A stretch of DNA of 42,844 bases, taken from the NCBI GenBank assembly GCA_030535605.1, contig JAUNRQ010000018.1:1-42844 (forward strand), given 5' to 3'. This document shows positions 1 through 42,844 of this stretch, in pieces. The DNA comes from Pseudoxanthomonas suwonensis (GTDB taxonomy: Bacteria; Pseudomonadota; Gammaproteobacteria; Xanthomonadales; Xanthomonadaceae). The notes below the pieces were generated by a model. That model was not told the DNA's origin. It did no database searches and saw only the letters and a program-made list of their open reading frames with translations. Within the stretch, counting starts at the first letter, position 1; each line of letters opens with the position of its first letter. The position numbers were made by a program, and so were the translations under genes.

Positions 1-1
1 C

Positions 2-157
2 GACTACTTCGACTACCACCACACGCCGGACGACACCTTCGACAAGATCGATCCGCAAGCCATCGCCCAGAACGTCGCCGCCTACACCGTGTTCGCCTAC
101 CTGGCCGCGCAGGCCGAAGGCAGCTTCGGCAGCCAGACCGAGGCGCCCGCGCCTTGA
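2..157 (+). CDS. M28-family zinc metallopeptidase, C-terminal end (partial)
   Basis: Only the last 51 codons are in the window; the gene enters from the left edge and stops with TGA at 155-157. The visible peptide contains HHTPDDTFDKID, the C-terminal block of M28 (aminopeptidase Y/S type) peptidases, in which the histidine is normally a zinc ligand. It is followed by a helix (AQNVAAYTVFAYLAAQ) and a short acidic, polar tail, as in secreted or periplasmic members. Signal peptide and catalytic core lie outside, so substrate and location cannot be read. It converges with the RNA methylase gene ending at 248. Family confidence is good; exact product unknown. Confidence 0.8.
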   Translation, partial: DYFDYHHTPDDTFDKIDPQAIAQNVAAYTVFAYLAAQAEGSFGSQTEAPAP

Positions 158-159
158 GC

Positions 160-193
160 CTGCCGCAGCCGCGCCGGCCTGCCTGTGCGGCAG
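160..193 (+). terminator. possible hairpin terminator between convergent genes
   Basis: CTGCCGCA (160-167) pairs with TGCGGCAG (186-193) across an 18-base GC-rich loop, three bases after the M28 stop codon. There is no T tract on either side, so intrinsic termination is uncertain. Confidence 0.25.
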
Positions 194-247
194 TGCCGAG
201 CGGGTTGCGCTTGGCGGTCGATCGCAAGAAAGGCAGTGAGCTGCCCT

Positions 248-1045
248 CTATGCGGCCTGCACGGCCGCCGCCCATGCGGCAAGGAACACCGCGGTCGCCG
301 CGGCCACATTGAGGCTTTCCACCGCGCCACTGCCGGGAATCGACAGCCGCAGGTCACAGGCGGCGGCCAGGCCGCGGTCCATCCCTGACTGCTCTTCGCC
401 CATCACGTACACCAGCCGCGCCGGCAACGACGCGGCAAACAGCTCATCACCGCCGGATACCAGCGTGGCCGCAGTGGTGAACCCCGCGGCGCGCAATGCA
501 GCCAGATCGCTGCGGCCGTTGTCGGACAGTGCCACCAGCCGGACGTGTTCGGCACCACCTTCGGCCACACGCGCGGCGGCGCCGGACAGTTGCAACTCGC
601 CCGAGTCGGGCACCAGCAGCGCAGCCACGCCGAAATGCGCGGCACTGCGCAGGATCGCGCCGAGGTTGTGCGGGTTGCCGACGCCATCCAGCCACAACAG
701 GCAGCACGGACCATCCGGCAGCGCCGCCAACCACTCGGACAAGGGCTCGACCGGTTCGCGCAGCACGTCGGCCACCACGCCCTCGTGGTGCGAGGAAGCG
801 GCCAATCGGCGCAGGTCATCGTCCTCGACGATGCGATAACCGATGCGGTTCGCCGCGCACCATCGCATCACGTCGGCGAATCCGGACAGCCGTGACTGCG
901 TCAGGTACAGCTTGCGCAGTGCCTGAGGCCGGCGGGCGAACACCTCGCGCACGGCATTGACGCCATGCACGCGCAACTCGTCGCGCCGCTGCTGCCCGCC
1001 GCCGGCACCACGTGCCGGCGACGCCCGCTTCCAGGGTCCGCTCAC
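248..1045 (-). CDS. SpoU/TrmH-family RNA 2'-O-methyltransferase
   Basis: 265-residue protein. All three SpoU signature blocks are present: NPHNLGAILRSAAHFGV (motif 1), LVYVMGEEQSGMDRGL (motif 2) and LSIPGSGAVESLNVAAATAVF (motif 3), which form the knotted S-adenosylmethionine site. An N-terminal segment (HGVNAVREVFARRPQALRKLYLT) matches the SpoU substrate-binding domain of RlmB/YfiF-like enzymes. The family methylates ribose 2'-OH in rRNA or tRNA; the target nucleotide cannot be told from sequence. I use GTG at 1045, with AGG upstream, because it lies just after the AGCS stop at 1054. The longer open frame to 1276 overlaps that gene and is low-complexity. Probably co-transcribed with the symporter, with an 8-base gap. 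Confidence 0.85.
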   Translation of the reverse strand: MSGPWKRASPARGAGGGQQRRDELRVHGVNAVREVFARRPQALRKLYLTQSRLSGFADVMRWCAANRIGYRIVEDDDLRRLAASSHHEGVVADVLREPVEPLSEWLAALPDGPCCLLWLDGVGNPHNLGAILRSAAHFGVAALLVPDSGELQLSGAAARVAEGGAEHVRLVALSDNGRSDLAALRAAGFTTAATLVSGGDELFAASLPARLVYVMGEEQSGMDRGLAAACDLRLSIPGSGAVESLNVAAATAVFLAAWAAAVQAA

Positions 1046-1053
1046 TTCGTGCC

Positions 1054-2583
1054 TCAGTCCGTTTTCACGTCCGTCGACGCGGCCGGCGGCGCTGCAGAGG
1101 CCGCAAGGGCATCCCGGCTGCGCTTGCGCTGCTGCCAGAGGGTGGCATTGCGGATGCCCAGGGCGTCCGGGTCGAACTCCGGATCGACGATGCCGGATTT
1201 CTTCTGCGCCTCGTAGTCGCGCAATGCGGCCAGGGCCGGCCGCTGCAGGATCAGGATGGCAACGATGTTGAGCCAAGCCATCATGCCGACGCCGATGTCA
1301 CCCAGGGTCCACGCCATGCCCGCCGTGCGGACCGCGCCGAAGGTCACTGCCGCCAACAGCACGATGCGAAGGACGAACGTCAGCCACGGCCGATGCACCT
1401 TGCGGTTGATGTAGGCGATGTTGGTTTCGGCCATGTAGTAGTAGGCCATCAGCGTGGTGAACGCGAAGAAGAACAGTGCCAGCGCCACGAACCCGGCACC
1501 GTAGCCGGGCAACACCGACTCGACCGCGTGCTGGGCGAAGCCCGGCCCGACCTCGACCCCCGGAAGGTGCTCGTAAAAGAAGCCACCGGCGGAGTTGACC
1601 ACGTTGTACATGTCGGTCGACAAGATCATGAACGCGGTGGCCGAACACACCAGCAGCGTGTCGACGTACACCGAGAACGCCTGCACCAGTCCCTGCTTGG
1701 CCGGGTGCGAAACCTCGGCGGCCGCGGCGTGGTGCGGGCCGGTACCCTGCCCGGCTTCGTTGGAATAGATGCCGCGCTTGACGCCCCATTCGATCGCCAG
1801 GCCCAGGATCGCGCCGAAGGCCGCTTCCATGCCGAATGCGCTGCGGAAGATCAGCGCCGCCATCTCCGGCAGGCGCTCGGCGTTGAGGAACATGATCACC
1901 AGCGCCACCAGGATGTAGGCCAGCGCCATGAACGGCACCACGAACTCGGCCACCGCGGCAATGCGCTTGACCCCGCCGAAGATGATGAAGCCCAGCAACA
2001 CCACCACCACGGTCGCCGTGGCCGTCGGCGGCACGCCGAAGGCATTGGTCATGCCTTGGGCGATGCCGTTGGCCTGCACGCCGGGCAGCAGGAAGCCGGT
2101 GGCGATGATGGTGACGATGGCGAAGACCCATGCGTACCACTTCTGCCCCATCGCCTTTTCGATGTAGTAGGCCGGCCCGCCGCGATAACGCCCTTCGTCA
2201 TCCTTTTCCTTGTAAAGCTGACCGAGCGTGGATTCGATGTAGGCGGTGGACGCGCCGAGGAAGGCCACCACCCACATCCAGAACACGGCACCGGGGCCGC
2301 CGAAGGCGATGGCCGTGGCCACGCCGGCGATGTTGCCGATGCCGACGCGCCCGGAGAGCGACAACGCCAGCGCCTGGAACGAGGACACGCCGGCTTCCGA
2401 GCGGTTGTCCTTCAACAGCAGCCGCATCATTTCCTTGACGTGGCGCACTTGCAGGAACCGCGTTCTCAAGCTGAAGTAGAGGCCGGCACCAAGGCACAAC
2501 CAGATCAGTGGCGGGCTCCATACCCAGCTGTTGAGGGTGTTGACGAACTGTTCCAAGACACGGCTCCCCGTCGGCTCATGCAC
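1054..2583 (-). CDS. sodium:alanine/glycine symporter, AGCS family
   Basis: 509-residue polytopic membrane protein. It carries the AGCS signatures GRVGIGNIAGVATAIAFGGP followed by GAVFWMWVVAFLG near residues 79-108, GGPAYYIEKAMG near 135, and an N-terminal segment with LRTRFLQVRHVKEM. About ten hydrophobic segments are visible. The family imports small neutral amino acids with sodium; which one is not predictable. The C-terminal tail (after about 450) is cytoplasmic-looking and ends in an Ala/Pro stretch. The ATG at 2583 is taken; an internal GTG eight codons in (RVLEQFV) is an alternative. The gene diverges from the DUF1328 gene at 2714 and precedes the RNA methylase by 8 bases. Length is normal. 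Confidence 0.9.
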   Translation of the reverse strand: MHEPTGSRVLEQFVNTLNSWVWSPPLIWLCLGAGLYFSLRTRFLQVRHVKEMMRLLLKDNRSEAGVSSFQALALSLSGRVGIGNIAGVATAIAFGGPGAVFWMWVVAFLGASTAYIESTLGQLYKEKDDEGRYRGGPAYYIEKAMGQKWYAWVFAIVTIIATGFLLPGVQANGIAQGMTNAFGVPPTATATVVVVLLGFIIFGGVKRIAAVAEFVVPFMALAYILVALVIMFLNAERLPEMAALIFRSAFGMEAAFGAILGLAIEWGVKRGIYSNEAGQGTGPHHAAAAEVSHPAKQGLVQAFSVYVDTLLVCSATAFMILSTDMYNVVNSAGGFFYEHLPGVEVGPGFAQHAVESVLPGYGAGFVALALFFFAFTTLMAYYYMAETNIAYINRKVHRPWLTFVLRIVLLAAVTFGAVRTAGMAWTLGDIGVGMMAWLNIVAILILQRPALAALRDYEAQKKSGIVDPEFDPDALGIRNATLWQQRKRSRDALAASAAPPAASTDVKTD

Positions 2584-2713
2584 GGCGCACGAAGGGCCGA
2601 TTGTTACCGATTTGGACCTGCCATGCGCAACGATTCACGCGCTGGCGACTGCCGCCATGTGAGGGTGGACCCACGTCGCGCCACGCGACACCCGTATCGC
2701 AAGGAGAATCAGC

Positions 2714-2893
2714 ATGCTCAAGTGGGCCATCATTTTCGCCGTCATCGCACTGATCGCCGGCGCCCTCGGTTTCGGCGGCATCGCCGGGGCCTCGGCCGGA
2801 CTGGCCAAGATCCTGTTCGTCGCCTTCCTGGTGATCGCCGCGGTGCTGTTCTTCATGGGCCGCGCTGCCGCCAGCCGCATCGGCGGCGGCTGA
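2714..2893 (+). CDS. DUF1328/YtjA-family small membrane protein
   Basis: 59-codon protein beginning [20 protein letters not shown] and ending in a short positively charged, glycine-rich tail. Two hydrophobic helices (about residues 3-22 and 30-48) are separated by a [11 protein letters not shown] hinge. This is the pattern of the YtjA/DUF1328 family of two-helix inner-membrane proteins, whose role is not established. A strong Shine-Dalgarno AAGGAG (2701-2706) sits seven bases before the ATG, which fixes the start. The gene stands alone between the divergent symporter and the GNAT pseudogene. A long perfect hairpin starts 17 bases after its stop. Confidence 0.85.
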
Positions 2894-2910
2894 CGACACC
2901 ACCGCCCCCG

Positions 2911-2948
2911 CCGCTGCAGCACCTCGCCTGCACGAGGTGCTGCAGCGG
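2911..2948 (+). terminator. 16-bp perfect hairpin after the DUF1328 gene
   Basis: CCGCTGCAGCACCTCG (2911-2926) is the exact reverse complement of 2933-2948, with a six-base loop. It starts 17 bases after the stop codon. No T tract follows on either strand, so it may be a 3'-end stabiliser or REP-like element rather than a classical terminator. Confidence 0.45.
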
Positions 2949-3009
2949 TTGCACGCGATCGATCCGGTGGCGGGCCGGAACAGCGTCGCCCGACCGGTCG
3001 CGAATGAAT

Positions 3010-3531
3010 TCACTCCTGCGACGACAGATGCTCGCATCGCAGACGCGCGAACAGCCGCAGGTCATGCAACACGCCATCCTTGCACACGGCACGACGCATT
3101 CGTCCCTCCTCGACGAATCCGTTGTGTTCGAGCACGCGCACCGAAGCGTGGTTGAAGTCGAACACGCACGCCTGCAACCGATGCAGGGCGTGGGTATCCA
3201 TGGCCCACGGCGCGCAGACGCGGACGACCCGGGTCATGATGGCCCGTCCCCAGTGCGAGCGACCGAGCCAGTAGCCGAAATCGGTACCGACGGCGCGCTC
3301 GCCGGTGCCGGGTGTCAGGCCGATGCCGCCACTTGCCTCGCCATCGACTTCGATTGCCCAGGCATGCGCCAGCGGCATACCTCGCCCCGCAGGAACGCAT
3401 CCGCGTCGGCGTGCGTGTAGGGATGCGGAGAGCGATGGCTCAGGCCACGCTGGACCCCGGCATCATCGGCATGCCGCGGCATCGCCGAGACGCCAAGGAC
3501 GCACCAGTACTCCGGGAGCGACTTCCAGCAT
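3010..3531 (-). pseudogene. GNAT (RimJ/RimL-type) N-acetyltransferase, frameshifted
   Basis: A GNAT protein of about 173 residues can be read only by switching frame twice. Frame A starts at ATG 3531 (MLEVAPGVLVRPWRLGDAAA) and hits TGA at 3463-3465. A second frame then carries RHADDAGVQRGLSHR and PHPYTHADADAFLRGE. From about 3370 frame A resumes with HAWAIEVDGEASGGIGL, the Gly-rich acetyl-CoA segment (GTDFGYWLGRSHWGRAIMT) and the C-terminal ASVRVLEHNGFVEEG motif, ending at 3010. The two shifts compensate (near 3466-3476 and 3365-3372), so total length is normal. A 122-residue open frame from ATG 3378 lacks the N-terminal strand and helix of the fold. Sequencing error is possible, but two indels within about 110 bases suggest real decay. 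It would have acetylated an amine on a protein or small molecule. Confidence 0.7.
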
Positions 3532-3559
3532 CCGGCGATTGTACGCGCGGCCTGAAGCG

Positions 3560-3592
3560 CCGATTGGCAGTCAATCGTCGGCAGCCAATCGG
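3560..3592 (-). terminator. possible hairpin terminator of the efflux operon
   Basis: CCGATTGGC (3560-3568) pairs perfectly with GCCAATCGG (3584-3592) over a 15-base loop, 12 bases downstream of the RND permease stop on the minus strand. No T run follows; support is modest. Confidence 0.3.
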
Positions 3593-3603
3593 TCGCGGCG
3601 GCG

Positions 3604-6600
3604 TCAGGAGGCCTGCACGTGTGCGCCGACGTTGGGCGTCCGCGCCTCCAGCGCTTCCAGCTTGTTCTTCACCGCATCCGGCGAACGGGTGAAGGGTGCC
3701 ATCAGCGCGTACAGGGCCGGTACCACGAACAGGCTCAGCAGGGTCGCGAAGGACACGCCGAAGATGATCACCACGCCAATCGCGCCGCGGCTGGCGGAAC
3801 CCGGTCCGCCGGCCACCACCAGCGGGACCGCGCCAACCACGGTGGCAAGGGCGGTCATGAGGATCGGGCGCAGGCGCACCGCAGAGGCCTCGGCGATGGC
3901 CTCGCGCACGCTGCGGCCATCGTCGCGCAACTGATTGGCGAACTCGACGATCAGGATGCCGTTCTTCGCCGCCAAGCCCACCAGCATGACGATGCCGATC
4001 TGCGAGAACAGGTTGAGCGAGCCACCCGTGACCCAGATGCCGATCAACGCGCCCAGCACCGCCAGCGGCACGGTGAGCATGATCACGAACGGATGCACGA
4101 AGCTTTCGAACTGCGCGGCCAGCACCAGGAACACGATCAGCAAGGCCATGCCGAAGGTCAGCATCACCGCACTGCCGGCGTTGAGATATTCGCGGGCTTC
4201 ACCTTTCCAGTCGATCTGGGCATAACCGGGCAACTCGCTGGCCGCCGTCTGTTGCGCCCACTCGATGGCTTCGCCCATGGTCGTGCCCGGCGCCAGTTCC
4301 GCGGTCACGGTGATTGCACGCAGCCGGTTGAAGCGGTTGAAGCGTCCCGGCTCGGCCAGTTCGCTCAGCGTCACCAGGTTGGACAGCGACACCAGCCCGT
4401 CGCGGCCGCGGACCTGCGTCACGGCCAGGTCGGCCGGGGTCATGCGGTCCAGGCGGTCGGCCTGCACGACGACGTCGTATTCGCGACCGTCCTCGACGAA
4501 TGTGGTGACTCGGCGCGAGCCCATCATCGTCTCCAGGGTGCGGCCGATTTCCGAGACCGACACGCCCAAGTCGGCCGCACGCACGCGGTCGATGTTGATG
4601 CGCATCTGCGGGCGGGTTTCCTTGTAGTCGGAATCCGGCGACAACAGTCCTGGATACTCGTCCATCCGGGCCATCATGCGATCGCGCCACTGCACCAGTT
4701 CTTCGTAATTCGGCCCGCCCAGCACCATGGCGAAACGCCCACCGCCGCGACCACCGACCAGACCACCCGGTGCCATCGCACGCACCTGCACGGCCGGCAG
4801 TTGGCTCAACGGGCCGCGCAGTTCGTTGACCACCGACTCGGTGGCGACGTCTCGCTTGTCCCAGTCCTGCATGAACACGATGATGTGGCCGGTGTGCATT
4901 TCCTCGCCACCACCCCAGCCGCGCGGCGCCCGCGAGTTGGCCCGCACGATCGGCTTGTCTTCACCGATGTACGGCGCAAGCACGCGCTCGACCTGCTGCA
5001 CCTGCTCGACGGTGTAGTCGAAGCCCGCGCCTTCCGGACCGTCGATGCTGATGAAGAAACGGCCGCGGTCTTCCGATGGTGCCAGTTCGCTGGGCACGCG
5101 CCCGAACAGCACGGCGGCCAGTGCCACGCACACGCCCATCGCCAGCGCCACCAGCAACGCGATGCGGGCACTGGGCAAGGCCACCAGCTGTCCGATGCGC
5201 CGACCATACCCGTCGCTGACGCGCTTGAGCATGCGGTTCATCCACGCGTTGAAGCCGGTCTCCTTGTAATGTGGCCGCACCATCAGCGAACACATCATCG
5301 GGGTCAGGGTCAGCGCCACGAACGCCGACAGCGCCACCGCGCCGGCCAGCGCCACCGACAACTCGCGGAACAGCCGCCCGGTATTGCCTTCCATGAAACC
5401 GACAGGCAGGAACACGGCCACCAGCACCGCGGTGGTCGCGATCACCGCGAACGCCACCTGCCGCGTGCCGCGCTTGGCCGCGACCAACGGCGGTTCGCCC
5501 AGGTCGGCACGTCGCTGCACGTTCTCCAGCACGACGATGGCGTCATCCACCACCAGACCGATGCACAGCACCAGCGCCAGCAGGGTCAGCAGGTTGATCG
5601 AATAGCCGAATGCATACAGGGCGATGAACGCGGCGATGATGCACACCGGCAAGGTCACCGCGGGGATCAGCGCTGCACGGAACGAGCCAAGGAACAGCCA
5701 GATCACCGCCACCACCAGGATGGCGGCCTCGGCCAGCGTCCAGTACACGCGCTTGATCGAGGCGTCGATGAACACCGTGTTGTCGGAGGCGACGAAGATC
5801 TCGGTCCCCGCGGGCAGCGTCTGCTGGATGCGTTCGGCCTCGGCGCGCGCGGCGCGGGCCACGTCGAGCGCGTTGGCGGTCGAGGTGCGGACGATGCCGA
5901 GGCCGACGTTGGGCTGGAAGTTGCTGCGCAGGTAGGCGCGGCGCTCGCTGGGCCCGACCTCGACCCGGGCCACGTCGCCGAGCGTCACAACATAGCCGTC
6001 GGCGCCCTTGCGCAGCGGGATGCGCCGGAACTGCTCGGGCTCGCGGAAATCACGCTCCACCCGCAGGGTGAAGTCACGGGTCGCCGATTCGATGCTGCCG
6101 GCCGGCAGTTCCACGTTTTCCGTGCGCAGCGCGCTTTCCACGTCCCCGACGGTCACGCCACGGGCGGTCATCTCGTCGCGGTCCAGCCAGATGCGCATCG
6201 CATAGCGCTGGCCGCCACCGACCTGCACCTGGGCCACGCCATCGAGCGCCGACAGCCGGTCAACCACGTAGCGGTCGGCGAAGTCGGTCAGCGCCAGCGT
6301 GTCCATGGTGCTGGAGCTCATGTTCAGCCACATGATCGCGTCGGCGTCGGATTCGACCTTGGCGATCCGCGGCGGATCGGCTTCCGGCGGAATGCGCCCG
6401 GCGACCCGGCTGATCGCATCACGCACGTCGTTGGCCGCAGCTTCAATGTCGCGGTTCAGAGTGAATTCGATGCTTACCGATGCCCGTCCGTTGCGGCTAC
6501 TGGACTCGATGGTGTTGATGCCTTCGATCCCTGCCAGCGCGCCTTCCAGCAGTTGGGTGATGCGGGTCTCGACGACGGCGGCCGATGCGCCGGGGTAGCT

Positions 6601-6747
6601 GACGTCGACCGAGACGATGGGCGGATCGATCGCCGGCAGTTCGCGCACCGTCAGGCGCATGAACGCCATCAGGCCCAGCACGATCAGCAGCAGGCTCATG
6701 ACCGTGGCAAACACGGGACGCTTGATGGAGACATCCGACAGGATCAT
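3604..6747 (-). CDS. RND multidrug efflux transporter, permease subunit (HAE1 family)
   Basis: 1047 residues, the usual length for HAE1 inner-membrane pumps. It starts MILSDVSIKRPVFATVMSLL with the first transmembrane helix, then a periplasmic porter region (about 35-335). Helices 2-6 follow, including LCIGLVVDDAIVVLENV, where D401 and D402 match the proton-relay aspartate pair of AcrB. A second porter region (about 555-865) and helices 8-12 complete the duplicated architecture. The GG-rich stretch GGLVGGRGGG near residue 655 is a variable porter loop. The protein should export hydrophobic compounds from membrane or periplasm using proton influx, with the adaptor encoded three bases upstream. 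No outer-membrane TolC-type gene is present here, so that partner must be elsewhere. Substrate unknown. Confidence 0.93.
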   Translation of the reverse strand: MILSDVSIKRPVFATVMSLLLIVLGLMAFMRLTVRELPAIDPPIVSVDVSYPGASAAVVETRITQLLEGALAGIEGINTIESSSRNGRASVSIEFTLNRDIEAAANDVRDAISRVAGRIPPEADPPRIAKVESDADAIMWLNMSSSTMDTLALTDFADRYVVDRLSALDGVAQVQVGGGQRYAMRIWLDRDEMTARGVTVGDVESALRTENVELPAGSIESATRDFTLRVERDFREPEQFRRIPLRKGADGYVVTLGDVARVEVGPSERRAYLRSNFQPNVGLGIVRTSTANALDVARAARAEAERIQQTLPAGTEIFVASDNTVFIDASIKRVYWTLAEAAILVVAVIWLFLGSFRAALIPAVTLPVCIIAAFIALYAFGYSINLLTLLALVLCIGLVVDDAIVVLENVQRRADLGEPPLVAAKRGTRQVAFAVIATTAVLVAVFLPVGFMEGNTGRLFRELSVALAGAVALSAFVALTLTPMMCSLMVRPHYKETGFNAWMNRMLKRVSDGYGRRIGQLVALPSARIALLVALAMGVCVALAAVLFGRVPSELAPSEDRGRFFISIDGPEGAGFDYTVEQVQQVERVLAPYIGEDKPIVRANSRAPRGWGGGEEMHTGHIIVFMQDWDKRDVATESVVNELRGPLSQLPAVQVRAMAPGGLVGGRGGGRFAMVLGGPNYEELVQWRDRMMARMDEYPGLLSPDSDYKETRPQMRINIDRVRAADLGVSVSEIGRTLETMMGSRRVTTFVEDGREYDVVVQADRLDRMTPADLAVTQVRGRDGLVSLSNLVTLSELAEPGRFNRFNRLRAITVTAELAPGTTMGEAIEWAQQTAASELPGYAQIDWKGEAREYLNAGSAVMLTFGMALLIVFLVLAAQFESFVHPFVIMLTVPLAVLGALIGIWVTGGSLNLFSQIGIVMLVGLAAKNGILIVEFANQLRDDGRSVREAIAEASAVRLRPILMTALATVVGAVPLVVAGGPGSASRGAIGVVIIFGVSFATLLSLFVVPALYALMAPFTRSPDAVKNKLEALEARTPNVGAHVQAS

Positions 6748-6750
6748 GAC

Positions 6751-7878
6751 TCAGTGCCCGCCGTCATCGGCTGCCGGTTCCACCGCTTCAGCCCCGGTCG
6801 CCGGCGGTGCCGTCTCGGCGATGCGCATGCCCGGTCGCAGCTTGCCGGTGCCGTCGAGCACGATCCGGTCACCAGCCTCAAGCCCCTCGGTGATCTCCGC
6901 CATGCCATCCACGCGCGTGCCCACGCCGACGATGGTCTGCTCGACCGTGTCCTCTGCACCGACCTTCCACACGAAGGTTTCCCGACCGACCTGGACGACG
7001 GCGATCTCCGGCACCAGCAGCGCGCTGCGCTCGGTCTGGAACAGTTCGACGTTGACCAGCATGCCCGGGCGCAGCAGACGCTCGGCATTGGCGAAATCGG
7101 CGCGCACGGTGACCGCGCGGGTCGCGGCGTCGACGCGCGACTCCACGGTGCTGACGCTGCCTTCGAACCTGCGTTCCGGCCACGCCGAGGTCGCGCCCTG
7201 CAGGCGCATGCCCTGCTCCAGGCTGGACAGATGCATCTCCGGCAACGGGAAATCGACGTACACGCGGGCGATGTCGTCCAGCGTGGCGATGGGCGTGCCC
7301 GGTGTGACCAGCGCGCCCGGGCTGACCTGACGGATGCCCAGCACCCCGGAGAATGGGGCCCGCACGACGCGGTCGGCCAGTTGCGCGCGGATCTGCGCGA
7401 CGCGGGCGTTGGCGCTGTCGCGGGTGGCGCGCTGGGTATCCAGTTGCGAGCGTGCAATCAATTGCTGGTCGGCCAACTGCTGGTTGCGCGCCAGCATGCG
7501 CTGGGCTTCCTGTGCCTGGGCCTGTGCCTCGGCCAGCGCCGCACGCTGCTGCTGCCCGGACAAGGTCACTAGCGGGGCACCACGGGCAACCTCCTGGCCA
7601 CTTTCGAAATGCACCTGTTCGACCACTTCGCTGACCTTGGAGGTCACCGTGATCGACTCGCGAGCCTGCACGGTGCCGACAGCGCGCACGGTCTCGGTGA
7701 ACGGCCGCATCTGCACCAGGGTCGTGGTCACCGGCGTCGCCCTGCCACCACCCGGGCCGCCCGCGCCGCCCGGACCACCGGGACCGTCGGCATCGGTCTC
7801 GCCGCATGCCATGAGCAGAACGGCAGGCAGCAGAAGCGCCGCGACACGCGGCATCAGCGATCGAAAGGCAGGACGCAT
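6751..7878 (-). CDS. RND efflux periplasmic adaptor (membrane fusion protein), lipoprotein
   Basis: 375 residues from the ATG at 7878. A lipoprotein signal (LLLPAVLLMAC, lipobox LMAC) is followed by a Gly/Pro-rich linker. Then come a barrel-sandwich half (VRAVGTVQARESITVTSKVSEVV), a helical hairpin rich in Ala, Gln and Arg (about residues 95-160), the lipoyl return strand (VVRAPFSGVLGIRQVSPGAL), a beta-barrel and a membrane-proximal domain. This is the HlyD/AcrA adaptor layout. It is lipid-anchored in the inner membrane and joins the permease to an outer-membrane channel. The frame is open 27 codons further upstream, but those codons lack the signal peptide character. No clear Shine-Dalgarno precedes the start. 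First gene of the operon; the palindrome at 7893-7911 lies just upstream. Confidence 0.9.
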   Translation of the reverse strand: MRPAFRSLMPRVAALLLPAVLLMACGETDADGPGGPGGAGGPGGGRATPVTTTLVQMRPFTETVRAVGTVQARESITVTSKVSEVVEQVHFESGQEVARGAPLVTLSGQQQRAALAEAQAQAQEAQRMLARNQQLADQQLIARSQLDTQRATRDSANARVAQIRAQLADRVVRAPFSGVLGIRQVSPGALVTPGTPIATLDDIARVYVDFPLPEMHLSSLEQGMRLQGATSAWPERRFEGSVSTVESRVDAATRAVTVRADFANAERLLRPGMLVNVELFQTERSALLVPEIAVVQVGRETFVWKVGAEDTVEQTIVGVGTRVDGMAEITEGLEAGDRIVLDGTGKLRPGMRIAETAPPATGAEAVEPAADDGGH

Positions 7879-7892
7879 GGAGGAAACACGAA

Positions 7893-7917
7893 AAAATCGA
7901 CAACCGATTTTAACGGC
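7893..7917 (-). promoter_or_regulatory. candidate promoter -10 and palindromic operator of the efflux operon
   Basis: AAAATCG (7893-7899) and CGATTTT (7905-7911) form a perfect inverted repeat with a five-base centre, ending 15 bases before the adaptor start codon. Read on the minus strand, TAAAAT (5/6 to the sigma-70 -10 box) overlaps its left arm. The tract is AT-rich in a GC-rich region. A TetR- or MarR-type operator would look like this, but no regulator gene is adjacent and no clear -35 box is seen. Confidence 0.4.
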
Positions 7918-8455
7918 GACCCCGTGCACGCCTCGTGTGCCATCCGGCATGGTCGACATCGGTCAACCGCAGCGTCGGCGAGGCGTTTGCCGAAGGTTCA
8001 GCCGCGAAGCAGTCATGGCACCGCGTCGTGAACCCGGCCGCGTTCTGATCGACGCGGCGTGCCGCGCGAGCGTATCAAACCGGCTGATTCCAACCGCATG
8101 CGCCGGCCGGCACGTTCGGGCCATGCGGCCCCAGCGTCCCTCGGGAACCGGCAAATCATCGCCGCAGGGCGCGGCCCACCAATGCACGGGTGCGGGGCTG
8201 CGGAGCGTCCGGTCGACTGGTTCGCGCACCGCGTGCTGCCGCGTCGTGAAGAGCGCGGCGCCCCGTCCGCGGCGGCCGCCCACGGGAGTGTGCCGCTGGC
8301 AAACCGCGCGGGGAAGGGGGTGCCGTCGCAACAGGCGTTGTCGCCCATCGGCAATGTGCGGCCTGTCCGGTCGCTGCGGTTGCCAGCCATCACCCAACCA
8401 AGCGGGCTTCGGGTTGTCCGGCCCGCACGTCCGGTTGTGGCGGTTCAACCGCGCA
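7912..8455. other. gene-free region of about 540 bases
   Basis: Between the efflux promoter region and the aldolase 3' end I see no protein with family character in any frame. The open frames here are Arg/Pro/Ala-rich shadows without starts or ribosome sites. No tRNA or other known RNA was recognised. It may be a degraded gene or a long 3'/5' flank. Confidence 0.5.
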
Positions 8456-8478
8456 GCCATTGCCCATCGGGCAATGGC
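8456..8478 (-). terminator. 10-bp hairpin downstream of class I aldolase
   Basis: GCCATTGCCC (8456-8465) pairs perfectly with GGGCAATGGC (8469-8478) over the loop ATC, 18 bases after the aldolase stop on the minus strand. It is likely a transcript 3' end, though a T run is missing. Confidence 0.45.
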
Positions 8479-8496
8479 ATGGTCAGGCACCGGGGC

Positions 8497-9501
8497 TCAG
8501 CCCTCCCACTGGCCCAGCGCGGCCAGGCCGTTGGCCTTGGCGCGTTCGAACACGGTCTGCTGGGCGGCGGCGTAGTTGCCGCTCATGTCCTGCGACCACA
8601 GCTTCAGCGCGGCCTGCTGCATGGCACGGCCGTAGCTGAACGACAGCGGCCACGGGTTCGGACCCATGCGGTTCATCGCGTCCAGGTGCGCGGTGGCGTC
8701 CTGGTCGGACTGGCCACCGGAGAGGAACACGATGCCCGGCAGGATCGCCGGCACCGCCGACTTCAGGCACATCAGGGTGGCTTCGGCCACTTCCTCGACA
8801 CTGGCCGAATCGCTGCAATCCTTGCCCGGCAGCACCATCGACGCCTTCAGGATGGTGCCTTCCAGCATGACGTTGTGGTTGTACAACGCATCGAACAGCG
8901 CGCGCAGGGTCACCTCGGTGACTTCGTAGCAGGTGTCGATGTCGTGGTTGCCGTCCATGAGCACTTCCGGCTCCACCATCGGCACCAAGCCCTGCTCCTG
9001 GCACAGCGCCGCGTAGCGCGCCAGCGCGTGGGCGTTGGCTTCGATGCAGGTGCCGGACGGGATGTCCTCGCCGATGTTGATCACCGCACGCCACTTGGCG
9101 AAGCGGGCGCCCAGCTGGTAATACTCCTTCAGGCGCTGGCGCAGGCCGTCCAGGCCCTCGGTGACGACTTCACCGGGGAACCCGGCCAGGGCATGGGTAC
9201 CCTTGTCGACCTTGATGCCCGGGATCATGCCGTTGTCCATCATGTACCTGGCGAACGGCACGCCGTCCTTGGTGGACTGGCGAATGGTCTCGTCGAACAG
9301 GATCGCGCCGGACAGGTACTGGCTGGCGTTGGGCGCGGTCAGCAGCAGCTCGCGGTAGGCACGCCGGTTTTCCTCGGTGCATTCGATGCCGACGCCGTCG
9401 AAACGCTTCTGGCAGGTTCCGGCGGATTCGTCGATGGCGATGATGCCCTTGCCCGGGGCAACCATGGCGCGGGCGGTTTCGGCAAGCTGTTCGATGCTCA
9501 T
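8497..9501 (-). CDS. fda: fructose-bisphosphate aldolase, class I
   Basis: 334 residues, typical of the animal-type class I enzyme found in this bacterial group. It cleaves fructose 1,6-bisphosphate to DHAP and glyceraldehyde 3-phosphate through a Schiff base, needing no metal. Visible landmarks are GKGIIAIDES (18-26), RQSTKDGVPFA, KW at 136-137, VPMVEPEVLMDG around 173-184, and GTILKASMVLPG, where K219 is the expected Schiff-base lysine. LSGGQSDQDAT near 280 is the phosphate-binding block. I choose ATG 9501 because the protein start MSIEQLAETARAMV fits the family; the frame further upstream is antisense-like filler. It is the last gene of the pgk-DUF302-pyk-aldolase cluster, 82 bases after pyk. 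Confidence 0.93.
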   Translation of the reverse strand: MSIEQLAETARAMVAPGKGIIAIDESAGTCQKRFDGVGIECTEENRRAYRELLLTAPNASQYLSGAILFDETIRQSTKDGVPFARYMMDNGMIPGIKVDKGTHALAGFPGEVVTEGLDGLRQRLKEYYQLGARFAKWRAVINIGEDIPSGTCIEANAHALARYAALCQEQGLVPMVEPEVLMDGNHDIDTCYEVTEVTLRALFDALYNHNVMLEGTILKASMVLPGKDCSDSASVEEVAEATLMCLKSAVPAILPGIVFLSGGQSDQDATAHLDAMNRMGPNPWPLSFSYGRAMQQAALKLWSQDMSGNYAAAQQTVFERAKANGLAALGQWEG

Positions 9502-9561
9502 TATGCGGCGTCCTGCAAACAGTGGCGGGGAAACGCCCATGATAGCCCGTCGGCCGGGAAA

Positions 9562-9578
9562 CTTCCCGCGCCGGGAAG
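9562..9578 (-). terminator. hairpin between pyk and aldolase
   Basis: CTTCCCG (9562-9568) and CGGGAAG (9572-9578) form a perfect 7-bp stem with a three-base loop, five bases after the pyk stop and followed on the minus strand by TTT. It could attenuate or terminate pyk transcripts. Confidence 0.4.
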
Positions 9579-9583
9579 CCAAA

Positions 9584-11062
9584 TCAGCCGTGGATTTCCG
9601 GCGACGGTTCGATCGCGGCGACGGTGAGGATGCGCAGGGTGTTGGTCGCCCCCAGTTGCTCCATGCTGTCGCCGCTGGTGAACAGGACGCGGGCACCGGC
9701 GGGCAACATGCCTTTGCCGAACAGCAAGGCAATCGCACCGCGGGCGGCTTCTTCGGCCGGCAGCCCGCGGCTGTCGAACGCCAGCGGGAACACGCCACGC
9801 ATCAGGCTCATGCGCCGTCGGGAACTGGCATGCCGCGACAGCGCATAGATCGGCGATGGCGAGCGGAAGCGTGACAGGTAGCGGGCGGTGCCTCCGGACT
9901 CGGTCAGGGCGACGATCGCCGCCACCTGCAGGTGCTCGGTCAGGAACATCGTGGCCATGGCGATGCCGTGGTCGACCCGCTCCAAGCCGCGTTCGGCGGC
10001 CTCGAAATCGGTGTCGTGGTCGAACTGCTTTTCGGCACCAATGCAGATGCGCGCCATCGCCTGGACCGCCTGCACCGGGAAACCGCCGGCGGCGCTCTCG
10101 GCCGAGAGCATCACCGCGTCGGTGCCGTCGATCACGGCGTTGGCCACGTCGAGCACTTCGGCACGGGTCGGCAGCGGGCTGTCGACCATCGACTGCAGCA
10201 TCTGGGTGGCGGTGATCACCACCTTGTTGCGCGCCAGGGTCTCGCGGATGATCTTCTTCTGCAGCCCTGGCAGTTCCGCGTCGCCGATCTCCACGCCCAG
10301 GTCGCCACGGGCGACCATCACCACGTCGCTGGCATCGATGATCCCCGCCAGGTTGGCGATGGCCTCGGCGCGCTCGATCTTGGCCACCAGCGCCGCATCA
10401 CAGCCCGCGGCGCGGGCCACGTTGCGGGCGTCTTCCATGTCCGCGGCGCTGCGGCAGAACGACACCGCGATGAAATCCACGCCGATCTCCGCGGCGACGC
10501 CAATGAGTTCGCGATCGTGTTCGGTCAGCGCGCCCAGCGACAGGCCACCACCAAGCTTGTTCAGGCCCTTGCGGTCGGACAACACCGCATCGCCCAGGAC
10601 CTTGGTGACGATGCGCGCACCATCGATGCGCTCGACCTGCAACTGCACCATGCCATCGTCCAGCAGCAGCACGTCGCCAGCAGACAGGTCGTCGGCAAGC
10701 TGCGGATAGCTGACGCCGACGCCGTTCTCGTCCCCCGTCGCGGCCTCGGTCGCATCGCCGGCCAGCAGGTCGAACCGGGCTCCATCCTGCAACTGCACCC
10801 GCCCTTCACGGAAGCGTTCGATGCGGATCTTCGGCCCCGGCAGGTCGGCGAGGATGCCGATCTCGCGACCGGCCGCAGCAGCCGCCTCGCGCACTGCCGC
10901 GGCGCGGGCGCGGTGTTCGTCCGGGGTGCCGTGCGAGAAATTGAGGCGCACCACGTCGACACCGGCCTGGATCAACCCGGCAAGCACGCCCGGCCGATCA
11001 CTGGCGGGACCGAGGGTGGCAACGATTCGGGTCTGGCGCTGCGGCATGGCCACGCTGCTCAT
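9584..11062 (-). CDS. pyk: pyruvate kinase
   Basis: 492 residues. It transfers phosphate from phosphoenolpyruvate to ADP, the last step of glycolysis. Landmarks are TRIVATLGPASD at the N-terminus, VVRLNFSHG, the ADLPGPKIRI strand, the B-domain with DDGMVQLQV, AVSFCRSAADM, the catalytic lysine strand ALVAKIERAEAI, VMVARGDLGVEI and the TQMLQSM segment. A C-terminal allosteric domain follows from about 350 (VAAIVALTESGGTARYLSRFR). The start could be ATG 11062 (MSSVAMPQRQ) or 11047; I prefer 11062, as family members begin a few residues before TRI. No strong ribosome site is visible for either. It lies 63 bases after the DUF302 lipoprotein gene in the same direction. Confidence 0.93.
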   Translation of the reverse strand: MSSVAMPQRQTRIVATLGPASDRPGVLAGLIQAGVDVVRLNFSHGTPDEHRARAAAVREAAAAAGREIGILADLPGPKIRIERFREGRVQLQDGARFDLLAGDATEAATGDENGVGVSYPQLADDLSAGDVLLLDDGMVQLQVERIDGARIVTKVLGDAVLSDRKGLNKLGGGLSLGALTEHDRELIGVAAEIGVDFIAVSFCRSAADMEDARNVARAAGCDAALVAKIERAEAIANLAGIIDASDVVMVARGDLGVEIGDAELPGLQKKIIRETLARNKVVITATQMLQSMVDSPLPTRAEVLDVANAVIDGTDAVMLSAESAAGGFPVQAVQAMARICIGAEKQFDHDTDFEAAERGLERVDHGIAMATMFLTEHLQVAAIVALTESGGTARYLSRFRSPSPIYALSRHASSRRRMSLMRGVFPLAFDSRGLPAEEAARGAIALLFGKGMLPAGARVLFTSGDSMEQLGATNTLRILTVAAIEPSPEIHG

Positions 11063-11125
11063 CGAAAGGAACAGGCACGCTAGCACGCCTGCATGGCGGC
11101 AGCGCGGCAGTCGGCAGCGGCGTGA

Positions 11126-11680
11126 TCAGGGATCGGCGCCGAGACCTGCCACGGTGTTCCGGATCAACGCGTCGACCGGCGCCAGCCGGCCGAGCATGCC
11201 GTTGGGCAGGCCCTGCATGCGCTCCATGGCGGCCGGTCCACGCCACAATACCCGGGTCGCGGCGTCCGGCTCTTCGCGCACCAGCACCCGCAGTGGCAGG
11301 TCCAGCGCCAGATCCGGATGCGCCTGCATCAACGGCGTTCCGGCAGCCGGATTGCCGTGGATGATGACGCGTGTCGGCGGCATGGCGAGCCCCGCCTCGG
11401 AGGCGGCCGCGGCATGGTCGATCACGCTGAACACGGTAATGCCCTTGTCGGTGAACGCGGCCACCAGCGCCTCGGTGGTACGCGCGACGTCGGCGCGACT
11501 GTCGAGCGTGTTCAGGGGCGCATTGCCGGCGGGAACGGACGCGACCATCGCGGCAGCGTTCGCGGCATCGGTCGCTGCATCAGTCGCCACGGATGTCGCA
11601 CCCGTGGCGGGCTCCGCCGCCGGGCCACAAGCGCTCAGCCCGATGACGCCGGACAAGGCGAGCACGACCAATCCGCGCAT
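11126..11680 (-). CDS. DUF302-domain lipoprotein
   Basis: 184 residues. The N-terminus [19 protein letters not shown] is a lipoprotein signal with lipobox LSAC. An Ala/Thr-rich linker follows (to about 55), then a DUF302 domain: TEALVAAFTDKGITVFSVIDH, PPTRVIIHGNPAAGTPLMQ and DLPLRVLVREEPDAATRVLW. DUF302 proteins are small alpha/beta proteins of unknown biochemical role. This one would sit in the outer or inner membrane facing the periplasm. Its ATG overlaps the pgk stop (TGATG), which suggests translational coupling to pgk. No functional link between a DUF302 lipoprotein and glycolysis is known to me. Confidence 0.8.
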   Translation of the reverse strand: MRGLVVLALSGVIGLSACGPAAEPATGATSVATDAATDAANAAAMVASVPAGNAPLNTLDSRADVARTTEALVAAFTDKGITVFSVIDHAAAASEAGLAMPPTRVIIHGNPAAGTPLMQAHPDLALDLPLRVLVREEPDAATRVLWRGPAAMERMQGLPNGMLGRLAPVDALIRNTVAGLGADP

Positions 11681-12852
11681 CAGCTGCGCGCCTGCAGGGC
11701 GGCCACAGCGGGCAGGGTCTTGCCTTCGAGGAACTCCAGGAATGCGCCGCCGCCGGTGGAGATGTAACCCACGTCCTCGGCGATGCCGTACTTGTCGACG
11801 GCCGCGAGAGTGTCGCCACCGCCGGCAATCGAGAACGCCGACGACGCGGCGATCGCCCGGGCCAGTGCCTCGGTGCCTTTGCCGAAGGCGTCGAATTCGA
11901 ACACCCCGACCGGCCCGTTCCACACCACCGTGCCGGCCTTGGCGATCAGGTCGGCATAGCGCCTGGCGGTTTCCGGGCCGATGTCGAGGATCATGTCCTC
12001 CGGACCCACGGCATCGACTGCCTTGACGGTGGCCGGGGCATCAGCAGCGAAGGCCGGTGCCACCACCACGTCCACGGGCACCGGAATTTCGGCGCCGCGG
12101 GTACGCGCATCGGCCATGATGGACCTGGCCGTGTCGATCAGGTCCATCTCCACCAGCGAACGGCCCACGGCGTGGCCTTCGGCGGCAATGAAGGTGTTGG
12201 CGATGCCACCGCCGACGATCAGCTGGTCGACCTTGCCGACGAGTGACGACAGAAGTTCCAGCTTGGTGCTGACCTTGCTGCCGGCGACGATCGCCAGCAA
12301 CGGCCGCGCCGGGTTGTCCAGCGCCTTGCCGAGGGCGTCCAGCTCCGCCATCAGCAGCGGCCCGCCGGCCGCCTGGGCCGCTTCGCGGATGACGCCGTGG
12401 GTGGAGGCCTGCGCCCGGTGCGCGGTGCCGAACGCATCCATGACGAACACGTCGCACAAGGCGGCGTATTGCCTTGCCAGCGCCACGTCATCCGCCTTCT
12501 CGCCCGTGTTCATGCGGCAGTTTTCCAGCAGCACCACCTGTCCGGGGGCAATGTCGACGCCATCCAGGTAATCGCGGACCAGCGGCACCTCGAACCCGAG
12601 CAGCTCCGACAGCCTTGCCGCGACCGGCGCCAGCGACTCGGATGCGCTCCACTGCCCTTCGGTGGGACGGCCGAGGTGCGACATCACCATCACCGCGGCA
12701 CCACCGGCGAGCGCCGCCTCGAGGGTCGGCAGCGAGGCCGTGATGCGCTGGTCGGAGGTGACTCGGCCATCGGCGATGGGCACGTTCAGGTCCTGGCGGA
12801 TCAACACCCGCTTGCCGGAAAGGTCGAGGTCGGTCATGCGGACGATGGACAT
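11680..12852 (-). CDS. pgk: phosphoglycerate kinase
   Basis: 390 residues, the normal bacterial length. It makes ATP and 3-phosphoglycerate from 1,3-bisphosphoglycerate. Landmarks are [54 protein letters not shown], the hinge [36 protein letters not shown] and the nucleotide loop [12 protein letters not shown] with [16 protein letters not shown]. The start [16 protein letters not shown] at 12852 has GGGAG eight bases upstream; the open frame reaches 12885 without support. Its stop overlaps the DUF302 gene. It lies 64 bases downstream of the haemoglobin pseudogene. Confidence 0.95.
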
Positions 12853-12916
12853 GCACAGGCTCCCAGTGGGGTGGATTCGGGTCAATCGTCTATTGTCCGC
12901 CCTCGCATCGGGCGCA

Positions 12917-13338
12917 TCAAACCGGCCGCGTTGGCGGGCGGCGACGTTTCACCGAACCGGGGACCGGGCGAGCCTGCTCCAGTCCCCGTCCGTAGCGCAG
13001 GCTCTGCGCGATCCGTTGGGCATGACCGCAGACCAGCCGCGCCTGCATGGCCATCGGGTTGCCTCGGTACTCGCGGGTACCCAGAACCACGGACGACCAG
13101 AACTTCACCAAGGTGCCTTGTGTTCCGGCCAATCCTCGACCCCCGGATTGAAGATCGGCCCGAGCAACGCATCGACCTGGACCCGGTCGTGGAACGCGTC
13201 CACCAGGCGCACCAGGTCGGCACGCGACAAACCGGCGGTGGGGCGGGCGGATTGCATGCCGACAGTGTCGCCGCGTTGGCGCGTGCCTGCCTTGACCGGG
13301 ATCATCGCAGCGCCGGCCGGCGGCGCGCGATCGTTCAC
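12917..13338 (-). pseudogene. group III truncated haemoglobin, frameshifted and internally deleted
   Basis: The 5' part, from GTG 13338, reads LVRLVDAFHDRVQVDALLGP, IFNPGVEDWPEHK, then stops (APW*). In the next frame the protein continues as TLVKFWSSVVLGTREYRGNPMAMQARL. One missing base near 13114 (restoring EHKATLVKFW) repairs the reading. After QARL the sequence jumps to HAQRIAQSLRYG, the last helix of these globins. About 35-40 residues (helix F and its surroundings, which normally carry the proximal histidine) are gone. Thus even a corrected frame would lack the haem ligand region. The GTG overlaps the BatD stop (GTGA), so it was the last gene of the Bat operon. Family assignment rests on the IFN...DW...FWSS...GNPMA order. 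Confidence 0.75.
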
Positions 13339-14987
13339 GGTGGATACAACGGCGGCAACAGGCCGGGGCGCGGCGCCGTGGGCGTCCGCCAGCGTGGGCC
13401 GTTGGCGAAGGCACCGCGCAGCGCCTGCAGTGCGACCGCGCCATCACCGCCATGCCAGCGCGCCTGTTGCAGCAGGCGCATCGCCTCTTGCTGGTGGGGG
13501 TCGTCGAGTCGGGCGATGATGTCGTCCAGTCCGGCGGTCTGCACGTCCGACAGCAGATGCAGGGCATGTTCGATGGCGGCAAGGTCCCCGGTGGCGAGCG
13601 CGGTGCGCAGCCGGGTCCGTGGCTCCGTCATTGACGGGATGTTCCCGCCGTCAAGATCACCCTGCTCGTGGCGGCGGCGGTACCACCAGATGCCGGCGAT
13701 GCCCAGCACGCCAGCCAAGGCCAGCAACCCGCCCACCCAGGGCTTCGGCCGACCCCCGAACGGGACGGCCGACTGCGATGTCGCGCCGGGCTGCTGCGCC
13801 GGGTCGAGCGGGTCCACCGGCGGCACCGCAGCGCCGCCTTCCACCTGAATCCGCAGATCCGGCACGGTGGCGGTGCGTGCCACGCCAGCGGCCACGTCCC
13901 ACCACGACAGGCGCGGGCCCGGTTGTCGCAGCGCGCCGCCCTGCTCCGGGAGCAAGGTGAAACGCCGGACCAGACGCAACTGCGGCCGGCCGTCGACGAA
14001 TCGTTCCTCGACCTGCGGCGGTTCCGGGAACACCTGCAACCCGTCCACGGGCGGCAAGGTCAGTTCCGGCATCTGCGCGGCCTGTGCGCCGTCGGCGACC
14101 AATTCCAGCACCGCATGCGCCGGTTGCCCTGCTTTCAGAGCGCCGTCCGGCGCTTCCAGCCACTGCAATTGCAGTCGGCGCAACGGCAACCACGGCTGCG
14201 GCGCGTCCGCGGGCGGCGGCTGCACCTGCAGGCGACGTGCCGCGCCTGCCGCCGCCAACGCGCGCCGGCCGTCGCCGAACCGCTGGTCGTACCACGCGCC
14301 CACGCCCTGTCCATCGAAGCGCGCGCCCGGAATCTCCAAGGTGCCGCTGCGATCGGGTACCAGCAGGAAGCGGCGCTCGACCACGGTGTAGCGCCGGCCA
14401 TCGATCTGGCGACTGTACTGGGCGTCATCGCCGACCCGGCGCAGGCTGGCGCCTTCCGGCGGATCCTGCTCCAGCGTGCCGGAGACCAGCGGCACCGCCG
14501 AGTACACGCGGACCACGTGCCCCACTGCCTGCTGCACCCACGGCTGCACGCTGTCGGTATGGCTTTCGACGAACACCTGGCCACGCGCCCGCACCGGCGT
14601 GGCCGCCGTCGCCGGCACGACCATCAGCGGCACCGGTGCGGTGCGGGCCGCGCCCACCGTCAGGGGGGGAATGGTCAACTGCCCTTCGCGGCGCGGCTGC
14701 AGCGCGACGGCAAACAGGGTGCGAGTGCGGCCACCACCCGCGGCGGGTTCGAAACTGCGCCGACTGCTTTGGCCACTGACCCGGAAATCGCGCTGCAACC
14801 CGGTGAAGTCCGGCATGGTCGCGCCGGGCTCGTCGGTCTCGATGTTCAGGGTGGTGGTTTCACCCAGCGCGATACGGTCCCGATCCAGCCAGGCCCGGGT
14901 CTGCGCCTGCACCGGCAGCATCGCGGTCGCCAGCAGTACCAGCAGCAACCCCGACCACCAGGCACTTCTCGCACGGCCGGCGCTCAT
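13335..14987 (-). CDS. BatD-family (aerotolerance-type) membrane protein
   Basis: 550 residues. A signal peptide (SGLLLVLLATAMLPVQAQ) precedes a long periplasmic region of beta-sandwich repeats typical of BatD: LDRDRIALGETTTLNIETDE, GLQRDFRVSGQSSRRSF, FFVESHTDS-like and LPEQGGALRQPGPRLSWWD segments. One transmembrane helix (about 425-445, VGGLLALAGVLGIAGIWWYR) is followed by a cytoplasmic helical tail. The family works with BatA/BatB VWA proteins and a MoxR ATPase in the envelope; its biochemical action is undefined. ATG 14987 overlaps the preceding stop (ATGA), and its own stop overlaps the GTG of the haemoglobin pseudogene. No symbol is given because naming varies among organisms. Confidence 0.85.
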   Translation of the reverse strand: MSAGRARSAWWSGLLLVLLATAMLPVQAQTRAWLDRDRIALGETTTLNIETDEPGATMPDFTGLQRDFRVSGQSSRRSFEPAAGGGRTRTLFAVALQPRREGQLTIPPLTVGAARTAPVPLMVVPATAATPVRARGQVFVESHTDSVQPWVQQAVGHVVRVYSAVPLVSGTLEQDPPEGASLRRVGDDAQYSRQIDGRRYTVVERRFLLVPDRSGTLEIPGARFDGQGVGAWYDQRFGDGRRALAAAGAARRLQVQPPPADAPQPWLPLRRLQLQWLEAPDGALKAGQPAHAVLELVADGAQAAQMPELTLPPVDGLQVFPEPPQVEERFVDGRPQLRLVRRFTLLPEQGGALRQPGPRLSWWDVAAGVARTATVPDLRIQVEGGAAVPPVDPLDPAQQPGATSQSAVPFGGRPKPWVGGLLALAGVLGIAGIWWYRRRHEQGDLDGGNIPSMTEPRTRLRTALATGDLAAIEHALHLLSDVQTAGLDDIIARLDDPHQQEAMRLLQQARWHGGDGAVALQALRGAFANGPRWRTPTAPRPGLLPPLYPP

Positions 14988-16795
14988 GGCCGGCCCCCGT
15001 CAAGACGCCGCTGCCGCTCCAGCCGGAACTTGGCCCGCAGCAGCCCCCCCGGATCGTCCTCGACACGCTGCAATTGCGCCTCGTTGACGATGCGCCGCTC
15101 GCGCTCCGCGGCGGTCTCGGCGTCCGGGGCTGTCGCTGGGTCCTCATGCTGTTGCTGCCCCTGGGCCTGCTCCAGCGCACGCTGCATCCGCTCGCGCTGG
15201 GCCGCATCGGCCTGTGCCTGCTGCTCGGGGTCGCCAGTGGACGAGGGCTCGGCGGGCGTACCGCCCCCTTGCTCGCGTCCCTGACCCCGCGCGGCAGATG
15301 CCGGTTGCGGTGGCGCACTGCCTTGCGGCGGATCGGCGCTGCCGCGGTCCTGCCCGCCCTGGTCGCCGGCCGAACCGGCATTGGATCGACCATCCTGCGG
15401 CTGGCTGCTCTGCGGCTGGCGGCCACCGCCCGGCGGCTGCTGGCGCTGGGCAGCAGCGACGATCCGGCGATTTTCGACCGCGTCGGCCATGTCCGGTGAT
15501 TGCCGCAGCGCGCGGTCATAGGCCGCAATGGCCTCCTCGTATCGCCCTTGCTTGGCCAGCGCGTTGCCGAGGTTGTACTGTCCACGGGCACTGCCGTCCG
15601 CGGCAAACGCTTGCGCCGCCTCGTCGTAGTCGCCGCGTCGATAGGCGGCCTCGCCCAGACGCTGCAGCGCATGGGCCTGCTGGTCGGCACGCCGCCACCA
15701 GCCACCGGCGACGTCGGCGTCGGCACGGGCACTGTCAACATCGGCGCTGGTCTGTGCGGAGGCAGGCATCGGCAGCGTCGGCAATATCAAGGCAATGGCC
15801 AGCACCGCCAACACACCGCCACGGCGAAACAGCCACAGCACCAGCACCAGCAGCAAGGGCAGCAGCCAGAAGCCCTGGTCCAGCGCGATCTGACGCTGCT
15901 CACCACCCGCCGCGGCCGTGGCGGTGCCGGCGGGATTCAGGACGGACAATTCCCGCAGGTCGGCACCGGCGGGCGCGGCTTGGGCGTAGCGGCCGCCACC
16001 GGCCGTCGCCAGCGCCTGCAGCGCGTCGGCATCCAGGCGACTGTGGCCGGGGCCGCCCAGCATCCGCGGGTAATCGCCACCTTCGGCGCGTCCCAGAGCC
16101 AATACCGACGTGCGGAACCCCAGTGTCGCCGCAGCGGCAGCTTCGCGGCGCGCATCGGCCGGCGCGCCAGCCGCCAGCAGCAGGATCGTGCCCTCGCTGA
16201 AACCGGCCCGCTGCAGCAGGCGTCTGGCATGGACGATGGCACGACCAGCATCACCATGCGGCAAGTCGGCACCGAAGTCCGGCATCACGTCCGGCGCCAG
16301 TGCATCCAGGAACAGCGCGATGTTGGCCACGTCGTCGGTCAGCGGTGCCACGGTATAGGCGTCGCCGGAATAGGCCACCAGGCCGACCTGTCCGGCGTGG
16401 CGCTTGGCCAGCAGCGTGGCGATGCGTGTTCGCGCCTGCAGCAGCCGCGACGGCGGCAGGTCCGTCGCCAGCGCCGGCTCCGACAGGTCCACGGCAATGA
16501 CCAAGGGAGAATGCGTCTGCCACAAGGGCAGGCTGCCAGCACGCCAACTCGGCCCTGCCAGCGCCAGCACGCCAACGGCAATCGCAAGCAGCCATATCCA
16601 CGGCCAGCGGCGACGGCGGTCCGATGTCGTCAGCAGGTGCGGCAGCAAATGCGCGTCGACGAGGTCCCGCCAGGCATTGCGCCGTCGCTGCCACGCCCGC
16701 CAGCGCCAGGCCAGCACCGGCAGCAGCAACAGCGCCAGCAGCCACCAGGGGCGCAGGAAGCGGAACGCGGCAAGCTCGAAGACTGGCTCGATCAC
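14984..16795 (-). CDS. VWA-like plus TPR membrane protein (BatB/BatC type fusion)
   Basis: 603 residues. Two N-terminal helices (about 13-30 and 65-81) lead to a von Willebrand A-like domain (about 97-290). Two further helices follow, then a TPR pair (about 390-445, RGQYNLGNALAKQGRYEEAIAAYDRAL) and a Gln/Gly/Pro-rich tail. The VWA metal site is degenerate. The first motif is DLSEP (D103) instead of DxSxS, and the usual TDG strand end reads LLLAAGAPAD. Threonine (VAPLTDD) is kept. Metal-dependent ligand binding is therefore doubtful, although the fold may act as a scaffold. It overlaps BatA upstream and BatD downstream by ATGA, indicating tight stoichiometric coupling. Confidence 0.85.
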   Translation of the reverse strand: MIEPVFELAAFRFLRPWWLLALLLLPVLAWRWRAWQRRRNAWRDLVDAHLLPHLLTTSDRRRRWPWIWLLAIAVGVLALAGPSWRAGSLPLWQTHSPLVIAVDLSEPALATDLPPSRLLQARTRIATLLAKRHAGQVGLVAYSGDAYTVAPLTDDVANIALFLDALAPDVMPDFGADLPHGDAGRAIVHARRLLQRAGFSEGTILLLAAGAPADARREAAAAATLGFRTSVLALGRAEGGDYPRMLGGPGHSRLDADALQALATAGGGRYAQAAPAGADLRELSVLNPAGTATAAAGGEQRQIALDQGFWLLPLLLVLVLWLFRRGGVLAVLAIALILPTLPMPASAQTSADVDSARADADVAGGWWRRADQQAHALQRLGEAAYRRGDYDEAAQAFAADGSARGQYNLGNALAKQGRYEEAIAAYDRALRQSPDMADAVENRRIVAAAQRQQPPGGGRQPQSSQPQDGRSNAGSAGDQGGQDRGSADPPQGSAPPQPASAARGQGREQGGGTPAEPSSTGDPEQQAQADAAQRERMQRALEQAQGQQQHEDPATAPDAETAAERERRIVNEAQLQRVEDDPGGLLRAKFRLERQRRLDGGRP

Positions 16796-17817
16796 GTGCC
16801 CATCCTGCGTCCGGCCAATACCGCCGCCAGCAGCAACAGCGCCAGTCCGGACCCCAAGGGCCAGATGTAGCGTTCGTGGACCGGACGCACCGCCTGACCC
16901 GGTTGCTGCACCGGCTCCAGGCGCTGGATTTCGGCATAGATGCCGGCCAGTTCGGCCATGTCGCGCGCGCGGAAGGCCCGCCCACCGGTCAGCACGGCAA
17001 TGCGCTGCAGTCCAGCCTCGTCGAAGCTGTCCTCGGCACCACCCATGCCGCCGATGGGTATGCCGAACAGGGTGAAACCGCCACTTTCACCACCGAAGGC
17101 GATAGTGTGCACACGCACGCCGTAGTCGCCGGCCAGTTGCGCGGCGCGCTCCGGCGTCATCTGCCCGGCCGTGTTGACGCCATCGGTCAGCAGCACCAGC
17201 ACGCGCTGTCCCTCCGGCTGCGACGCCAGCCGCTTCACCGCCAGGCCGATGGCGTCACCGATCGCGGTCTCACGGCCGGCCAGGCCGACCACCGCGTCCA
17301 GCAACTGCTCGCGAACGCTGTCGTGGTCGAGGGTCAGCGGCGTCAGCACGTAGGCACGTTGACCGAACACGATCATGCCCACGCGATCACCGCGACGCCG
17401 GTCGAGGAAATCCGCCAGCACCGCCTTGGCCGCGGTCAGCCGGTCGACCGGCCGCCCGCCCAGCACCATGTCGCCCTCGCCCATGCTGCCGGACAGATCC
17501 AGCGCCAGCATCAGGTCACGACCCGACAACGGCGGTTGGATGACCTCGCCGTACTGTTGCGGGCGTGCGGCCGCCACGCACAGCATGGCCCAACCCAACC
17601 ACGCGATCAGCCCGATCCCGACCGCCCGGCGCAACCCGCGACCATCCGCGATCGCCTGCAGTTGCTCCACGGGCCACGGAACACGCAACGCCGGCACCGC
17701 CGTCGGCGCGGACGGCAACACACGACGTGCCAGCCATGGCAGCGGCAAGGCCAGCAGCAGCCAGGGCCACGCGAACCCGGCAAAGCCCTGCGGAGCCATG
17801 GCCAACAGCGCATTCAC
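16792..17817 (-). CDS. BatA-type von Willebrand factor A domain membrane protein
   Basis: 341 residues from GTG 17817, which overlaps the DUF4381 stop (GTGA). An N-terminal helix (FAWPWLLLALPLPWLA), a second helix (about 60-80), a VWA domain and a final C-terminal helix (LGSGLALLLLAAVLAG) are seen. The MIDAS is intact: LALDLSGSM, a conserved threonine in VLTPLTLDHDS, and VLVLLTDGVNTAG. It should bind a divalent metal and a partner protein on the periplasmic side, with MoxR as the probable cytoplasmic ATPase. The frame is open far upstream to 18378, but that part is a shadow of the two preceding genes. Family confidence is high. Confidence 0.88.
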   Translation of the reverse strand: MNALLAMAPQGFAGFAWPWLLLALPLPWLARRVLPSAPTAVPALRVPWPVEQLQAIADGRGLRRAVGIGLIAWLGWAMLCVAAARPQQYGEVIQPPLSGRDLMLALDLSGSMGEGDMVLGGRPVDRLTAAKAVLADFLDRRRGDRVGMIVFGQRAYVLTPLTLDHDSVREQLLDAVVGLAGRETAIGDAIGLAVKRLASQPEGQRVLVLLTDGVNTAGQMTPERAAQLAGDYGVRVHTIAFGGESGGFTLFGIPIGGMGGAEDSFDEAGLQRIAVLTGGRAFRARDMAELAGIYAEIQRLEPVQQPGQAVRPVHERYIWPLGSGLALLLLAAVLAGRRMGT

Positions 17818-18275
17818 CGCTCCGCCCCCATCCAGGCAAGGAAGCGCGCACGAACATCGGCACGCAGCGCCGCCACCTGCGCGGCAGGCAAGTCCGGGCG
17901 ATACCCGCCCTCCACCAGCATGGCCACCTGCTCCGGCGACAGCGGCGGCACGTTGCGGCTGTCGGCAGCCAGCAGCGCGCGCCATCCGGCGGCGTCCAGG
18001 CGATCGGCCCCGACGTCGACCCGACGCGCGGCACGCCGCAGCAACTCGGACATCGCCGCCACCTGCGCGACCGGCGTGTCGGCGGTGGCCAGCGAGCGAT
18101 CGAACAGCGCCTCGAGCGTTCGACGATGACGGCGTCGGCGGAGCCAGCGTGTGCCCACGATCACGATGACCAGCACCAACGCCGCCAACAGCAACCACCA
18201 GCCGGGCGCCGGCGGCCACCACGCCGGTGCCGCGTGCAGATGGATGTCGCGCAAGGGCAGCGACGCAGCACTCAT
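17814..18275 (-). CDS. DUF4381-family membrane protein
   Basis: 153 residues. A short periplasmic N-terminus (RDIHLHAAPAWWPPAPGWW) leads into one transmembrane helix (LLLAALVLVIVIVGTRWL) with Arg-rich cytoplasmic flank RRRRHRR. A helical domain follows with [21 protein letters not shown] and PEQVAMLVEGGYRPDLP. This is the DUF4381 protein routinely found between DUF58 and VWA genes in MoxR clusters; function unknown. It overlaps both neighbours (ATGA with DUF58, GTGA with BatA). Confidence 0.82.
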   Translation of the reverse strand: MSAASLPLRDIHLHAAPAWWPPAPGWWLLLAALVLVIVIVGTRWLRRRRHRRTLEALFDRSLATADTPVAQVAAMSELLRRAARRVDVGADRLDAAGWRALLAADSRNVPPLSPEQVAMLVEGGYRPDLPAAQVAALRADVRARFLAWMGAER

Positions 18276-19186
18276 GCCGCCCGCACTCCACGTCCCGGCA
18301 GCCAGCCGTCACTGGGTGCGTCGCTGGCCAGTTCCTGGACCTCGATCCCGAGTGCCGGCAGTCGTTCAAGCGCCGCAAGCAGCGGCGCGCGGAAATGCTC
18401 CGCCCAACGGCGCCGATGGGCCTCGTCCGCCAAGTCGATCTCGACGCGCGCCGACGGCTCGTCGCTTCCGACCGTGAACGGCAGCCGTCGTGCGGGCGGA
18501 TGCTGCTCCAGCGGGTCGGTCAGCAGCAAAACCGTGACCGCGTTGTGCAACGCCAGCGCCGCCCAGCGCCGCGAAGGCACCGACTCGATGCTCGCCGGGT
18601 CAGCAAGCACCAGCAGGCGCGAACCCGGACGCAGCAGCCGCTGCGCATGATCCAGCGCGACGCTCAAGCCGGCATCCTCGTCGGGGGGCGCGGTGTACCA
18701 GCGAACCAGCGCGTCAAGGACACGCAATGCACCGCGAGGCCCGACGGCGGGCGTGACCGGCGGGTCGCGATGGCTGCCGCGCAGCGCTGCGATGCGATCG
18801 CCGTCACGCACGGCACGCCACGCCGCGACTGCACCGGCACGCGCAGCCTGCACCGACTTGAACCGCTGCCGGGTGCCGAAGTAAAGCGTGGCGGCGGTGT
18901 CCGCAACCACCAGACTCAGCCGCTCGCGCTCGGGCTGGAACAGCTTGGTGTGGGTGCGACCGGTCCGCGCCGTCAGTCGCCAATCGACATGGCGCACATC
19001 GTCGCCGTCAGCGTATTCGCGCGACTCCGCGTACTCCATGCCGCGACCCCGCAAGGGTGAGGCCGATTGCCCCGACTGGCCGTGCCAACCCCGCCGTGCC
19101 ACACCACGATCCAGCACCAGCGCGCGCAAACCCACGAGCTCGGACAGGCTCGGGGTGATGCCGGTTGTCGGAGAAGGTTCGGGCAT
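18272..19186 (-). CDS. DUF58-domain protein of the MoxR cluster
   Basis: 304 residues, soluble-looking. The DUF58 signature is clear: GRGMEYAESREYADGDDVRH followed by VDWRLTARTG and HTKLFQPERERLSLVVADT, with a VWA-like remainder. Members accompany MoxR ATPases and are thought to act in assembly or metal insertion; no biochemical role is established. The ATG at 19186 is preceded by the pyrimidine-rich (on this strand) heptamer repeat instead of a Shine-Dalgarno, which is unusual. Its stop overlaps the DUF4381 start. Confidence 0.88.
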   Translation of the reverse strand: MPEPSPTTGITPSLSELVGLRALVLDRGVARRGWHGQSGQSASPLRGRGMEYAESREYADGDDVRHVDWRLTARTGRTHTKLFQPERERLSLVVADTAATLYFGTRQRFKSVQAARAGAVAAWRAVRDGDRIAALRGSHRDPPVTPAVGPRGALRVLDALVRWYTAPPDEDAGLSVALDHAQRLLRPGSRLLVLADPASIESVPSRRWAALALHNAVTVLLLTDPLEQHPPARRLPFTVGSDEPSARVEIDLADEAHRRRWAEHFRAPLLAALERLPALGIEVQELASDAPSDGWLPGRGVRAA

Positions 19187-19190
19187 GGTG

Positions 19191-19246
19191 GTGAGGAGCG
19201 AGGAATGAGAAGTGAGAAGTGAGGACCGAGAAGTGAGGAGTGAGTG
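19191..19246. repeat. heptanucleotide tandem repeat, eight imperfect units
   Basis: On the plus strand the units are GTGAGGA, GCGAGGA, ATGAGAA, GTGAGAA, GTGAGGA, CCGAGAA, GTGAGGA and GTGAGTG: period seven, consensus GTGAGRA. The array ends five bases before the DUF58 start codon and fills the space where its ribosome-binding site would be. Similar tracts are, from memory, scattered in this bacterial family. Confidence 0.8.
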
Positions 19247-19336
19247 CGAGGTGTGGGGGGGTGGCGCGTGCCACGTCCGGGATATTCCCGTTGATCCTCA
19301 ACACTCCGGGGTCACCGCTCCACACTCGCCCCGCGC

Positions 19337-20329
<993 letters not shown>

Positions 20330-20402
20330 TCGGGATCCGGATGCGGCGTGGTGGCCGCCAGTTTGACCGATCCGGGATGAACAGGTTCCCGCCCCTCGGC
20401 CG

Positions 20403-20436
20403 AAAACGACGACGGCGCCGATTGGCGCCGTCGTCG
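20403..20436 (-). terminator. Rho-independent terminator of pilMNOPQ
   Basis: A 13-bp perfect stem (20407-20419 with 20424-20436, loop GATT) starts 19 bases after the pilQ stop and is followed on the minus strand by TTTT. Strong candidate. Confidence 0.85.
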
Positions 20437-20455
20437 GGTCGGCAGTCAGCGTCGA

Positions 20456-22486
20456 TCAGCGCTGCGCCACCTTGATCACCTTCGGGGTCACGAAGACGAG
20501 CAGTTCGGCCTTGTTGTTGCTGCGATTGCGGTTGCGGAACAGGTTGCCGATGACCGGGATATCGGCCAGGAACGGCACCTTCCTGAGTTCCTGCATGTTG
20601 CTGAACTCGTAGACACCACCCACGACCACGGTTTGTCCGTCCTCAACCAGAATCGCTGTTGTCACTCGCCGTGTAGAGATTCTCGGCACTTGACCCACGC
20701 CGGTATTCACGAACCCAGCAAGATCGTCCTTGAGGATGTCCATGGTCAAGAACACTCTCCCGTCGTTCGTGATGGTAGGCGTGACCTTGAGTTCCAGCAC
20801 GACGTCCTTGAATTCGACTTGTGGAAGTGCCTGTTGCCCACCCGCACCACCCGTCATCGTCAGATAGCCGATTTCCTCACCTTGCCTGATGACGGCTTCC
20901 CGCTGGTTGCTCGTGACAATCCGGGGGTTGGAGATGATCTCGCCCCGTCCTTCCGTCTGCATCGCCGACAGTTCTATATCCAACAGGTAACCGGCATTGA
21001 GGATCGACAGCGCCAGCGCGCCGGCGGAGTTCTGCACCAGCGCCTGCGGCAGGTTGCTCATCAGACCACGAGTAATGCTCGCGGCAACCGGCACAGGCGG
21101 TGTCGGCACCGGCCCCACGCGACCGCCAGCCACCCATGCGTTGACGGCATCGGCGTAGGAGCGCTGCAGTTCAGCATTCCTGCGTGAAGCATCTGCGTCC
21201 GAGTTGCGGTTCGCGCTGTTGGCACTCAAATCACCGCTGAAATAGGCGTTGTCCTTGTTGCCGCTGATGCCGAACTTGGATCCCAACTCGCGCGCGAAAT
21301 TCTCGTTGGCAATGACGATCCGACTTTCGATGACCACTTGGTCCACGGGCTTGTCCAGCATATGAACCAAGCGTTTGATCTCGTCCATGCGCCCCGGGAT
21401 GTCAATCACCAGCAGCGTGTTGGTGCGACGGTCGGCGCTGATGCTGCCCCTAGGAGACAGAAACCCGCGATTCAACTGCTCAATGCCACTTCCGGAACCG
21501 CTGCGGCTCTGGGAAGTGTTGCTCTTGGCATCCTCGGTCATCAGCCGCGCCAGGTCCTCGGCGTTGGCGTAGTTGATCGGGATGTACTCGGTGACCAGCT
21601 CGGCGCGGTTCTCGAGGTTGATGCGGGCGTCTTCCTTGGCCTGTTCGAATGCGGCGATCTCGCTTTGCGGGGCCACCCAGACCACGTTGCCGCTGCGACG
21701 CTTGTCCAGCGACTTGGCCTGCAACACGATGTCCAGCGCCTGGTCCCACGGCACGTTGACCAGCCGCAGGGTGACGTTGCCCTGCACGGTGTCCGAAGCG
21801 ACGATGTTGAGGTTGGATTCTTCGGCGATCAGCTGCAGGACGGTGCGCACCGGCACGTCCTGGAAGTTGAAGGTCACCGGCCGGCCGCGATAGCCGGTGC
21901 CGGTGGCGGCCTGCGCGGTCGCGGTGGTCGCCGCGGCAGCACCGGCGGCACGCGTCGCCGTGGCGGCGCGCGGAACCACTTCGATGATGTAGTCGCGTCC
22001 GGTCTGATAGGCCATCGTCTCGAAGTTGCCTTGGTTGGCAAGCACCAGACGCGCGCCGTTGCCGCTGCGGGCAGGGTCGATTCGCTGTACCGGGGTGGCG
22101 AAATCCACCACGTTCAGCGAGCGCTGCAATTGCGCCGGCAGTTCGGCGTTGGCGATGTCGACCACCACCTGGTTGCCCTGCGTGCGCATGTCCGGCATGG
22201 CACCGTCGCCACTGAAGCGCAGCACCAGCTTGCCGGCACCACCCTCGCCGCGCTGGAAGTCGATGTTGTCGATGCGCACGGCGCCGGGCACTTGGCGTGC
22301 CGGATCGGCTGCCACCAGCTGCGCCGTGGCGGCTGCGGCCGGCACCATGGCCGGTCGTTCCTGCGTTTCGCCGGCATGCACCGAGCCGAGGGCAGCCAAC
22401 AGTCCAGCCGCAAGGCCGGCGATACCCGTGCGGAACGGCCGCGGGCCACGCGCCGGCCGCTGGCCGATTGCGATGTCAATGGTCAT
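20456..22486 (-). CDS. pilQ: type IV pilus secretin PilQ
   Basis: 676 residues; forms the outer-membrane pore for the pilus. In order: signal region (to about 40, ending SVHAG), one AMIN-like domain binding peptidoglycan (about 68-165), an N0/secretin-N segment (GRPVTFNFQDVPVRTVLQLIAEE), a NolW-type segment (TEYIPINYANAEDLARLM), then the secretin core (GYLLDIELSAMQTEGRGEIIS, RQGEEIGYL, VLELKVTPTI, TTAILVEDGQTVVVGGVY and the final RNRNRSNNKAELLVFVTPKVI). The start at 22486 has GAGGGA upstream; ATG 22504, overlapping the pilP stop, is possible. Residues about 319-616 have lower G+C and different wobble use than the rest. Last gene of the operon. Confidence 0.95.
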   Translation of the reverse strand: MTIDIAIGQRPARGPRPFRTGIAGLAAGLLAALGSVHAGETQERPAMVPAAAATAQLVAADPARQVPGAVRIDNIDFQRGEGGAGKLVLRFSGDGAMPDMRTQGNQVVVDIANAELPAQLQRSLNVVDFATPVQRIDPARSGNGARLVLANQGNFETMAYQTGRDYIIEVVPRAATATRAAGAAAATTATAQAATGTGYRGRPVTFNFQDVPVRTVLQLIAEESNLNIVASDTVQGNVTLRLVNVPWDQALDIVLQAKSLDKRRSGNVVWVAPQSEIAAFEQAKEDARINLENRAELVTEYIPINYANAEDLARLMTEDAKSNTSQSRSGSGSGIEQLNRGFLSPRGSISADRRTNTLLVIDIPGRMDEIKRLVHMLDKPVDQVVIESRIVIANENFARELGSKFGISGNKDNAYFSGDLSANSANRNSDADASRRNAELQRSYADAVNAWVAGGRVGPVPTPPVPVAASITRGLMSNLPQALVQNSAGALALSILNAGYLLDIELSAMQTEGRGEIISNPRIVTSNQREAVIRQGEEIGYLTMTGGAGGQQALPQVEFKDVVLELKVTPTITNDGRVFLTMDILKDDLAGFVNTGVGQVPRISTRRVTTAILVEDGQTVVVGGVYEFSNMQELRKVPFLADIPVIGNLFRNRNRSNNKAELLVFVTPKVIKVAQR

Positions 22487-22500
22487 TGTCGTTTCCCTCG

Positions 22501-23040
22501 TCATTGATCTTTCAGTGCAACCGAAGCCTGCCGCTCGAGCCATCCGCCGGCGCCATCCGGCACCAGCTCGACCAGCTCGATCCGGTCCTCGTGCACGGCC
22601 ACCACGCGGCCGTCGCTCTGTCCCATGTAGGCGCCGCGGCGCACGCGGTACGTGACCTTGTCCGGTGCCATCACCAGACCGACCACGCCACTGCCGGCAC
22701 CCAGGGTGCCGACCATCACCAGGCTGTCCAGCGGGTACTGCTCCAGGGTCTGGCGCGGACGATCGGCATCCGGACGCGGCCCGCTGCCACCGGCGCTGCC
22801 GAAGCTGGCGCTGAACGGATCGCGCATGCCTTGGGCGGCGTACTCGAACGTCTCGAACTGCTGCATGACCGGCAGCGGCTCCAGCGCAGGCGCCGGCCGA
22901 CCCTTGACCTCGGCCACCCACGACTGCAGGTTCGACGGATCGTTGGACGAACGGGTCACGCTGCGCCCGCAGGCGACCAGCGCCAGCACCAGCATGGCCG
23001 CCAGCACCACGCGCGCGGGCACGGAGTGGAAACGGCTCAT
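22501..23040 (-). CDS. pilP: type IV pilus inner-membrane lipoprotein PilP
   Basis: 179 residues. Lipoprotein signal (VVLAAMLVLALVAC, lipobox LVAC), an unstructured linker with the RDPF motif (GMRDPFSASF) that contacts PilNO, then the small HR-type beta domain (about 97-175, YPLDSLVMVGTLG, VTYRVRRGAYMG). PilP links the inner-membrane PilMNO complex with the secretin. It overlaps pilO by ATGA and sits 14 bases before the chosen pilQ start. Confidence 0.94.
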   Translation of the reverse strand: MSRFHSVPARVVLAAMLVLALVACGRSVTRSSNDPSNLQSWVAEVKGRPAPALEPLPVMQQFETFEYAAQGMRDPFSASFGSAGGSGPRPDADRPRQTLEQYPLDSLVMVGTLGAGSGVVGLVMAPDKVTYRVRRGAYMGQSDGRVVAVHEDRIELVELVPDGAGGWLERQASVALKDQ

Positions 23041-23696
23041 TGGCCACCTCCGGTGGCTTCGGCTTCGGCCTGCATGGCGGCGACCTCGTCTTCGTCCAGG
23101 TATCGGTAGGTACGCACGGTGCCGGCCAGCTCCAACGGGCCGTTGCTGCGGATGCCTTCCTGTCTGTTCTTCGGCTGCAGTCCGATGTCATGCATGGTCA
23201 GGATGACGACGCGCGGCAGGGAGGCGACACCACTGACGAAGGCACCGAACTGGTGATAGGTTCCGACCATGCGCAACTGGATGGGCTTCTCGGCGTAGAA
23301 CTCCTTGAGGTTCTCCGGACCCGGCTGGAACAGTTCGATCGCCAGGCCGGTGGCAAGCGCGGTCTGCGAGATGTCGACGATCAGGTCCGGCATCTCCGTC
23401 TTGCTCGGCAACTGCCGCAGCATCTGCTGCAACTGCTGCTCCATCTGCGCCAGCTGCAACTTCAGCGGCTCCAGGTTGGATGCCTTGCCCTGCTTGTCCT
23501 CGAACTCCTGGCGCAACTGGGCTTCTTCACGCTCCAGTTGCTGCAGGGTTTCGTTCTTCGGGCGCACGAACAACCACCATGACAGGCCGACGATCAACAG
23601 GCCCAGGACCACGCACAGGCCGATCTTGTAGTTGCGCGGCCAGGCGCCGATGTTGTTGTGATCCAGCTCCCGCAGCGACACCTTGCGCTTGCTCAT
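23037..23696 (-). CDS. pilO: type IV pilus assembly protein PilO
   Basis: 219 residues. A cytoplasmic N-terminus (LRELDHNNIGAWPRNYKIG), one transmembrane helix (LCVVLGLLIVGLSWWLFV), a coiled coil (about 45-100, QLEREEAQLRQEFEDKQ and LAQMEQQLQQMLRQLP) and a periplasmic ferredoxin-like domain containing YHQFGAFVSGVASLPRVVIL. It heterodimerises with PilN and aligns the pilus machinery. Overlaps pilN and pilP by ATGA. Confidence 0.94.
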   Translation of the reverse strand: MSKRKVSLRELDHNNIGAWPRNYKIGLCVVLGLLIVGLSWWLFVRPKNETLQQLEREEAQLRQEFEDKQGKASNLEPLKLQLAQMEQQLQQMLRQLPSKTEMPDLIVDISQTALATGLAIELFQPGPENLKEFYAEKPIQLRMVGTYHQFGAFVSGVASLPRVVILTMHDIGLQPKNRQEGIRSNGPLELAGTVRTYRYLDEDEVAAMQAEAEATGGGQ

Positions 23697-24480
23697 GCCT
23701 GTGCTCCTGTCTGCGGAACCGCCGCGTCATCGCCATGGCCGTCCTGTTCTGCGGCTGGCTCGGACGGCGGCTCGGCGGGTGGCTGTACCGTCGCGGCCGG
23801 CGCTGCCGGCGCGGCTGCTTCGACGGCCGGCGTGGCCGGTGCGCCGTCCACGGCGTCGGCGTTCTCGGCAGCGCTGTCCGCGGCGTCACCGGCGTCCGCT
23901 GCCGGCATGCCATCCACCGGCGCTTCCGCACCTTCGCCGTTCGGATTGGCCAGCGTGACCACCAGGTTGAACACGTAAGGCAGCCCGGCCTCGCCGCTGC
24001 GTGCCTCGATGATCGACAGATCCGGGCGGGTCATCCAGCCGGAACTTTCGAGGTTGCGCATGTAGGTGCTGACCCGCGCATTGGACTGCGAACGACCTTC
24101 CAGCGTCAGCCGCTGGTTGTCCTGCTTGATCGAGGTCAGCACGACGCCCTCGGGAATGGTGCGTACCAGCGAATCGAACAGGTGCACCATCTGCGAGCGG
24201 TTGGCCTGGAGTTCCTCGATGACTTCCTTGCGCGCCAGCAGGCGCGCACGCTGGCGGTCCAGCTCGTCGATTTCCTTGATCTGCTTGTCGACTTCGGTGA
24301 TCTGGTCGCGCAGGTAGCCATTGCGCTCCTGCTGGCCACTGACCAGGCCGTTGAAGTACATGACGATCAGCAACGACGCCAGCGCGGCCCCCAGGGCGGA
24401 GGCGCCGAGCATCGTGACAAAGGCTTTCTGGCGCTGCTTGCGGCGCTCTTCGCGCCACGGAAGAAGATTGATCCGGACCA

Positions 24481-24481
<1 letters not shown>
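23693..24481 (-). CDS. pilN: type IV pilus assembly protein PilN
   Basis: 262 residues from ATG 24481, which shares a base with the pilM stop (TGATG). It begins MVRINLLPWREERRKQ, the conserved INLLPWR peptide that binds PilM. A transmembrane helix (about 25-45), a coiled coil (YLRDQITEVDKQIKEIDEL) and a periplasmic core (LTSIKQDNQRLTLEGRSQS) follow. The C-terminal 70 residues are a low-complexity Ala/Pro/Glu tail longer than in Pseudomonas; I infer it is disordered. The frame upstream to 24658 is pilM antiparallel filler and was dropped. Confidence 0.94.
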
Positions 24482-25619
<1,138 letters not shown>

Positions 25620-25716
25620 CCTTTGCGATGCAACGCCGATGGTCCGTCGGCCGGGGAGGATGCCACGATCAGCGGCAAACAGGAACACCCCCCACCGGTC
25701 GCGACCGCCGCCACCT

Positions 25717-25722
25717 TATACT
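25717..25722 (+). promoter_or_regulatory. candidate -10 box for mrcA
   Basis: TATACT (5/6 to TATAAT), 26 bases before the mrcA ATG in an otherwise very GC-rich tract. No clear -35 box is visible. Confidence 0.35.
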
Positions 25723-25748
25723 TGCCCGGCCCCCGCAACCGACTGTCG

Positions 25749-28262
25749 ATGAGCGCCTCGATGACCCGATTCCGCCGATTCCTGCGCTGGACCCTGCTTG
25801 GCCTGGCCGGCCTCGTCGTGCTCGGCGTGCTGGGTGCCGGAGCGCTCTACGTGGCGGTGTCATCGCGGCTGCCGGACGTGCAGACGCTGCGCGACATCCA
25901 GCTGCAGGAGCCGATGTACGTGTATGCGCAGGACGGCCGGCTGATGGCGTTGTTCGGGGAAATGCGCCGCTACCCGGTGCGCATCGAAGAGGTGCCCGAA
26001 CAACTGAAGCAGGCATTCATGGCGATCGAGGATGCGCGCTTCTACGAGCACGAGGGTGTCGATTACAAGGGTGTGGCGCGCGCCATCTGGCTGCTGGCCA
26101 CCACCTCCGACAAGCGCGTCCCCGGTGGATCGACCATCACCCAGCAGGTCGCCCGCCAGTTCTTCCTCAGTTCCGAATACAGCTACACGCGCAAGTTCGC
26201 CGAGATGCTGCTGGCGATCAAGATGGAGCGCCACCTCACCAAGGAAGAGATCTTCGAGCTGTACCTCAACAAGAGCTTCTTCGGCAACCGTTCCTACGGC
26301 GTCGCCGCGGCCGCGGAGTTCTACTACGGCAAGACCCTCGACCAGCTGGACCTGGATGAAATGGTCTCGCTGGCCTCGATCCCGAAGTTCCCCTCCTCCG
26401 GCAATCCGATCTCCAACCCGGAGCGCGCCCGCGAGCGTCGCGACTACGGCCTGGACCGCATGGCCGAACTGGGAATGATCAGCGCCGCCGAAGCGCGGGC
26501 GGCGCAGTCGGTGGCCATGCATGCGCGTCCGCATGAGCGGCCCATCGAGGTGTACGCGCCCTATGTCGCCGAGATGGTGCGCCAGGAAATGGAGGCGCGT
26601 TACGGCGGCGACGTGTTGACCAAGGGCTATCGGGTCACCACCACCATCCAGCCGCAACTGCAGGCCGGTGCGGAAAAGGCACTGCGTGACGGCCTGATGC
26701 TGTACGACCGCCGCCACGGCTGGCATGGCGTGGAACAGACGCACGAACTGGCCGCCGACGAAGACGCTGCCACCGTTGCCACCCGCATTCGCCAGGTGCC
26801 GGCGCAGTCCGGCATGCTGCCGGCAGTGGTGCTGTCTGCCGAAGGCGGCCGCGCGCAGGTGGTGCTGGCCGATGGACAGACGGTGTCGCTGGATGCCGCC
26901 AGCACGCGCTGGACCAACCGCTCGCCCGGTGCCCTGCTCAAGCGCGGCAACCAGATCCGTGTAGTCCGGCAACAAGCCGAAGGTGATGACGGGGCCGTGA
27001 GTTGGCGGGTCAGCCAATTGCCGCGCGCGCAGGCGGCGATCGTCTCGCTGGACTCCAGCACTGGTGCGTTGCAGGCGCTGGTGGGCGGCTTCAGTTTCGC
27101 CGGCAACGAGTTCAACCGCGCCACCCAGGCGCGCCGCCAGCCAGGCTCCAGCTTCAAGCCGTTCGTGTACGCAGCCGGTTTCGAACGTGGCTACAACCCG
27201 GCCTCCATCGTGCTGGACGCGCCGGTGGTGTTCACCGACCGTCGCGGCCGCAGTTGGCGCCCGCAAAACGACGGCGGCGGTTTCTCCGGACCGATGCGCT
27301 TGCGCGAGGCGCTGGTGCGCTCGAAGAACCTGGTGTCGGTACGCCTGCTGGATGCGATCGGCGTGGACTACGCGCGCCGCTACATCAGCCATTTCGGCAT
27401 CGATGAAGCGTTGATTCCGCCGAACCTGTCGATGTCGCTGGGCACCGCGTCGATTCCGCCCATGGCCGTGGCGAGGGGCTACGCCGCGTTCTCCAATGGC
27501 GGCTTCCGGATCGACCCGTGGTTCATCGACGAGGTCCGCGACCGCGACGGCAAGGTCGTGTTCAAGGCCAACCCGCCGACCGCCTGCAAGGGCTGCGGCA
27601 TCGCCGCGCGACCGGCGCAGGGCGACAGCCAGCAAGGCGGCGGGCAGGCGGGCGTGGTCGCCGGCTTCAACCTCGGCCCTGCCGAAGCTGCAGCGGCACC
27701 ATCTTCCGACGATCCGAGCGACACCTCCCGTGCGGCGCCACGCCCCAGCCTGCCGGAAGGTGCCGTGGTGGCACCGCGCGCGATCGACGAGCGCGTCGCC
27801 TACCAACTGGTGTCGATGATGCGCGACGTGGTCAATCGCGGCACCGGCACTGCGGCGAAAGTGCTCAAGCGCGAGGACGTCGGCGGCAAGACCGGTTCGA
27901 CCAACGACTACCGCGACGCCTGGTTCGCCGGCTTCGGCGGGCCTTACACGACCGTGGTGTGGGTCGGTCGCGACGACTTCAGCTCGCTGGGCCGTGGCGA
28001 ATACGGTGGCCGGGCCGCCCTGCCGATCTGGATCGACTACATGCGCGTGGCGCTGGAAGACCAGCCGCTGGCCGACAACGAGCCGCCGGAGGGCATGGTC
28101 AAGGTCGCGGTCAGCGCCAGCGGCCAGTTGCTGCCCGGCAGCAGCGGTGGCCTGACCGAATGGGTCAAGGCCGAGGATCTGGAGCGGATGGAAAGCTATG
28201 TCGACTACGGCGAGCAGGACGAGGTCTACACGCCGACGGAAGAATCGTTCGAGATCTTCTGA
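25749..28262 (+). CDS. mrcA: penicillin-binding protein 1A, bifunctional peptidoglycan synthase
   Basis: 837 residues, class A PBP. N-terminal transmembrane anchor (about 11-37), then glycosyltransferase domain with catalytic E94 ([15 protein letters not shown]), [16 protein letters not shown] and [15 protein letters not shown]. An OB-like insert (about 320-420) is followed by the transpeptidase: S467-S-F-K470 active site ([10 protein letters not shown]), S525-K-N motif and K714-T-G-S motif. Between the last two lies a variable stretch (about 611-672) with CKGC and a Gly/Ala/Pro-rich linker, a species-variable loop. It polymerises and crosslinks peptidoglycan in the inner membrane facing the periplasm. 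ATG 25749 is chosen; ATG 25761 is an alternative and the open frame further upstream is unlikely. Confidence 0.95.
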
Positions 28263-28272
28263 GGACGCACGC

Positions 28273-28289
28273 CCGGACGCGTCGTCCGG
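28273..28289 (+). terminator. possible hairpin terminator of mrcA
   Basis: CCGGACG (28273-28279) pairs with CGTCCGG (28283-28289) over a three-base loop, 10 bases after the stop. No T tract. Confidence 0.3.
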
Positions 28290-28403
28290 CGTCTGCCGGG
28301 CACCCATCGGTCGCGGGCGACTCTGAACCGCCCGTGGCGTTGACGTGGCGCCTGCACGCGAACCGGGTAAAGTGACTGCCGGGTCCGACGCAGGAGACAG
28401 GCC

Positions 28404-29090
28404 ATGGCCACGTCACGTCAGCATGCGCATCAGCAGGCAGTGACCCGTACCCGCGAACGCCGCCACCGCCTGGCCAATGAAGCCGCGCGGCTGATGGCCG
28501 AAAGCGGGATTCGCGACTATCGGCTGGCCAAGCGCAAGGCCGCGCAACGCTTGGGCATCCACGACGACGCCTCGCTGCCGCGCAACCGCGAGATCGAGGA
28601 TGCCCTGCGCCAGTACCACCGGCTGTTCGGTGACGGCGCAGCACAGGCTTCGCGCCTGCAGCAGCAGCGCGAGGCGGCACTGCGCGCGCTGGAGTTCTTC
28701 GCACCGTTCCAGCCGCGACTGATCGGCGCCGCACTCGAGGGACATGTCGATGCCCACAGCGCGGTCTGCCTGCACCTGCACAGCGACGATCCGCAGCAGG
28801 TGGCCGCGTTCCTGCAGGAACATCGCATTCCTGCCGAATCGAGCATGCGCCGGCTGCGCCTGGATCGCAGTCGCCAGCGGGATGTGGACGTGTGGCTGTT
28901 CAGCGCCGAGGAATGCGCCTTCGACCTGACCGTGCTGCCGCTGGCGGCATTGCGGCAAGCGCCGCTTTCGTCAGTGGACGAGCGTCCGATGGCGCGTGCC
29001 TCGGCCGCGCAGTTGCGGCATTTGCTGGGAGCCGGGACGGACCTCGCCGACGAGGACGGCCTTCCACCGATCCCGCCGCCGCGACGTTGA
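28404..29090 (+). CDS. conserved protein of unknown function, possible nucleotidyltransferase-like fold
   Basis: 228 residues, soluble, with AGGAGA ribosome site before the ATG. The N-terminal half is helical and basic (RRHRLANEAARLMAESGIRD, YRLAKRKAAQRLG, LPRNREIEDALRQYHRLFG). The C-terminal half looks alpha/beta: PFQPRLIGAALEGHVDAHSA, VCLHLHSDDPQQVAAFLQEH, then DVDVWLFSAEECAFDLTVLP and a Pro-rich end. I recall similar proteins across beta- and gammaproteobacteria, sometimes misnamed as UDP-N-acetylmuramate-alanine ligase. The G-x-x-L-E-G segment resembles the start of a nucleotidyltransferase domain, but the catalytic aspartate pair is not clear. No function is assigned. It stands alone, convergent with gltA. 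Confidence 0.75.
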   Translation: MATSRQHAHQQAVTRTRERRHRLANEAARLMAESGIRDYRLAKRKAAQRLGIHDDASLPRNREIEDALRQYHRLFGDGAAQASRLQQQREAALRALEFFAPFQPRLIGAALEGHVDAHSAVCLHLHSDDPQQVAAFLQEHRIPAESSMRRLRLDRSRQRDVDVWLFSAEECAFDLTVLPLAALRQAPLSSVDERPMARASAAQLRHLLGAGTDLADEDGLPPIPPPRR

Positions 29091-29107
29091 CGTCGAACCC
29101 CGCGCAA

Positions 29108-29134
29108 GACGCCCCCCAAAAACTGCGGGGCGTC
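29108..29134. terminator. hairpin between convergent genes (28404 gene and gltA)
   Basis: GACGCCCC (29108-29115) pairs with GGGGCGTC (29127-29134) around an A-rich loop, 17 bases beyond the plus-strand stop and 28 bases beyond the gltA stop. It could serve both directions; T tracts are weak. Confidence 0.4.
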
Positions 29135-29162
29135 AGGTGGTGCCGTGCACGGGGCAAGCGGC

Positions 29163-30452
29163 TCAGCGGCGATCGATCGCCACGTAATCGCGCGATGCCG
29201 CGCCGGTGTAGATCTGCCGCGGGCGGCCGATCTTGGTTTCCGGATCGTTCTGCTGCTCCAGCCAGTGGCTGACCCAGCCGGCGGTGCGGGCAATGGCGAA
29301 CATCACCGTGAACATCTCGGTCGGGATGTTCAGGGCCTTGTAGATGATGCCGCTGTAGAAATCGACATTCGGATACAGCTTGCGCTGCACGAAGTAGTCG
29401 TCCTTCAGCGCCGCTTCTTCCAGTCGCATGGCCACGTCCAGCAACGGGTCATCGATGCCCAGTTCGTCCAGGACCTTGTGGGTCATTTCGCGGATGATCG
29501 TGGCGCGTGGGTCGAAGTTCTTGTAGACGCGGTGGCCGAAGCCCATCAGGCGGAAGCCCGACTCCTTGTCCTTGGCACGGTCGATGGCCGACTGCACGTT
29601 CTCCGGACGACCGATTTCGCCGAGCATCTTCAGCACCGCTTCGTTGGCACCACCATGGGCCGGGCCCCACAGGGCGGCAACGCCCGCGGCGATGCAGGCG
29701 TACGGGTTGGCACCGGTGGAGCCGACCAGGCGCACGGTCGAGGTCGAGGCGTTCTGTTCGTGGTCGGCATGCAGGATGAACAGCAGGTCCAGCGCCTTGG
29801 CCGCCACCGGGCTCAGCTGCAGCGGCTCGCTCGGCACTTCGAACATCATGTGCAGGAAGCGGCTGGTGTATTCGAGGTTGTTGCGCGGATGGCACGCCGG
29901 CCAGCCGATCGAGTAGCGGTGGCACAGTGCCGCCACGGTCGGCACCTTGGCCAGCAGGCGGATGGCTGCCAGGCGGCGCTGTTCGGGATCGTCGTAATCC
30001 AGGTCGTTGTGGTAGAAGCTCGCCATCGAACCGAGCATGCCCACCAGCATCGCCATCGGATGGGCGTCGTAGCGGAAGCCCTCGACGAAGTTCTTGAACT
30101 TCTCGTTGAGCATGCTGTGCCGGGTGATCTGCCCGGAGAACTGCTCGAATTCGCCCGCCGACGGCAACTCGCCGTGCATCAGCAGGTAGGCAACTTCCAG
30201 GAACGAGGACTTCTCGGCCAACTGGTCGATCGGGTAGCCGCGGTACAACAGCACGCCTTCGTCGCCGTCGATGTAGGTGATGGCCGAGCGGCAGGACGCG
30301 GTGGCGGTGAAGCCGTTGTCGTAGGTGAAGCAGCCGGTTTCCTTGGGCAGCCTGGCGATGTCGATGCAGTCATTGCCCACGGTGGGGCGGATCACGGGCA
30401 GCGACACGGACGTCTCGCCGGCGCTCAGGGTCACGCTGTTGGAATCGGACAC
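29163..30452 (-). CDS. gltA: citrate synthase (type II)
   Basis: 429 residues, the hexameric gram-negative type. It condenses oxaloacetate and acetyl-CoA to citrate. Landmarks are [24 protein letters not shown]-type segment [21 protein letters not shown] (catalytic His), [15 protein letters not shown] (catalytic His), [14 protein letters not shown] and the C-terminal [18 protein letters not shown] and GWVSHWLEQ. Start GTG 30452 ([11 protein letters not shown]) with AAGGAG seven bases upstream; the longer frame to 30530 lacks support. A single-gene unit, with a TATA-like box at 30557-30562 giving a leader of about 100 bases. Confidence 0.95.
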
Positions 30453-30556
30453 GGGGCCACTCCTTGTTGCGGCCGCGTCGGTGGCCACTGGTGGCCGGCG
30501 CGGCATGGGGTCTGGATGGGGACGACGCACCCGTGCCGGATACGCCGCAGCATGGA

Positions 30557-30562
30557 ATTATT
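30557..30562 (-). promoter_or_regulatory. candidate -10 box for gltA
   Basis: AATAAT on the minus strand (5/6 to TATAAT) in the AT-richest spot of the upstream region; a -35 box was not recognised. Confidence 0.3.
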
Positions 30563-30645
30563 GCACAGCAGCATGACGCGACGTGATGGCAGCGCGGTCC
30601 GACCCGCTGCGTCCGCGCCATGCCACGGGCCAGATCCCGGGCACG

Positions 30646-30669
30646 AAAACGGCCGCGATCCGCGGCCGT
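30646..30669 (-). terminator. Rho-independent terminator of rpmE2
   Basis: A 9-bp perfect stem (ACGGCCGCG 30649-30657 with 30661-30669, loop ATC) is followed on the minus strand by a four-T run. It lies 66 bases after the rpmE2 stop. Confidence 0.65.
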
Positions 30670-30735
30670 GTCGCGCCAGCCGGTGGGGCCGGCGGCATGC
30701 AGGTCGAGTCGACGGGCGGCAAGCGCCCACCGCGC

Positions 30736-30978
30736 TTACTTGGCGTAGCGCTGGCGGAACTTGTCGACACGGCCGCCGGTGTTCAACACCTTGTTCTGGC
30801 CGGTGTAGAACGGATGCGAGGCCGAGGAGATTTCGACCTTGACCAGCGGGTATTCGTTGCCGTCTTCCCACTTGATCGATTCCTTGCTGGCAAGGGTCGA
30901 GCGGGTCAGGAACTTGAAATCGGAAGTGACGTCCTGGAAGACGACGTCGCGGTAATTCGGATGGATGTCGGCCTTCAT
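30736..30978 (-). CDS. rpmE2: 50S ribosomal protein L31, type B (zinc-independent)
   Basis: 80 residues beginning [20 protein letters not shown] and ending [13 protein letters not shown], the L31 fold. There is no cysteine, so it is the zinc-free (C-) form, with the typical extra [20 protein letters not shown] loop of type B. Such copies are often induced on zinc limitation by Zur, replacing the zinc-binding L31. I see no convincing Zur box. No partner L31 is in the window, so whether it is the only copy is open. It follows the nucleoside hydrolase by 68 bases in the same direction. Confidence 0.93.
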
Positions 30979-31046
30979 GGCGGCACCGGGAGTTGCGTGA
31001 GTGAGCCGGGCATCATACCGGCAAGTGGCGGCGTCATGCAAGCGCC

Positions 31047-31982
31047 TCAGCCCGCCGCCAGCGCCTTCCGGACCCGCTGCTCGAACGCGGCTTGGTCGTA
31101 GCGCCGCAGGATGCGGGCGTTGTCGGCGACACCACGCTGGCGGTTCCAGTCGACGATGGTCGCCCCGCGCGCATGTTGTCCGGCCAGTTCCACGGCCAGC
31201 GGCCGCTCGACCCACTCCAGCGCGCCGTCCGGGGCCAGCGCAGCAGCCATGGCCAGCGCGTCGGCGCAGTACCAGCGGTCGCCACGCCGGTCTTCCGACC
31301 ACAGGCGCGTCTGCCGCGAGATCGCTTCGTAAAAGCGCGCGCGTTCGCTGCCGACGGCCAGCCACGTTTCCAGTTCCCGATGGTCCAGGCCATGGGCGAC
31401 GGTCGCCTCCCAGTCGCACAGCTCGACGCGCGCAAACGCGCGGAAAACAATGTGTGCGGCCTCCGGGTCGAAGCCGATGTTGAACTCGGCGGCGGGGGTC
31501 ATGTTGCCGTGCACGGTGACCGCGCCGCCCATCACCAGCAGCCGATCGACGTGCCGCGGCAGCTCCGGGTCCAGCGTCAACGCCAGCGCCAGGTTGGTCA
31601 GCGGCCCCAGCGCCACCAGCAACAGGCGCCCGGAGTGCTCGCGCGCGAGGCGGACGATGGCGTTGGCGGCGTGTTCGGCGACCGCGGTCAGCGAAGGATC
31701 GGGGTAACCGATGTCACCGAACCCGTCCTTGCCATGGACATGGCCGGCATCCTCCGCCGGGTGCAACAGGGGCGCCGCGGCACCGGGAAACACCGGGACA
31801 TCGCCGCGTCCGGCCACCTCGCACGACTTCAACGCATTGCGCACGGTATGCGGCAAGCCGACGTTGCCCGCGGCGATGGTCAGGCCGACCACGTCGTGTG
31901 CGGCGCTGTCGAAGGCCATCAGCAGGGCCAGTGCGTCGTCGATGCCGGGGTCGGTGTCGATCAGGATGGGGGTTCGGGTCAT
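31047..31982 (-). CDS. inosine/uridine-preferring nucleoside hydrolase family protein
   Basis: 311 residues. Starts [20 protein letters not shown], with the DxDxxxDD calcium and ribose site of the family. [50 protein letters not shown] and the PEAAHIVF region complete the core. It hydrolyses the N-glycosidic bond of ribonucleosides for purine or pyrimidine salvage; base preference is unclear. Start ATG 31982 fits the family exactly, so the open frame to 32126 (overlapping recG) was dropped. The gap from recG is 107 bases. Confidence 0.9.
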
Positions 31983-32089
31983 GACAGCGGTATCCGGGCG
32001 GGAGAGATGGCCCGGCGGGCCTGCAACACGGGCGTGCCATTGTGCCTGCCGGCGATGGCAGGCGTGCGACCACCGCGCCGGTCCGGCAG

Positions 32090-34210
32090 TCAGGCCGATG
32101 CGTAGCGCGCCGCGCCGCCCACCCAACGGGCGACGATCGCATCGGCACGCCGGGGGTCCTCGGCCAGCAGCTGCCGGGCAATGGCCTGCACCTGCGGCAG
32201 CAGGTCGGCATCGCGCATCAGGTCGGCAACCCGGAACGCGGCCAGCCCGGTCTGACGGGTGCCGAGCAATTCGCCGGGCCCACGCAGCTCCAGGTCCTTT
32301 TCCGCAATCACGAAGCCATCATTGGTCTGGCGCAGCGTGTCCAGCCGCTGTCGCGCCATTTGCGACAGCAGCGGCTGGTACAGCAACACGCAACTGGAAC
32401 GGGCACTGCCCCGTCCCACCCGGCCGCGCAACTGGTGCAACTGCGCCAGGCCCAGACGTTCCGCGTTCTCGATGACCATCAGCGAGGCATTGGGAATGTC
32501 CACCCCGACCTCGATCACGGTGGTCGCCACCAGCAGATCGGTATCGCCGCGCTTGAAGGCTTCCATCGCCGCCTGCTTGTCCTTCGGCTTCAGGCGACCG
32601 TGGACCAGCGCGATCCTGATGTCCGGTAACGCCGCGGTCAGGGCCTCGAAGGTCGTCTGCGCCGCCTGCGCGACCACCTCGTCACTGTCGTCGATGAGCG
32701 TGCACACCCAGTAGGCCTGCCGCCCGTCGGCACAGGCGGCGCGGATGCGCTCGACCAGTTCGCCCCGGCGTTCGTTGCTCAACGCCACGGTGGTCACGGG
32801 GCTGCGCCCAGGCGGCAGCTCGTCGATCGCGGAGACATCCAGGTCGGCATAGGCGCTCATCGCGAGAGTGCGCGGAATGGGTGTCGCGGTCATCACCAGC
32901 TGGTGCGGCACCCGGCCGCCCTCGGCGCCGGCGCCCTTGTCGCGCAACGCCAGGCGCTGGTGGACGCCGAAGCGATGCTGTTCGTCCACGATCGCCAGCG
33001 CCAGGTCATGGAACACCACGCCCTCCTGCATCAACGCATGGGTACCGACCACGACTTGGGCGCTGCCATCGGCCACCGCCGCCAGTGCCTTGGCGCGGGC
33101 CTTGCCGGTGAGCTTGCCGGCCAGCCAGTCCACGCGCACGCCCAGCGGCTCCAGCCAGCCGCGCAGGTTGGCAAGGTGCTGCTCGGCCAGCAGCTCGGTG
33201 GGCGCCATCAGTGCCGCCTGGTGTCCCTGCTGCACGGCCAGCAGCGCAGCCAGCGCGGCGACCACGGTCTTGCCGCTGCCGACATCGCCCTGCACCAGGC
33301 GCAGCATCGGATGCGGGCGCGCCACGTCGTCGCGGACCTGCGCGAACACCCGCTGCTGCGCCGCGGTCAGATGGAACGGCAGTGACGCCAACAGCGCATC
33401 CACCAGCGACGACTGCGCGGGAAGCGGCGGCGCACCCTGCGCCTGCAGGCGGATGCGCTGGCGTCCGAGGCTGACCTGATGCGCCAGCAATTCCTCGATC
33501 ACCAACCGTCGTTGCGCCGGATGCCGGCCCGCCAGCAACGCCGCCAGGTCGGCCTCCGGCGGTGGGCGATGCACGGTGAGCAGGGCATCGCGCAGGGTTG
33601 GCAGGCCAAGTGGGGCAAGGACCGCTGGCGGCAGCAGCTCCAGGGCGTCGGCTTCCGGAAGTCGTTGCAAGGCCAGTGCGATCCATTTGCGCAAGCTGGC
33701 TGCAGCAATGCCCTCGATGGCGGGATACACCGGATCCAGCGTGCCGGCCAGCGCGTCGTCGGCGGCATCATCCAGTACCCGATAACTGGGATGGACGATC
33801 TCCAGCCCGTGCTGGCCGGGCCGCGCCGTGCCAAAGCAGCGCACGCGCGAGCCGGGCTGGAACTGCGCTGCCTGTGCGGCACGGAAGTGGAAGAAGCGCA
33901 ACACCAGCGTCGCCTGCGAGTCGTCGGCGATCGCCACCCGCAGCATCGGCCGATAGCGGAAGCCGCGCTCCACCGCCAGCACCCGCCCTTCGACCTGGAC
34001 CGGCTCACCGGGCCGGAGGTCACGGATGGCAGTGATGCGGGTGCGGTCCTCGTAGCCACGCGGCAGCCACAACCAAAGGTCCTGCAGGCATTCCAGCCCG
34101 CGCTCGGCCAGCGTCCGCGCCAGCCGGTCCCCGACCCCAGGGAGACTGCGGATGGGCGCTTCGCCCGCCGCCGCGATGGCCGTCGTCGGCTCGCGCCGCG
34201 CGCGTGGCAT
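32090..34210 (-). CDS. recG: ATP-dependent DNA helicase RecG
   Basis: 706 residues. An N-terminal wedge domain with OB fold (RSLPGVGDRLARTLAERGL, GYEDRTRITAIRDLRPGEPV), then helicase motif I (RLVQGDVGSGKTVVAALA), Ia (APTELLAEQH), II (LAIVDEQHRFGVHQR, DEQH), III (MTATPIPRTLAMSAY), and motifs V-VI (DLLVATTVIEVGVDIPNAS, QLHQLRGRVGRG). It reverses stalled forks and processes branched DNA in the cytoplasm. Full length. It lies six bases after ridA, likely one transcript with spoT-ridA. Confidence 0.95.
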   Translation of the reverse strand: MPRARREPTTAIAAAGEAPIRSLPGVGDRLARTLAERGLECLQDLWLWLPRGYEDRTRITAIRDLRPGEPVQVEGRVLAVERGFRYRPMLRVAIADDSQATLVLRFFHFRAAQAAQFQPGSRVRCFGTARPGQHGLEIVHPSYRVLDDAADDALAGTLDPVYPAIEGIAAASLRKWIALALQRLPEADALELLPPAVLAPLGLPTLRDALLTVHRPPPEADLAALLAGRHPAQRRLVIEELLAHQVSLGRQRIRLQAQGAPPLPAQSSLVDALLASLPFHLTAAQQRVFAQVRDDVARPHPMLRLVQGDVGSGKTVVAALAALLAVQQGHQAALMAPTELLAEQHLANLRGWLEPLGVRVDWLAGKLTGKARAKALAAVADGSAQVVVGTHALMQEGVVFHDLALAIVDEQHRFGVHQRLALRDKGAGAEGGRVPHQLVMTATPIPRTLAMSAYADLDVSAIDELPPGRSPVTTVALSNERRGELVERIRAACADGRQAYWVCTLIDDSDEVVAQAAQTTFEALTAALPDIRIALVHGRLKPKDKQAAMEAFKRGDTDLLVATTVIEVGVDIPNASLMVIENAERLGLAQLHQLRGRVGRGSARSSCVLLYQPLLSQMARQRLDTLRQTNDGFVIAEKDLELRGPGELLGTRQTGLAAFRVADLMRDADLLPQVQAIARQLLAEDPRRADAIVARWVGGAARYASA

Positions 34211-34216
34211 CGCGCG

Positions 34217-34600
34217 TCAGTCGAGCACCATCACCGCGTCCACCTCGAAGCGCACGCCCTTGGGCAGGCCGGACACCTCGATGGTGGAACGCGCGGGATA
34301 CGGTGCGTCGAAATACTCCGCCATCACCGCGTTGACCGCGGCGAACTCGGACAGGTCGGTCAGGTACAGCCCCAGCCGCGCGACCTGCGCGAACGAGCCG
34401 CCCGCGGCCTCGGCCACAGCCCGCAGGTTGTCGAACGCACGCCGCGCCTGTGCGTCGATGCCGCCATCGACCACTTCGCCGGTCGCCGGGTCCAGAGGAA
34501 TCTGGCCGGAAAAGTAAACGGTATTGCCGGCACGCACGGCCTGGGAATACGGGCCGATGGCAGCCGGGGCGTCGGTGGTCTGGACGGGAGTGCGGGACAT
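34217..34600 (-). CDS. ridA: RidA-family reactive intermediate/imine deaminase
   Basis: 127 residues, YjgF/YER057c/UK114 fold. Landmarks are AIGPYSQAVRAGNTVYFSGQ, GGIDAQARRAFDNLRAV, and YPARSTIEVSGLPKG, where the arginine (about 105) is the catalytic residue that hydrolyses 2-aminoacrylate imines to keto acids. ATG 34600 has AAGGA nine bases upstream; the frame to 34669 overlaps the spoT gap and is unlikely. It sits between spoT (69 bases upstream) and recG. Confidence 0.93.
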   Translation of the reverse strand: MSRTPVQTTDAPAAIGPYSQAVRAGNTVYFSGQIPLDPATGEVVDGGIDAQARRAFDNLRAVAEAAGGSFAQVARLGLYLTDLSEFAAVNAVMAEYFDAPYPARSTIEVSGLPKGVRFEVDAVMVLD

Positions 34601-34669
34601 GCGCGGAAATCCTTGGAACGAGGCCTGCAAGTGTAGCCCAGCAGCCCGTGCGCCCTTGCGCCCTTGCAC

Positions 34670-36850
34670 CTACAGCCGCTGCGTGCCGTGAACCACGCCC
34701 AGCCGGCGCAAGCGCCGCAGGACCTCTTCCAGGTGCTCCACGCTGGTGACTTCCACTGCGAAGCGGATCACCGACACGCTGTTGTCGCGGTCCAGGTAGT
34801 CCACGGCATCGATGTTGGCACCGGCCTGGGCGATGGCCGCGGCCAGTTGCGCGAGCACGCCCGGGCGATTGTCGACCTCGACCCGCAACGCGGCGCGGAA
34901 GTCACCGGAGACCTCGCGATCCCAACCGATGCCGACCCAGCGCTCCGGCGACTTGCGGTAGTCGGCCAGGTTGCTGCATTCCATGCGGTGCACGACGATG
35001 CCCTTGCCTGCCGTGTGGTAGCCCATGATCGCGTCGCCGGGAATGGGCATGCAGCAGTTGGCGAAACTGACGATGCCGCGCTCGTTGCCGGTGATCAGGA
35101 TCTTCTCTGCAGGATGACCGGCTCCCGCCTGCACCGGCAAGGTGCCGCTGTCGCGCTCCGGCCGCGCCAACGCGCGCGCCACCTGCAGCGGCATGCGGTT
35201 GCCCAGGGCGATGTCGGCCAGCAACGATTCCAGCCGCGGCAGGCGGTTCTCCACCAGCCACGCGTCGATGCGGCCTGCGGGCAGGCGCTCCAGCGAGGTG
35301 CCGAGCACTTCCAGTTCACGGTCGAGCATGCGATGGCCGAACTGCACCGCATCCTCGTGCTCGATGTGCTTGAGCTGGGCACGGATCGCGGTCCGCGCCT
35401 TGCCGGTGACCACGAACTCCAGCCATTGCGGCTTCGGCAAGGATGCCTTGGCCGTGGTGATCTCCACCCGCTGGCCACTGGCGAGCTTGGTCCGCAGCGG
35501 TACCAGCTTGCCGTCCACGCGCGCGGTGACGGCATGGTTGCCAACGTCGGTATGCACCGCGTAGGCGAAATCCACGGCGGTGGCATTGCGCGGCAGCGCG
35601 AGGATGTCGCCCTTGGGCGTGAACAGGTAGACCTCGTCGGGAAACAGGTCGACCTTGACGTTTTCCAGGAACTCCAGCGACGAACCCGCGCCTTCCTGGG
35701 ATTCGACCAGGTCGGCGATCCACGCATGCGCCCGGTTCTGCGCACTGTTGGACACCTCGCCGCTCTGCTTGTAGCTCCAGTGCGCGGCGATCCCGCGTTC
35801 GGCGACCAGATCCATCTCGGCGGTACGGATCTGCACTTCGATCGGCGAACCGTAAGGGCCGAACAGCACCGTGTGCAGCGACTGGTAGCCGTTGGCCTTG
35901 GGAATGGCGATGAAATCGCGGAAGCGGCCATCCAGCGGCTTGAAGGTGGCATGCACCACGCCCAGCGCGTGGTAGCAGTCGGCCGCGGTGCCGACCACCA
36001 CGCGGAAGCCGAACACGTCCATCACCTTGTCGAAGCTTTTTCCTTCGGCCTGCATCTTGGTATAGATGCTCCACGGCGACTTGACCCGGCTCAACAACCG
36101 GTATTGCAGGCCTTCGCGGGTCAGCCGCTGCGCCATCCGCGCCTCGATCATCGCCAGCGCCTCGCGCCGCACCAGCGGCTGCGTGCGGATGTGTTTTTCG
36201 AGGGTCTCGTGCCGCCATGGATGCAGGGCCTTGAATCCCAGGTCCTGCAGTTCGGCCTTGATCATGTTCATGCCCAGCCGCTGGGCGATGGGCGCGTGGA
36301 TGTCCAGCGTCTCGCGCGCGATGCGGCGTCGGGACTCCGGATTCTGCGCGCCGAGGGTGCGCATGTTGTGGAGGCGGTCGGCAAGCTTGATCAGGATCAC
36401 CCGAAGGTCGCGGGCCATCGCCAGCAGCATCTTGCGGAAACTCTCCGCGTCCGCTTCCTGGCGGCTGGCGAAGTGCAGTTTGTCCAGCTTGGTCACGCCA
36501 TCGACCAGATCGGCGACGGTCTCGCCGAAACCGGCAACGATCGCGTCGCGCTGCAACGGGGTGTCTTCCAGGGTGTCGTGCAGGATCGCCGCGACCAGCG
36601 TCTCGACGTCCAGCTTCAATTCCGCCAGCACCGACGCCACCGCCACCGGGTGGGTGATGTAGGGCTCGCCGGACTTGCGCATCTGTCCGGCATGGGCCGC
36701 GGCACCGACTTGCCAGGCCTTGCGCAGCAGTGGCTGCTGCGCGGCAGGAAGGTAACGGGCAGCTGCTTCCAGCGCCAGCATGTATTCGGGCACGACATCG
36801 CCCGGCGATGCCTCGCCTGCTGGTGCCTTGATGATTTCGCCGGAAGCCAT
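34670..36850 (-). CDS. spoT: bifunctional (p)ppGpp synthase/hydrolase SpoT
   Basis: 726 residues, long RSH protein. The HD hydrolase domain is intact (H53, H91-D92 in AAILHDTLEDT, D158 in KLADRLHNMRTL). The synthetase domain contains RFRDFIAIPKANGYQSLHT and IEVQIRT. TGS (LFTPKGDILALPRNATAVDF), a helical region, a zinc-finger-like segment (FANCCMPIPGDAIMGY) and a C-terminal ACT domain (LRVEVDNRPGVLAQLAAAIA) follow. It degrades and, to some degree, makes ppGpp under stress. The arginine of RFRD replaces the lysine of the RxKD motif; whether synthesis is weakened needs testing. Gene order rpoZ-spoT-ridA-recG is usual here. Confidence 0.94.
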   Translation of the reverse strand: MASGEIIKAPAGEASPGDVVPEYMLALEAAARYLPAAQQPLLRKAWQVGAAAHAGQMRKSGEPYITHPVAVASVLAELKLDVETLVAAILHDTLEDTPLQRDAIVAGFGETVADLVDGVTKLDKLHFASRQEADAESFRKMLLAMARDLRVILIKLADRLHNMRTLGAQNPESRRRIARETLDIHAPIAQRLGMNMIKAELQDLGFKALHPWRHETLEKHIRTQPLVRREALAMIEARMAQRLTREGLQYRLLSRVKSPWSIYTKMQAEGKSFDKVMDVFGFRVVVGTAADCYHALGVVHATFKPLDGRFRDFIAIPKANGYQSLHTVLFGPYGSPIEVQIRTAEMDLVAERGIAAHWSYKQSGEVSNSAQNRAHAWIADLVESQEGAGSSLEFLENVKVDLFPDEVYLFTPKGDILALPRNATAVDFAYAVHTDVGNHAVTARVDGKLVPLRTKLASGQRVEITTAKASLPKPQWLEFVVTGKARTAIRAQLKHIEHEDAVQFGHRMLDRELEVLGTSLERLPAGRIDAWLVENRLPRLESLLADIALGNRMPLQVARALARPERDSGTLPVQAGAGHPAEKILITGNERGIVSFANCCMPIPGDAIMGYHTAGKGIVVHRMECSNLADYRKSPERWVGIGWDREVSGDFRAALRVEVDNRPGVLAQLAAAIAQAGANIDAVDYLDRDNSVSVIRFAVEVTSVEHLEEVLRRLRRLGVVHGTQRL

Positions 36851-36916
36851 GGCAACAGCCTAGAACGGATCCTGCGGAGGAGGAAGCCGGCAACCGACAC
36901 ACGCTGCAGAAACCGG

Positions 36917-36943
36917 AAAAAACAAACCCCGCCGGAGCGGGGT
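36917..36943 (-). terminator. Rho-independent terminator after rpoZ
   Basis: A 7-bp stem (ACCCCGC 36926-36932 with 36937-36943, loop CGGA) is followed on the minus strand by a T-rich tail including six T. It separates rpoZ from spoT. Confidence 0.8.
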
Positions 36944-36969
36944 CTGTCGGCGGCGGACCAAGGAACCGG

Positions 36970-37269
36970 TCAGTCGTCGCCCTTCATGTCGTCTTCGGCC
37001 GACACCAGCTCGGCGGCGGCCCATTCCAGCGCCTCGCGCTCGCGGCGCTCGCGCTCGGCCTTCTCGACCGCGTCGATGTAGGGCTGGTCGATGCTGCGGG
37101 CAGCGATCTCGCGCAGGGCCAGCACGGTCGGCTTGTCCTGATTCTCGCTGTTGTCCAGTTGCGCCTCGACGCCGTTGGCCAGCTGGCGCGCACGCTTGGC
37201 GGCCATCATCACGAGTTCGAAGCGGTTGTCGACCACTTCCAGGCAATCTTCGACGGTAATACGAGCCAT
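36970..37269 (-). CDS. rpoZ: RNA polymerase omega subunit
   Basis: 99 residues: [44 protein letters not shown] and the acidic tail fit omega. It promotes assembly of beta' into RNA polymerase and forms part of the ppGpp site. GGAG six bases before ATG 37269 fixes the start. Between gmk and spoT as usual; its own promoter candidate is at 37322-37350. Confidence 0.95.
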
Positions 37270-37321
37270 GCTTGCTCCGGCGACCCGCCAGGGCCGCATC
37301 GCAGATGAGGGAAAGGCGGAA

Positions 37322-37350
37322 ATGCTACGACAGACCCGGCGCCAGCGCAA
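37322..37350 (-). promoter_or_regulatory. candidate sigma-70 promoter for rpoZ
   Basis: On the minus strand TTGCGC (37350-37345), 17-base spacer, TAGCAT (37327-37322), about 52 bases before the rpoZ ATG. The -10 box matches at four positions and spacing is ideal. Confidence 0.45.
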
Positions 37351-37444
37351 GCCTCGTCCTGAAAAATCAATCACTTGACGGCGATGTGCGACGCAGGGCT
37401 CCTGTGGGGCCGTGCCGGCCGGACGCACGTGCGCATGATCGCGA

Positions 37445-38068
37445 TCACTCCGCGGTTTCCTCCAGCAACGCCGCGAGCAGCGCCGCATGGTGCTGGCGCT
37501 GGTCATCGCGGCGCAGGCGACTGGCGCGGAAGATCGCGCACATGTCCTCGACCGCGGTCTCGAAGTCCTCGTTGACGATCAGATAGTCGAACTCGTCGTG
37601 GTGGCTCATTTCCTCACGGGCGGCGGCCAGGCGTCGTGCGATCACCTCCTCGCTGTCCTGACCGCGCTTGCGCATGCGCTGCTCCAGCGCCTGCCGGGAC
37701 GGCGGCAGGATGAACACGCTGATGGTGTCGGCCACCTTCTCCCGCACCTGGCGCGCGCCCTGCCAGTCGATTTCCAGCAGCACGTCCTTGCCGTCCGCCA
37801 GCTGCGGCTCGACCGACTGTCGCGCCGTGCCCTTCCAGTCGCCGTGAACCCGGGCATGCTCGAAGAAGTCCCCGGCACGGACCATGGCCTTGAACGCCTC
37901 GGCGCTGACGAAGTGGTAGTGCTCGGCGTCGCGCTCGCCGGGCCGCGGCGGACGCGAGGTGAACGAAATCGACAGGGCGATGCGCGGGTCGCGGGCCAAC
38001 ACCGCGTTGACGATGCTGGACTTGCCGGCGCCGGACGGTGCCGCAACGATGAACAGGGTGCCGGACAT
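37445..38068 (-). CDS. gmk: guanylate kinase
   Basis: 207 residues. P-loop [15 protein letters not shown], guanine-binding region [33 protein letters not shown], and [13 protein letters not shown] Walker B-like strand; LID IFILPPS-type segment [16 protein letters not shown]. It phosphorylates GMP to GDP in the cytoplasm. ATG 38068 fits family starts; the 35 upstream codons are not conserved-looking. It lies between yicC and rpoZ, all in one direction. Confidence 0.95.
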
Positions 38069-38194
38069 GATCGGGGGCGTGGCTCGGAAGTGGGAATGCG
38101 ACGCGGGACATCGACAACGCCCGGCGTGTGACAGCGACGGCCCATTCTGACGCCGCGCGGCACGGCGCAACAAGTCGACGCGGTGTTGCGCCGG

Positions 38195-39055
38195 CTATTC
38201 GATGTTCTGCGCCTGTTCTCGGATCTGGTCGATCAACACTTTCAACTCGACCGAGGCATTGCCGGTACGCAGGTCCACCGACTTGCTGCCGAGGGTGTTG
38301 GCTTCACGGTTGAACTCCTGCAGCAGGAAGTCCAACCGCCGCCCCACCGGCCCCTTGGCGTCCAGCACCCGGCCGATCTCGGCGACGTGCGCCTGCAGCC
38401 GGTCGAGTTCCTCGTCCACGTCCAGCCGCTGCAAGGCCAGCACCAGTTCCTGTTCGACGCGGGCCGGCTCAGCGGGCACCTCCAGATCGGACAGGCGCGC
38501 CAGCAACTTACTTCGTTGCGCCTCGCGGATGGCCGGGACAAGGGCGCGCATCCGCTCGGCGATGGCATCGATCGCGGCGACCCGCTCGCGGATGGCGCTG
38601 CCGAGCTTGGCCCCCTCGCGCTCGCGGTTGGCGATGAAGCCGTCCAAGGTACGGTCCAGCAACGCCAACGCGTCGGCGTGCAACTGCTCGCTATCGACGT
38701 CCGCCACCTGCAGCACGCCGGGGAACTGCAGCAGCGTGGCGAAATCCAGGCGCAGGCTGGGCACCCGTGCCTGCAACGCATTGGCCGCATCCGCCAGACG
38801 CTGCAGCAGCTCGTCGTTGAGTTGCAGACCCTCGTCGCCGTCACGCGGGCGCAGGCGCATCACCAGGTCCAGCTTGCCGCGCGAGACGCGCTCGGCCACG
38901 CGTTCGCGCAGCCGCGGCTCCAGCACGCGCAGCTCTTCAGGCAGCCGCAGGCCAAGTTCCAGGAAGCGATGGTTGACCGCGCGCAGCTCGCAGCCAAGGG
39001 TGCCGGCTTCGACCTTGGCTTCGGCACTGGAAAACGCGGTCATGCTGCGGGTCAT
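38195..39055 (-). CDS. yicC: YicC-family endoribonuclease
   Basis: 286 residues. N-terminal YicC domain ([40 protein letters not shown]) and C-terminal DUF1732 ([37 protein letters not shown]). Family members act as RNases degrading small RNA such as RyhB. The start at 39055 is the family start; ATG 39043 is an alternative. Divergent from rph, with 76 bases between. The neighbourhood with rph and gmk is conserved in many proteobacteria. Confidence 0.93.
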
Positions 39056-39093
39056 GCGATGCGGTCCTGGAAGGGGCAGACAGGCCCCGATGG

Positions 39094-39099
39094 TAAACT
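39094..39099 (+). promoter_or_regulatory. candidate extended -10 box for rph
   Basis: TAAACT preceded by TGG (extended -10 like), 32 bases before the rph ATG; -35 box weak. Upstream GGGGC...GCCCC forms a small hairpin. Confidence 0.3.
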
Positions 39100-39131
39100 C
39101 GCGCACCCAGTCCGTGTGGCCTGCGACTTCC

Positions 39132-39863
39132 ATGAGCGATCTGCAACGGCCCAGCGGCCGCACCCCCGCGCAGCTGCGCGAGGTCACCATCACCCGCGGT
39201 TACACGCGCCATGCCGAGGGCTCGGTACTGGTCGCCTTCGGCGACACCCGGGTCCTGTGCACCGCCAGCGTCGAGTCGCGGGTGCCGCCGTTCCTGCGTG
39301 GCAAGGGCGAGGGCTGGGTCACGGCCGAATACGGCATGCTGCCGCGCGCCACCCACACCCGCAGTGATCGCGAAGCGGCGCGGGGAAAGCAAGGCGGGCG
39401 CACGCTGGAGATCCAACGACTGATCGGCCGCAGCCTGCGTGCCTGCATCAACCGTTCGGCGCTTGGCGAGCGCACCGTCACGTTGGACTGCGACGTGTTG
39501 CAGGCCGACGGCGGCACCCGCACCGCGGCGATCACCGGCGCCTATGTCGCGCTGGCGGACGCCGTGCAAGTGCTCGTGGACGCCGGGGAGATCCGTCGCA
39601 ATCCACTGCTCGGGGCGGTGGCGGCGGTGTCGGTCGGCATCTGGCGCGGCCTGCCGGTACTGGACCTGGATTACGCCGAGGACAGCGACTGCGACACCGA
39701 CATGAATCTGGTCATGAACGACGGCGGCGGCATCATCGAGCTGCAGGGCACCGCCGAAGGCCATGCCTTCCGCCGCGACGAACTGGACGCGATGCTGAGC
39801 TTGGGCGAAGCCGGCTGCGCGCAGCTGTTTGCAGCGCAGCGCGCAGCCCTGGGCCACGCCTGA
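39132..39863 (+). CDS. rph: ribonuclease PH
   Basis: 243 residues, full length (no E. coli K-12-type truncation). [20 protein letters not shown] start, [60 protein letters not shown] and [20 protein letters not shown] carry the phosphate and RNA binding site. It trims tRNA 3' ends phosphorolytically. First gene of rph-rdgB-hemW; its stop overlaps the rdgB ATG (TGATG). Confidence 0.96.
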
Positions 39864-40471
39864 TGCCGATGGCCACCACGCGCGAGATCGTGCTGGCCAG
39901 CGGCAATGCCGGCAAGCTGGCGGAGTTCCGCACGTTGTTCGACGACGCCGGGTGGCAGTTGCGGCCGCAGTCCGGATTCAACGTGCCGGACGCCGAGGAA
40001 ACCGGGCAGACGTTCATCGAGAACGCGATCCTCAAGGCGCGCCATGCCGCCCGCCTCACTGGCCTGCCGGCATTGGCCGATGACTCCGGCCTGTGCGTGG
40101 ACGCCCTCGGCGGCGCACCGGGCCTGCACTCGGCCCGCTACAGCGGCACCCATGGCGATCACGCCGCCAACATCGACAAACTGCTGAAGGCGATGGCAGG
40201 CGTGCCGGATGCACGACGCGGCGCGCGCTTCGTCTGCGTGCTGGCATTGCTGCGCCATGCCGACGATCCGCAGCCGCTGATCGCGGAAGGGCTGTGGGAG
40301 GGACGCATCCAGCACGCACGCAGTGGCGAAGGCGGCTTCGGCTACGACCCGGTGTTTTTCGTCCCCGAGCACGGCATGAGCGCGGCGGAACTGCCTGCCG
40401 AGGTGAAGCATCGCAGCAGCCACCGCGCCCGGGCGATGGCGCTGCTGGCCCAGCGGCTGGCGGCCCTGTAG
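39863..40471 (+). CDS. rdgB: dITP/XTP pyrophosphatase (RdgB/HAM1)
   Basis: 202 residues. Motifs IVLASGNAGKLAEFRTLF, ETGQTFIENAILKARHAA, LALADDSGLCVDALGGAPG (PALADDSG here), RYSGTHGDHAANIDKLL, and GEGGFGYDPVFFVPEH. It removes noncanonical purine triphosphates (dITP, XTP) to avoid mutation. ATG overlaps the rph stop; a second ATG two codons in is possible. Confidence 0.95.
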   Translation: MPMATTREIVLASGNAGKLAEFRTLFDDAGWQLRPQSGFNVPDAEETGQTFIENAILKARHAARLTGLPALADDSGLCVDALGGAPGLHSARYSGTHGDHAANIDKLLKAMAGVPDARRGARFVCVLALLRHADDPQPLIAEGLWEGRIQHARSGEGGFGYDPVFFVPEHGMSAAELPAEVKHRSSHRARAMALLAQRLAAL

Positions 40472-40551
40472 CGCACAATCACCCCGTGCCTGCCGACCAT
40501 CGCCCCCACACGGCACCCGCCACCGATCCAGGCACCGGACTGCCGATCCCG

Positions 40552-41739
40552 ATGCCGTTGCTGATTCCGCCACCGCTGTCGCTCTACGTCCACCTGCCAT
40601 GGTGCGTACGCAAATGCCCCTACTGCGACTTCAACTCGCACGCGCAGAAGGGTGCCCTGCCGTTCGATGATTACGTCGACGCCCTCCTGCGCGATCTCGA
40701 CCACGACCTGCCACTGGTGTGGGGTCGGACCGTGCACAGCGTGTTCTTCGGCGGCGGCACGCCCAGCCTGTTCCCCGCCGCGGCCATCGACCGCTTCCTG
40801 CAACAGGCCAGCGCCCGGCTGCGCTTCGCGCCCGGTGCCGAGATCACCCTCGAAACAAATCCCGGCACCGCCGAGCATGACCGCTTCGATGCCTACCGCC
40901 GTGCCGGCGTCCACCGCATCAGCTTCGGCATCCAGAGCTTCGACGACGGCTGCCTGCAGCGACTTGGCCGGATCCATGACAGCCGCGAAGCCGAGCACGC
41001 GGTGCGGATGGCTCAGGACGAGGGCATCGACAACATCAACCTCGACCTGATGTACGCCCTGCCCGGCCAGGACCTTGCCATGGCCAACGCCGACATCGAC
41101 CGCGCTCTCGCGCTTGAGCCGGCGCATGTGTCGCATTACCAGCTCACGTTGGAACCCAACACCGCCTTCGCCGCAGCACCACCACGGGCACTGCCCGACG
41201 ACGACACCGCCTGGGACATGCAGGACGCCGCGCAGGCACGACTGGCAGCCGCCGGCTTCGACAACTACGAAACCAGCGCCTGGGCGCGACCGGGCCGGCA
41301 ATGCGCGCACAACCTCAACTACTGGCGCTTCGGCGACTACCTGGGCATCGGTGCCGGCGCCCACGGCAAGATCAGCCTCGGCGGCAGCCAGCAGGTACTG
41401 CGTCGCTGGAAACACAAGCACCCGACGACGTGGATGGCCGCTGCCGGCAGCGCAAGCGCGATCGGCGGTGACGAGATCCTCACGCCCGAGCGCCTGCCCT
41501 TCGACTACATGCTCAACGTCCTGCGCCTGCGCGAAGGATTCTCGTTGGACGATTTCGAGGCCCGCACGGGGCTTTCACGTGGAATGATCGAGGCGAAACT
41601 GGCCGTGTGCCGCGACCGGGGATGGCTGGGCAACCGCAACGGCAGGATCGTGCCGACCGAAACCGGCGCGCGTTTCCTCAACGACCTGTTGCTGGTGTTT
41701 CTCGACGAGCCTCCCCGGGCGGCAGCGGGCCGCACTTGA
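40552..41739 (+). CDS. hemW: HemW-type radical SAM protein (haem chaperone)
   Basis: 395 residues. Radical SAM cluster C18xxxC22xxC25 (WCVRKCPYCDF), SVFFGGGTPSLFP, ITLETNPGTAEHDRF, RISFGIQSFDDGCL, INLDLMYALPGQ, and the HemW signature HNLNYWRFGDYLGIGAGAHG, then the C-terminal HemN domain (LPFDYMLNVLRLREGFSLDD). Family members bind and transfer haem; older annotations call them anaerobic coproporphyrinogen oxidase. ATG 40552 is used; an in-frame GTG at 40486 would add 22 Pro/Thr-rich residues. It starts 80 bases after rdgB. Confidence 0.93.
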   Translation: MPLLIPPPLSLYVHLPWCVRKCPYCDFNSHAQKGALPFDDYVDALLRDLDHDLPLVWGRTVHSVFFGGGTPSLFPAAAIDRFLQQASARLRFAPGAEITLETNPGTAEHDRFDAYRRAGVHRISFGIQSFDDGCLQRLGRIHDSREAEHAVRMAQDEGIDNINLDLMYALPGQDLAMANADIDRALALEPAHVSHYQLTLEPNTAFAAAPPRALPDDDTAWDMQDAAQARLAAAGFDNYETSAWARPGRQCAHNLNYWRFGDYLGIGAGAHGKISLGGSQQVLRRWKHKHPTTWMAAAGSASAIGGDEILTPERLPFDYMLNVLRLREGFSLDDFEARTGLSRGMIEAKLAVCRDRGWLGNRNGRIVPTETGARFLNDLLLVFLDEPPRAAAGRT

Positions 41740-41771
41740 CGCCGGATGTCGACATCCCGGAACGAGACACG

Positions 41772-41906
41772 TGAAGACCTTCGCCAATCTCGATCAACCT
41801 GCGCTGCCCAACCTGCCCGATCGCGTCCGCGCCGTCCTTGTCGAGGTACTGGCCTGCAGCCGTCGATACCTGCCGCCGCTTCTGGAATGGTGTCTGGCCA
41901 ACACCG
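41772..41906 (+). pseudogene. possible N-terminal remnant of a DUF1631-like protein
   Basis: From GTG 41772 the peptide reads KTFANLDQPALPNLPDRVRA and VLVEVLACSRRYLPPLLEWC. It looks like a genuine protein start, similar by memory to DUF1631 N-termini (LPPRVR...L..VL). After about 45 codons the reading becomes Arg/Gly-rich shadow until the stop at 42178. No continuation is found in other frames. It could be a truncated gene or a chance resemblance; the family name is a weak inference. Confidence 0.3.
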
Positions 41907-41939
41907 AAGATCCGCGCGCATGGACGACACGCACCCTGC

Positions 41940-42142
41940 CGCCAAGGCATGGCCGGCGAGGCAATGGACGCCATCGCGAAGGGCAGCGGCAAGCCACGCG
42001 GATGCACCTGCAATGCCGCGTTCGCCGGGGCTTCGACCCGGCTGCGCGCCTGCTCGCGACGCCGCTCCGGATCACGGGCCAGCAAGATGATCGCCAGAGC
42101 CACCATCGAGGCAACCGCACCCGCGCCCACGACGGTGCGCAA
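41940..42142 (-). CDS. hypothetical N-terminal membrane segment, doubtful
   Basis: On the minus strand from ATG 42142 the frame reads RTVVGAGAVASMVALAIILL followed by ARDPERRREQARSR, a signal-anchor-like helix with a positive flank, then about 35 ordinary residues. The frame runs on to 41678, antisense to hemW, which is implausible for a full gene. It may be a fragment. Otherwise 41740-42233 contains nothing I recognise. Confidence 0.2.
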
Positions 42143-42233
42143 CGCCGGTACCGGGGATCACGAATCGACGGCCCCTGAAATTCCTCGCGGATTGGTCCAG
42201 AATTTTGTACTGATCCCGCACGCGAGCCATGGC

Positions 42234-42844
42234 ATGCATGCCCCCCCGATCGCCACTTCATATCGAGACCATCACGCCGTGTGCACCCGGCGCGCCGATG
42301 CGGCACTGGAGCGCGGCGGATTCGATCATCTGGTCATCCCAAGCGGCACCCTGCACTACCACCTGTTCGACGACCGCGACTATCCGTACGCGGTCAATCC
42401 CCAATTCAAGGCTTGGCTGCCGCTGACCGACACGCCCGGAAGCTGGTTGTCGTACACGCCGGGACAGCGCCCCAGGCTGGTGTTCCTGCAGCCGCACGAC
42501 TACTGGCACGCCGTGCCGGAGGATCCTTCCGGACCCTGGGTCGAGCACTTCGACATCATCACGATCCGTGAGCCAGACGAGGCGAGGCGGCATCTGCCCG
42601 ATGCCCCCGGGCGTTGCGCGATCCTGGGCGACCCCGCAAGCGCGCTGGGTGACTACGTGCCCAACAACCCCGTCGCAGTGCTGGACTACCTGGATTTCTA
42701 CCGCGCGTTCAAGACGCCATACGAAATCCACATGCTGCGACGTGCCAACAGCATCGCCGCGCGCGCCCACCGCGCCGCCGAGCGTGGCTTCCGCGCCGGT
42801 GCCAGCGAGTTCGGCATCCATCTGGCCTACTGCATGGCCGCCGG
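42234..42844 (+). CDS. pepQ: Xaa-Pro dipeptidase PepQ, 5' part (runs off window)
   Basis: 203 codons visible. Strong resemblance to PepQ: ADAALERGGFDHLVIPSGTL, FDDRDYPYAVNPQFKAWLPL, PHDYWHAVPEDPSGPWVEHF, LGDYVPNNPVAVLDYLDFYR, AFKTPYEIHMLRRAN, and RAGASEFGIHLAYCMAA, the start of the pitta-bread catalytic domain. The metal-binding residues lie beyond the edge. It cleaves Xaa-Pro dipeptides in the cytoplasm. ATG 42234 (HAPPIATSYRDHHA) is the first in-frame start; no good ribosome site is seen. Confidence 0.93.
   Translation, partial: MHAPPIATSYRDHHAVCTRRADAALERGGFDHLVIPSGTLHYHLFDDRDYPYAVNPQFKAWLPLTDTPGSWLSYTPGQRPRLVFLQPHDYWHAVPEDPSGPWVEHFDIITIREPDEARRHLPDAPGRCAILGDPASALGDYVPNNPVAVLDYLDFYRAFKTPYEIHMLRRANSIAARAHRAAERGFRAGASEFGIHLAYCMAA

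Follow-up and report, generated by a model that had tools for sequence, protein, structure and literature searches.

The globin-like feature that follows batD in the window, a 42,844-nt contig (JAUNRQ010000018.1) of a Pseudoxanthomonas suwonensis genome that was analyzed at its full length, is an ordinary pseudogene of a known family sitting at a derived rearrangement joint. We read it as the decayed copy of a group III (P) truncated hemoglobin that had its own promoter and was brought next to the Bat genes by rearrangement, an account that we hold, taken as a whole, with considerable confidence. On the minus strand the genes run in the order moxR, DUF58, DUF4381, batA (VWA), batB (VWA/TPR), batD, globin remnant, pgk, pyk and class I aldolase, with the names batA and batB assigned from domains and gene order (coordinates in Table 1). 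The source is a metagenome-type draft genome: 86 contigs that total 2.23 Mb, with a completeness of 81.6%. It is the sole member of its genus among the genomes compared, each of its bases rests on the assembly, and the surrounding family takes in Lysobacter and Luteimonas. For comparison, we built a profile (A1) from 14 intact globin relatives and searched it against the window and 149 family genomes. The 43 matches at E 4.3e-49 or better are referred to as strong orthologs, and weaker A1 matches were left out of the distance counts. Flanking genes were read in 80 named globin loci (L129–L208), the best 80 of 254; some come from related genomes, and one species contributes two contigs. The upstream flank reaches 5 kb or more in 72 of the 80 loci and is shorter in 8. 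The choice of probe affected what was retrieved: PF01152 alone under-counts group III globins (it missed the G129 globin that A1 finds), NCBIfam gave no match to two intact globin relatives, and BatD used as a seed retrieved none of the relatives' contigs, which the globin profile did.

Table 1. Features around the globin remnant, in window positions.
Feature	Position	Strand	Remarks
batD (PF13584)	13335..14987	-	Open to the PPLYP C-terminus found in most relatives
Likely rearrangement joint	13306..13334		29 nt between batD stop codon and box; putative position
FNR/ANR-type box ATGATCCCGGTCAA	13292..13305	-	Two mismatches to TTGAT-N4-ATCAA; begins 48 nt upstream of the ATG
-10-like hexamer GACACT	13264..13269	-	GATAAT or GACAAT in 8 of 10 aligned relative rows; putative role
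Most likely native start ATG	13255..13257	-	Fit to intact relatives and 48-nt box spacing
Globin remnant, piece 1	13111..13245	-	A1 profile positions 4-48, E 3.7e-14
Frame-break stretch	13111..13120	-	Pieces 1 and 2 overlap in profile, net one base short
Globin remnant, piece 2	13046..13120	-	Profile positions 46-70, E 2.0e-8; frame differs from piece 1
Junction of in-frame loss	13045..13046	-	Profile positions 71-99 gone (29 residues, 87 nt)
Globin remnant, piece 3 (C-terminal part)	12968..13045	-	Profile positions 100-125, E 0.0045; frame of piece 2
pgk (PF00162)	11680..12852	-	Usual downstream neighbor; pyk and class I aldolase gene (fba) follow

Profile A1 matches the window in three separate pieces within 13245–12968 on the minus strand, and the window genome is the only one of the 149 in which a single globin copy matches in separate pieces. 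Intact relatives match the group III family over its length in a single open frame, but the remnant matches only in the three stretches given in Table 1, and Pfam returned no match to the two pieces that we submitted. The frame shifts between 13120 and 13111 with a net shortage of one base, in agreement with an earlier sequence-only reading of this DNA that had placed a one-base deletion near 13114. The same reading had proposed an internal loss of some 35–40 residues; the loss is there and in frame, but it spans 29 profile positions. Its first residue is A1 H69 (profile position 71), which aligns to the proximal histidine of the Campylobacter jejuni globin Cj-trHbP/Ctb (2ig3) and which we take to be F8, and it also removes two invariant tryptophans (A1 W83 and W87). 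On the distal side, A1 Y20, presumably position B10, is Tyr in all 14 aligned relatives and His in the remnant, and A1 H43, aligned to the distal histidine (E7, as we assume), is retained in piece 1. With its frame, its proximal-His region and the distal-side Tyr all lost, the remnant should not, judging from its sequence, make a heme-binding globin. Its identification as a decayed group III truncated hemoglobin, already made in the sequence-only reading, is borne out by the three A1 pieces and by 2ig3, the solved structure that comes closest to the intact family: A1 matches it over profile positions 7–115 (E 4.6e-24). Intact relatives have the same residues as 2ig3 at the aligned distal (Tyr and His) and proximal (His) positions, and the window copy differs from 2ig3 in having neither the proximal-His region, nor the aligned Tyr, nor an intact frame.

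Could the living cell have an intact globin, with the lesions no more than errors of sequencing or assembly? The evidence comes from one draft assembly, and a frame break elsewhere in the same genome falls in an 11-C run, an error-prone kind of site. Against this, the lesions are of three kinds (a frame break, an 87-nt in-frame loss and a change of an invariant residue), the longest base run at the frame break is two, and both batD and pgk are without internal stops. We consider such errors improbable as an explanation, and the feature is best described as a pseudogene.

The intact state from which it decayed is seen elsewhere in the family. Each of the 43 strong orthologs from the 149 genomes is matched in a single frame, and the match covers 118 or more of the 136 profile positions; one stop was counted inside the match in two of them (G071 and G131), and in G071 the open part extends to profile position 124. 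Any A1 match occurs in only 71 of the 149 genomes, the window genome included, so absence of the globin is common in the family. The closest counterparts of the window locus are those of Lysobacter tolerans (L135), Luteimonas lumbrici (L148) and the metagenome-assembled genome SZAS-108 (L129), with an intact globin before pgk, and of Lysobacter pythonis (L139), with an intact globin 1.2 kb before pgk. All four share with the window the downstream pgk, the strand, the type of box and its 48-nt spacing, and differ from it in that the globin is open and no batD lies in the available flank. A pgk tree groups the window with G080 and Thermomonas beijingensis at weak support (87/84); in T. beijingensis an open globin sits with gapA on one side and pgk on the other, A1 finds no match in G080, and the loss of the globin in the window lineage may be recent. 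A second globin of any kind (the sequence-only reading had suggested looking for a truncated one) was not found in the window genome with PF01152, PF00042 or A1, and its absence is weak evidence because the genome is 81.6% complete. The genome does contain an nnrS gene.

The neighborhood of the remnant is not the native one: in many Lysobacteraceae its intact relatives occupy the interval from gapA to pgk. Among the family genomes, batD was found in 137 of 149 and pgk in all 149, and distances were tabulated from 146 of the 149 genomes for pgk and 137 for batD. A split BatD match was entered without its second piece, and G103, G041 and G007, whose pgk matches are partial, were left out for pgk. 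Both genes lie on one contig in 79 of the 146 genomes entered, the window genome included. In 77 of the 78 relatives with this arrangement batD is upstream of pgk on the same strand (the exception is G039), at a distance of 8.2–51 kb versus 486 bp in the window. Twenty of the 43 strong orthologs could not be placed relative to batD, which is on another contig; 20 of the remaining 23 sit between batD and pgk, 5.65–34 kb from batD, and three lie elsewhere (G082, G095 and G100). The contig also carries pgk for 29 of the 43, and eight of these 29 globins end within 140 nt of it. A downstream pgk on the globin's strand is no more than 200 nt away in 16 of the named loci (best 80 of 254) and no more than 6 kb away in 25. 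In the same set (best 80 of 254), 55 loci have gapA on the globin's strand no more than 5 kb upstream (51 of the 72 with enough flank), and none has it on the opposite strand. Sorted by genus, gapA is within reach in all nine Dyella loci, in 11 of the 16 Rhodanobacter loci and in none of the three Frateuria loci.

In the few intervals read between batD and pgk of relatives, we found dctA (our label for a dicarboxylate-symporter gene), tkt and gapA. In the window genome dctA-tkt has a Fur-family gene as its neighbor and lies inside another contig (C64); gapA is internal to a third (C11), near ribosomal-protein genes. Because these genes are on C64 and C11 here, we conclude that dctA, tkt and gapA moved and that batD was joined to the globin-pgk segment, and chromosomal rearrangement is the most likely reason why the remnant adjoins the Bat genes. 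Such a rearrangement would have removed dctA-tkt and gapA from their place near batD and pgk, and attached the promoter of the globin to the batD end, most likely within the 29 nt between the batD stop and the box, since BatD keeps its PPLYP end. The order of events is likewise an inference. A mis-assembled batD-globin joint, with the usual neighbors as the true ones, could occur in a draft of 86 contigs, but dctA-tkt and gapA are each inside a contig with other neighbors on both sides, so several separate misjoins would be needed; we give this explanation little weight relative to genuine rearrangement. Elsewhere in the window, a 122-residue GNAT acetyltransferase frame (3010–3378, minus strand) matches only positions 54–138 of the 138 of PF13302, and may be cut at its N-terminus or begin in another frame.

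The DNA upstream of the remnant suggests how the globin was expressed. The sequence-only reading had the globin start at a GTG overlapping the batD stop codon and took this as translational coupling to the Bat operon. The GTGA overlap does exist (13338–13335), but the fit to relatives places the native start most likely at the internal ATG (13257–13255) rather than at the GTG. In the alignment of the region (in which two genomes appear twice, from different sources, as rows L148/L065 and L135/L072), a conserved box and the -10-like hexamer just before the ATG are kept. Counted from where the box starts, its distance to the ATG is exactly 48 nt in the window, and the same spacing recurs in 9 of the 80 named loci (best 80 of 254), the nine including related genomes (L129–L131). 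Of 200,000 random 14-mers of the window's upstream composition, one scores as well as the window box. TTGAT-N4-ATCAA is described as the site of ANR and FNR in one report (PMC6110920). The window box, a predicted site for which the acting FNR-family protein is a candidate only, matches 8 of the 10 specified positions. The regulator DNR is also linked to this site.

To gauge how widespread the box is, we scanned the 150 nt before each start for TTGAY-N4-RTCAA with one mismatch allowed. Loci with pgk within 200 nt were positive in 7 of 16 cases (shuffled sequence, 0.28%), and the remaining loci in 14 of 64 (shuffled sequence, 0.50%). The nine of 16 loci with no box at this threshold include L132, a close relative of L129. 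Five of the other matches (L170, L174, L175, L179 and L183) are probably no promoters, as the same string in L063 precedes an in-frame stop and looks like the end of the upstream gene; thus 14 of 64 is too high as a count of promoters, since at least five of the 14 look like the coding end of the gene upstream. In eight of the nine loci with the 48-nt spacing the DNA from box to ATG can be read through in frame, which leaves a small chance of a short N-terminal extension. A peptide in place of a DNA signal between box and ATG is disfavored by the in-frame stop in the ninth locus (L133) and by the other spacings of the box, 89 nt (L142), 68 nt (L167, and L188 and L190 of one species) and 90 nt (L207), of which only that of L207 is in frame with the ATG. 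As the GTG at 13338 lies upstream of the box, the stretch between GTG and ATG is best read as a promoter. At class II promoters a box centered about 41 nt upstream sets the start of transcription, which for the globin would place it near the ATG, the box center being about 41 nt before it. The globin was probably transcribed from this FNR/ANR-type promoter, with an FNR-family protein as the presumed regulator. We identified a candidate in an open FNR-type gene of the same genome (C59:7623–8369, plus strand; L218:1124–1870), predicted from its best match, a solved FNR (E 1.6e-55). A second FNR-type regulator gene lies between hemN and nnrS (C59:15376–16041, minus strand; L218:8877–9542). Its frame is lost at an 11-C run inside the DNA-binding domain; the cause may be an error of sequencing, gene decay or a phase-variable, slippery tract.

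These observations leave the coupled-gene explanation, in which the globin closed the Bat operon, was coupled to it in translation and decayed in place, with a very slim chance. The GTGA overlap and a frame that is open from the GTG to the first lesion speak for it; the promoter-like box falls inside the supposed coding extension, the start of the relatives corresponds to the ATG at 13257, and in this genome the genes usually found between batD and pgk lie on other contigs. Furthermore, we rejected the coupling because no relative examined has a globin at batD: the nearest of the 23 strong orthologs with batD on the contig is 5.65 kb away, and batD is visible in only one of the named loci (L203, at 5.7 kb; best 80 of 254). 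A DNA search of 395 family genomes with positions 12600–13900 gave, among the matches listed, none from another genome that spans pgk through batD. The Bat genes themselves are open, in line with the intact operon of the sequence-only reading: batD, the two VWA genes and moxR. The window thus resembles known Bat/MoxR clusters in its gene content and differs in that the globin is no member. The link to Bat is accidental, and with the coupling unsupported, decay of the globin says nothing about Bat function. For comparison, deletion of all bat genes in Leptospira biflexa is reported to have given no oxidative phenotype (PMC3557215). Least credible of all is a shortened product that is still made and useful, such as a 50-residue peptide from the ATG at 13257, for although the box is retained and the frame is open from that ATG to the first stop, the peptide would have none of the heme-holding residues and not one of the 43 strong orthologs is of short form.

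The locus corrects a tempting operon story, since the adjacency and the GTGA overlap in one draft genome stem from a derived joint that placed a promoter inside an open frame. Mildly new is that the globin is found again and again downstream of gapA in Lysobacteraceae, Rhodanobacter and Dyella. A link between this globin and glycolysis was not found in our literature search, in which the gapA-related matches listed were off topic by title. In the intact relatives, the globin would ancestrally have had a role in O2 or NO handling, controlled by a regulator of the FNR family; one study (PMC4106858) reports a fast reaction of the Campylobacter group III globin with NO. A broader reading, which we offer as speculation and think rather unlikely to hold in full, is that the group III globin is a standing partner of gapA in these groups, partly under FNR/ANR-type control and possibly leaderless, and perhaps shields GAPDH from NO or O2 as oxygen falls. 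The window lineage would then have dismantled the module, with gapA moved, the globin lost and possibly the second FNR-type regulator, beside nnrS and hemN, broken. What deserves following up is the gapA-globin(-pgk) neighborhood, in which some loci carry an FNR/ANR-type box: it ties a globin type that is poorly understood, in a way open to testing, to glycolysis at low oxygen or in the presence of NO.
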